DNA from: Luteolibacter sp.
GTDB taxonomy: Bacteria > Verrucomicrobiota > Verrucomicrobiia > Verrucomicrobiales > Akkermansiaceae
Direction: 5' to 3'
Length of the DNA: 43,886 bases
Assembly: GCA_021298895.1 (NCBI GenBank)
Contig: JAJTHK010000044.1
Location: 1-43,886, forward strand
Shown here: positions 1-43,886 of the stretch, in pieces
How the letters are laid out: the number at the start of each line of letters is the position of its first letter
How positions within the stretch are numbered: position 1 is the first letter of the stretch
Position numbers and translations under genes: made by a program
Notes under the pieces: generated by a model
The model's input: the letters and a program-made list of their open reading frames with translations, nothing else
Database searches by the model: none
Told to the model about the DNA's origin: nothing

Positions 1-134
1 AGGAACTTTCTCCAGCTACACCCCCAAGGCCTACGCAAAGAGCCTAAGCCAACCACGTCTCAAAAAGACGGCGTAGTCATAAACGTCGTAAGTCATGAAC
101 CTACGACATTTACGTCAAGAGGCACTTCGTAGGA
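1..134 (+). CDS. Possible 3' end of a truncated upstream CDS (open frame from base 1 to TAG)
   Basis: Frame 1 is open from the window edge: RNFLQLHPQGLRKEPKPTTSQKDGVVINVVSHEPTTFTSRGTS*. No recognisable domain; short. Confidence 0.25.
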
Positions 135-232
135 CGCTTACAAATATACCGCGTATTTTTTCTAACAAATCAACCCCGAGAGCTGAAAATAGGAATCCCA
201 GCAGTCCAGAGCCTGTGGCGCGATTGCGATGA

Positions 233-1414
233 TTACGCCACAATGATCCGCGCACCCTCTGCAGGGCGGCTAGCAAAGATTTCCGGCGCAAAGCCAAAAG
301 CCTCCTCATAGGATTTCACCAGAGCGGCGGCGATGGAGTCCGCTTTTGCAGTTTCGCAAAGGGTGACCGTGGAACCGCCGAAGCCACCACCCGTCATGCG
401 CGCGCCGATTACACCGCCAGCGGTGCCGATTTCGGAAGCTGTGGCGACCAGGTGATCGAGCTCAGGGCAGGAAACTTCGAAATCGTCCCGAAGTGAAACG
501 TGACTTTCATACATGAGTCTGCCCAGCAGCGGAAAATCATTTTTTCTCAGCGCCTCCACAGCACCGATCGTGCGTGCGATTTCACCAACCACGTGACGAG
601 CGCGACGAAAAGTGACAGGATCCATCGAAGTCGCAGCAATCTCGAGATCGGCGGGGGTGACATCGCGCCAGCTCGGTTTCCCGATCGCAGCCAGACCATC
701 TTCCGTACTTTTCCGGCGCGCTGCGTAGACTCCATCGGAGAGCTCATGCGACACTTTGGTATTAGAAACGAGGAGGGTTAACGAAGGATCCGCAAACGGA
801 ACAAGTTCGGTATCTCCGGAGCGACAATCAATCAGGACGAGTTGCCCGTCTTTTCCAAACGAAGAGGCGAACTGATCCATGATTCCACATGGCACGCCGG
901 CGAAATCATGTTCGGCTTTCTGCGCGAGCAGGGCTTTTTCGCGAGTCTCAATCCTTGCACCCGTTAGCGTTTCCAACAAGGTCGCCGTCGCGCACTCAAG
1001 AGCGGCGGACGAAGAAAGCCCCGCACCGCCAGGCAGGCTGGAAACGATAAAGGCATCGAAACCGGGAACATCGATCCCGCGTTGACGGAAGCCCTGAACC
1101 ACACCGCGCAGATAGTTTGACCATTTTGGGTCTCCGATCTCCTGATCAGATCCGACAGAAAAAGTCGCGGGCTCATCATCGAAGGCGGTGGCGATTCTGG
1201 CTTCGGCCGTGCCGTTCGGTGCTGCAGCAATGACGACTGTCCGCTCAATGGCAAATGGCAACACGAAGCCATCGCAGTAATCAATGTGTTCCCCGATCAG
1301 GTTCACCCGCCCCGGTGCGGCGGCAACGAGGGTAGCATCGCTACCGAAATGCTCGCGGAAAATATCGCCAGCCGTCTGCGCCAAAGACTCAATCGGGGTG
1401 TTGGGTGAAAGCAT
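233..1414 (-). CDS. galK: Galactokinase
   Basis: 393 aa; GHMP kinase motifs APGRVNLIGEHIDYCDGFVLPFAI, LPGGAGLSSSAALE, ARMTGGGFGGSTV. Confidence 0.96.
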   Translation of the reverse strand: MLSPNTPIESLAQTAGDIFREHFGSDATLVAAAPGRVNLIGEHIDYCDGFVLPFAIERTVVIAAAPNGTAEARIATAFDDEPATFSVGSDQEIGDPKWSNYLRGVVQGFRQRGIDVPGFDAFIVSSLPGGAGLSSSAALECATATLLETLTGARIETREKALLAQKAEHDFAGVPCGIMDQFASSFGKDGQLVLIDCRSGDTELVPFADPSLTLLVSNTKVSHELSDGVYAARRKSTEDGLAAIGKPSWRDVTPADLEIAATSMDPVTFRRARHVVGEIARTIGAVEALRKNDFPLLGRLMYESHVSLRDDFEVSCPELDHLVATASEIGTAGGVIGARMTGGGFGGSTVTLCETAKADSIAAALVKSYEEAFGFAPEIFASRPAEGARIIVA

Positions 1415-1438
1415 GTGTCAAATCGAGGTGGTGATCAT

Positions 1439-3415
1439 TTACCAGAATACGGCGTATAAAGCGATGGTCAGGACGACAACGATACCACCCACAATTTTAG
1501 CTCCGAACGAAGTTGTGAGCTCGATTTGATCGTTCACAGGCAGCACGACGGGCTTCGCAAGAGGTTTAAGTATAGTGATCACGATACCTATGATAATGAC
1601 GATGAAGAAGCAAATCGCCATACGATCAAGGAACGCGATTTCTGAGGCATACCACAATTCGTTGGCGACGATCCATGGACCGATCAACCACTTGAATGCC
1701 GCGTAAGCAATGATGTTGGTAACGATTCCCACAACACCAAACCAACGTGGAGTTTTTGGAGAGAAGAAACCGAAAATGAATACGGTCAGAATACCCGGTG
1801 AGATGAAGCCCTGGAACTCTTGGATGTAGGAGAAAATCGATGAGAAGTTTGAAAGTGCCGGAGCAACAAGAGCTGCAAGAATCACAAAGATCACAACGAA
1901 GACCCTGCCAAGGAAAACGAGTCTAGCGGAATCCGTGACTCCAGTGAATTTCGCGTAAAGATCCATTGTCGCAATCGTTGATGCCGAGTTGAGCATCGAA
2001 GCCAATGAGCTGATGACCGCACCGCACAAAGCCGCGAGAACAAACCATGAGATGAGCGGGTAGGGCTTGATCAGGTTACGCACCAGCACAGGGAAAGCTG
2101 AATCGTAATCATAACCTTTAAGCATACCGACGGGCACGAGCGCTTTGTCCTTCTCAACGCCTGAGTTGGCCAAATCATTGATGACTTGAGCAGCTAGCTC
2201 CGGCGTGGCATCGGCTGGAATACTCACTTCTCCACCAAGGATTTTCGCATTGGTTTCCAAAACCTTCGCAGCTTCTGCTGGATAGAGCTTCACGTAATCG
2301 ACATCGACTTTATAAAGCGCTGATACGCCATGGGTTGCCAAAAGCTCTTTGTTGCCCTTGATCGCACCCTCGTTAAGGTCTTTGGAGAAAAGGTTGAACG
2401 CAAGGATTCCGGGAATCACCACCACGAATGGAATGATGAGCTTCAGGAAGGCGGCGAAAACAATACCTTTTTGACCTTCAGCGAGCGACTTGGAGCCCAA
2501 GGTGCGCTGGACGATATATTGGTTGAGTCCCCAATAGAAAAGATTCGGAATCCATAAGCCGATCAGTAAGGCGGTCCATGGGATATCACTATCTTCTTTG
2601 GGGCGCACCATATGCATTTTACCGCCCGATAGATTCGCACCATCGGAAACAACGGCTTCACCATCCTTACCATCGTTTAGCAACATCAGACGCTCCCATG
2701 CGCCAGCTTTCTCCAGATCTTGCACAGTTGCTGTGGAATTGATCACTTTGGTCTGAATGAGCTCGGATGCTGGGCGCTCACCCAATTCAGTCATCGCAAA
2801 CCACAACACCACCACGCCACCAAGAATAAGAGCAGCACCCCAGATAAGATCGGTCCATGCACATGCTTTCAATCCGCCGACGAAAACGTAGAGCGCCGAG
2901 AAAATGGCAATGAGCCAGCACATGGCGGTGAGGCTGTTCAGCACTGGCACGTCATTGTAATACTCAGAGATGAACTTAGCGCCGGAATAGATGACCGATG
3001 AAGTTGCAACAAAAACCAAGGTGATGATAGCCGGAATCGCCATGGCAAGGCGAGCGACGCCATTGAAACGGTATTCGAGGAACTCCGGAATCGTATAAAG
3101 GCCAGCTTTTAAAAAGCGCGGAAGGAACCAAAAAGCCACGAATACCAATGTCACAGCGGCGATCCATTCATAGGATGCGATTGCCATGCCAAGCCAGTTT
3201 GCAGATGAGCCCGACATACCCACGAATTGCTCGGTTGAGATGTTTGCGGCAATTAAAGAAAAACCAACCAACCACCAAGTGAGTCCGCGACCTGCGAGGA
3301 AATAATCCGAAGCTCCAGTCTCGCCAGATGTGACCTCGTCTCGGCTTTTCCAAATACCGAGTGCAATAACGCCAACGACCGCGACAATGAATAAAATGAT
3401 CTCAATGCTGTTCAT
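1439..3415 (-). CDS. Sodium/solute symporter (SSS family, SGLT-like), probable sugar/galactose cotransporter
   Basis: 658 aa; SSS-family features (DYFLAGRGLTWWLVGFSLIAANISTEQFVGMSG, WIPNLFYWGLNQYIVQRTLG, many TM helices); adjacent to galK on the same strand. Confidence 0.92.
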   Translation of the reverse strand: MNSIEIILFIVAVVGVIALGIWKSRDEVTSGETGASDYFLAGRGLTWWLVGFSLIAANISTEQFVGMSGSSANWLGMAIASYEWIAAVTLVFVAFWFLPRFLKAGLYTIPEFLEYRFNGVARLAMAIPAIITLVFVATSSVIYSGAKFISEYYNDVPVLNSLTAMCWLIAIFSALYVFVGGLKACAWTDLIWGAALILGGVVVLWFAMTELGERPASELIQTKVINSTATVQDLEKAGAWERLMLLNDGKDGEAVVSDGANLSGGKMHMVRPKEDSDIPWTALLIGLWIPNLFYWGLNQYIVQRTLGSKSLAEGQKGIVFAAFLKLIIPFVVVIPGILAFNLFSKDLNEGAIKGNKELLATHGVSALYKVDVDYVKLYPAEAAKVLETNAKILGGEVSIPADATPELAAQVINDLANSGVEKDKALVPVGMLKGYDYDSAFPVLVRNLIKPYPLISWFVLAALCGAVISSLASMLNSASTIATMDLYAKFTGVTDSARLVFLGRVFVVIFVILAALVAPALSNFSSIFSYIQEFQGFISPGILTVFIFGFFSPKTPRWFGVVGIVTNIIAYAAFKWLIGPWIVANELWYASEIAFLDRMAICFFIVIIIGIVITILKPLAKPVVLPVNDQIELTTSFGAKIVGGIVVVLTIALYAVFW

Positions 3416-3567
3416 GGTAAATTTTGTGGGTTTCTAAAGATGCGAAGACCTTTCTAAGCGCGAACCCCAGCCCGCAGAAAGCACAAATAAATGAAAACTC
3501 AAAAATTTAAAATTTAGCCTCGATCAACCCTATACACTCCCCGAAATCACCTTTCCCTCATCGTCGC

Positions 3568-3607
3568 CCTTACAATTATTGTCGTGGCCACGACAATAAT
3601 TGTAAGG
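3568..3607. promoter_or_regulatory. Perfect 40-bp palindrome containing two ACAATNATTGT dyads; candidate operator
   Basis: CCTTACAATTATTGTCGTGG / CCACGACAATAATTGTAAGG; divergent intergenic region between the symporter-galK operon and rpiB-glyA. Confidence 0.75.
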
Positions 3608-3716
3608 CTGGCAGCGTTAAAATACGTCTCTAGGCTGACAAGTGGAAGATTTTCCTGAAATTTCCGGTTTCCAAGCGAGACTTCCCAGCGTTGAATGCCG
3701 GTCTCTCAACAAGCTT

Positions 3717-5390
3717 ATGAGCCAATCCACCTACCGCATCGCCGTCGGCGCCGATCATGGCGCTTTTGAAATGAAAAATGCCATCGTCGCCCACCTACGC
3801 GCGGCGGGACATGAGGTCGAAGATTTCGGCACAAACGGTAAAGAGTCGGTGGACTATCCGGACTTCGCGAATCTTGTGGCGCGCAATGTTGCAGACAGCA
3901 CATTTGATTTCGGCATCCTTGCCTGCACTTCAGGAGTCGGCATGGCGATTGCCGCGAATCGCTTCCGTCACGTCCGCGCCGCCAATGTCCGTGATGTGGA
4001 AGAATCCGTCACCACCCGCCAGCACAACGATGCGAACATACTTTGTCTTTCGGGAAAATATATCGATATCGAGACCGCCAAGCAAATGGCCGATGCTTTC
4101 CTCGCAACGGAATTTGAAGGTGGACGCCACGAAGCACGCGTTTGCAAATCTTCCGGCAGCCGCATTGCGGTGACCGATCCGGCGCTTTATGAGGCCATCG
4201 TAGGCGAGGAGCACCGCCAACGGAATCACATCGAGTTGATCGCTTCGGAAAACTTCGCATCGCCAGCCGTGATGGAAGCGCAGGGATCTTTGCTCACCAA
4301 CAAATACGCTGAGGGATATCCGGGCAAGCGTTGGTATGGCGGCTGCGAATACGTCGACATCGTCGAAACTCTCGCCATCGAACGCGCCAAAGAACTTTTC
4401 GGAGCCGATCACGCCAACGTGCAGCCGCACTCCGGTTCACAAGCCAACACCGCGGTTTATTTCTCCGTGCTGAAGCCGGGTGATAAGATTTTCACCATGG
4501 ACCTCGCACACGGAGGGCACCTGACTCACGGTCACAAAGCAAACTTCTCCGGCCGTTTCTACGACGTCACTCACTACGGCGTTTCCCCAGATGACGAGCG
4601 CATCGACTATGATGAACTCGAAAAAACCGCGCGCGCACTCAATCCTGCGCTGATCACTGTTGGGGCATCAGCTTACTCGCGCGTCATCGACTTCGAACGC
4701 ATGGGCAAACTCGCTCGTGAGATTGGCGCTTACCTGTTTGTCGATATGGCACACATCGCCGGACTCGTCGCTGCCGGCGTTCATCCAAGTCCGGTCCCTC
4801 ACGCAGATTTCGTTACATCGACCACGCACAAATCCCTGCGCGGGCCTCGCGGCGGAATCATTCTTTGCAAAGAAGAGTTTGCGAAAAAAATCGACTCACA
4901 AGTTTTTCCAGGCATTCAAGGCGGCCCGCTGATGCATGTCATCGCTGCGAAAGCTGCCTGCTTTGGCGAGGCGCTTAAGCCGGAGTTCAAAACCTACTCG
5001 CAACAGGTCGTGAAAAACGCCCAAGCCATCTCGGCTCGTCTCACACATCACGGTTTCCGCATCTGCTCCGGAGGCACTGACAACCACGTCATGCTCGTCG
5101 ATCTCCGCAACAAAAACCTCAACGGCACCGACGCTTCGCACGCCCTCGATGAAGCCGGCATCACGGTCAATAAAAACGGCATCCCCTTCGACACCGGCAG
5201 CCCGATGAAACCATCCGGCATCCGCATCGGGACTCCAGCGGTTACGACTCGCGGCATGAAAGAAAAAGACGTCGAGCAAGTCGCGGATTTCATCGCAGAA
5301 GCTCTTGCGGATCATACGAACATCAAGAAGCTGCATGCGTTGCGGGATAGAGTGTTTGCGTTTAACAGAGCGTTTCCGTTGCCTTACTAA
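3717..5390 (+). CDS. Fused ribose-5-phosphate isomerase B / serine hydroxymethyltransferase
   Basis: Continuous ORF. N-terminal RpiB domain ([55 protein letters not shown]) followed by complete GlyA ([47 protein letters not shown]). Start set to MSQSTYR at 3717 instead of the ORF-track 3642. Confidence 0.93.
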
Positions 5391-5395
5391 AGGAC

Positions 5396-5484
5396 AGGAA
5401 CCGCGATTTCCAATCGCGACTGCAACCACCGAGTTGGCCGTAGACATTTCGCTGACGAGGTCGCGATTAGAAATCGCAGTTCCT
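5396..5484. repeat. REP/BIME-like inverted pair of small hairpins
   Basis: AGGAACCGCGATTTCCAATCGCGAC (5396-5420) is the inverted copy, with 2 mismatches, of GTCGCGATTAGAAATCGCAGTTCCT (5460-5484). Each arm is itself a hairpin GCGATT-NNN-AATCGC. Confidence 0.7.
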
Positions 5485-5526
5485 TTCTTTTGGAAAATCC
5501 GCTCCATCCATCGCGTATTACCGCCG

Positions 5527-7131
5527 ATGACTTCATTAAAGCCACTTTTCCTCTCACTCGCTGCAGCTTTCATTTTCAGCTCTATCTCCAAAGCTGAAGA
5601 GCCAACCTACGATATCGTCGTCTATGGCGATTCCTCGGGTGCCGCGGTTGCGGCGATTTCTGCGAAACGCGAGGGTCGTTCGGTCATCTGGCTGAATCCC
5701 ACTTCATTTCCCGGCGGCATGAGTTCCAGCGGTCTCGGCGCGACGGATTTTCTCGGGAAACGAGATACCTTTGGAGGAATCGCATCGGAATTCTACGATG
5801 CCATCGCCGCCGCTTACGGTGAGAAATACGTGCGCAGCTTCGAACCCAAAGTCGGGTTGCAGGTTTTCAAGAAGATGATCGCCGATGCTGGGATCGAGGT
5901 CGCTTACAACGAACGGCTCGATCGCGCCCCAAATAAAGGCGTGAAGATGAATGGCAAAAAAATCGAGGCTATAACCATGTTGAGCGGGAAAAATTACCGC
6001 GCGAAGATGTTCATCGATGCGAGTTATGTCGGCGATCTCATGGCTGCTGCTGGCGTAAGCCACACAGTGGGTCGCGAGCCGGAAAGCCAATACAACGAAG
6101 ACATGGCAGGCGTGCGGCGCGGCGACACCAAACCGCGGTTCCACTACACGCAGAAAGACAAAGATCATTTCATCAAACAGGTCGATCCCTACATCACTCC
6201 CGGAAAGCCTGAGAGCGGATTGCTTCCGAAAATTCATAAAATCGAAAATCTAACAAACGGTCAGGGCGACAAAAAAATCCAGGCATACAACTACCGCGTT
6301 TGTCTAACAACCGATCCGAAGCTGCACATCCCCATCGAAAAACCCGAGGGCTACAAGGAGCTCGACCACGAGTTACTGTTGCGGAATTTCGAAGCAGGAG
6401 ATCTGCGAATGCCTGCGTTGATCGAGCCGCTTTCAGGAACTAGCTCAAAGGTGGATTGGAACAACATGCATGCCGTGGGTTCAGATGTAGCGGGAGGAAA
6501 CTGGGAGTATCCGGAAGCGAGTTACGAAAAACGCATCGAGATCGAGAAGGCACATCAAACTTATATTCGCGGCTTCCTGTGGACCTTGTCTAACAACCCA
6601 CGCGTGCCAGAAGCGATCCGCAAACAAGCCTCGAAATACGGCCTTTCGAAGGATGAGTTCATCGACAACGGCGGCTGGCCATGGATGATCTACATTCGTG
6701 AGGCGCGCCGCATGGTGAGCGATTACGTCATGACTCAACACGACTTCGAAGGCAAACGCAGCGCCACGGATCCGGTCGGCCTGGGTTCGTTCGGTATGGA
6801 TTCGCATTGCGTGCAGCATTTTGTGACGGAATCTGGCCACACCCAGAACGAAGGGGTCATCTGGCGCGTGCCGCCAAAACCTTACGGTATCTCGTATCGC
6901 TCCATCATCCCGAAAAAAGGCGAATGCGAAAACCTGTTCTCCCCTATCTGTTTTTCCGCCTCACACGTTGCCCACGGATCGATGCGCATGGAGCCAGTCT
7001 TCATGGCTCTTTCACAAAGCGCAGCCATCGCTGCTGGTTTGGCAATGGATGAAAAGACCAGCGTGCAGGACGTGGATTATGCCAAGCTGAATAAAAAGCT
7101 GTTAGACGCTAAGCAAGTTCTCAAACCGTAG
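5527..7131 (+). CDS. Secreted FAD-dependent oxidoreductase
   Basis: Signal peptide MTSLKPLFLSLAAAFIFSSISKA followed by a dinucleotide-binding fold YDIVVYGDSSGAAVAAISAKREGRSVIWLNP. Start at 5527 preferred over ORF-track 5305, since the REP-like element lies upstream. Confidence 0.85.
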   Translation: MTSLKPLFLSLAAAFIFSSISKAEEPTYDIVVYGDSSGAAVAAISAKREGRSVIWLNPTSFPGGMSSSGLGATDFLGKRDTFGGIASEFYDAIAAAYGEKYVRSFEPKVGLQVFKKMIADAGIEVAYNERLDRAPNKGVKMNGKKIEAITMLSGKNYRAKMFIDASYVGDLMAAAGVSHTVGREPESQYNEDMAGVRRGDTKPRFHYTQKDKDHFIKQVDPYITPGKPESGLLPKIHKIENLTNGQGDKKIQAYNYRVCLTTDPKLHIPIEKPEGYKELDHELLLRNFEAGDLRMPALIEPLSGTSSKVDWNNMHAVGSDVAGGNWEYPEASYEKRIEIEKAHQTYIRGFLWTLSNNPRVPEAIRKQASKYGLSKDEFIDNGGWPWMIYIREARRMVSDYVMTQHDFEGKRSATDPVGLGSFGMDSHCVQHFVTESGHTQNEGVIWRVPPKPYGISYRSIIPKKGECENLFSPICFSASHVAHGSMRMEPVFMALSQSAAIAAGLAMDEKTSVQDVDYAKLNKKLLDAKQVLKP

Positions 7132-7132
7132 A

Positions 7133-7906
7133 CTATCGGGTCACTCCACGCTGTGAGTTCTCCACAAAATGGATCAGGTGCTCAACGTGTGGATTAGATG
7201 CGGCAGCGGTGGCTTTCAACGAACTGACTCCGTTGGCAAGGCTGATATCCTTTTTCAGGAAAAGGCGTTTGTAAGCGGATTTCAGATCCCGGATATCATC
7301 CTCGGAAAATCCACGGCGTTGCAGGCCGACCAAGTTCAGTCCACGAGTGCTGGCGGGATTGCCATCTATGATCATGAACGGCGGCACGTCTTGGACGATT
7401 TTTGAAAGTCCGCCGATGATGGAATGTTTCCCGATCCGGCAGAACTGATGCGCCGCGGCGAGGCCGGAAACAATCGCATGATCGCCAACGATGCAGTGCC
7501 CCGCGAGGCTTCCGTTATTGGAAAGAATGATGTGATCACCAAGTTGGCAGTCGTGCGCGATGTGAGAATAGCAGAGAAACAAATTGTGCGAGCCGATCCG
7601 AGTCGGCAACTCCTCATGGGTACCGCGATGTATCGTGCAGTTTTCACGGAACACATTGTGATTGCCAACCTCAAGGGAGGTTGGCTCACCAATGTATTTC
7701 AAATCCTGAGTCTTGCCGCCCACCATCGCATATGGGAAAAACTCGTTTGATCTCCCAAACCGCGAGGTTCCCTCCAGCACCACATGGCTGTGGAGCACGC
7801 AATCATCGCCAAGCGTGACATTGGCGCCAATGACGCAGTAGGGGCCGACCTGGACATTTTTTCCAAGCTCGGCTTTAGGTGAAATGATGGCGGTTGGATG
7901 TATCAC
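7133..7906 (-). CDS. lpxA: Acyl-[ACP]-UDP-N-acetylglucosamine O-acyltransferase
   Basis: 257 aa left-handed beta-helix hexapeptide protein: MIHPTAIISPKAELGKNVQVGPYCVIGANVTLGDDC, FRENCTIHRGT, YSHIAHDCQLGDHIILSN, GHCIVGDHAIVSGLAAAHQFCRIG. Confidence 0.95.
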   Translation of the reverse strand: MIHPTAIISPKAELGKNVQVGPYCVIGANVTLGDDCVLHSHVVLEGTSRFGRSNEFFPYAMVGGKTQDLKYIGEPTSLEVGNHNVFRENCTIHRGTHEELPTRIGSHNLFLCYSHIAHDCQLGDHIILSNNGSLAGHCIVGDHAIVSGLAAAHQFCRIGKHSIIGGLSKIVQDVPPFMIIDGNPASTRGLNLVGLQRRGFSEDDIRDLKSAYKRLFLKKDISLANGVSSLKATAAASNPHVEHLIHFVENSQRGVTR

Positions 7907-7972
7907 TTGAGGAGTTTAAAAATCATGGGCTGGCTGTGACGAGTCAATTTTGTCTCGATTCGTTTCAAGCGC

Positions 7973-8215
7973 TCAGGCTGCCCAGCCAGATGAATGGTTC
8001 TCAGACAAATTCCAGCCTGCGTAATCATCTTCACTCGAAGACATGGCCATTTCTTCCCGTTTCGAACGCTGCCGCTGATAGGCATCGCTCATCACCATGG
8101 TGCGAACCAAGGCCTCATCGATAAAACCATCGCGTCGTAGCTGGTTCTTATCGGTTTCTTGAGATAAATTTTGCGAAGATTCGATGGATGAAATTGCCAT
8201 GGGATATCGATTCAA
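7973..8215 (-). CDS. Small hypothetical protein
   Basis: 80 aa ORF upstream of lpxA on the same strand, TTG start or an internal ATG (MAISSIESSQ); no recognised domain. Confidence 0.4.
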   Translation of the reverse strand: MNRYPMAISSIESSQNLSQETDKNQLRRDGFIDEALVRTMVMSDAYQRQRSKREEMAMSSSEDDYAGWNLSENHSSGWAA

Positions 8216-8328
8216 GTTGGGTGTTTGTTAATCAAAAAACTAAGATCCCTCAATAGTTAATTTTACTTAATTAACCTCACACTCTATTCCGTAGGGTTGC
8301 AATCCTCGGGCATCTCATTCAATTTCAC

Positions 8329-9921
8329 ATGCAGATGGTGGAGAACAAAGATAACCCCGAAACACTGAACATCCGTTGCCCGGGTTGTCGATTGCGATTC
8401 TACGTGCCCCCAGAATACATGAATCGAATCGTTGAATGTGGCGGCTGCGACAAACAATTCCGCATCACGGAAGATACGATTGTTCATTCTAAAAAAGTTT
8501 ATCCTAAAGGGAAAAAAGATCTGGAAGCCAATTATTTCCGCCGCATCCCCAACGAATCCATCATAGAGCCGAAAGGCATGCAGACGATTAGCTATGCCGA
8601 TTTCAACCATCCCGAACAACTTGGCCCAACTTCGCCCCAACGCATCATCGCTGGGATTTTTGGAATCGCCATCATACTGCTCGGCGCGCTACTCCTCTTA
8701 ATCGCCTCCAAGCCACAGTCACCACTTGGTGGCATGCCGTTTGATAAACAATTGATTGTCGGCGGTTTCACCTCACTACTCGGCTTCATTTTCCTAGTTT
8801 ACGCAAACCCTGGAGCAAGAATCAAAGCGGGTATCATCGGGTTACTCCTTATAGTAGGCGTGTTTGCTATCCCTATTTACACCAAGCAAAATGCCATCCA
8901 GCCCAATGTAAATCTCAACTCGAATCTACGTTCAGATCCTCTAGAAAATCCAGAGCATACACCGAATCTCACTCAAGAGTTACGCAAACGTTTCATCACC
9001 CAACCTTTGGAAAAAGAGCAAAATCGCCTCGCCCAAAACAGCAGCGGCAAGAAAGCCTATGGTATTTTTCTAACTGGTATGCTGGGACGGAACAAACTCA
9101 ACGCGCGTGATTACCTCGTTCGTGAAACGCTCGCCAATCCATCTTCCCATCCCTATCCAAGAGATGGAAACAATCATCTCATCGTTCTAACAGATATTGA
9201 GATGGACTTCGATCAAGTGGCGGACATTGCTGACAAGCTTGGGAAGGTTACTGAAAGCCATCCCGAAATCAGTGTCATCGTTGTTAAGGTGGATAACGAA
9301 TTATTCGTCGCTGGATCGGCTGAAAAACTTAACGATAAAAGTCACCCGTCTTTCTACGAACTCAACCGCGCTGAACTAGAAAGCATCGACCTCGGACGTG
9401 TCCAACAAGCCGTTGAGCGCCTCGCCGACTCAGATGCTACACTCCTGCGAAGTGATATCAGCTCCGCCCTGATGAATCTCCTTAAGAACCCCACTGTTAC
9501 CTTTCAGGACCCGATTGCGCGCGCGCTTATCAAATGGTGTGACGACCCAGGCCCAGCGGCAGATGCTGGGATTAAAATCCTGAAATCCTATATCTTGAAA
9601 AAAACATCCCCACCTGAACACCTCGTTAGATTGGTCGCAAATCACAAAAACCCCGAGGCGATACCAACCATGGTTGCCATTTGGGAGATGAATCCAGTCA
9701 TTTGGGACAAGGAACTCGTTAAATACGGCTCGCCTCTCGAGCCCTCCATGCTTGAAAAACTCAGATCAGATGAGCCTTCTCTGCGCCATGCCTCAATCAA
9801 AATGCTTACAACTATTGGAACCAGGCAGAGCCTGCCAGAACTCCGCAAAATCCTCACCGAGTCCGACCCAGAGGTCCGGTTGCTCGCCGAGCGCGCCATT
9901 CAACAGATCGAATCCCACTGA
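8329..9921 (+). CDS. Hypothetical membrane protein with N-terminal zinc ribbon and C-terminal HEAT-like repeats
   Basis: CPGC-x18-CGGC zinc-ribbon pattern, three hydrophobic segments, C-terminus SLRHASIKMLTTIGTRQSLPELRKILTESDPEVRLLAERAIQQI. Confidence 0.75.
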   Translation: MQMVENKDNPETLNIRCPGCRLRFYVPPEYMNRIVECGGCDKQFRITEDTIVHSKKVYPKGKKDLEANYFRRIPNESIIEPKGMQTISYADFNHPEQLGPTSPQRIIAGIFGIAIILLGALLLLIASKPQSPLGGMPFDKQLIVGGFTSLLGFIFLVYANPGARIKAGIIGLLLIVGVFAIPIYTKQNAIQPNVNLNSNLRSDPLENPEHTPNLTQELRKRFITQPLEKEQNRLAQNSSGKKAYGIFLTGMLGRNKLNARDYLVRETLANPSSHPYPRDGNNHLIVLTDIEMDFDQVADIADKLGKVTESHPEISVIVVKVDNELFVAGSAEKLNDKSHPSFYELNRAELESIDLGRVQQAVERLADSDATLLRSDISSALMNLLKNPTVTFQDPIARALIKWCDDPGPAADAGIKILKSYILKKTSPPEHLVRLVANHKNPEAIPTMVAIWEMNPVIWDKELVKYGSPLEPSMLEKLRSDEPSLRHASIKMLTTIGTRQSLPELRKILTESDPEVRLLAERAIQQIESH

Positions 9922-10017
9922 ACCTTTGTAATTTTACCTGCTATCTTCTCGGATTCTCCCTTGCACCATCGTGCACAAACCGCTTCTTTACCCGCAGTTA
10001 ATTCACCTAATCTTATC

Positions 10018-11148
10018 ATGTCAGAATACGCACGCGGCCTAGAAGGGGTCATCGCAAACGAATCATCACTCAGCAATGTCATTGGAAACATCGGCGAGCT
10101 GAGCTACGTGGGCTATCATATTGATGATCTCGTCGAAAACTGCTGCTATGAGGAAATCATCTTCCTACTGCATCACAACCGCCTTCCAAAACGTGATGAG
10201 CTCGCAACATTTTCGGCAAAACTTCGTAACGACCGCGATCTACCAGCGGCCGTTATCAATTTTTTAAAAACCGCTCCCAAAGATGCGTCACCCATGGACG
10301 TGCTTCGCACAGCTGTCTCCATGTTAGGTTTGTACGACAAACGCGCTACCATTGGCGAACCGAATATCGAAGCCAACTCAGCCATCGCTCTTTCCCTCTG
10401 TGCGAAATCCGCAACCATCGTCGCTGCTTACCATCGCTTCCGCAATGGTCTCGAACTACCTCCGATCCGCACGGATCTCACCGAGGCTCAACATTTCCTC
10501 TACCTCATCAACGGCGAAGTTCCCAGCGACACCGCTGCACGCATCCTTGATGTTGCGCTCATCCTTCATGCCGACCACGGCATGAATGCTTCCACCTTTT
10601 CCGCGCGCGTGACTGTCGCCACCCTTTCCGACATGTATTCCGCGATCACCTCAGCAATTGGAACCCTCAAAGGACCTCTCCATGGTGGTGCAAACGAAGG
10701 CGTCATTCACATGCTCCAAGACATTGGCGATCTCGATAAAGTCGATGCCTTCGTCGAAGGAAAACTGGAGCGTAAGGAAAAAATCATGGGCATTGGTCAC
10801 CGCGTTTATAAAGTTTTAGATCCGCGTGCGCCACACCTTCGCAAACTTGCGATCCAACTCACTGAAGAACTCGGCGAGCCCAAATGGATTAAAATGTCCG
10901 AGCGAATTGCAGAGATTATGCGCGCGCGTAAAGGCCTCGAGGCGAATGTCGATTTCTATTCCGCCACGGTTTATTACTCACTTGGCATTCCCACCGATCT
11001 TTTCACTCCCATCTTCGCAATCTCCCGCACCTCTGGCTGGACAGCCCATGTGCTTGAGCAACTCCGCGACAACCGCCTCTACCGCCCGCTCACTCTTTAC
11101 ACCGGACCAAAAACCCTCAGCCCGGTTCCTCCCATGGAATCGCGCTAA
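10018..11148 (+). CDS. Citrate synthase family protein
   Basis: MSEYARGLEGVIANESSLS, LHADHGMNASTFSARV, GPLHGGANEGVIHML, IMGIGHRVYKVLDPRAPHL, ISRTSGWTAHVLEQ. Start at internal ATG 10018. Confidence 0.95.
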   Translation: MSEYARGLEGVIANESSLSNVIGNIGELSYVGYHIDDLVENCCYEEIIFLLHHNRLPKRDELATFSAKLRNDRDLPAAVINFLKTAPKDASPMDVLRTAVSMLGLYDKRATIGEPNIEANSAIALSLCAKSATIVAAYHRFRNGLELPPIRTDLTEAQHFLYLINGEVPSDTAARILDVALILHADHGMNASTFSARVTVATLSDMYSAITSAIGTLKGPLHGGANEGVIHMLQDIGDLDKVDAFVEGKLERKEKIMGIGHRVYKVLDPRAPHLRKLAIQLTEELGEPKWIKMSERIAEIMRARKGLEANVDFYSATVYYSLGIPTDLFTPIFAISRTSGWTAHVLEQLRDNRLYRPLTLYTGPKTLSPVPPMESR

Positions 11149-11161
11149 AAGAAATTTACTC

Positions 11162-11455
11162 GTGAAAAAATCCGCACTGTTTCTGTTAGCTATTGGACTC
11201 TCGTCTTGTTCCACACCCAAAGCGGCTATCGTTGAAGAAGCGGCTACCGAGAGCGGACCCAATATCGCACTCACTCAATCTGGCATCGCGCCAATTTCTC
11301 AAAAAGCAGCCAAGCCTACCTTGCCGATCGCTCGCAACACGGGCCTGCGCCTACCAGATATGTTAGGACTACCCCAAGATGAGCAACTCCGCTCCGCCCC
11401 GAGCAGCCAAAAAGACGGCAAAGCCACCGTGATTGCTCGCCCGCCGGAGGAGTGA
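11162..11455 (+). CDS. Small putative lipoprotein
   Basis: GTG start at 11162 gives VKKSALFLLAIGLSSCSTPKAAIVEEAA..., an N-terminal hydrophobic segment with lipobox-like LSSC. In frame within ORF track 10826-11455. Confidence 0.7.
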   Translation: MKKSALFLLAIGLSSCSTPKAAIVEEAATESGPNIALTQSGIAPISQKAAKPTLPIARNTGLRLPDMLGLPQDEQLRSAPSSQKDGKATVIARPPEE

Positions 11456-11466
11456 TCTAACAATTT

Positions 11467-12063
11467 TTAATTTGCTCTACGATAGCTTTGAACGCCATCT
11501 GCAATTCCGCGGGCGACTGCATCTCGGAACCAAGCGGTTTTCATGCGACTGCGCTCGTTAGAATTACTAACAAATCCACCTTCAACTAAAACAGCCGGCA
11601 TCTTGGTGTTTCGGATCACGTAGTAACGGGCGTATTTGACCCCACGATCGTTAACTTTCACTCGGCTCATAATGCCTTTGTGCACATCCTTAGCAAGTTG
11701 ATGACTGGGTTGATTGTAATAAAACGTTTCGATACCGCTAACTTGTTGTTTCCAAGTGTAGTTGTAATGGATGCTGATAAAAATCGCGTTGCGGGTTTTG
11801 TTAGCCATTTGCATCCGGCCGGGAAGAGAAACGAAGTAGTCACTGCGACGGGTTAAAATCGTGTTATAACCCATTTTTTTCAAATGAGCCTCGAGACGAA
11901 TCGAAGTGTCTAAAGCGAGGTGTTTTTCGTAAACCCGCCCCCATTGACCGCCTTTATCATGCCCACCATGTCCCGGATCGATGATGACCGTCCGGAAATT
12001 ATACCCGCTCGCAACCAGAGAAAACGCCAGTCCGAGCAAAGCTGTGATGATAGTGCGCTTCAT
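11467..12063 (-). CDS. N-acetylmuramoyl-L-alanine amidase (Amidase_3 family)
   Basis: VIIDPGHGGHDKGGQWGRVYEKHLALDTSIRL, FISIHYNY, PAVLVEGGFVSNSNER; signal peptide. Confidence 0.92.
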   Translation of the reverse strand: MKRTIITALLGLAFSLVASGYNFRTVIIDPGHGGHDKGGQWGRVYEKHLALDTSIRLEAHLKKMGYNTILTRRSDYFVSLPGRMQMANKTRNAIFISIHYNYTWKQQVSGIETFYYNQPSHQLAKDVHKGIMSRVKVNDRGVKYARYYVIRNTKMPAVLVEGGFVSNSNERSRMKTAWFRDAVARGIADGVQSYRRAN

Positions 12064-12123
12064 GATGCTTAGCTCAAGATGATTAAGATTTGTTGACTAT
12101 TTATTCGGCAGTGTAAAGACATA

Positions 12124-12154
12124 TTCAATGGTTCTAGTCCCGCAAACCATTGAA
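12124..12154 (-). terminator. Candidate stem-loop terminator downstream of the 12164-13036 CDS
   Basis: Perfect 10-bp inverted repeat TTCAATGGTT / AACCATTGAA with 11-nt loop; no strong poly-T tract. Confidence 0.5.
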
Positions 12155-12163
12155 GTTTCTGAA

Positions 12164-13036
12164 TCAAGGACGATCGGAAATTTTACGAATTTTGGCGCGT
12201 TCTTTGGCAACTGAGACGGGATCATACAAAATGCTGTTAACAACCCTTACCGATCCATCGCCATAAGCCATCATCACAGGGTCTCCTTTGGCGGGAGCTT
12301 GATGAATGTCTCTTTTGACCATTTTCCCATCTGAATCAATTTCGCAATGCACCCACATTGCTGGAGTACTGAGAAACATGACGTGCATGTGCCGTTGGCC
12401 GTCTAAACTAACCATAGGTTTACGCAGCGTAAGCATATCTCCTAATAGAAACGTGCGCAAAGGAACCCCGGAGGCCCCATCTGCGACCTGCGCGTAAATT
12501 TGATTTTTCTGCCCGTTGGAAGAGGTAAGTATCTTCATTTCCCGCGTTCCGGTGACTCTTTTATTATCACTGATGCCGACTTTTTGGCTCCAATAAGTGC
12601 GTCCCGGAATCAGGTTAAACAGAAGTCGATTGGTGGTGGCACTACTGAATCTTTTTTGCGGATCTGTGATGGATGCGAACACGGCAAAATTTCCCTGTGT
12701 GTTTAGGAGAAAATATTCCGTGAGATCGACCTGCTTAGCGAGAGATTCACCCGCTTTGATTTTCATGGCGCCAAAGGTGTTTGGCTTCAAAATCGAGACA
12801 GGATTACCTTGATTATTGGTGACAACAAATGTGAGCCATGGCTGTGCAGTCGATCCTGCAAGAGTAAGTTCTTGGCCAGTGTGGTTGGTCACGATCACTT
12901 CAGCGATCACCGATTCGCCCGCGATGAATTCACGCTTATTGATGCTAATAGAGGTAGCGATCTGCGCATGAACACAGGCACAAGAGAACAGCAGAACCGC
13001 TGAAACATGAAGAGTTTTGAAAGTAGACCGTAACAT
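12164..13036 (-). CDS. Secreted hypothetical protein
   Basis: Signal peptide-like N-terminus (MLRSTFKTLHVSAVLLFSCACVHAQ) and a beta-rich domain (SINKREFIAGESVIAEVIVTNHTGQELTLAGS). Confidence 0.75.
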   Translation of the reverse strand: MLRSTFKTLHVSAVLLFSCACVHAQIATSISINKREFIAGESVIAEVIVTNHTGQELTLAGSTAQPWLTFVVTNNQGNPVSILKPNTFGAMKIKAGESLAKQVDLTEYFLLNTQGNFAVFASITDPQKRFSSATTNRLLFNLIPGRTYWSQKVGISDNKRVTGTREMKILTSSNGQKNQIYAQVADGASGVPLRTFLLGDMLTLRKPMVSLDGQRHMHVMFLSTPAMWVHCEIDSDGKMVKRDIHQAPAKGDPVMMAYGDGSVRVVNSILYDPVSVAKERAKIRKISDRP

Positions 13037-13118
13037 TTAGTCAGCAACATAGCGTTACAGATACAGCCGTCAATCTAACGAACTGCATAGAATTACCATT
13101 TCTCTTCGTTTTCTCCTT

Positions 13119-13907
13119 TTATTTGTCGCGTTCTCCTAGCGGGCGGACCCACATATTGCGGAATTCGATAGGGTCGCCATGAAACTGGAGCTTGATCGGC
13201 CCTTTTTCTGGGTGGGTCTCAGGATACTTGGAAAGACTCCGATACCCTGACACACCATGGAAAGCTTCGCCATTTTGCACCACCACGCCGTTGTGAATCA
13301 CGGTCACCTTGGCTGGGGCTTGGAATTTTCCGTCTACATATAAAGGAGGCACGAAAGTGATGTCGTAACTGTTCCACTCGCCCTGAGGAGAGGTGGCGTT
13401 GGCTAACGGTGGCAATTGCCCATAAAGCGAAGCGGCTTGGCCGTCAGGATAGGTTTTATTGTTGTGACTCTGCAATATTTGGACTTCATAAAGTCCCATG
13501 ATGAAAACACCGCTGTTGCCTCCACCCTGGCCGTTCACTTTGCGTTCAGCTGGAAGACGCCATTCAAAATGCATCTGAATGGCACCGAATTCCTCTTTTG
13601 AGGTAATATCTCTGCCCTTTGCAATCATCACTCCGTCACGCACCTCCCATGGCGCGGGTCCGTCTTTGCACTTCCATGCATCGGTGCTTTTCCCATCGAT
13701 CAAAACCACCGCATCGGACGGCGGTTTCACGATCACAGCCCCACCAGCTTCTACCACGCGTGGCTGCGGGCGATCTGGATCATGCACGTGATACGGGGTC
13801 CCGGGAATAATCGGTGTATCTTTGAAACCCGCGGGTTTATCTTGGGCTTGCGCGCTACCAAGAACCAATAAGCACCCACCAAATAATGACCAATTGTTCA
13901 ATTTCAT
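13119..13907 (-). CDS. DUF1080 (3-keto-disaccharide hydrolase-like) domain protein
   Basis: Signal peptide; VLIDGKSTDAWKCKDGPAPWEVRDGVMIA, GNSGVFIMGLYEVQILQSHNNKTYPDGQAASLYGQLPP. Confidence 0.88.
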   Translation of the reverse strand: MKLNNWSLFGGCLLVLGSAQAQDKPAGFKDTPIIPGTPYHVHDPDRPQPRVVEAGGAVIVKPPSDAVVLIDGKSTDAWKCKDGPAPWEVRDGVMIAKGRDITSKEEFGAIQMHFEWRLPAERKVNGQGGGNSGVFIMGLYEVQILQSHNNKTYPDGQAASLYGQLPPLANATSPQGEWNSYDITFVPPLYVDGKFQAPAKVTVIHNGVVVQNGEAFHGVSGYRSLSKYPETHPEKGPIKLQFHGDPIEFRNMWVRPLGERDK

Positions 13908-14014
13908 ATCGCATTAAACCGCCATTCATCGCCTAAACTTTCAAGATTCTTTTTTAGACAAATAACGAAAGCAGGTTGCCGCCAGTCCATAACCATGGCT
14001 TATTGCGGCACGCC

Positions 14015-15022
14015 ATGGCCACCTTCACTGCCACTTCGCCTAACAACGATCAGTTTCCCTTCGAACTAGTCCGACCCGACTTGGAAAAAGTCGAGATCGC
14101 AATCCGTGCTCAAGTTCGGGATTTCGACTCCGCGGTTGAGCCCTACATCACTTACATCTGCAACACCGCCGGCAAACGTATCCGCCCTGCGCTGGCGATT
14201 TTGGTCGGCGGCGCAAATGGCGAGGTGACCGAAGACCATCGCAAGATTGGTGTGATTCTCGAACTCATTCACATGGCGACCCTAGTGCATGACGACATCA
14301 TCGATGGTGCCATCGCGCGTCGCTCGATGCCCACAGCAAATGCGAAATGGGGCAATGCGCTCGCGGTATTGCTTGGCGACGCGCTGTTTTCCCATGCGCT
14401 AACTTTGGCAACGGACTTCAACTCCATCGAGATTTGCAAAAAAGTCGGCCAAGCCGCACGTGAAGTTTGCCAGGGTGAAATCATCCAAACTCAAAGGAGA
14501 TTTGATCTGACCTTGTCGAAGAAAGATTATTTCCAAGTCATCGAAATGAAAACCGGAGCGTTATTCGCTGCCGCCACAGGCCTCGCCGCCGCGGTTTCTG
14601 GCTTGAGCGCGGAACAAGAAGCCGCGCTGGCATCCTACGGAATGAAGCTTGGCACCGCATATCAGATTTATGACGACTGCCTGGATCTGGTCGGATCAGA
14701 GGAAATTGTCGGAAAAACCCTGCGCACCGATCTCGCGAAGGGAAAGCTCACACTGCCGATTTTAAACTTGTTAGAAGCTTCTTCCGAACAACAGCGCGAA
14801 GAGATCAATCGTCGTATCCTTGCTGAAGAAGAATTTGATCTACCAACTCTAACAGGTTTTGCTGAATACGACGATGCTCTCGCCCGCGCCGTGAACACCG
14901 CTGTTGAATTGTTAGAAGAATGTCGAAAAGATATCGCCTTCTTATCAGATTCAGCCTACAAAAAAGCTCTGCTTCAGATCACACATTTCCTGGAGTCGCT
15001 GCTGAAAAATTGCAGGAATTGA
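14015..15022 (+). CDS. Polyprenyl synthetase (trans-isoprenyl diphosphate synthase)
   Basis: Asp-rich motifs LVHDDIIDGAIARR and YDDCLDLVG; GKRIRPALAILVG. Start at ATG 14015. Confidence 0.94.
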   Translation: MATFTATSPNNDQFPFELVRPDLEKVEIAIRAQVRDFDSAVEPYITYICNTAGKRIRPALAILVGGANGEVTEDHRKIGVILELIHMATLVHDDIIDGAIARRSMPTANAKWGNALAVLLGDALFSHALTLATDFNSIEICKKVGQAAREVCQGEIIQTQRRFDLTLSKKDYFQVIEMKTGALFAAATGLAAAVSGLSAEQEAALASYGMKLGTAYQIYDDCLDLVGSEEIVGKTLRTDLAKGKLTLPILNLLEASSEQQREEINRRILAEEEFDLPTLTGFAEYDDALARAVNTAVELLEECRKDIAFLSDSAYKKALLQITHFLESLLKNCRN

Positions 15023-15050
15023 TAGGCTTTGGTTGCCACAAAAATTTGAC

Positions 15051-15218
15051 CACGGATTGCACGGATTACACAGAATGGTTGTTGCCATAATAACTATCTG
15101 ATTTTGATTGTAATCTTCACTCCGTGAATTGACTCCATTTAATTACGTCCAAGCTAAGACGGCTTCGCCATAACTGAAACTCATAAACATTCGTTCTGCT
15201 TTCTGTGCTCTCCGTGGT
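15051..15218. repeat. Imperfect inverted 9-nt-period repeats between convergent genes
   Basis: CACGGATTG CACGGATTA CACAGAATG (15051-15077) and TTCTGTGCT CTCCGTGGT (15201-15218). Confidence 0.5.
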
Positions 15219-15235
15219 TAAATTTCTTTTCCCAC

Positions 15236-15859
15236 TCAAGCCGACTTGAGATCCTTGTTCTCAAAATGCAGGAAGTGATCCCAGCTTTCATCACCCAAGC
15301 CATTTTCCTGCAATCCATATAGCGGACGCCAACGTGGAGCGAAAGGCTTTCCTGCAGGGTGCATTCCGGCTTCGTGTGGAAGTTTGTTGGCTTTGCGGGT
15401 GTTGCACTTGACGCACGAGGCCACGATGTTGTCCCAAGTCGTTTTACCGCCCTTGTCGCGTGGAATGACGTGATCCAAGTTCAGCTTGTTCTCAGGTAGA
15501 ACTTTTTCACAATACTGACAGGTAAACTTGTCCCGCAGGAAAACATTACGACGTGTAAACTTCACCTCCAAGCGTGGTAAGCGATCATAAATTCCTAATA
15601 CAATGATTTTAGGAACACGCAACGCAAGCCTCACACTGTGAATCATTTCATCGCAAACCCGTTGCTGCGAATAACCGATCCATGAAATCAAATCGTGAGT
15701 CGTGAATTTTTCATCGCCCTCCACCTGCACAACTTGTGCATGCCCTAAGCAAAGCAAATGCACGGCACGTCGCGCCGAGCAAGTATGAACCGGTTGCCAA
15801 TAACGGTTCAACACCAGCACAGGTAATTCAAGAGGCTCGCTCATATCCTTTCCCAGCAA
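15236..15859 (-). CDS. HNH endonuclease family protein
   Basis: RDKFTCQYCEKVLPENKLNLDHVIPRDKGGKTTWDNIVASCVKCNTRKANK. Confidence 0.93.
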   Translation of the reverse strand: MLGKDMSEPLELPVLVLNRYWQPVHTCSARRAVHLLCLGHAQVVQVEGDEKFTTHDLISWIGYSQQRVCDEMIHSVRLALRVPKIIVLGIYDRLPRLEVKFTRRNVFLRDKFTCQYCEKVLPENKLNLDHVIPRDKGGKTTWDNIVASCVKCNTRKANKLPHEAGMHPAGKPFAPRWRPLYGLQENGLGDESWDHFLHFENKDLKSA

Positions 15860-15964
15860 AACGCTGACAAGCTAACAAACCCTCGCGTTCGATCAACCGA
15901 AAAGACACCGAACAGCCACATTCAGCCAAATGTCATGCTGATAATGTCGAAAACCGACCACCCA

Positions 15965-18900
15965 TCAGTTCCGCCGACGGCGCAACAAAAGCAGAACACC
16001 AAGACAACCCAAGAGCGCAGCTCGGGGCTCGGGGATTGCCGCAGCAACAACAAGTTGCAAGCTGCCATTCTGGAAATAGGCAATACGACCGCCGCTGATA
16101 TTGAGGGCATTTTCCAAACCAAAGTTTTCGAGATTCGCGGAGTTGAGCGTGCCGGTGATGAGCGTATAAGTGCCGTTACTGATCGTTCCCCAATCCACAG
16201 CTGCGCCATTAGCACGCAGGTTGTCGATACCGAAGCCCGTAGCTGCGAAACTGATGGTCGTGGCTGCAAGTGAATCCGCGCTGTTGACGGCAAGAAAAAG
16301 ATCAAACAAGGAACCCCCTCCCAAGACCACATCGTCCACCGTTCCGCCGCCAGCAAGCGTCGCGGTATCGCTAACCGTCACATCGCTGACGAGCGATCCA
16401 GAAACAAACAAAGTTCCCGCAGAAACCAAGGTGGCGCCAGTGTAGGTGTTGACGGCGCTGAGAGTTAGAATACCAGCCCCATCCTTAACCAGCCTGCCCG
16501 AACCGCTGATGGCGGTGGTAGAGACCGTGGTATTGCCGTCGCCGCCGAAAGTGACGTCCTGCGTGAGCGTGGTAGCAATGCCGCCTGTTAGAGTGAGCGC
16601 GGTGCTGGCGTTCGAGTTGATCCGCGCGCCGCTGGCACCGATGGTGATCAGCCCGCCGTAGGTGTTGCTGCCGGAATGGTTGCGCAGAGCGCCTCCGTTG
16701 GAGATGCCGGTGCCGGTGATCGAGAGAGCTTCTGCACCGACGGTGATGTCGAGAGGCGTTACCGCGTTGGTTTGGGACAGTTCCAGGGCGGCGCCACCTT
16801 GGACGATTGTTCCGCCAGCGGTCGTGCCCAAACCGGAGGCGTTGGCTAGGCGAAGCACACCCTGCTGGATGTAGGTGGCTACGGTGGAAGTATTGCTTCC
16901 ACCGAGAACCAAGGTGCCTTCCCCTGCCTTGGCAAAGGAACCACTACCGGAAACCCCTAGATTTGCATTCAACGTCATTGTGCCGGTGAAGATATTGATG
17001 TTCAGGGGCTGGTTGCCGTTATTGGTCTTAACTTGGCCGCTGGTTCCATTGATGGTGTAATTGTTGTCGGAACCGCCCGCGTAGAGAACCGTACCGCCAT
17101 TCGTCATGTTCAGACCATTGACACCAAGATCAAGAACATCGCTAGCGCCGCTGTTGACGATCCGGAGCGAGTAGCTGTTCAAGGTGCCCGTCATGGTTCC
17201 ACCGCCGGTCAACTGGTTGACCGCGGTTGTGGCTCCGCCGCCGGCGCCGGCGGTGTAAGAGGTGTAGCTCCCGTACGCCTGCAGAAGGTTGGAGCCGTCC
17301 TTGGCCGCAAAATTTGACCCGACGGTGACGCGTCCTAGAGCTTGGATTCCACTCGCGTCATTGGCGGTGGTCGTGGACACGATGCCCGCTTCCGCGATCG
17401 TCAGGTTGGAGAGCGCGTTAACCGTCAATGCACCCGCATTGGCGATGGTGGCGGCGCTGCTTCCGTCGCGGGAGATGGAGTTGCCGGTGGCCGCGAGGAG
17501 GACGATGGAACTCACAGCCTCGGCGTGAGAACCTCCACGAAGGATGAGGTTGGTGCCGTTGAGGTTCAACGCTTGAGTGGGGAGTTTTGAGCCGTTGTTG
17601 GTGGAATAGTCCAGAACCAAGGTGCCACCGCCGGTGGCCGTGGTGACACCGGCGAAGGTGTTGTCTTGGTTTAGGACCAAGGTGCCGACACCGGACTTGG
17701 TGAAGGTAGTGCCGCTGAGCACCTGGTCCACCGTGAAAGTGTTGGCGGCATTGTGGATGTCGAAGCCTTTGGCGTTGTTGTTTAAAGTCACCGTATGCCC
17801 GATTCCGGAAATACTAGTGAGCGTTGTGCCAGTGATTTGCAGTATGCCACCGTTCATGATCAGGCCGGATGTTCCGCTGCCGAAGTTACCGGCCGCACCG
17901 ACGCTGAGGGTGCCCGCGGTGATCGTGGTGCTGCCGTCGTAGGTGTTGTTACCGGTGAGAACCAGCGTGCCGCCGCCTTCCTTGATCAGACCGGCGGTAC
18001 CGCCGGTGGTTTGTTGGATATTGCCGGAGAGGAGAGCCTTGTTGGCATTGACCACCACGGTGCGGGTGGCGTTGTTGAGGTCGATCCTGTTGGTTAGTTC
18101 GAGAGAATCGTTGGCCGTAGTCGCATTTAGGACTAGTTTGGCTGGCGCGAAGTTGGTGCTTCCCCATTGTATTTCCTGGGAGGCATCATTATTGATCGTG
18201 ATGACCCTCGGCCCGCCAAACGCGCTGAAGCCGACGGCGTTGGAACCGGTACTGGTGATCTGGAATTGCGAGCTGCCGGTGCCCAAATTACGCTGGAAGT
18301 TGCCTGCTCCCAACTCCACCACACCGGTAGTATTGATGGTCAGCGCGCTGGTGCCGCCGGCGGCTCCGATACCGCCTGATAGGGCCGTGGCACTGGATAG
18401 ACGCAAAGTGCCGCCGGTGACCGAGGTCGTGCCAGTGTAACTGTTGACGCCGGATAAGATCAACACACTGGTGCCACTCTTGGTGATGCCGAAGCCTCCG
18501 GAAGCCTGAGTGATGTTTCCCGAGAAGTTGAAGCCTCCTCTGTTGTCGTTACCGCCGGTGCCGTTGCCGGTGAATATAGTTGTCTGATTGAGGATAAGAT
18601 TGGCGGCGATGTTGTAGCGAAAGAACCGGTCATCAGTAGAATCACGGTTGGCATTGAGATTAACCGTGCCCGTAGCACCGTTACCAATCGTCCATCCAGG
18701 TTGAGGAGTTGGTTCCTATGTTGACTGTGAAGCCGGTCGTGCTGTTCGGCGCTGCGCCATTCAATGTCAGAGTGCCCATCGATAGCGAAGATGGGACATC
18801 TATGACGTTCTGGATTCCAGCGACAGAGTTCAGTCTAGATCCCTGGGTGCTGCTCGCAAAGAACATCAGTTCATCGCTCGATCCTGAGTTGAATATCGTG

Positions 18901-19049
18901 CTGCCGCTCCAGTTTGCCGTATTGGCCCAAGACTGATCGCCTAAGCCAGTATTCTGCGTCCAAGTGTATGTGGCAGCATGAACGCTTGAAATCAACAGCA
19001 AGAAGCTGCCGACAAAAAGCAATGAGATGACTGAAAATTTGGGTTTCAT
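15965..19049 (-). pseudogene. Autotransporter-associated beta-strand repeat protein with PEP-CTERM-like anchor, split by one apparent frameshift
   Basis: 18681-19049 encodes signal peptide and N-terminus (MKPKFSVISLLFVGSFLLLISSVHAATYTWTQNTGLGDQSWANTANWSG). The body is in the frame of ORF 15965-18466, with repeats such as GLIKEGGGTLVLTGNNTYDGSTTITAGTLSVGAAG and C-terminus IPEPRAALLGCLGVLLLLRRRRN. The body frame remains open back to about 18715 (PGWTIGNGATGTVNLNANRDSTDDRFFRYN). Confidence 0.85.
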
Positions 19050-19363
19050 GCGTCTAAATTTTCGGAATTGAAATCACATATTGGACCTAGACGATAAAAA
19101 ACCTAATCCACTAGACTCAACCGTCAAAGAAATTTGCTTACGATTTTTTGCATGACTATCCTAAAATAAATATAGTTTCCGCCTCAGAATTGTTTCGATT
19201 TATAATCGGAATGAAAATAAATCCGTATCCCTCCGCGAAGCGCAGGAAGGGAATTGCCGCACGGCTCAGAAAGGAGCCAGTTCACTCTAGTCATTCAAGG
19301 AAGGATTTATTGCCAAAACTCTCGAGCGCTTCGTGCTTTTATTGCTTAAATCTTATCCCTCTC

Positions 19364-20173
19364 TCACAAACCACGTGCCTTCACAGCCAGCCATGCTTCC
19401 TGCATTTCATTGAGGTCTGCTTGTTCCAAATTCTTGCCTCGAGATTTCAACTCTTGCTCCATTGTCCCAAAGCGACGCTCGAATTTTTGGTTCGCTGTCG
19501 CCATCAATACTTCGGGATCGATTTTTCGGTATCGCGCTAGATTCACCACGGAGAAAAGCAAATCGCCGAGTTCTTCTTCGATCTCGTTATCGTTTTTGGA
19601 TTCGATCGCAGCGGCCAGCTCACCGAACTCCTCCTGAATTTTTGAAATCACTCCCGTTTCCTCTGGCCAATCGAAACCCACTTTCGATGCTTTTTTCAGC
19701 AGCTTATTGGCGCGGATCAACGCCGGCAAACCTTTGCCTGTGCCATGTAGATAGGGCACTTCTTTTTCACCTTTTTCGGTGCGCTTGATCGCGTCCCATT
19801 GCTTCAACACCTGATCGGAGTCTTCCGCTGAAGTCTCCCCATAAACATGTGGATGCCGACGCACCAATTTCTCGGAGATTTCCGCCGCCACTTGATAGAG
19901 ATCGAACCTTCCCTGCTCTTCCGCAATCTCGCTGTGGAAAACAACCTGAAGCAACAAGTCCCCTAACTCCTCACGCATGTGCACGTCATCACCGGAGCGG
20001 ATCGCATCGACACATTCATAGGTTTCCTCGATCAGATTCGAGATGATCGATTCATGCGTCTGCTCCGCATCCCATGGACAACCACCCGGCGCACGCAAGC
20101 GATGCATGATCGCGCGCAAACGCTCGATTTGTTTGCTCGGCTCATCGCAATGAATCATCTCGTCATCTGTCAT
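19364..20173 (-). CDS. mazG: Nucleoside triphosphate pyrophosphohydrolase
   Basis: LRAPGGCPWDAEQTHESIISNLIEETYECVDAI, REELGDLLLQVVFHSEIA, EEELGDLLFSVVNLARY. Confidence 0.95.
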   Translation of the reverse strand: MTDDEMIHCDEPSKQIERLRAIMHRLRAPGGCPWDAEQTHESIISNLIEETYECVDAIRSGDDVHMREELGDLLLQVVFHSEIAEEQGRFDLYQVAAEISEKLVRRHPHVYGETSAEDSDQVLKQWDAIKRTEKGEKEVPYLHGTGKGLPALIRANKLLKKASKVGFDWPEETGVISKIQEEFGELAAAIESKNDNEIEEELGDLLFSVVNLARYRKIDPEVLMATANQKFERRFGTMEQELKSRGKNLEQADLNEMQEAWLAVKARGL

Positions 20174-20176
20174 GGT

Positions 20177-21013
20177 TCAATCCTGTTCGTTCTTTGATGC
20201 GCGGTGAAGCAAATCTCGTTCCTCATCCGTTAAGCTCTGAAATCCCTCTCGAGAAATTTTATCCAAAATCTCGTCTATCTCTGATTGCGCCTGCAAATCC
20301 ACAATCGTGCGGGGTCGGATTTTTGGCTCATAATATCTTCTCGGACGCCTGATTTCGCGCCTCGTATCAACCCCGAAAAGTGGCGCCATACGAATCAAGA
20401 TGTATCCAACGATCACACCTCCGAGATGCCCAGCTTCGCCGCCTTCGTTGTTGCCGAACCCAAATACAATCACAGCCACCGCAATCGCAATTACCGACAA
20501 CGCCAGTTGTCTCATCGTCAAAGTGATGGGCGGGAAAAACAGCGTCACCTGCAGATGCGGCGCAAGCACCGCCACCGCGATCATGATTCCGTAAATCCCC
20601 GCCGATGCCCCGACCAATGAGGTAACCATACTCAGCGCAGGAAGAATTTCCAAGTATGTCAGCAACACAAAAAACGCCGCGCCGCCAACTCCGCAGGCAA
20701 GATAAAACACAAAAAACCGCAACGACCCCAACCACCGCTCCACAAATGGCCCGAAGAAAAACAAGCCCATCGAATTCGCCAGCACATGTCCCACACTGCC
20801 ATGCATGAATTGAAACGTGATGAACTCCCATATCCTCCCCTCCGAAATGGCACTGTTGATCGAAAAAGCCCCAAAATTCTGAATCGCCAGATCATAAAAC
20901 AACACATCCGCGAAGTAGATTCCGATGTTCAAAATCAACAACACTTTCACAACAGGTGACAACTGATCCAGCATCCCTCCACCATGGGCCACCCTGCGTT
21001 CCGCAAAAGACAT
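20177..21013 (-). CDS. Rhomboid family intramembrane serine protease
   Basis: FQFMHGSVGHVLANSMGLFFFGPFVERWLG, GASAGIYGIM (catalytic Ser), GHLGGVIVGYIL (catalytic His). Confidence 0.92.
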   Translation of the reverse strand: MSFAERRVAHGGGMLDQLSPVVKVLLILNIGIYFADVLFYDLAIQNFGAFSINSAISEGRIWEFITFQFMHGSVGHVLANSMGLFFFGPFVERWLGSLRFFVFYLACGVGGAAFFVLLTYLEILPALSMVTSLVGASAGIYGIMIAVAVLAPHLQVTLFFPPITLTMRQLALSVIAIAVAVIVFGFGNNEGGEAGHLGGVIVGYILIRMAPLFGVDTRREIRRPRRYYEPKIRPRTIVDLQAQSEIDEILDKISREGFQSLTDEERDLLHRASKNEQD

Positions 21014-21142
21014 GGTCGAAATCTAGCTGTCTGCGGTGGGATTCGGCAAGCGCTAGTCTTGGTAAACTCATTCTATCGAATTGTTAAAATCCTTCTACCC
21101 ATCGTGCCGGATTATTGCTTCAATTCAGCCAACTTTAAATTT

Positions 21143-21805
21143 ATGAATATGCGAATTTTATACGCTCTATTATTCCTCATTCCCAGTTTGGTTTTTGGCG
21201 CGGGGCTATCTCTCAACGAAGATCGCACCAAATATGTAGGCCCTCATTATTTGGTGAAGCTCAACGAAGATCAACTAGAGGAAGTGACCGTGGCAGGAAC
21301 CCTTACCTTGTCCCGTGCCCAATGGCAGGAAGTGCGTCAAAAAAACCCAGCAACCCCTAAACGAATCGACACAATATTACCCAGCACTCACAATGACTGC
21401 ACGTGTGGAATGGAAGCCGAAATTTTCGGAGTTTGGTTTAAAGACGGCACTGTAGCTATCACCCATGGAAATACCCCGATTCCGTTTGAAAAACTCGATA
21501 CGGAAACCAAGGGCAAACTCGCTAGCGAACTTCATTTTCTCATGGACGAGCGCGGACAGTTTTATCAAGACGGCAAATTGATCCCTTTTTCCGAGGTGAA
21601 ATCTCGTGCTGCTTACCTTAAAGCCGTATCTGTTGATAAACAAAGCATGGATCTGGGATCTATCCAGATCGAAATTCCACCTACCTCCAAAGCCTCAGAT
21701 CCAGCGTTGGCTGGGCGCCTCAAAGAATTGCAAAGCATCGCCAATAAGTCAGGTCGCAGTTTTTACGTCATGTGGGACATGACCGGGCTTGAGGAGGCTG
21801 AGTAA
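21143..21805 (+). CDS. Secreted hypothetical protein
   Basis: Internal ATG gives signal peptide MNMRILYALLFLIPSLVFGAGLSLNEDRTKYVG; no recognised domain. Confidence 0.65.
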   Translation: MNMRILYALLFLIPSLVFGAGLSLNEDRTKYVGPHYLVKLNEDQLEEVTVAGTLTLSRAQWQEVRQKNPATPKRIDTILPSTHNDCTCGMEAEIFGVWFKDGTVAITHGNTPIPFEKLDTETKGKLASELHFLMDERGQFYQDGKLIPFSEVKSRAAYLKAVSVDKQSMDLGSIQIEIPPTSKASDPALAGRLKELQSIANKSGRSFYVMWDMTGLEEAE

Positions 21806-21923
21806 CCCGATCTTTCAAATTCTTGGGGGTTTACATCCTGAATACTTTGGAATGTGGGCACAAAACTCCCGCTCCCCTAGGGTTGACCCCGCGCATTTCG
21901 GTTGCTAGCTTCCGCCCCCCGTT

Positions 21924-24671
21924 ATGAGCAACGCCCCGAATTACAAAGACACGCTGACCTTGCCGCAGACCAGTTTCCCTATGCGTGGGGACTTGGTCGA
22001 AAACGAGCCGAAGCGTTTGGAGATTTGGGAGAAAAACGGACTTTACCATAAAATCACCTCCGCCCGCAAAGCCGCTGGAGCACCTGATTTCATCCTTCAC
22101 GACGGCCCGCCATTTGCAAACGGCGATGTCCACATGGGCACTGCGCTGAACAAACTCCTCAAGGACATGGTGGTGAAATCCAAAACCATGGCAGGTTTCC
22201 ACGCGCCCTTCATTCCGGGTTGGGACTGCCACGGCTTGCCGATCGAATTCAAAGTCGTCAAACAAGCCGCTGGACTTGAGCCAGCGGAAATCCGCCGACG
22301 CTGTACCGAGTTTGCCGCTGGTTTCATCGATATCCAACGCGCCTCATTCCGTCGCCTCGGTGTGTTTGGCGATTGGAAAAATCCTTACCTCACCATGGAT
22401 CCCGCTTACGAGGCGAGCATCCTGCGGGTGTTTGCGAAGCTAGTGGAAAACGGTTGTATCTACCAATCCAAGAAACCCGTTCAATGGTCCTACGGCGCGC
22501 AAACCGCACTCGCGGAAGCGGAAGTCGAATACGCCGATAAAATCTCGCCTTCGATCTTCGTGAAATTTCCCCTCAAAGGGAGCGTTGGCGTCCCACCCGC
22601 ATTATCCAACATCCCGGACATCAACATGGTGATCTGGACCACCACTCCTTGGACACTTCCAGCAAACCTCGGGATCGCGCTGCATCCGGAGTTCACTTAC
22701 GTCGTAGGTAAATTCTCAAATGGTGAAAAAGAGGAAGCGTTCGTCATCGTCCGCGAACTGATCGAAGCGTTTGCCGAAAAGACTGGATACGCCCTTAAAG
22801 AAACTCTCTCTGAAATCAAAGGCAAAGAACTTGAAGGAGCTGAGGCACAGCATCCATTCCTCGATCGCAAATCTAAAATCATCCTCGCCAACTATGTCAC
22901 TACCGAAACCGGAACCGGCGCCGTTCATACCGCTCCTGGCCACGGCGCAGATGACTACGTTGCGGGACAACAAAATGGTTTGGGTGTTCTCTCCCCTGTC
23001 GACGACGAAGGTAAATTCACCGAAGAAGTCGGCGTCGCGGAACTCGTCGGCAAACACGTTTTTCAATCCAACAAGCGCATCATCGAGATTCTAACAGAAA
23101 GCGGTCACCTGCTCGGTCAAGAGGATTACAAACATTCCTATCCACATTGCTGGCGCTCGAAAACGCCTATCATCTTCCGTGCTGTCGAACAGTTCTTCAT
23201 CTCGCTCGACACCCTGCGCGGCCAAGCACTCGAAGAAATCGACAAAGTGAAATGGATGCCTGCATGGGGTCGCAACCGCATCTACGGAACCGTCGAAGCA
23301 CGTCCCGATTGGTGCATTTCCCGCCAGCGCACTTGGGGCGTTCCACTTCCGGTTTTCTTCGATGAAAACAACAAGGCCATCCTCTCTGCTGAACTCGCAA
23401 ACAAGGTCGCCGACCTCGTCGAAAAAGAAGGCACCAATGTTTGGTTCGAAACTTCTGATGAGGATCTCGCCGCAAAACTCGGCCTGCCGAGTGGCTTGAA
23501 AAAAGGCAAAGACACGCTCGATGTTTGGATCGATTCCGGCTGCTCGCACGCTGCCGTGATGGACACGCATCCCGAGCTGCATTGCCCCGCCGATCTTTAT
23601 CTCGAAGCCACCGACCAACACCGCGGTTGGTTCCAAAGCTCACTCATGCTTTCCACCGCCTTCCGCGGTCACGCACCTTACAAATCCGTGATGACCCACG
23701 GCTTTGTGGTCGATAAGGACAAAAAGAAACTCTCGAAATCCGAAGCCGAAAAAGCCGGCAAACCCATCGATGCTGCGCATTTCTACAATCAATACGGCGC
23801 CGACATCGTCCGCCTCTGGGCCTCCAGTGTCGATTGGCAAAACGAAGTTCCGTTTGGCGAAGATCTCTTCAAACAAGTCGCCGAGCCATACCGCCGTTTG
23901 CGTAATACACTCCGCATCCTCTTGGGCAACTTGGATGGCTTCAATCAACAATCAACAATCATCAATCATCAATCGTCAATCCCGTTATTAGATGCTTGGA
24001 TTTTGGAGCGACTCCACGTCGTCGTCAAAGAATGCCTCACCGCTTACGAATCTTTTGAGTTCCGCAAAGTTTTCAACTCGATCAACCAATTCTGCACCAC
24101 GGATCTTTCCGCGATCTATATCGATGCTCTAAAAGACCGCATGTATTGCGATGCGGCGGATTCACCGCGTCGCTTGGCATCACAAGCAGCGATGTACGAG
24201 ATCTTTAGTAGCATCACCCGTTTGCTCGCGCCGATTCTCGCCTACACCGCGGATGAAGCATGGGAACACGCGGCGTTTACTAACGACTGCGTGCACGAAC
24301 AAGATTTCCCAACTGCCAATCCTGCCTTCGCTCCAAGCCAGATCAGTAAAGACGTAGAACGCCTTTTCCAAATCAAAGCCGTGATCCAAACCGCGATCGA
24401 AGCAAAGATCCAAGCCAAGGAATTCACCCGCAACAACGAAGCCGCGATCTCCCTCACAGTTCCCGCATCCGACGCGCATTTGTTAGAAAAACTCACCGAC
24501 CGCGATTTCGCTACCGAGTTTTTCATCATCGCCGAGCTCAAAGTGACCCAAGGAACCGAGCTCTCCGCCACCGCCGCAAAAACTGAGCTCCCACTCTGCC
24601 CCCGCTGCCGTAGACACGAGCCAGTTCTTGAATCCGGTCTCTGCGCGAGATGTGATGAAGTGGTGGCATAG
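21924..24671 (+). CDS. ileS: Isoleucyl-tRNA synthetase
   Basis: 915 aa; class I HIGH-like HDGPPFANGDVHMGTALNKLLKD, KMSKS-like KKLSKSEAEKAG, IleS features VIWTTTPWTLPANLG, GTGAVHTAPGHGADDY, C-terminal CPRCRRHEPVLESGLCARCDEVV zinc finger. Confidence 0.97.
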   Translation: MSNAPNYKDTLTLPQTSFPMRGDLVENEPKRLEIWEKNGLYHKITSARKAAGAPDFILHDGPPFANGDVHMGTALNKLLKDMVVKSKTMAGFHAPFIPGWDCHGLPIEFKVVKQAAGLEPAEIRRRCTEFAAGFIDIQRASFRRLGVFGDWKNPYLTMDPAYEASILRVFAKLVENGCIYQSKKPVQWSYGAQTALAEAEVEYADKISPSIFVKFPLKGSVGVPPALSNIPDINMVIWTTTPWTLPANLGIALHPEFTYVVGKFSNGEKEEAFVIVRELIEAFAEKTGYALKETLSEIKGKELEGAEAQHPFLDRKSKIILANYVTTETGTGAVHTAPGHGADDYVAGQQNGLGVLSPVDDEGKFTEEVGVAELVGKHVFQSNKRIIEILTESGHLLGQEDYKHSYPHCWRSKTPIIFRAVEQFFISLDTLRGQALEEIDKVKWMPAWGRNRIYGTVEARPDWCISRQRTWGVPLPVFFDENNKAILSAELANKVADLVEKEGTNVWFETSDEDLAAKLGLPSGLKKGKDTLDVWIDSGCSHAAVMDTHPELHCPADLYLEATDQHRGWFQSSLMLSTAFRGHAPYKSVMTHGFVVDKDKKKLSKSEAEKAGKPIDAAHFYNQYGADIVRLWASSVDWQNEVPFGEDLFKQVAEPYRRLRNTLRILLGNLDGFNQQSTIINHQSSIPLLDAWILERLHVVVKECLTAYESFEFRKVFNSINQFCTTDLSAIYIDALKDRMYCDAADSPRRLASQAAMYEIFSSITRLLAPILAYTADEAWEHAAFTNDCVHEQDFPTANPAFAPSQISKDVERLFQIKAVIQTAIEAKIQAKEFTRNNEAAISLTVPASDAHLLEKLTDRDFATEFFIIAELKVTQGTELSATAAKTELPLCPRCRRHEPVLESGLCARCDEVVA
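23942..23983 (+). repeat. In-frame heptanucleotide tandem repeat within ileS
   Basis: CAATCAA CAATCAA CAATCAT CAATCAT CAATCGT CAATCCC: six 7-nt units, 42 nt, encoding NQQSTIINHQSSIP. Confidence 0.85.
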
Positions 24672-24681
24672 TTCTTTATTT

Positions 24682-24702
24682 GAAGTTTAAAATTTAAAAT
24701 TT
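24682..24702. repeat. 7-nt-periodic repeat abutting the lspA start
   Basis: GAAGTTT AAAATTT AAAATTT immediately before the GTG start. Confidence 0.6.
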
Positions 24703-25302
24703 GTGACCCTTCCCCGTCTCCTCCTCTTCCTCACCCTTCCGCTTTACATCCTCGATCAAATCACGAAGGCATGGACGGTGGCGAATTTTTCCGAGCCGCC
24801 TCCTGGGGGATTTGGTTCGCTCGATATGCCATGGATGATCATTCCTGATTGGTTTGAATGGAAACGCGTTCACAACCAAGGCGTCGCTTTCGGTTTGGGC
24901 AACGGAACTTCTTGGGCGCCAATTGTATTTCTTGTCGTTCCCATCATCGCGCTCTTCATTATTCGCTACTTTTGGAAAAAGGGTGCTTTCGAGCATGTTT
25001 ACTCGAAACTGGCGGTCTCGCTCTTGCTGTGCGGGATTTTCGGAAATCTTACGGATCGTTTGGCGCAGGGATTCCTCTTAGAATATGCTAAAAACGACAG
25101 TTTCTGGGAACGCCTCTCACAAGGCTATGTGGTCGATTTCATCTCCGTCAGGCTGCCATTTTACGATAAAATCGTCCCCTCAAGCCATGGCTGGTGGCCC
25201 ACCTTCAATGTCGCCGACTCCTGCATCTGCATCGCTGCGGTGTTGTTGTTCCTGGGGGGATTGAAGGAAGAGCAGGCGAAAAAAATGAAAAACAGTGATT
25301 AG
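24703..25302 (+). CDS. lspA: Lipoprotein signal peptidase (signal peptidase II)
   Basis: YILDQITKAW, FGNLTDRLAQGFL, VVDFISVRLP, TFNVADSCICIAAVLLF with catalytic Asp residues; GTG start. Confidence 0.94.
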   Translation: MTLPRLLLFLTLPLYILDQITKAWTVANFSEPPPGGFGSLDMPWMIIPDWFEWKRVHNQGVAFGLGNGTSWAPIVFLVVPIIALFIIRYFWKKGAFEHVYSKLAVSLLLCGIFGNLTDRLAQGFLLEYAKNDSFWERLSQGYVVDFISVRLPFYDKIVPSSHGWWPTFNVADSCICIAAVLLFLGGLKEEQAKKMKNSD

Positions 25303-25425
25303 AAATTAGTTAATTGAGTAATTAGGTTGGGCTGCCGCGCAACTCTCGAAATGCTCCGAACTCAAGATTTTTAGCGACAAATCGACCTTCAGAAGGTTAA
25401 TTAGGCTCAGATTAACGGAGAACGA

Positions 25426-27141
25426 ATGACTGAACTTTTACTAGAGCCTGCCCGCAGATCTGGGTGCGACAATTTGCCTGCTGTGAGCGAACTACTCAAA
25501 GCATCGGCATTGCGCCAGAAATCACCCATTGATGATTTGTTGGATGCCGCCGTGGTGGATGAGGAAAGTTACCTCCGTGAACTCGCTAATGAGCTTGATA
25601 TCCCTTGGCTGGAAAGCATCACAAATGAAGAAAACACCTTACCGCTGCGCGAAGCTTGCCGACCACGAATCGCTCTCAAACATCGCTTGCTCCCCGTCAG
25701 CATCGAGGGTGAAGGCGATCAGAAAAAACTCATCCTCGCGACCTTTGATCCCTTCAATCTCGTCGCCCATCAAGCAGCGGCTCAGGAATTATCGATGCCG
25801 TTCGAATGGCGAATGGCATCGCGCAAAAGAATCCACGAAGCCTTGCGCCGTCTCTACGGCGTTGGTGCGGATACCTTCGAACAAATTTTGGATGGTCGGG
25901 ATTTGGACTACGATCAGCTTTCCGACTCCGATGACGAAGCAAACGTGATCGATGCGGATGAAGACGAAGAGGCAAGCGTGGTGAAATTCGTGAACCAGAT
26001 CATTCGCGAGGCACTCGATCAGCGCGCCACGGATATCCACGTCGAGCCGCTCGCAAACAATCTCCGCATTCGTTACAGGATCGATGGAAGATTGTTAGAA
26101 ATTGCCGTTCCGGAAAATATCAAAGCGCTGCAAAGCTCGGTGATTGCTCGTTTGAAAATCATGGCGCGCCTCGACATCGCTGAGCGCCGCGTCCCACAGG
26201 ACGGTCGTATCAACCTGCAGTTTGAAGGCGCAACCATCGACGTTCGGGTTGCTACCGTGCCAACTGTTGAAGGCGAAAGCGTTTCCCTTCGTCTCCTCAA
26301 CCAAGAAAAATTCAACCTCGCCAAGCTCGGGTTAGAGCCTTTTGTCCAAAGCAAAATCGAAAGCCTGCTCCACCTGCCTAACGGCATCATCCTCATCACA
26401 GGTCCGACCGGTTCCGGTAAATCCACCAGCCTCTATTCCTTCCTGAGCGAAGTGAATAGTCCCGAGAAACGCATCGTGACGGTGGAAGATCCTGTGGAAA
26501 ACAAACTCACCGGCGTCATGCAGATCGCGGTGAAATCCGAGATCGGTCTAACCTTCGCCGCCGCCCTACGCTCCATTCTTCGCGCCGATCCCAACATCGT
26601 CATGATCGGTGAGATTCGAGATTTGGAAACCGCTGAAATTGCCATCCGCGCGTCTCTAACAGGTCACTTGGTGTTTTCCACCCTGCACACCAACGATGCG
26701 ATGGGCGGTATTTCGCGTTTGATCGATATGGGCGTCGAGCCGTTCTTGGTTTCCGCCGCTGTCCGCGCATTCCTTGCCCAACGCCTTGTGCGCCGACTCT
26801 GCCCACATTGCAAAGTGCCACGCCAAATTTCCACCCAAGACATTATCGATCTTGAAATCCCGAGTGACATCCCCGGGCAAGTTTACTCACCCAAAGGTTG
26901 TGACCGTTGCCGCATGACTGGCTTCTCCGGCCGTCTCGCCATTTACGAGGTCGTGATATTATCTCAGAAAATGCAGGAACTCGTCGCACATTCCCGCCCG
27001 CTACCCGAACTCAAAGCTCAAGCATTCCGAGACGGCTATGTGCCGATGCGGACTTACGGCTGGCACAAAGTCATGCAAGGGCAAACGACGATTGAAGAAG
27101 TGATCTCCGTGACCTCATTGGAGATTGGTGGAGCAGATTAG
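25426..27141 (+). CDS. pilB: Type IV pilus assembly / type II secretion ATPase (PilB/GspE family)
   Basis: GPTGSGKSTSLYSFLSEV, VTVEDPVENKLTGVMQ, ILRADPNIVMIGEIRDLETAEIAIRASLTGHLVFSTLHTNDA, CPHC/CDRC zinc motif. Confidence 0.92.
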   Translation: MTELLLEPARRSGCDNLPAVSELLKASALRQKSPIDDLLDAAVVDEESYLRELANELDIPWLESITNEENTLPLREACRPRIALKHRLLPVSIEGEGDQKKLILATFDPFNLVAHQAAAQELSMPFEWRMASRKRIHEALRRLYGVGADTFEQILDGRDLDYDQLSDSDDEANVIDADEDEEASVVKFVNQIIREALDQRATDIHVEPLANNLRIRYRIDGRLLEIAVPENIKALQSSVIARLKIMARLDIAERRVPQDGRINLQFEGATIDVRVATVPTVEGESVSLRLLNQEKFNLAKLGLEPFVQSKIESLLHLPNGIILITGPTGSGKSTSLYSFLSEVNSPEKRIVTVEDPVENKLTGVMQIAVKSEIGLTFAAALRSILRADPNIVMIGEIRDLETAEIAIRASLTGHLVFSTLHTNDAMGGISRLIDMGVEPFLVSAAVRAFLAQRLVRRLCPHCKVPRQISTQDIIDLEIPSDIPGQVYSPKGCDRCRMTGFSGRLAIYEVVILSQKMQELVAHSRPLPELKAQAFRDGYVPMRTYGWHKVMQGQTTIEEVISVTSLEIGGAD

Positions 27142-27155
27142 CTTTTTATTTTCAG

Positions 27156-28418
27156 ATGCCCCAATTTTCCTACAAAGCTCTCGCAACCAACGGCACCGTA
27201 TCAACCGGTGAGGTTGAGGCGTCGGATCGATCTGAAGCGTTGCGGGTTCTGGACAAGCGTGGCTTGCAACCCGTCACAGTTAAAGAGTCGGCGAAATTCC
27301 TAACAAAAAAGGAAACCGCAAAACCGAAGCCACGGGAATCGGTCAGTGATAAAACGGAAGTTTCCGCTGACGGTACGATCAAACTCAAGCGTGCGGAGGT
27401 GATTCTTTTTACCGAAGAACTTTCCGACATGATAGGTGCAGGTTTGCAATTGGAGCCAGCGCTGAAGTCGATGGAGATGCGGCAAGAGCTCGGCAGCCTG
27501 AAAGATGTTTCCCGAAGAATCCGTGAAATTGTTAGAGACGGCGTGAACTTCTCGGTAGCGTTGAAAAAAGTCAGCCCGAGTTTCGGACCACTATATTGTT
27601 CTTTAGCCGCAGCAGGCGAGGCATCGGGTGCCTTAGATACGATTTTAAAACGCCAAGCATACTATTTGAAAACTCTTGCCGAACTGCAGAGCAAATTGAT
27701 CTTAGCGATGATTTACCCATCGTTTCTCATCCTGATGGGCCTCGGTGTCGGGGTCGTGTTTGTTACATTGCTTATTCCCCAGCTCTCCGAGCTCATCAAA
27801 AACACTCCAGGAGGAAAACTGCCGTGGGCCATCAATGGCTTGATGTATATCGCTGATTTCATCAAAACTTGGTGGGTGGTGATCCTGCTGCTGGTGATCG
27901 GTGGCTCCTTGTTTTTCAAAGCATGGAAGGACAATGAAGAAAACCGACCTACGTGGGATAAGATGAAACTCAAAATTCCACTCATTGGAGCTGTGATTGC
28001 CTCACGGTTCTATGTTCAGTTTCTTGAAACCATGGCGAACTTGGTGGGTAACGGTCTACCGTTGTTGCGCGCACTCGAACTCTCACGTGATGCAACCCAA
28101 AATCTGGCGATCCGAAAAAACCTCAACGACGTTATCGCTCAAGTTGGCGATGGCCGTGCGTTTTCAAAAGCGATGATTCGCTCAGAATCGTTTCCTCCGC
28201 TACTGATCGACATGATTGCCGTGGGCGAACAAACCGGAAAAATCGATCTCTCCCTACGCCGCGCAGCGGAGCGCTATGACAAAGAACTCAACAAAGATAT
28301 CCAGCGCATCATGGCACTCATCATGCCAGCGGTGCTGATTTTCATGGCATTGCTGATCGGCACTTTCGCCTATTTGATGATCACAGCAATCTTCCAGACG
28401 ATGTCGAATTTGCGGTAA
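27156..28418 (+). CDS. pilC: Type II secretion system F family protein (PilC/GspF-like)
   Basis: MPQFSYKALATNGTVSTGEVEASDRSEALRVLDKRGLQPVTV; FTEELSDMIGAGLQLEPALKSM; LPLLRALELSRD; GEQTGKIDLSLRRAAERYDKELNKDIQRIMALIMPAVLIFMA. Confidence 0.93.
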   Translation: MPQFSYKALATNGTVSTGEVEASDRSEALRVLDKRGLQPVTVKESAKFLTKKETAKPKPRESVSDKTEVSADGTIKLKRAEVILFTEELSDMIGAGLQLEPALKSMEMRQELGSLKDVSRRIREIVRDGVNFSVALKKVSPSFGPLYCSLAAAGEASGALDTILKRQAYYLKTLAELQSKLILAMIYPSFLILMGLGVGVVFVTLLIPQLSELIKNTPGGKLPWAINGLMYIADFIKTWWVVILLLVIGGSLFFKAWKDNEENRPTWDKMKLKIPLIGAVIASRFYVQFLETMANLVGNGLPLLRALELSRDATQNLAIRKNLNDVIAQVGDGRAFSKAMIRSESFPPLLIDMIAVGEQTGKIDLSLRRAAERYDKELNKDIQRIMALIMPAVLIFMALLIGTFAYLMITAIFQTMSNLR

Positions 28419-28448
28419 GCCAATCTCTCTATATAACCAACAAAAACC

Positions 28449-29246
28449 ATGAGCAACGATTCACAAAAAACCATTCGAAGCATCAGCCTCCCTCCACTTG
28501 CTGCCTTTGCTCTTGCCTTGGGCATGGTCGGCTCCACTTACATCGCGGCTACCACTTGGCGTGATGTCCGCAAACAACCTGAAAAGAACAACATCCGCAT
28601 CACCGGATCCGCTAAAAAAAGAATTGTTTCGGACCTGATTGAGTGGTCTGCAACTGTCGAAGATAAAGGTAAAGATCGTACCTCTGCCTATTTGGCGTTG
28701 AAAACCGGCACCGACAAAGTGGTCGATTTTCTCAAAAGCCAAGGTATCCAGGCAGATGCGATCAAGACGCAATCCGCAAGCATCGTCGAAGAATTTGAAA
28801 CCATTCTCGAAGACAAGGTGCTACCTGGCACCAACGTTCCGATACGCACGGAAATACGCAAATCCGTTGGTTTCAGGGCATTCCAAGTCGTTTCTGTCAG
28901 TTCTTCCAACGTACAACAAATTGAAAAGGCATCACGTGAAATCACTTCCCTGTTAGAAAAAAACGTGAATGTAACTTCTAATGAACCAAGCTATTACTAC
29001 ACGCGCCTCGGCGAACTCAAACTTGAGATGCTAGCAGAAGCGGCCAAGGATGCGCGTAATCGCGCTGAAAATATCCTTAGCTCCGCAGGCAATACGCAGA
29101 TAGGCCCACTTGTTGATTCTTCAATGGGTATCATCAACATCAACCCCGCCAACTCCACTGAAACCTCCACCGAAGGCAACAACGACACCACTTCCTACGA
29201 GAAAGACATCATCACCATCGTCCGTGCCGAATACGTGGTGAAGTAA
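28449..29246 (+). CDS. SIMPL domain (DUF541) protein
   Basis: ITGSAKKRIVSDLIEWSATVEDKGKDRTSAYLALKTGTDKVVDFLKSQGI; N-terminal TM segment. Confidence 0.8.
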   Translation: MSNDSQKTIRSISLPPLAAFALALGMVGSTYIAATTWRDVRKQPEKNNIRITGSAKKRIVSDLIEWSATVEDKGKDRTSAYLALKTGTDKVVDFLKSQGIQADAIKTQSASIVEEFETILEDKVLPGTNVPIRTEIRKSVGFRAFQVVSVSSSNVQQIEKASREITSLLEKNVNVTSNEPSYYYTRLGELKLEMLAEAAKDARNRAENILSSAGNTQIGPLVDSSMGIININPANSTETSTEGNNDTTSYEKDIITIVRAEYVVK

Positions 29247-29264
29247 CCCCTACTATCGACTATT

Positions 29265-29990
29265 ATGAACTACTTCGCATCTATCACTGACTTCTTCAAA
29301 CCCCAAAAATGGGGCATGAACATGTTCTTAGGTGGGGTATGTATCCTTATACCTATGATTGGCCCCATCATCGTGAGTGGATGGGCTATCACCCAACTTT
29401 GGGGTCGGGGCGATGAGAAGAATCCATCTGAATATCCGCCTTTTGATTTTCAATATTTCACCAAATATCTCATGCGCGGTATGTGGTCGTTTCTGGCCCA
29501 AATGGTTGGTGGCTTGATCATGATGCCGGTCTTCCTCGTGCTGTTCTTCGTCTTCATGATGGTCGCTGTTCCAATCACCGAAAACAATGATGTCATTGGT
29601 GCTCTTGTGATGATGATCGGCTTTTTTGTCTACCTTATCATCGTATTGGCGATGAACTTCATCATTGCTCCTATTTCAATCGCGGCAACGATCGCACAGG
29701 ACTTTGTGCCAGCTTTCAATATCCGCTTTCTCCGCAACTTCCTCACATTGGTCTGGAGAGAACTGCTCATCTCAACGCTGTTTTTCTTTGCAATGAGCAT
29801 CGTGATGATGATCTTAGGAGTTTGCACCTGTTACATCGGATTTTTCGCCGGGTTTCCAGTGATCACTTTCACGTGGCAGCACTTACTAAAGCAACTTTAT
29901 CTTCTCCATCTCTCACGTGGTGGCATCATCTTAACGCGCAGCCCAAAGCTTAGTGATCTTCCGCCAAGCTTACCTCAAGCTCTAACATAA
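29265..29990 (+). CDS. DUF4013-like integral membrane protein
   Basis: Multiple TM segments and GRGDEKNPSEYPPFDFQYFTKYLMRGMWSFLAQMV. Confidence 0.75.
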   Translation: MNYFASITDFFKPQKWGMNMFLGGVCILIPMIGPIIVSGWAITQLWGRGDEKNPSEYPPFDFQYFTKYLMRGMWSFLAQMVGGLIMMPVFLVLFFVFMMVAVPITENNDVIGALVMMIGFFVYLIIVLAMNFIIAPISIAATIAQDFVPAFNIRFLRNFLTLVWRELLISTLFFFAMSIVMMILGVCTCYIGFFAGFPVITFTWQHLLKQLYLLHLSRGGIILTRSPKLSDLPPSLPQALT

Positions 29991-30019
29991 TAGCGATCAC
30001 TAGCGATTATTTTTAGAGC
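29979..30019. terminator. Candidate bidirectional terminator at a convergent gene junction
   Basis: GCTCTAA ... TTAGAGC with inner imperfect dyad ATAATAGCGATCACTAGCGATTATT; overlaps the 3' codons of both genes. Confidence 0.5.
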
Positions 30020-31061
30020 CCAACCGCTCAAGCTTGTATGAGTTATCCAAAATATTTTGCCACCAAGTTGAGTTGTCCAGATACCATTTGATGGTCTCGC
30101 GGAATCCAGAAATCAGATCTTGCTTAGGCGACCAACCCAACTCCTCCTGGATCTTGGTCGCGTCAATCGCATAACGAAAATCGTGGCCTGGGCGGTCAGG
30201 CACAAAACGTATTTTTTCTGCGTAAGATTTTCCGTCAGCGCGGGGACGAAGCTCATCAAGAAGAGCACAAAGCAGACGCACCAAATCGATATTTCTTCGC
30301 TCGTTATTAGCTCCAATATTATAGGTCTGGCCGCAACGACCTCGAGCAATCACAGCATGTATCGCCTCAACGTGATCTAGCACATAGATCCAATCTCGGA
30401 CATTTTCGCCATCACCATAGACAGGAATTGCTTCGTCACGCAGCGCTTTAAGAATAACCACAGGGATCAGTTTTTCCGGAAATTGGTAGGGTCCATAATT
30501 GTTAGAACAATTGGTCAGCAATACGGGTAGACTATAAGTAGTGGCCCAAGCACGAACAAGATGATCTGATGAAGCTTTGCTCGCCGAATACGGCGAGTGA
30601 GGATCATATGCCGTTTCCTCCGTGAAATGACCACTGGAACCCAGCGAGCCATAGACTTCATCAGTTGATACATGTAGAAATCTGAATCGGCTTTTGCCAT
30701 CTCCTTTCAGAGAGTCAAAATGCGAACGAGCAGCCTCTAATAAGTTATAAGTACCGATAATATTGGTTTGGATGAATTGATTAGTATCATCGATCGAACG
30801 ATCTACGTGACTCTCGGCGGCGAGATGAATGATCCAGTCAGGTTGAAAATCATCTACATGCTTCTTGAGCGTAGCGGGATCACAAATATCTGCATGGGCA
30901 AAACGATAACGGGAATGCGCCGTAAGATCATCGAGTGAGTGATGATTACCAGCATAGGTAAGCGCATCCAGATTGAGGACGGTGTGTTCCGTAGCCGTAA
31001 GGAACATGCGAACAAGATTACTACCGATAAAACCGCAGCCACCAGTGATGAGGATTTTCAT
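30000..31061 (-). CDS. rfbB: dTDP-glucose 4,6-dehydratase
   Basis: MKILITGGCGFIGSNLVRMFL, HLAAESHVDRSID, FLHVSTDEVYGSLG, YSASKASSDHLVRAW, NNYGPYQFPEKLIP. Start at ATG 31061. Confidence 0.94.
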   Translation of the reverse strand: MKILITGGCGFIGSNLVRMFLTATEHTVLNLDALTYAGNHHSLDDLTAHSRYRFAHADICDPATLKKHVDDFQPDWIIHLAAESHVDRSIDDTNQFIQTNIIGTYNLLEAARSHFDSLKGDGKSRFRFLHVSTDEVYGSLGSSGHFTEETAYDPHSPYSASKASSDHLVRAWATTYSLPVLLTNCSNNYGPYQFPEKLIPVVILKALRDEAIPVYGDGENVRDWIYVLDHVEAIHAVIARGRCGQTYNIGANNERRNIDLVRLLCALLDELRPRADGKSYAEKIRFVPDRPGHDFRYAIDATKIQEELGWSPKQDLISGFRETIKWYLDNSTWWQNILDNSYKLERLGSKNNR

Positions 31062-31202
31062 AAGTGTAGTTTTAACACATCTTGATCCAGTGCCTCGGAT
31101 CACATTCGATGACTTTGTAGACTTTAGCCGGATACTTTTGCTCTGTAAACAAAACAGGGAGACATTGCTGCCTCCCTTGATGAATTGAAACGCAAATCCA
31201 AC

Positions 31203-32324
31203 TTACCCCATAGCGGGTCTGGCGAGATGCAGGAACTGCCGCATCAAAGCACGAGTTTCATCCTGCCAGTTTTGAAGTGCTTTTCGCGAGAGATCAACAC
31301 GATCGGCAAGGGCTTGCTCAAGCTCGCGATAATTTTCGCATATTTTTTCATAAAGCTGAGTAAGTGCCTCTGCGGTGCGCTGGCTGTAATCTGGCGCGGC
31401 TTGAATTTGTGAGAGACGCTCTTCAACTACACGGCGAGCTTCGCCCATTTCTGCGAGTAGGATTTTACTATCCGGTACGCGGCGCAGACCTTCGACGAGA
31501 CCGATTTTAGAAAGTGTCCAAATCGTCCATTTGGTTGGATCCCACTGCCATGGCTTCACACCGTTGCGATAATCGTGTTGGAATTCATGGTGATAGTTAT
31601 GGTAACCCTCGCCGAAGGTGAGGAAAGCCATAAGCGCGCTGTCGCGGGCAGAATGTTTGGTGGAATAGGGTTGTTTGCCGACCGTATGGCAAAGTGAGTT
31701 GATGAAGAAGGTGCAATGTTGAGCGATGACGATGCGGGTCACGCCGGCGATGAGGAACCCCCCGAGGGCACCCTGCACAGGATCGAGGCCCATCAATGAA
31801 TTGTAGCCGTAACCAAGCAAAGTTGGGATAATCAGTCCGAGTATAAGGCCGATCCAATGGGTGTATTTATGCTGCCACATGACCAACTTGTCTTTACGGA
31901 GATCGGCAACGTTGTCGATGGGAGGCTCAGGATTGAGCTTGAATAGCAGCCAACCGATGTGCGCCCAGAAAAAACCCTTTGAAATGTCGTATGGGTCTTC
32001 GTCATGATCGACGTGCTTGTGGTGACGGCGATGGTCGGAGGACCAGTTGAGGCAAGAGTTTTCAAAGGCGCAGGCACCGAAAAGCAGGGTGAAAAGTTTC
32101 ACGGGAGTCTTTGCTTTGAAGGAAATGTGGGAAAAAAGGCGGTGGTAACCGACTGTGATACTCATCATCGTCGCACAGAGGTAAAAGAAGAACATGCCAA
32201 ACTGGAACCAATCGATTCCAAAATGATAGAGATAGATAGGAGCGCCGATAAGGGCGATAAGGGCTGTGCCGATAAGGAAACTGGAAGTGATCCAGTTCAC
32301 GCGGTCAAAGGGGATACGAAACAT
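31203..32324 (-). CDS. Acyl-CoA/fatty acid desaturase
   Basis: Three His boxes HRLFSH, HRRHHKHVD, EGYHNYHHEF. Confidence 0.93.
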   Translation of the reverse strand: MFRIPFDRVNWITSSFLIGTALIALIGAPIYLYHFGIDWFQFGMFFFYLCATMMSITVGYHRLFSHISFKAKTPVKLFTLLFGACAFENSCLNWSSDHRRHHKHVDHDEDPYDISKGFFWAHIGWLLFKLNPEPPIDNVADLRKDKLVMWQHKYTHWIGLILGLIIPTLLGYGYNSLMGLDPVQGALGGFLIAGVTRIVIAQHCTFFINSLCHTVGKQPYSTKHSARDSALMAFLTFGEGYHNYHHEFQHDYRNGVKPWQWDPTKWTIWTLSKIGLVEGLRRVPDSKILLAEMGEARRVVEERLSQIQAAPDYSQRTAEALTQLYEKICENYRELEQALADRVDLSRKALQNWQDETRALMRQFLHLARPAMG

Positions 32325-32343
32325 AATTTTATATTATCATTAC

Positions 32344-32371
32344 CTGTGGCCGGCATTATTATGCGCCACAG
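32344..32371. promoter_or_regulatory. Dyad upstream of the desaturase; candidate operator or leader hairpin
   Basis: CTGTGGC CG GCAT TATT ATGC GCCACAG, about 20 bp upstream of the desaturase start. Confidence 0.4.
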
Positions 32372-32523
32372 AGTGGACTCCTATTTAACCCGATACTTGC
32401 GCACAGGCAAGAAACGATTTTTCACAAAAACTCCGCAAATCTTGAGGTTTCTTTATGGATAAAGGGAATTCGGCTGCTATGAGGGGCAATCTAGCGAGGA
32501 TGAAGAAATGAAGAGTTTTTAAC

Positions 32524-32669
32524 CACGAATTTCACGAATGACTCGAATTTTTGGAATGAAATAACCTCTCTTATTCGTGCCCATTGCCTGCGTATACTCC
32601 GGCTAAACAGTCTGGCTTCGCTGTTCGTAGTAATTCGCTACCGCTCATAGGGTGTTCGCGTTATTCGTG
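32524..32669. repeat. 9-nt-period intergenic repeats with inverted partners
   Basis: CACGAATTT CACGAATGA CTCGAATTT TTGGAATGA (32524-32559); inverted TTATTCGTG (32571-32579) and GTGTTCGCG TTATTCGTG (32652-32669). Confidence 0.55.
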
Positions 32670-32781
32670 ATCGGAATCCTATTTTCCAGACTTGTTGTGC
32701 TTTGGATATTCACCATGTAAACGAGGATGAAGAAAGGCGTGACAAACAACTGGAGCACGCCAATTTCATTAGCGATAAAGC

Positions 32782-35700
32782 ATGGATGACTTCAGGAAAA
32801 ATCTCTTGGTTCTAGCCTCCGCGGGTTCTGGCAAAACGTTTTGCCTGAGCGACCGCATCATCGCTCTGGCGGCGATGGGAGTCGATCCTGAGAAAATCGT
32901 TGCCCTTACTTTTACCCGCAAGGCTGCAGGTGAATTCGCCGATGCCATCCTTGAAAAACTCGCCGAAGCCGCCAGCGATCCGAAATGCGGCAACAAGCTA
33001 TCTGAGCGGATCTCTGCGAAAGACGTAGATTTCACAGAACTTCTGGAAAAAATGGTGAAAAGCCTGCCCAAACTGACCCTTGGGACCATGGACGCGTTTT
33101 TCGCACGGGTGGTAAAAAGTTTCCAATACGAGCTCGGGATCACGGGTGGAAAATTTGAATTACTTGAGGGCGAGGTCGCGATCTCCGTTCAGGACGAACT
33201 GATGGAAACCCTATTGGACGGTGGGTTGGATGCGGCGTTCGAAGAGGAATTCGTGGAGATTTTCCGTCGCGCCACTGCGGGAAAAGAAAACGCCTTGGTA
33301 TTGGATGACTTGAGAAAATTTATCTCCAACTGGCATTCCATCTACGGCTCACGTGACAATCTCGAATGGGGCCCCGCGACGCTCTCGCCTCATGACATCG
33401 GCGATTGGGAAAAACAGAAGATGGGATTAATCGAATCAATCCGCCGTGATTGGCCGAATGTGGTCATGACCCACAATGGTCAACAGGGGGCGTTTGAGAA
33501 AATGATGACCAGTTTCGAGCAACACACGATAGGCAGCGGTTCGTTTGATAAGGCAACGAGCCTTTTATCAAACACCATCGATGCGATCTGCGAATCCGAA
33601 GGAGAGATTCATACTACTTTTCAGAAAGCATTCACGATCACTGGGATCGCTGCTCAAAATTTACGCAAAATCATCACTCTTGCTGCGCATTGCGAATTCG
33701 CAGCTGCACTTTCAAGAACTCGCGGAATCCATCAAGTCATCCATTCCTATGATGCGTTAATGGAACGTGAGCTACGCAGCAAAGGCCGACTCGGATTCAA
33801 CGACGTAAAACGCTTGATGGGAAATTGGATTCAAAATGAGGACGCGCGTCTTCGCCGAGAAGCGATCGATTTTCGACTCGATGCTCGTTATCAACATTGG
33901 CTGTTAGATGAATTCCAAGACACCAGCAAAGACGAATGGAACGGCTTGGAACCATGGATCGATGAAGCGCTCACGGATCAAGCCGCAAGCGTATTTGTGG
34001 TCGGCGATAAAAAGCAGGCAATCTATGCGTGGCGCGGTGGCGAGGTCGGTTTGTTCGACGAACTCACCGAGAAATACCGCGGTGCAAAAGATGATCCTTT
34101 GGCGTTACAGATCGATACCATGGCGGAATCCTGGCGGTCCTGCCCCGAGGTGCTTGGCTTGGTTAATCAAGTTTGCGGCGACGCAACAAGCATGGCCGAA
34201 CTTTTCGGCGATGCCGCAGACAGTTGGAACAGTGGCTGGGAAAAACACATCTCCGCTAAACCACTATCCGCGCCAGAAAAATCCGGACACGCACGTGTTG
34301 AAATTGTTGAAAAAGACGACCTGACGTTGCGTGTCATTGCGCAACTCCACGATCTTGGAATCGGCACCAAAAAACTTTCATGCGGAATCTTGGTCTCCAA
34401 AAACGACGAGGTCAGAGAATGGGCTGACGCACTGCGTGAAGAAGGTTTTCAGGTAGTGGAAGAAGGCGTGCGCGAACCAGGACGCGATCATCCGGTTGGC
34501 GTGATGATCTGGCATCTGCTGCGTTGGCTTGCCGATCCATCGGATACATTCGCGAAGCAAGTCGTCATCATGTCTCCGCTCGGCGAAATTTTCACACATC
34601 AATACGGCAAAGATTTCCGAGTCACTTGGGATGTGCTCAGCACGAAATGTTCTGAGATCGGCTTCAGTGAAACGATACGTGAGTTGTTAGAACCTATTTC
34701 AGAAACATGGCGGGCGTTTGGAAAACGTCGATTCGAGGATATTTTACAAGCGCTCAAACAACTCGATGATCAAGGCGTGGTGTTGTTAAAAGACGCAGCG
34801 GATTGGATAGGCAGGATGAAAATTTCACAAAGCCCAGGTGTTGCGGCGATCCAAGTGATGACTATCCATAAATCCAAAGGCCTCGGTTTCGATGTCGTGA
34901 TTTTACCAGGCGTGAGCAACGACAAGATTCCATCGCTGACCCATTTTAACTCGTTGAAGACTGAGACTTGGACTTCCAGTGCGCCACCTTCATGGGTCAG
35001 AAAAGTGATCCCGGAATTGCGCGAGGCTGAAAATGCATGGGTGAGCCAACAAGCCTACGAGGCATTCTGCAAATTCTATGTCGCACTCACCCGCGCGAAA
35101 CGCGGCTTGTATATCTATCTCGATGCGCTTTCGAAAAATCCAGAACCTAACAAACCCAGCTTGGGAAATTGGCTGCGCAACAGCCTGGGTATGGGACACG
35201 AGGCGAATGAGGTTTTTGAAATTGGTTCGGATTCCTGGCATGCCGCCATTCCACCTCACACAGACCTACAACCCGCAGCCATCCCCAGTATTTCAAAAGC
35301 CATCCCGAAACGCGGACGCACCACCCCTAGCAGTGGAAAAAAAGTCGTCATCACGGGAACCGGCAACGCCTCCGCCCGACGCAAAGGCATCACCATCCAT
35401 CGCGCCTTCGAAAATATCGGCTGGCTCGATGATTCTGAATTGTTGGAATTTTCTCCCGATATCTCAGATGCGATGGCAGACGTGTTGGCCACACCCGATA
35501 TCCGCACCCTGCTTTCCCACAATGGCAAAACCATACAACTCTTTCGCGAGCAACGCATTGAAGCACTTCTCAACGACAAATGGATGAGCGGCGTGATCGA
35601 CAGGCTCCACGTCCACACCGATCAAACCCTCGTCGAAATCATCGATTTCAAAACCGACCGCGTCCTCAACGCCGCCGAGCTCAAAGATCGCTACGCCACC

Positions 35701-35799
35701 CAAATGGAATCCTACCGCACAGCCGTCAGTAAAATTTATCCAAAAGTAGAGATACGCTGCGCATTGGTTTCTACGGTCTTAAAGCAGGTGGTGAGGTAG
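32782..35799 (+). CDS. UvrD/RecB (AddA-like) helicase-nuclease
   Basis: Walker A ASAGSGKTFCLSDRI, FTRKAAGEF, LLDEFQDTSKDEWNGLEPWI, VGDKKQAIYAWRGGE, MTIHKSKGLGFDVVILPG, ALTRAKRGLYIYL, and C-terminal nuclease-like GVIDRLHVHTDQTLVEIIDFKTDRV...YATQMESYR. Confidence 0.93.
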   Translation: MDDFRKNLLVLASAGSGKTFCLSDRIIALAAMGVDPEKIVALTFTRKAAGEFADAILEKLAEAASDPKCGNKLSERISAKDVDFTELLEKMVKSLPKLTLGTMDAFFARVVKSFQYELGITGGKFELLEGEVAISVQDELMETLLDGGLDAAFEEEFVEIFRRATAGKENALVLDDLRKFISNWHSIYGSRDNLEWGPATLSPHDIGDWEKQKMGLIESIRRDWPNVVMTHNGQQGAFEKMMTSFEQHTIGSGSFDKATSLLSNTIDAICESEGEIHTTFQKAFTITGIAAQNLRKIITLAAHCEFAAALSRTRGIHQVIHSYDALMERELRSKGRLGFNDVKRLMGNWIQNEDARLRREAIDFRLDARYQHWLLDEFQDTSKDEWNGLEPWIDEALTDQAASVFVVGDKKQAIYAWRGGEVGLFDELTEKYRGAKDDPLALQIDTMAESWRSCPEVLGLVNQVCGDATSMAELFGDAADSWNSGWEKHISAKPLSAPEKSGHARVEIVEKDDLTLRVIAQLHDLGIGTKKLSCGILVSKNDEVREWADALREEGFQVVEEGVREPGRDHPVGVMIWHLLRWLADPSDTFAKQVVIMSPLGEIFTHQYGKDFRVTWDVLSTKCSEIGFSETIRELLEPISETWRAFGKRRFEDILQALKQLDDQGVVLLKDAADWIGRMKISQSPGVAAIQVMTIHKSKGLGFDVVILPGVSNDKIPSLTHFNSLKTETWTSSAPPSWVRKVIPELREAENAWVSQQAYEAFCKFYVALTRAKRGLYIYLDALSKNPEPNKPSLGNWLRNSLGMGHEANEVFEIGSDSWHAAIPPHTDLQPAAIPSISKAIPKRGRTTPSSGKKVVITGTGNASARRKGITIHRAFENIGWLDDSELLEFSPDISDAMADVLATPDIRTLLSHNGKTIQLFREQRIEALLNDKWMSGVIDRLHVHTDQTLVEIIDFKTDRVLNAAELKDRYATQMESYRTAVSKIYPKVEIRCALVSTVLKQVVR

Positions 35800-35967
35800 A
35801 TCGGGAACTAGCTAGATGATTCAGGCTTTTTTCTAACAGGAAAGAGGAGGTTGAGTAGATGGGGAGGAAATGAGCTGGCGATAGGGCGCCCACCAAACTT
35901 TTGATGCATTCTTCCTCCTCTTCTCCCACTTCTCCTCGCTGAAGAAAGCCGGAATCGCCAATGCAGC

Positions 35968-36381
35968 TCAGTGCTGATACTTGCGCTTGAAGCGGAGTGC
36001 GGCGGCTTGTTTGGCGATGATGCCTTGGAGGTAAGCGACTTCTTCTGCGTCCATACTGTGATCGACGGTTAGCAGTTTTTCCTCGGCGCGTTTGATCGCT
36101 TCCTCGGTTGCGTGTTCATCGATCTCAGATTCGCCAAGAGCCATATCTGTTAGAACGACGGCTTTGGTTTGGCTGATTTCCGCGAAGCCGGAGCCGATTG
36201 CTAAAGTGACGATCTGACCTTGATGAAGATAGCGGAGTTCTCCGGGCTGGAGTGCAGTCACCAAGCCGGCGTGACTTGGCAAAATTCCCATCTCACCATC
36301 TGCACCTGGCAGATAGACATTTTCGACGGTGTCCGAGAAAATCTTTTTCTCAGGTGTGACGATTTCGAGATGAAGGCTCAT
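35968..36381 (-). CDS. atpC: ATP synthase epsilon subunit
   Basis: MSLHLEIVTPEKKIFSDTVENVYLPGADGEMGILPSHAGLVTAL; operon position. Confidence 0.96.
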   Translation of the reverse strand: MSLHLEIVTPEKKIFSDTVENVYLPGADGEMGILPSHAGLVTALQPGELRYLHQGQIVTLAIGSGFAEISQTKAVVLTDMALGESEIDEHATEEAIKRAEEKLLTVDHSMDAEEVAYLQGIIAKQAAALRFKRKYQH

Positions 36382-36396
36382 TAGATTTCAGAAGTT

Positions 36397-36455
36397 AGAG
36401 TCCAGAAGCCAGAGCTTGAAAACCGCGAGTCTGGACTCTGGTTTCTGGACTCTGG
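36397..36455. repeat. atpD-atpC intercistronic inverted, 7-nt-periodic repeat
   Basis: AGAGTCCAGAAGCCAGAG (36397-36414) pairs with CTCTGGTTTCTGGACTCT (36436-36453) with one mismatch. The right arm reads CTGGACT CTGGTTT CTGGACT CTGG in 7-nt units. Confidence 0.7.
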
Positions 36456-36465
36456 GTTCATTAAG

Positions 36466-38047
<1,582 letters not shown>

Positions 38048-38049
38048 TG

Positions 38050-38910
38050 TTATTCCATCGCTTTCATGGCGGTGGTGATTTCTAGAAGTTCGGAGGTGAT
38101 GGCGGCTTGGCGGACTTTGTTGTATTCCAGCGTGAGCTCTTTGATGAATTTCTTGGCGTTATCGGTAGCGGCTTTCATCGCGACCATACGAGCGGAGTGC
38201 TCGGTGGCGCGGGATTCTAGGAGCGCTTGATAGACTTGGAAGTTCACGTAAAGCGGAAGAATGGATGCGAGGACTTCGTCGACGGAAGGCTCGAAGAGAG
38301 AATCTTTGCTATCGCCATCGATCAAGCCGCTGTCATCAGATTGAGTCGGTGGCAGAACGGGAAGAAGTTGTTTGACCTCAGGAACTTGCGTGAGCGTGTT
38401 CACGAAGCGAGTGAAGACGATGGAAACTTTATCGTATTTCCCTTCGGTGAATTGCTTGGTGAGGAAAGCCGCGATAGCGCGTGCATCTGGGAAGGGGACA
38501 GGATCCTTCACTGTGAAGTCGGCGAGGATTTTTTTGCCCAGTTTTTCTAACATCACGCGGAGTTTACGACCAACCGTGACGTAGTCGGCAGTGGCGGAAG
38601 TTTCTGCGCGGAGTTTTTTCGCGAGGTTGGTATTGAGCGGTCCGCAGAGACCTTTGTCGGTGGAGATCACCAGCACCAACTCGCGGTTGCCTTCGCGAGC
38701 TTCCAGGAGTGGGTGGGAAGCTTCGTCGTTAAAGTTCGCGGAGATGTCACTCAAGACAGCGTTGAGCTGGGATGAGTAATCACGACCAGCCATGGCTTGG
38801 TCTTGGGCTTTTTTCATCTTCGCGGCCGCAACGAGTTGCATCGCCCGGGTGATTTGGGCGGTGTTCTTGACCGATTTGATTCGGCGGCGGATGTCTCGGA
38901 GGTTGGCCAT
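38050..38910 (-). CDS. atpG: ATP synthase F1 gamma subunit
   Basis: MANLRDIRRRIKSVKNTAQITRAMQLVAAAKMKKAQ; STDKGLCGPLN; C-term AITSELLEITTAMKAME. Confidence 0.97.
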   Translation of the reverse strand: MANLRDIRRRIKSVKNTAQITRAMQLVAAAKMKKAQDQAMAGRDYSSQLNAVLSDISANFNDEASHPLLEAREGNRELVLVISTDKGLCGPLNTNLAKKLRAETSATADYVTVGRKLRVMLEKLGKKILADFTVKDPVPFPDARAIAAFLTKQFTEGKYDKVSIVFTRFVNTLTQVPEVKQLLPVLPPTQSDDSGLIDGDSKDSLFEPSVDEVLASILPLYVNFQVYQALLESRATEHSARMVAMKAATDNAKKFIKELTLEYNKVRQAAITSELLEITTAMKAME

Positions 38911-38915
38911 GTTTT

Positions 38916-38950
38916 AGCGGAGAGGTTGGAGCTAGGAGCTTAGAGAAAAG
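38916..38950. repeat. 7-nt-periodic repeat in the atpA-atpG gap
   Basis: AGCGGAG AGGTTGG AGCTAGG AGCTTAG AGAAAAG: five AGNNNNG units. Confidence 0.65.
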
Positions 38951-38953
38951 AGT

Positions 38954-40495
38954 TTATTTCCAAGATTGCTTGAAGTCGCCGATGGCTTGTTTGACGGCTT
39001 CGACCATCGCGGCGTCTTTCTTGAGATCTGGTTTTTCGTTACGGATCTTGTCGAGGATATCGCCTTTGCGGGTGTTGAAGAACTCGCCCATTGCGTCTTG
39101 GCAACGGCCGATGTCTTTGACTGCGACGTCGTCGAAGAAGCCGTTCTGCATCGCGAAGAGGTAGATGGATTCCATTTCCATCGCGAGTGGGGAGTATTGG
39201 TTTTGCTTGAAGAGCTCAACGATACGAGCACCACGCTCGAGTTTCTTCTTGGTCTGCGCATCAAGGTCGGAGCCGAACTGAGCGAAGGCTTGAAGCTCGC
39301 GGTATTGAGCGAGGTCGAGTTTCGTGGTTCCTGCAACGGATTTGATGGTCTTGGTTTGCGCAGCGGAACCCACGCGGGAAACCGAGAGACCGACCGAGAT
39401 CGCGGGACGGATACCTTGGTAGAAAAGGTCGGTTTCAAGATAGATCTGGCCGTCGGTGATGGAGATCACGTTGGTTGGGATGTATGCGGAAACGTCGCCT
39501 GCTTGGGTTTCGATGATAGGTAGCGCGGTGAGTGAACCGCCGCCAGCTGCATCGGTGAGACGAGCGGAACGCTCGAGGAGGCGGGAGTGGAGGTAGAAAA
39601 CGTCACCTGGGTAAGCCTCACGACCGGAGGGGCGGCGCAGGATGAGGGACACTTGGCGATAAGCCACAGCGTGTTTGGAAAGGTCATCGAACACGATCAA
39701 GCAGTCTTGACCTTTATCCATGAGGTATTCGGCGATTGCGCAACCCGCGTATGGTGCGAGGAACTGCATGGCAGCTGCATCGGAAGCGGAGGCGGAAACG
39801 ATGGTGGTGTATTCCATCGCACCAGCGTCTTCGAGAGTCTTCTGAATACGAGCAACGTTGGAGAGTTTTTGACCGATGGCGACATAGATACAAAACATCG
39901 GCTTGTAGTTCTGCAGCTTGCCTTGCTCAGCAGCTTTGTTTTGCTGGGCTTGGGAAATGATGGTGTCCACAGCGATGGTGGTTTTACCAGTTGCACGGTC
40001 ACCAATGATCAACTCGCGCTGACCACGGCCGATTGGCACCATCGCATCGATGGCCATGATGCCGGTCTGCACTGGCACGGAAACGGATTTCCGTTTGATG
40101 ATACCAGGAGCGATTTTCTCCATCGGGTATTGAGCGGATGCGGCGATCTCGCCTTTGCCGTCAAGCGGTGCGCCGAGGGCGTTAACCACGCGGCCGAGCA
40201 TGGCTTCACCAACTGGAATGGAAAGAAGTTTACCGGAAGTGCGGCAGGTTGCGCCTTCGGTCACGGCGGTATAATCGCCGAGAAGAACGACACCCACTTC
40301 ACTTTCCTCAAGGTTCAGCGCCATGCCCGTCACGCCGCCATCGAACTCAATCATTTCATTGAGCATGACGTCGGAGAGGCCTTCGACGATGGCGACGCCG
40401 TCACCGACTTTACGGACGACGCCGGTATTGGTTTTTTCAACGCTCGAGCTAATGCCGGCGATTTGTTTTTCGATGTCCTGGAGGATGCTGCTCAT
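38954..40495 (-). CDS. atpA: ATP synthase F1 alpha subunit
   Basis: [65 protein letters not shown]. Confidence 0.98.
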
Positions 40496-40538
40496 AAGAT
40501 AAGGGTGAGGAGTGAGTAGTGAATGGTGAAAAGGGAAA
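40494..40538. repeat. 7-nt-periodic repeat in the atpH-atpA gap
   Basis: AAGGGTG AGGAGTG AGTAGTG AATGGTG AAAAGGG from 40501. Confidence 0.65.
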
Positions 40539-40540
40539 TG

Positions 40541-40933
40541 TTAGAACGCTTTGGAGAGACGATCGATTCGACCTTGAACGGAACCGTCTAGGACGTCGTC
40601 GCCGACTTTGATGCGAAGCCCGCCGAGGAGCTCTGGTTTGATTTTGTATTCGATGGTAAGTTTTGCGCCATAGTCTTTGGTGAGACCTGCGACGACTTTC
40701 TGACGCTCGGCATCGTTCAACGCGGTGGCGCTTTCAACCACCACGGCACGACGAGCTTGCTCGAGACGCGTGAGGCGTTGGATCGAAGCAAGGATCGCTT
40801 GGAAATCGCGTGGTTTTGCAGCGATAAGTTTGGAAACCAGATCCCGCAGCTTGTTGTCATCAAGCTGGCCGTTCACTTGGCACAAGCCGTAGAGACGGCG
40901 AGCGGTGGCAGCAGCGATTTTGGAGATTTTCAT
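40541..40933 (-). CDS. atpH: ATP synthase F1 delta subunit (short)
   Basis: 130 aa; C-terminal IKPELLGGLRIKVGDDVLDGSVQGRIDRLSKAF is typical of delta; operon position. Confidence 0.92.
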   Translation of the reverse strand: MKISKIAAATARRLYGLCQVNGQLDDNKLRDLVSKLIAAKPRDFQAILASIQRLTRLEQARRAVVVESATALNDAERQKVVAGLTKDYGAKLTIEYKIKPELLGGLRIKVGDDVLDGSVQGRIDRLSKAF

Positions 40934-40960
40934 CGTGGTCTGGTTGAGAGAAAGGAGAAA

Positions 40961-41521
40961 TTAGTTGCCAACTTTGGCGAGGGCTTCTTCGTTGATGCGA
41001 TGTTGGTCTGCATCGGTGAGGACTTTGCCAGTGACTTGGGAAGTGGTGCTTGCGACGAGGCGACCGAATTCGCGTTTCAACTCGGCAGAGATGCGCTCGC
41101 GGTCGGCGTTGGCAGCGGCCTCGGCTTTCGCAAGGATTTGCTGGGCTTGAGCGATGGCGTCCTGCGCTTTCTGTTCGGTGAAAGCAGCGGCGCCTTGTTT
41201 GGCTTCGGTGATCAAACGCAGAGCATCTTCATTGGCCTTGGCGATCGCAGCAGCGGTCGTGGCTTCGGATTCAGCGAGTTGTTTCTCGATGCGCTTGAGT
41301 TTTTCTTCGCCAGCAGCAATGCGCTCACGGCGTTGCTCAAGCATGGCGGTAATGGGCTTGAAGGCAAAAATCTTGAGAGCGACAGCAAAAATGATGAACC
41401 CGATGGCTTGTGAAATCAGCAATTGACCATGCATGCCGAAATCTTTGCGCAAGTTATCAGCCACTGCCTGAAGATCGGTGGCGATGCTAGCGGTTTGTGA
41501 AAAAAGGCTGATGAGTTCCAT
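40961..41521 (-). CDS. atpF: ATP synthase Fo b subunit
   Basis: N-terminal TM segment then long amphipathic Ala/Glu/Lys-rich helix (LEQRRERIAAGEEKLKRIEKQLAESEATTAAAIAKANEDALRLI). Confidence 0.94.
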   Translation of the reverse strand: MELISLFSQTASIATDLQAVADNLRKDFGMHGQLLISQAIGFIIFAVALKIFAFKPITAMLEQRRERIAAGEEKLKRIEKQLAESEATTAAAIAKANEDALRLITEAKQGAAAFTEQKAQDAIAQAQQILAKAEAAANADRERISAELKREFGRLVASTTSQVTGKVLTDADQHRINEEALAKVGN

Positions 41522-41584
41522 AGGTTGAAGCGTGGCTGAAATTGAAAACTAAGAGAGCGAGCGAGAAAGAGGAGTTGGGGAGAT

Positions 41585-41602
41585 GGAGGTGAGTCCACCT
41601 CC
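41585..41602 (-). terminator. Intercistronic stem-loop after atpE (attenuator or mRNA-stability hairpin)
   Basis: GGAGGTG-AGTC-CACCTCC just 3' of atpE on the minus strand; no poly-T, so probably not a full terminator. Confidence 0.55.
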
Positions 41603-41613
41603 CCAAAATCGGA

Positions 41614-41802
41614 TTATTTGCCGAGAAGGATCGTGATGATCAACGCACCTTCCGCGAGAGCGGAGATGAGGAGAGATTGAACGAGAACCTTACCGGATGC
41701 GCCTGGGTTACGACCTACGGCTTCACAAGCCTTAAGACCGATAAGACCAAGAGCGATGGTGGCACCGAGAGCGGCACCTGCGATAGCGATGTTACCTGAC
41801 AT
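41614..41802 (-). CDS. atpE: ATP synthase Fo c subunit
   Basis: 62 aa two-helix hairpin: GAALGATIALGLIGLKACEAVGRNPGASGKVLVQSLLISALAEGALIITILL, with RNP loop and essential Glu. Confidence 0.95.
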   Translation of the reverse strand: MSGNIAIAGAALGATIALGLIGLKACEAVGRNPGASGKVLVQSLLISALAEGALIITILLGK

Positions 41803-41878
41803 ATTGTTATTTCGATTATTTGTTTAGTGTGTTTGGAAACCTCCACAGATCTTTGCCATGGTCCGATTTCCAAAGGGG

Positions 41879-42760
41879 TTAGTGGCCGTGTTCTCCTTCT
41901 TCGTGATGGCACATGAGTCCAGTGAATACGGCAGTTAAAAGGGTGAATACCAAGGCCTGAATGGCTCCAACCATCAGCTCGAGGAAGTAGAAAGGCAATG
42001 CGGCTAACCAGCCGAAATAGGTTCCTCCCATTTGAAGCATGAGCTCTAGGAGGTTTTCGCCCGCGTATATATTTCCATACAAACGGAACGTAAGGGAAAG
42101 CGGACGGATCATGATCGAAATGACCTCAAGGAACCCGACGAGGAAGAAAATGACAATAAGGAGCATTTTCATGAATCCTGCACCTTCACCTTGATAAACG
42201 AAGATGTGAGAGAGGAAACCACCTACGCCGTTGTGCTTGATCGACCAAAACAGCCAAAGCAGGAAGAAAACGCAGGCAAGACCGAGAGTCATGTTGATAT
42301 CGGCGTTGGCGCCGCGGAGCCATGGCACGAAACCAACTTCATGCCCACTTGCATCAATAAGCTTGTGACCCACTGTCCCTACGCCCGGGAAAAGCCCCAT
42401 CCAGTTGGCGCAGATGATGAAAATGAACACAGAACCGAAAAACCAAAAGGTCTCGCGCGCAAGTTTTTCACCCATGATGCCACCCAAAAATCCTTGAAGC
42501 CCTTCGACTACCGTTTCAGCTAGGTTTTGAAGGCCGCTGGGGATAAGTGAAATCTTACGTGTCGCGAGCTGAGCAACCAGAATGATGAGCGCACCAACCG
42601 TCCACATCGCGATCATGGAGTTCGTCACTTTGAAAAAACCAATTTCAAAAACAACCGGTGCTTGAAATGGCAATGTATGAGGCTCGCCTCCCTCCGCGCC
42701 GAAAGCTGGTGCGAATGCCAGAAGCCAGAGGCCTAAAGTTGTGACTAAAAAACGCGTCAT
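41879..42760 (-). CDS. atpB: ATP synthase Fo a subunit
   Basis: PLSLTFRLYGNIYAGENLLELMLQMGG with essential Arg; GAIQALVFTLLTAVFTGLM. Start at MTRFLVTTLGLWLLAFAPAFGA (42760) preferred over the ORF-track start 42829. Confidence 0.95.
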   Translation of the reverse strand: MTRFLVTTLGLWLLAFAPAFGAEGGEPHTLPFQAPVVFEIGFFKVTNSMIAMWTVGALIILVAQLATRKISLIPSGLQNLAETVVEGLQGFLGGIMGEKLARETFWFFGSVFIFIICANWMGLFPGVGTVGHKLIDASGHEVGFVPWLRGANADINMTLGLACVFFLLWLFWSIKHNGVGGFLSHIFVYQGEGAGFMKMLLIVIFFLVGFLEVISIMIRPLSLTFRLYGNIYAGENLLELMLQMGGTYFGWLAALPFYFLELMVGAIQALVFTLLTAVFTGLMCHHEEGEHGH

Positions 42761-42840
42761 GGGAGAATACAGGAAAAGTGAGATGCTGGGAAAGTGAGGC
42801 GGCGGTTGATACCTAGCACTCCAATCCACCGCAAGATCTA

Positions 42841-42860
42841 TTTGTGAAAATTTTCACAAA
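42841..42860. promoter_or_regulatory. Perfect 20-bp palindrome matching a CRP/FNR-family-like TGTGA-N6-TCACA site
   Basis: TTTGTGAAAATTTTCACAAA, about 80 bp upstream of the proposed atpB start. Confidence 0.65.
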
Positions 42861-43015
42861 GTCGGTTTTTTACGGAAACTCCACGTAGAATCAGGGCTTT
42901 TTTAGCATCTCAGGCTCGACGCCCCGCCCTCAGAGCGCTCCTGCTATTTCACAAAACCGAAATTTCCACGCATCAGGCTACAAGCGCGTTATTTACATAG
43001 AGAGAAGAGATAAAT

Positions 43016-43047
43016 ATGGAAGCCGCACTTATCACTGCGGCTTCCAT
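43016..43047. ncRNA. Strong intergenic hairpin; possible structured RNA or terminator
   Basis: Perfect 12-bp stem ATGGAAGCCGCA / TGCGGCTTCCAT with 8-nt loop in a noncoding region of roughly 590 bp; no terminator-like T tract on the + strand. Confidence 0.35.
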
Positions 43048-43292
43048 GCGGTTATTCGATATGGGTTATTAGGAATACATCAGCCACTCACATCCATTTC
43101 CATCTGATGCATGAGGTGAGTATGTGGCGATGGGGTTGCAGCAAGATGATGTTTATGGGCGGTGTGTGAGCGGATCATATCGTGCGTGAAGAGCCCGCTT
43201 TTCTCATCTTCTCCATTCCCTCCTTTATCCTGTTAGAAAAATGCTAGGTACAACCAGCGAGTCGCAATTCGATCTCTGTTAGACCAGGCATT

Positions 43293-43308
43293 CCCCCCCC
43301 AACCCCCC
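43293..43308. repeat. Homopolymeric C8-AA-C6 tract
   Basis: TTCCCCCCCCAACCCCCCTG upstream of the HU-like gene. Confidence 0.9.
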
Positions 43309-43433
43309 TGCCTCCAAAGGCGCGCCAGTCAGAAATCGTCCAGAAGTCAAGCAGCTCGTTTAAAAAAATCCTTACAAATATTGAAGATTTTGTCTTGCCA
43401 AGACGCGACGCGATTAGCACAAACACCTTTGCC

Positions 43434-43709
43434 ATGAACAAAGCAGAACTCATTGAATCCATCCAAAAAGCCCTCGGAGCAGACGCAACCAAGCGTGCCG
43501 CTGAACAAGCCCTCGACGCAGTCCTCGACTCGATCGCCAAAGGCGTGAAAAAAGACAAGAAAGTCCAAATCATCGGATTTGGTACTTTTGAAGTCAAGAA
43601 GCGTGCAGCACGTATCGGACGCAATCCGAAGACTGGAGAATCCCTTAAAATCGCCGCTTCCAAGTCGGTTGGTTTCAAAGCATCCTCCGCACTTAAAGCA
43701 AGTCTCTAA
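43434..43709 (+). CDS. HU family DNA-binding protein
   Basis: MNKAELIESIQKALGADATKRAAEQALDAVLDSIAKGVKKDKKVQIIGFGTFEVKKRAARIGRNPKTGESLKIAASKSVGFKASSALK. Start at ATG 43434. Confidence 0.95.
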   Translation: MNKAELIESIQKALGADATKRAAEQALDAVLDSIAKGVKKDKKVQIIGFGTFEVKKRAARIGRNPKTGESLKIAASKSVGFKASSALKASL

Positions 43710-43753
43710 TGTCTTAGCGGCTTGCCGCTAAACAAAAGATCTTCAAAACCTAA

Positions 43754-43789
43754 AAAACCTCGGCCTGAAATGGGCCGAGGTTTTCTTTT
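43754..43789 (+). terminator. Rho-independent terminator after the HU-like gene
   Basis: AAAACCTCGGCC TGAAATG GGCCGAGGTTTT then CTTTTT. A smaller hairpin TTAGCGG-CTTG-CCGCTAA precedes it at 43714-43731. Confidence 0.9.
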
Positions 43790-43811
43790 TGGAGATTAAT
43801 GAATCAAGGTT

Positions 43812-43886
43812 TTAGAACCAGCCTTTGCGGCCTACCACATAGGTGGCGACAAATTCGTCATCCGTTTTGGTGAGGTAGAGAATTCC
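43812..43886 (-). CDS. C-terminal fragment of a CDS truncated by the window edge
   Basis: Minus strand reads GILYLTKTDDEFVATYVVGRKGWF* without interruption; family not recognised. Confidence 0.5.
   Translation of the reverse strand, partial: GILYLTKTDDEFVATYVVGRKGWF

Follow-up and report, generated by a model that had tools for sequence, protein, structure and literature searches.

The phenylacetate repressor PaaX has a Cas2-like core, the PaaX_M domain, and Cas2 is a subunit of the CRISPR integrase. In E. coli, PaaX acts as a repressor on its own promoter and recognises a 39-bp palindromic site, TGATTC(N27)GAATCA (PMC9493321). RAYT genes are flanked on both sides by their cognate REP palindrome (PMC2817692). 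The palindrome described here resembles the sites of both systems in part.

The window, i.e. the whole 43,886-nucleotide stretch of Luteolibacter sp. DNA analysed, carries CCTTACAATTATTGTCGTGGCCACGACAATAATTGTAAGG at positions 3568-3607. The sequence is self-complementary over all 40 bp, exactly in the place and to the extent given in the preliminary description, and its symmetry ends there, both adjacent bases (3567 and 3608) being C. The chance expectation of a perfect 40-bp palindrome in 44 kb is ∼4e-8 (4^-20 per position). Like the E. coli PaaX operator it is a long two-fold symmetric site (39 bp in E. coli, 36-40 bp here), but the two agree in length and symmetry alone, the half-site here being TTACAATnnTTGTC and not that of TGATTC(N27)GAATCA. 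The features of the locus are given below; G000 denotes the genome of the window, and G016 and G001 its relatives.

233-1414, minus strand: galK, on the same strand as the SSS symporter gene and after it
1442-3415, minus strand: sodium/solute symporter (SSS) gene, start facing the palindrome, followed by galK
3568-3607, no strand: perfect 40-bp palindrome, member of a dispersed family, core site 3572-3603
3570-3583, plus strand: left half-site TTACAATTATTGTC (family half-site TTACAATnnTTGTC), from the family comparison
3584-3591, no strand: centre GTGGCCAC, symmetric in the window copy but not in most G016 copies, which have GT..GT or AC..AC
3592-3605, minus strand: right half-site, with the sequence of the left one when read on the minus strand, from the family comparison
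3717-5390, plus strand: RpiB-GlyA fusion gene, start (ATG 3717) facing the palindrome

The divergent setting between symporter-galK and rpiB-glyA described earlier is confirmed by the starts at 3415 (minus) and 3717 (plus), and neither neighbouring gene ends at the palindrome. The rpiB-glyA pair is a single 557-aa ORF (3717-5390), in which RpiB is fused to GlyA (serine hydroxymethyltransferase). A consensus search for a sigma-70-like promoter near the palindrome found none. The stretch from ∼1400 to 5410 is 98.9% identical to that of G016 (L080), most other orthologous loci being ∼72-97% identical, which possibly reflects a recent transfer or recombination between both species.

Searching the genome and its relatives for the element, as had been suggested, revealed a multicopy dispersed family in G000, G016 and G001. 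With up to 3 mismatches allowed, a 32-bp pattern matched 5 places in G000, 8 in G016 and 1 in G001. A search of the genome set with a covariance model of 13 copies found ∼25, 25 and 8 places, respectively, and none in most other genomes; the site counts rest on these model and pattern searches. The exceptions are G040, a carrier of the gene discussed below, and two genomes in which that gene was not detected, namely G036, with two weak sites, and G019 (59% complete), with one.

Next to the family half-site TTACAATnnTTGTC comes a centre that reads xxGGCCxx, or in G000 often xCAGCTGx. It is the entire palindrome of 32-38 bp that is conserved as a unit; in its half-site, ACAATnnTTGTC, nn is free to vary, CT being commonest and TA occurring sometimes. 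The nested 11-bp dyads noticed in the window arise from TA alone. They are literally present, ACAATNATTGT occurring at 3572-3582 and 3593-3603 (two occurrences against 0.06 expected in the window), but they are not a family trait, as most copies read ACAATCTTTGTC without the inner dyad. The perfection of the window copy is likewise unusual; the two centre-adjacent positions are symmetric in 12-20% of G016 copies, as compared to 42-49% expected for independent arms.

Sites lie between divergent genes in 11 of the 21 classifiable cases in G000 and 11 of 20 in G016, as compared to 28% of intergenic bases in a 400-kb G016 sample, these counts being based on rough ORF calls and on paired and shared sites that are not independent. 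A dispersed repeat unrelated to promoters, which the preliminary description had set against its own reading, is thus found in its first half only: the copies are dispersed, but about half of the classifiable ones occupy divergent intergenic regions. The adjoining genes are mostly housekeeping genes, mixed and of no single pathway. They include glyA, alanine racemase and class I/II aminotransferase, and presumably, as named from sequence, the putative serS, trpE, hisG, aroB, carA, hemB and tsaD. A lean towards amino-acid and cofactor functions is visible but untested.

Conservation in place was monitored at 18 orthologous sites of G000 and G016, compared base by base. Identity is 97% over the 20 half-site bases and 63% at spacer and centre positions, as compared to 71% (an upper bound) for the adjoining 120-bp flanks and 36% for unrelated sequence. 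All half-site differences are changes of the outermost A/T to G/C, mostly on both sides, and at many G000 sites the centre has switched in place, GGCC having become CAGCTG. Retention of the half-site bases beside a drifting spacer and centre points to purifying selection in place. The pattern is that of protein-binding sites held in position, with neutral parts drifting and specificity shifting jointly, unlike that of an RNA hairpin or a decaying repeat.

Two orthologous comparisons stand apart. At L064 2199-2250 and L091 2247-2298, 10 bases beyond the core pair perfectly in both species though their sequences differ (ACCGCCACTT vs AAACACACGT); such a change of both arms is not explained by protein binding alone. 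Between L061 and L097, the 97% DNA identity of the two species ends at the palindrome, like a recombination junction.

On contig C190 of G000, a 261-aa ORF has two palindrome copies directly before it and one directly after. The arrangement is the same in G016, and in G001 one copy precedes the homologue. The C190 protein matches PaaX_M (PF20803, E 7.8e-18) and is the sole PaaX_M protein of G000, the domain being found as one gene per genome in 7 genomes. It is composed of a winged-helix and the Cas2-like PaaX_M core. E. coli PaaX, which shares this core, is the best PDB match of its AlphaFold2 model (pLDDT 82.8; 8a39, E 4.8e-9, query TM 0.56). However, the protein scores 61-65 bits for TIGR02277 (PaaX equivalog, phenylacetate repressor), below the cut-off of 264.6, and no paa genes are adjacent to its gene. 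The many dispersed sites also differ from the E. coli system, as does the palindrome on both sides of the gene; the flanks of E. coli paaX, a true PaaX, were checked and carry no such pair.

Of 79 related genomes, 16 have PaaX-like homologues, and the flanks of these carry near-perfect palindromes of ∼36 bp, the sequence of which varies by subfamily and matches before and after the gene. A GTDB genome scan yielded 46 Verrucomicrobiota-group loci. When at least 13 of 16 arm positions were to be paired within 250 bp of the gene, a palindrome was found upstream in 33 and downstream in 32 of these, as compared to 3 of 1312 random windows of the same loci. Between the upstream and the downstream copy, 30-38 of 40 bases are usually the same. 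Protein and palindrome co-diverge across loci, as evident from the correlation of their distances (Mantel r 0.52, 0/5000 permutations, 39 loci). The 24 most distant homologues, mostly of Patescibacteria, had been chosen as a negative control; in 20 of them the palindromes before and after the gene have ≥24 of 36 bases in common, as compared to 0.5% of mismatched loci.

Other carriers also contain dispersed copies of their own palindrome (10 in G035, 6 in G006, ∼20 in G060, ∼12 in G022, 10 in G070, 19 in G080, 12 in G082 and 2 in G079). Three gene-less control genomes gave 0 matches to a first pattern, and one match each to a second, this being the same non-palindromic stretch with 2-3 mismatches that is also present in carriers. 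In G018 (L126), a perfect palindrome of another subfamily stands beside a 48-residue remnant of a PaaX-like gene and appears to be a decayed unit. No paper joining PaaX with Verrucomicrobia palindromes, 'Cas2-like' repeats or transposition was found in the literature searched. The strongest new result, of which that literature has no earlier description, is that PaaX/Cas2-like genes of two bacterial groups are bracketed by matched palindromes.

The palindrome is probably the cognate recognition site of the PaaX-like protein, and the window copy would act on the divergent promoter region. A dimer of the protein would read the two inverted half-sites TTACAATnnTTGTC and repress its own gene through the bracketing sites. 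Occurrence of the same site just before the start and just after the stop suggests that the gene probably controls itself, although a site just after a stop codon is unusual for plain autoregulation. Through the dispersed copies the protein would control intergenic regions, most likely by repression, and at 3568-3607 the predicted target is the divergent region between symporter-galK and rpiB-glyA. Binding by the PaaX-like protein is an inference, and so are the signal and the sense in which it regulates. The initial view of a symmetric repressor-like site between divergent promoters is still the best reading, and the in-place conservation supports a bound site; its anatomy, partner and scale are different. 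In place of a local repressor, the likely partner is the PaaX-like protein of another contig, the gene of which has the same palindrome on both sides.

A REP-RAYT-like system, in which the PaaX/Cas2-like protein would mobilise the palindromes, the bracketed gene being the autonomous unit and the window copy a solo non-autonomous one, is conceivable yet doubtful. The bracketing of the gene by matched palindromes at most loci offers the same formal argument as for RAYTs (PMC2817692). The distribution of PaaX-like genes is patchy, the adjoining genes are seldom shared, the copy number ranges from 2 to 25, and some copies are paired, 42-75 bp apart. Information per site is ∼57 bits, a value inflated by the search filter; a regulator would need far less, ∼17 bits, to find 25 sites in 2.8 Mb, and the excess suggests that the sites are copied or have a further function. 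However, the purifying selection on half-site bases at orthologous places, with a drifting spacer and centre, is unexpected for a decaying selfish copy, and the PaaX-like protein has no nuclease-type transposase domain. Viral contigs contained neither a PaaX-like relative nor the palindrome, and the plasmids searched gave a single weak PaaX-family match, in Rhodococcus. In an empty-site comparison of 11 loci not shared by G000 and G016, orthologous regions were obtained for about six; no clean empty site was seen, the occupied and empty intergenic regions having diverged too far to be aligned.

The likeness to REP/RAYT lies in multicopy extragenic palindromes of 20-40 bp and a cognate gene bracketed by two copies. 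The bracketed protein is, however, PaaX-like and devoid of an HUH/Y1 domain, the copies are fewer, and the GTAG or CGTC head tetranucleotide of REPs is absent from the family consensus. The 2.76-Mb G000 has 12 Y1_Tnp (RAYT-like) matches; 8 of these loci (L019-L026) were examined for a Y1/RAYT partner, and none has the palindrome.

In G001, 7 of the 8 palindromes are located at the centre of a repeated element (L100-L106) with the terminal inverted repeat CAGACATCCTGATC. Its complete copies are 195-197 bp long, one copy is without the right end, and most full copies have a matching 5-bp target duplication (aagtt, aattt, aggtt, aaatt). In G001 at least, the palindrome was spread by an ordinary MITE carrying the site. 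This likeness to MITEs is seen in G001 alone; G000 copies have unrelated flanks, with no terminal repeats or target duplications beyond the palindrome. An undescribed mobile class, in which a Cas2-fold PaaX-like protein and not an HUH transposase would spread and maintain palindromes of 36-40 bp, is unlikely. Its bracketed gene would be the autonomous form, common to Verrucomicrobiota and Patescibacteria, and the solo copies would have been co-opted as its regulatory sites.

A role in chromosome organisation, as for matS or Noc sites, in which the PaaX-like protein would be a nucleoid-associated factor, is improbable. The ∼25 long palindromic intergenic sites per genome and the single cognate protein would suit such a role, but the only closed carrier genome tested, a complete 4.4-Mb chromosome, gave just 2 exact-pattern matches, and many relatives are without the palindrome/PaaX-like system.

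An RNA hairpin or bidirectional terminator, the latter named as an alternative in the preliminary description, is very improbable in spite of the stable single-strand fold of the window palindrome (−32.6 kcal mol−1, z −6.9) and of outer arms that extend the pairing with differing sequences in some copies. The GC-rich stem with T-run of an intrinsic terminator is missing, as no T-run follows the stem of the window element and no terminator was found; an Rfam search returned no family at threshold and nothing near it. Both flanking genes start at the palindrome, the centre pairs form less often in G016 than expected (see above), and the conserved feature is identity, not pairing. A local operator of a sugar-responsive repressor, binding as two dimers to the nested ACAATNATTGT dyads at 3572 and 3593 in the divergent region beside galK and the symporter, is hardly credible and is largely refuted by the family comparison, in which the whole palindrome is the unit, the dyad-making nn is free, the inner dyad is missing from most copies, and the ∼25 dispersed sites adjoin unrelated, mostly housekeeping genes.

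Recognition by the PaaX-like protein is the preferred reading of the palindrome. The bracket ties the Cas2-like regulators, a large and little understood family, to defined and co-evolving DNA sites in two bacterial groups, Patescibacteria among them, and the pairing predicts binding sites of dozens of uncharacterised proteins straight from sequence. If the unit also moves, the REP-RAYT lifestyle would have arisen a second time, independently, on a fold common with Cas2.

Follow-up and report, generated by a model that had tools for sequence, protein, structure and literature searches.

Six tandem heptanucleotides encode part of a linker in the isoleucyl-tRNA synthetase gene (ileS) of Luteolibacter sp., and we conclude that this array probably derives from a dispersed family of heptamer repeats, one arm of which was copied into the gene and kept in frame. 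The same linker is built from heptamers in about ten relatives, and a linker of the DNA ligase LigA is built in a comparable way.

The ileS array and its context

The window (the whole stretch of DNA analysed, 43,886 nucleotides) corresponds to contig C147 of the home genome (G000), a draft of 2.76 Mb in 190 contigs. Among named records, the nearest relatives of its ileS come from freshwater Akkermansiaceae/Verrucomicrobiales MAGs. The features considered here are the following:

21924..24671, + strand: ileS, isoleucyl-tRNA synthetase, intact ORF of 915 aa, matching PF00133, PF08264 and the structures 8c9e and 1ffy
23942..23983, + strand: array CAATCAA CAATCAA CAATCAT CAATCAT CAATCGT CAATCCC, coding for residues 674-687, NQQSTIINHQSSIP
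24679..24702, + strand: weak AT-rich heptamer tract TTTAAAA, intergenic, immediately 3' of the ileS stop codon
36381..36459, no strand assigned: intergenic heptamer/14-mer tracts, TTAGAGTCCAGAAG and TCTGGACTCTGGGT
37939..37965, no strand assigned: degenerate heptamer tract GGAAGTT, intergenic
40505..40530, no strand assigned: intergenic tract of degenerate heptamers, GTGAANN (TTCACNN) family

The product has the domains expected of the enzyme (PF00133, E=2.7e-120; PF08264, E=2.5e-29) and aligns with solved IleRS structures (8c9e, E=8e-241; also 1ffy). The position and the six units given in an earlier note on this DNA were exact, and the uninterrupted frame bears out its statement that they encode NQQSTIINHQSSIP within ileS. 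Over the whole window the array had a period-7 score of 27, with 11 for the runner-up tract, and none of 300 windows simulated with a first-order Markov model scored above 11; the 7-nt periodicity is thus beyond chance, as in heptanucleotide repeats of the long SSR/STRR type. When the same peptide was recoded with random synonymous codons, following the gene's own codon usage, the mean score was 6.3 (P<=1e-4, 20,000 draws), which places the origin of the periodicity in the DNA and not in the peptide. The other heptamer-like tracts of the window are all intergenic.

The array replaces a linker of ordinary length

The array-coded stretch forms a coil where the catalytic and anticodon-binding regions meet, between two helices predicted at residues 646-669 and 688-709. 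The AlphaFold model behind these limits is poor (shallow alignment; mean pLDDT 63, pTM 0.38) and was used for the coil-between-helices placement alone, which agrees with the 1ffy and 8c9e alignments. The aligned linkers of these repeat-free enzymes (FNPDTDSIPESELLEVDRY in 1ffy, FNPTTDAVAVEDLREVDRY in 8c9e) are practically equal in length to the array linker, at 18-19 residues. We therefore conclude that the array replaces the linker and does not extend it. The array had been described as inserted into ileS; with linker length unchanged relative to repeat-free IleRS, simple insertion is rejected. We found neither a target-site duplication nor a clean pair of empty and filled sites, a point against the copying proposed below.

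The proposals that the linker is variable and the gene essential were both supported. Across relatives the ileS linker measures 39-57 nt in nearly all species, with or without repeats, and 69 and 84 nt in two. Array-bearing linkers measure 48, 54 or 57 nt and differ from one another by 3-9 nt, never by 21, so that the frame must have been kept by replacement or by compensating indels; the rule that only multiples of three units are tolerated does not describe the history of the site. Heptanucleotide repeats are phase-variable switches in some pathogens. By analogy with such cases, e.g., neuO (PMC13001214), changes in unit number could turn ileS on and off, making it a contingency locus. We consider this very improbable, since ileS is essential, the matching frames of relatives are open with no internal stop, and the array is short and imperfect.

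Recurrence of arrays at the same site in relatives

Heptamer arrays occupy this ileS position in about ten relatives, with units that differ even between sister species. In an ileS tree built without the linker columns, the arrays fall in at least three separate groups. Within the home clade, the window and four relatives (L092, L052, L053 and L057) have CAATCNN units, and others have AAATTTC (L055), AAATCTC/AAATCCC (L025) or CAATATC (L051); a second group (L034, L061 and L073) has AATCCRC and AAATTTC units, and the third is represented by L060. Between the window and its sister L055, the 150-nt DNA flanks are ~83% identical, but no unit is common to the two. Around the relatives' ileS genes, 13 period-7 arrays scoring at least 14 were found in 671 kb, and seven of the 13 were in this linker. 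Also against copying, some genomes have few copies of the family present in their ileS: in G015, the exact array of three AAATTTC units was found only in ileS. We also noted long near-perfect heptamer arrays just 3' of ileS in two relatives, of AAGACGC (L084:5457-5545) and AACTGAC (L077:6371-6440).

An assembly artefact is conceivable in a draft of 190 contigs, with some other heptamer arrays located at contig ends (C48). It is nevertheless the least credible of the explanations considered, since the ileS ORF is intact and in mid-contig, and independent assemblies, including the single-contig G004, carry arrays at the same site. The array itself is real, and an interpretation of it as an isolated slippage tract does not hold, given the similar arrays of some ten relatives and of LigA.

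Selection at the protein level would make the linker peptide (polar residues, Ile and Pro, ending in IPLLD) the favoured trait and the DNA repeat its by-product. The array peptides do resemble one another (xSxIxNxQSxIPLLD), and the narrow range of linker lengths would suit this explanation. In the window and in the linkers of ten further species, however, the period-7 score exceeds synonymous recoding (11 of 11 species tested, P 5e-5 to 0.009), and the close relatives L068, L054 and L027 lack the peptide. Selection for the peptide is thus an improbable explanation, and as the cause of the repeat, peptide conservation is rejected by the synonymous-codon null. Nor is the peptide conserved among relatives in the absence of the nucleotide repeat, the outcome that the earlier note named as refuting its reading: they differ in both.

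Period-7 repeats, unit order and hairpins across the genome

In 0.8 Mb of the home genome we counted 35 arrays of period 7, and no more than 6 for any other period from 4 to 13. The excess was observed both inside ORFs (12 arrays against at most 2 for other periods, in a 673-kb ORF sample) and outside them (56 against at most 10, in ~128 kb). The repeats thus have many copies, mostly outside genes, and their density per kb is ~25 times lower in ORFs, which would be expected if selection removes most coding copies. Their units belong to families shared between loci, to a far greater extent than composition would give, with 169 near-identical array pairs against a null mean of 47 and maximum of 64.

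The arrays also have a preferred unit order. In 1.06 Mb of the home genome there are 29 AATC chains of at least three units, and on the AATC strand the CAATC family proceeds from AT to GT in 15 cases (one in reverse) and from AA to AT in 10 (three in reverse). We found 23 copies of an ordered 22-mer in 11 of 41 congeneric genomes, against two copies in two genomes for a permuted order. A search by nhmmer with a single short seed gave no matches; by blastn without masking, at least eight copies have in common a 5' flank close to CTCTTCATTCAAA. The ileS array follows this order (AA-AA-AT-AT-GT) and is identical over 33 nt to part of an array on contig C8; one of 29 permuted ileS unit orders matches over the same length, so that the match to the dispersed family is, taken alone, suggestive. 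In L057, ileS contains 27 nt that recur exactly in arrays at other places in the home genome.

AATC arrays are followed within 150 nt by inverted GATT arrays 29 times, against 3.7 expected and 7 in the opposite arrangement, these counts being of overlapping unit pairs that represent a smaller number of independent loci. With the strict patterns used, the excess was not detectable in G016 and G004. The inverted pairs are predicted to fold into hairpins of about -32 to -50 kcal/mol. The AATC strand of the arms has no stop codon in any frame, and the opposite strand of many units does have stops; a stop-free AATC strand fits the orientation seen in genes.

The main rival to the copying of an arm is a local origin, in which a heptamer present by chance in the linker was expanded by replication slippage and its units were then made uniform in each lineage by slippage or conversion, with no DNA from outside. 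Many bacteria have an excess of heptanucleotide repeats, for which polymerase slippage has been proposed as the origin (PMC4679880 and PMC4692102, both citing Mrazek 2007). Units are more alike within one ileS array than between sister species, and the linkers of relatives with no array (NPQYT/NPEYT, e.g., AATCCGCAATACAC) contain near-repeat sequence that resembles a seed. Against a local origin, the units fall into few families common to several loci, and the same unit order is found at unrelated loci; slippage alone predicts neither. We regard a local origin as unlikely, while giving it more weight than the other alternatives. Shared families, order, flank and inverted pairing argue for the arrays of this genome being copies of dispersed elements and not products of independent slippage, with the ileS array as one arm of such an element. 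The genome-wide period-7 excess, the common units and their order also uphold the suggestion that the ileS array and the intergenic heptamers are alike in kind.

Arrays in LigA and other coding sequences

In LigA of the home genome, a Kinase-PolyVal domain is inserted within the adenylation domain, and a heptamer array lies at the 3' junction of this insert. The insert spans ~230 aa (PF18762 at residues 297-425; L158:737-3658, G000:C26), and is present in some congeners and absent from others (e.g., G004, G026 and G062). Heptamers spell the LigA linker in 12 of the 19 sequences read, with units that differ between species (AAAATTC, AAATCTC, CAATCCC, AAAATCC and CCATCCA). Most of these arrays are clearly above the synonymous null, the two weakest having P ~0.01. 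Further coding cases were found in a U32 peptidase (IKNHQSKIINHQSI) and in a UvrA-like protein of G004 with several SLLTSHSALGT-type stretches. Peptides resembling that of ileS are thus present in other proteins too, as the earlier note had proposed to check. The UvrA-like protein (L191:11485-17076) has 1863 aa, repeated UvrA-type domains and at least four heptamer arrays.

Other arrays of the home genome lie close 5' of start codons (L135:10159-10182, L145:3814-3837, L157:11197-11230 and L181:1854-1877), where an effect on translation initiation is possible. The genes that follow look, by eye, like fmt, trmB, radC and leuD.

Palindromes at the linker and Y1 transposases

REP elements, which are short dispersed palindromes in inverted pairs, flank Y1 (RAYT-type) transposases. 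In some relatives the ileS linker contains dispersed short palindromes and not heptamers. The palindrome CGGACTTTAGTCCG codes for part of the linker in G021 and G032 (L027 and L026); it has 30 copies in G021, five in G032 and none in most other genomes. Many of the G021 copies form inverted pairs, and two flank a Y1 transposase (G021:C31:24616-25237). The CGGACTTTAGTCCG family of G021 thus has the short palindrome, inverted pairs and Y1 transposase of REP/BIME elements, and its copy in the ileS of G021 and G032 is a REP-like element inside an essential gene.

A near-palindrome, GGGCATCTTGCCC, has 113 copies in G035 and 28 in G028, and several relatives (L059, L070 and L077) have a single copy of it in their ileS linkers. 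The G035 genome (4.8 Mb) has 42 matches to the Y1 transposase family (PF01797) beside these 113 copies of a REP-like palindrome.

No copying enzyme was identified for the heptamer arrays. A link with Y1 transposases was considered and rejected, the transposases not being near arrays in the five cases checked; the single instance of proximity, ~0.5 kb apart on G000:C124, comes from coordinates only.

A model for the origin of the array

We favour the copying of one arm of the dispersed family into ileS. Intergenic copies have the form CTCTTCATTCAAA-AATCAAA-AATCAAC-AATCATC-AATCGTC-AATC..., often with an inverted copy within 150 nt, with which they can form a long hairpin. A stop-free AATC arm entering a coding sequence would be translated into a soft polar peptide, and would survive only where the protein is tolerant and the net change in length is a multiple of three. 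The IleRS linker that joins the catalytic core to the anticodon-binding helices would be such a place. Once there, the array may turn over through conversion of units, through slippage or by being replaced again, which would give sister species different units at this site. Movement of copies in trans, and its route, is the step that we infer.

More broadly, ordered-heptamer hairpins and REP palindromes may both be recurrent donors, the active repeat family of the moment repeatedly overwriting, in frame, the tolerant linkers of essential proteins in this genus (IleRS, LigA, perhaps UvrA and the U32 peptidase), so that their sequence would track the repeat pool and not protein ancestry. We advance this generalization tentatively, as a real possibility. 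Linkers of essential proteins appear to be drawn again and again from repetitive DNA.

Heptanucleotide repeats are common in bacteria and have been treated as intergenic, their origin and spread being unexplained. In the present case they are found repeatedly in linkers encoded by essential genes, with a preferred unit order that would not be predicted from plain slippage. The ileS and ligA linkers show how non-triplet repeats may shape proteins and, as aligned sites with a tree, are suited to asking about copying in trans.

Comparison with known repeat systems

The P6b element of the Nostoc tRNA-Leu intron is a heptanucleotide hairpin whose degenerate heptamers, with a GATT/AATC core, pair as the inverted arrays described here would; it is, however, an RNA intron element from another phylum. 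REP/BIME elements share with our arrays the dispersal in inverted pairs, and one such family (CGGACTTTAGTCCG) occupies the same ileS linker in two relatives. The heptamer arrays themselves differ in not being short perfect palindromes and in having no link to Y1 transposases that we could find.

A literature search on heptad tandem repeats in Verrucomicrobia returned nothing. In many bacteria, heptanucleotide repeats have been reported to be the commonest class of long SSR and to be mainly intergenic (PMC4679880, PMC4692102). Cyanobacterial STRRs and the TAACTGA (PMC4679880) and GGGNATC (PMC4692102) repeats resemble our arrays in their 7-nt period, in degenerate units that combine a constant core with variable positions, in enrichment outside genes with many copies per genome, in occasional convergent inverted pairs and in scattered phylogeny. 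In contrast to the mainly intergenic repeats of those reports, the arrays described here are found time after time, throughout the genus, in the same linkers encoded by essential genes, with replacement of units and a genus-wide unit order.

Rickettsia palindromic elements (RPEs; PMC10969869) are the known example of dispersed repeats that stay in frame within housekeeping genes, and they also have intergenic copies. We likewise found heptamer arrays in frame in ileS, ligA and the U32 peptidase gene, together with dispersed copies. RPEs are whole palindromes of ~150 bp, inserted with a conserved peptide and with empty sites in relatives, whereas the heptamer arrays represent one arm, replace a linker of similar length without lengthening it, and belong to unit families that differ between species. 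The heptamer case thus works similarly to that of the RPEs and falls outside their definition, which entails a whole palindrome and a true insertion.
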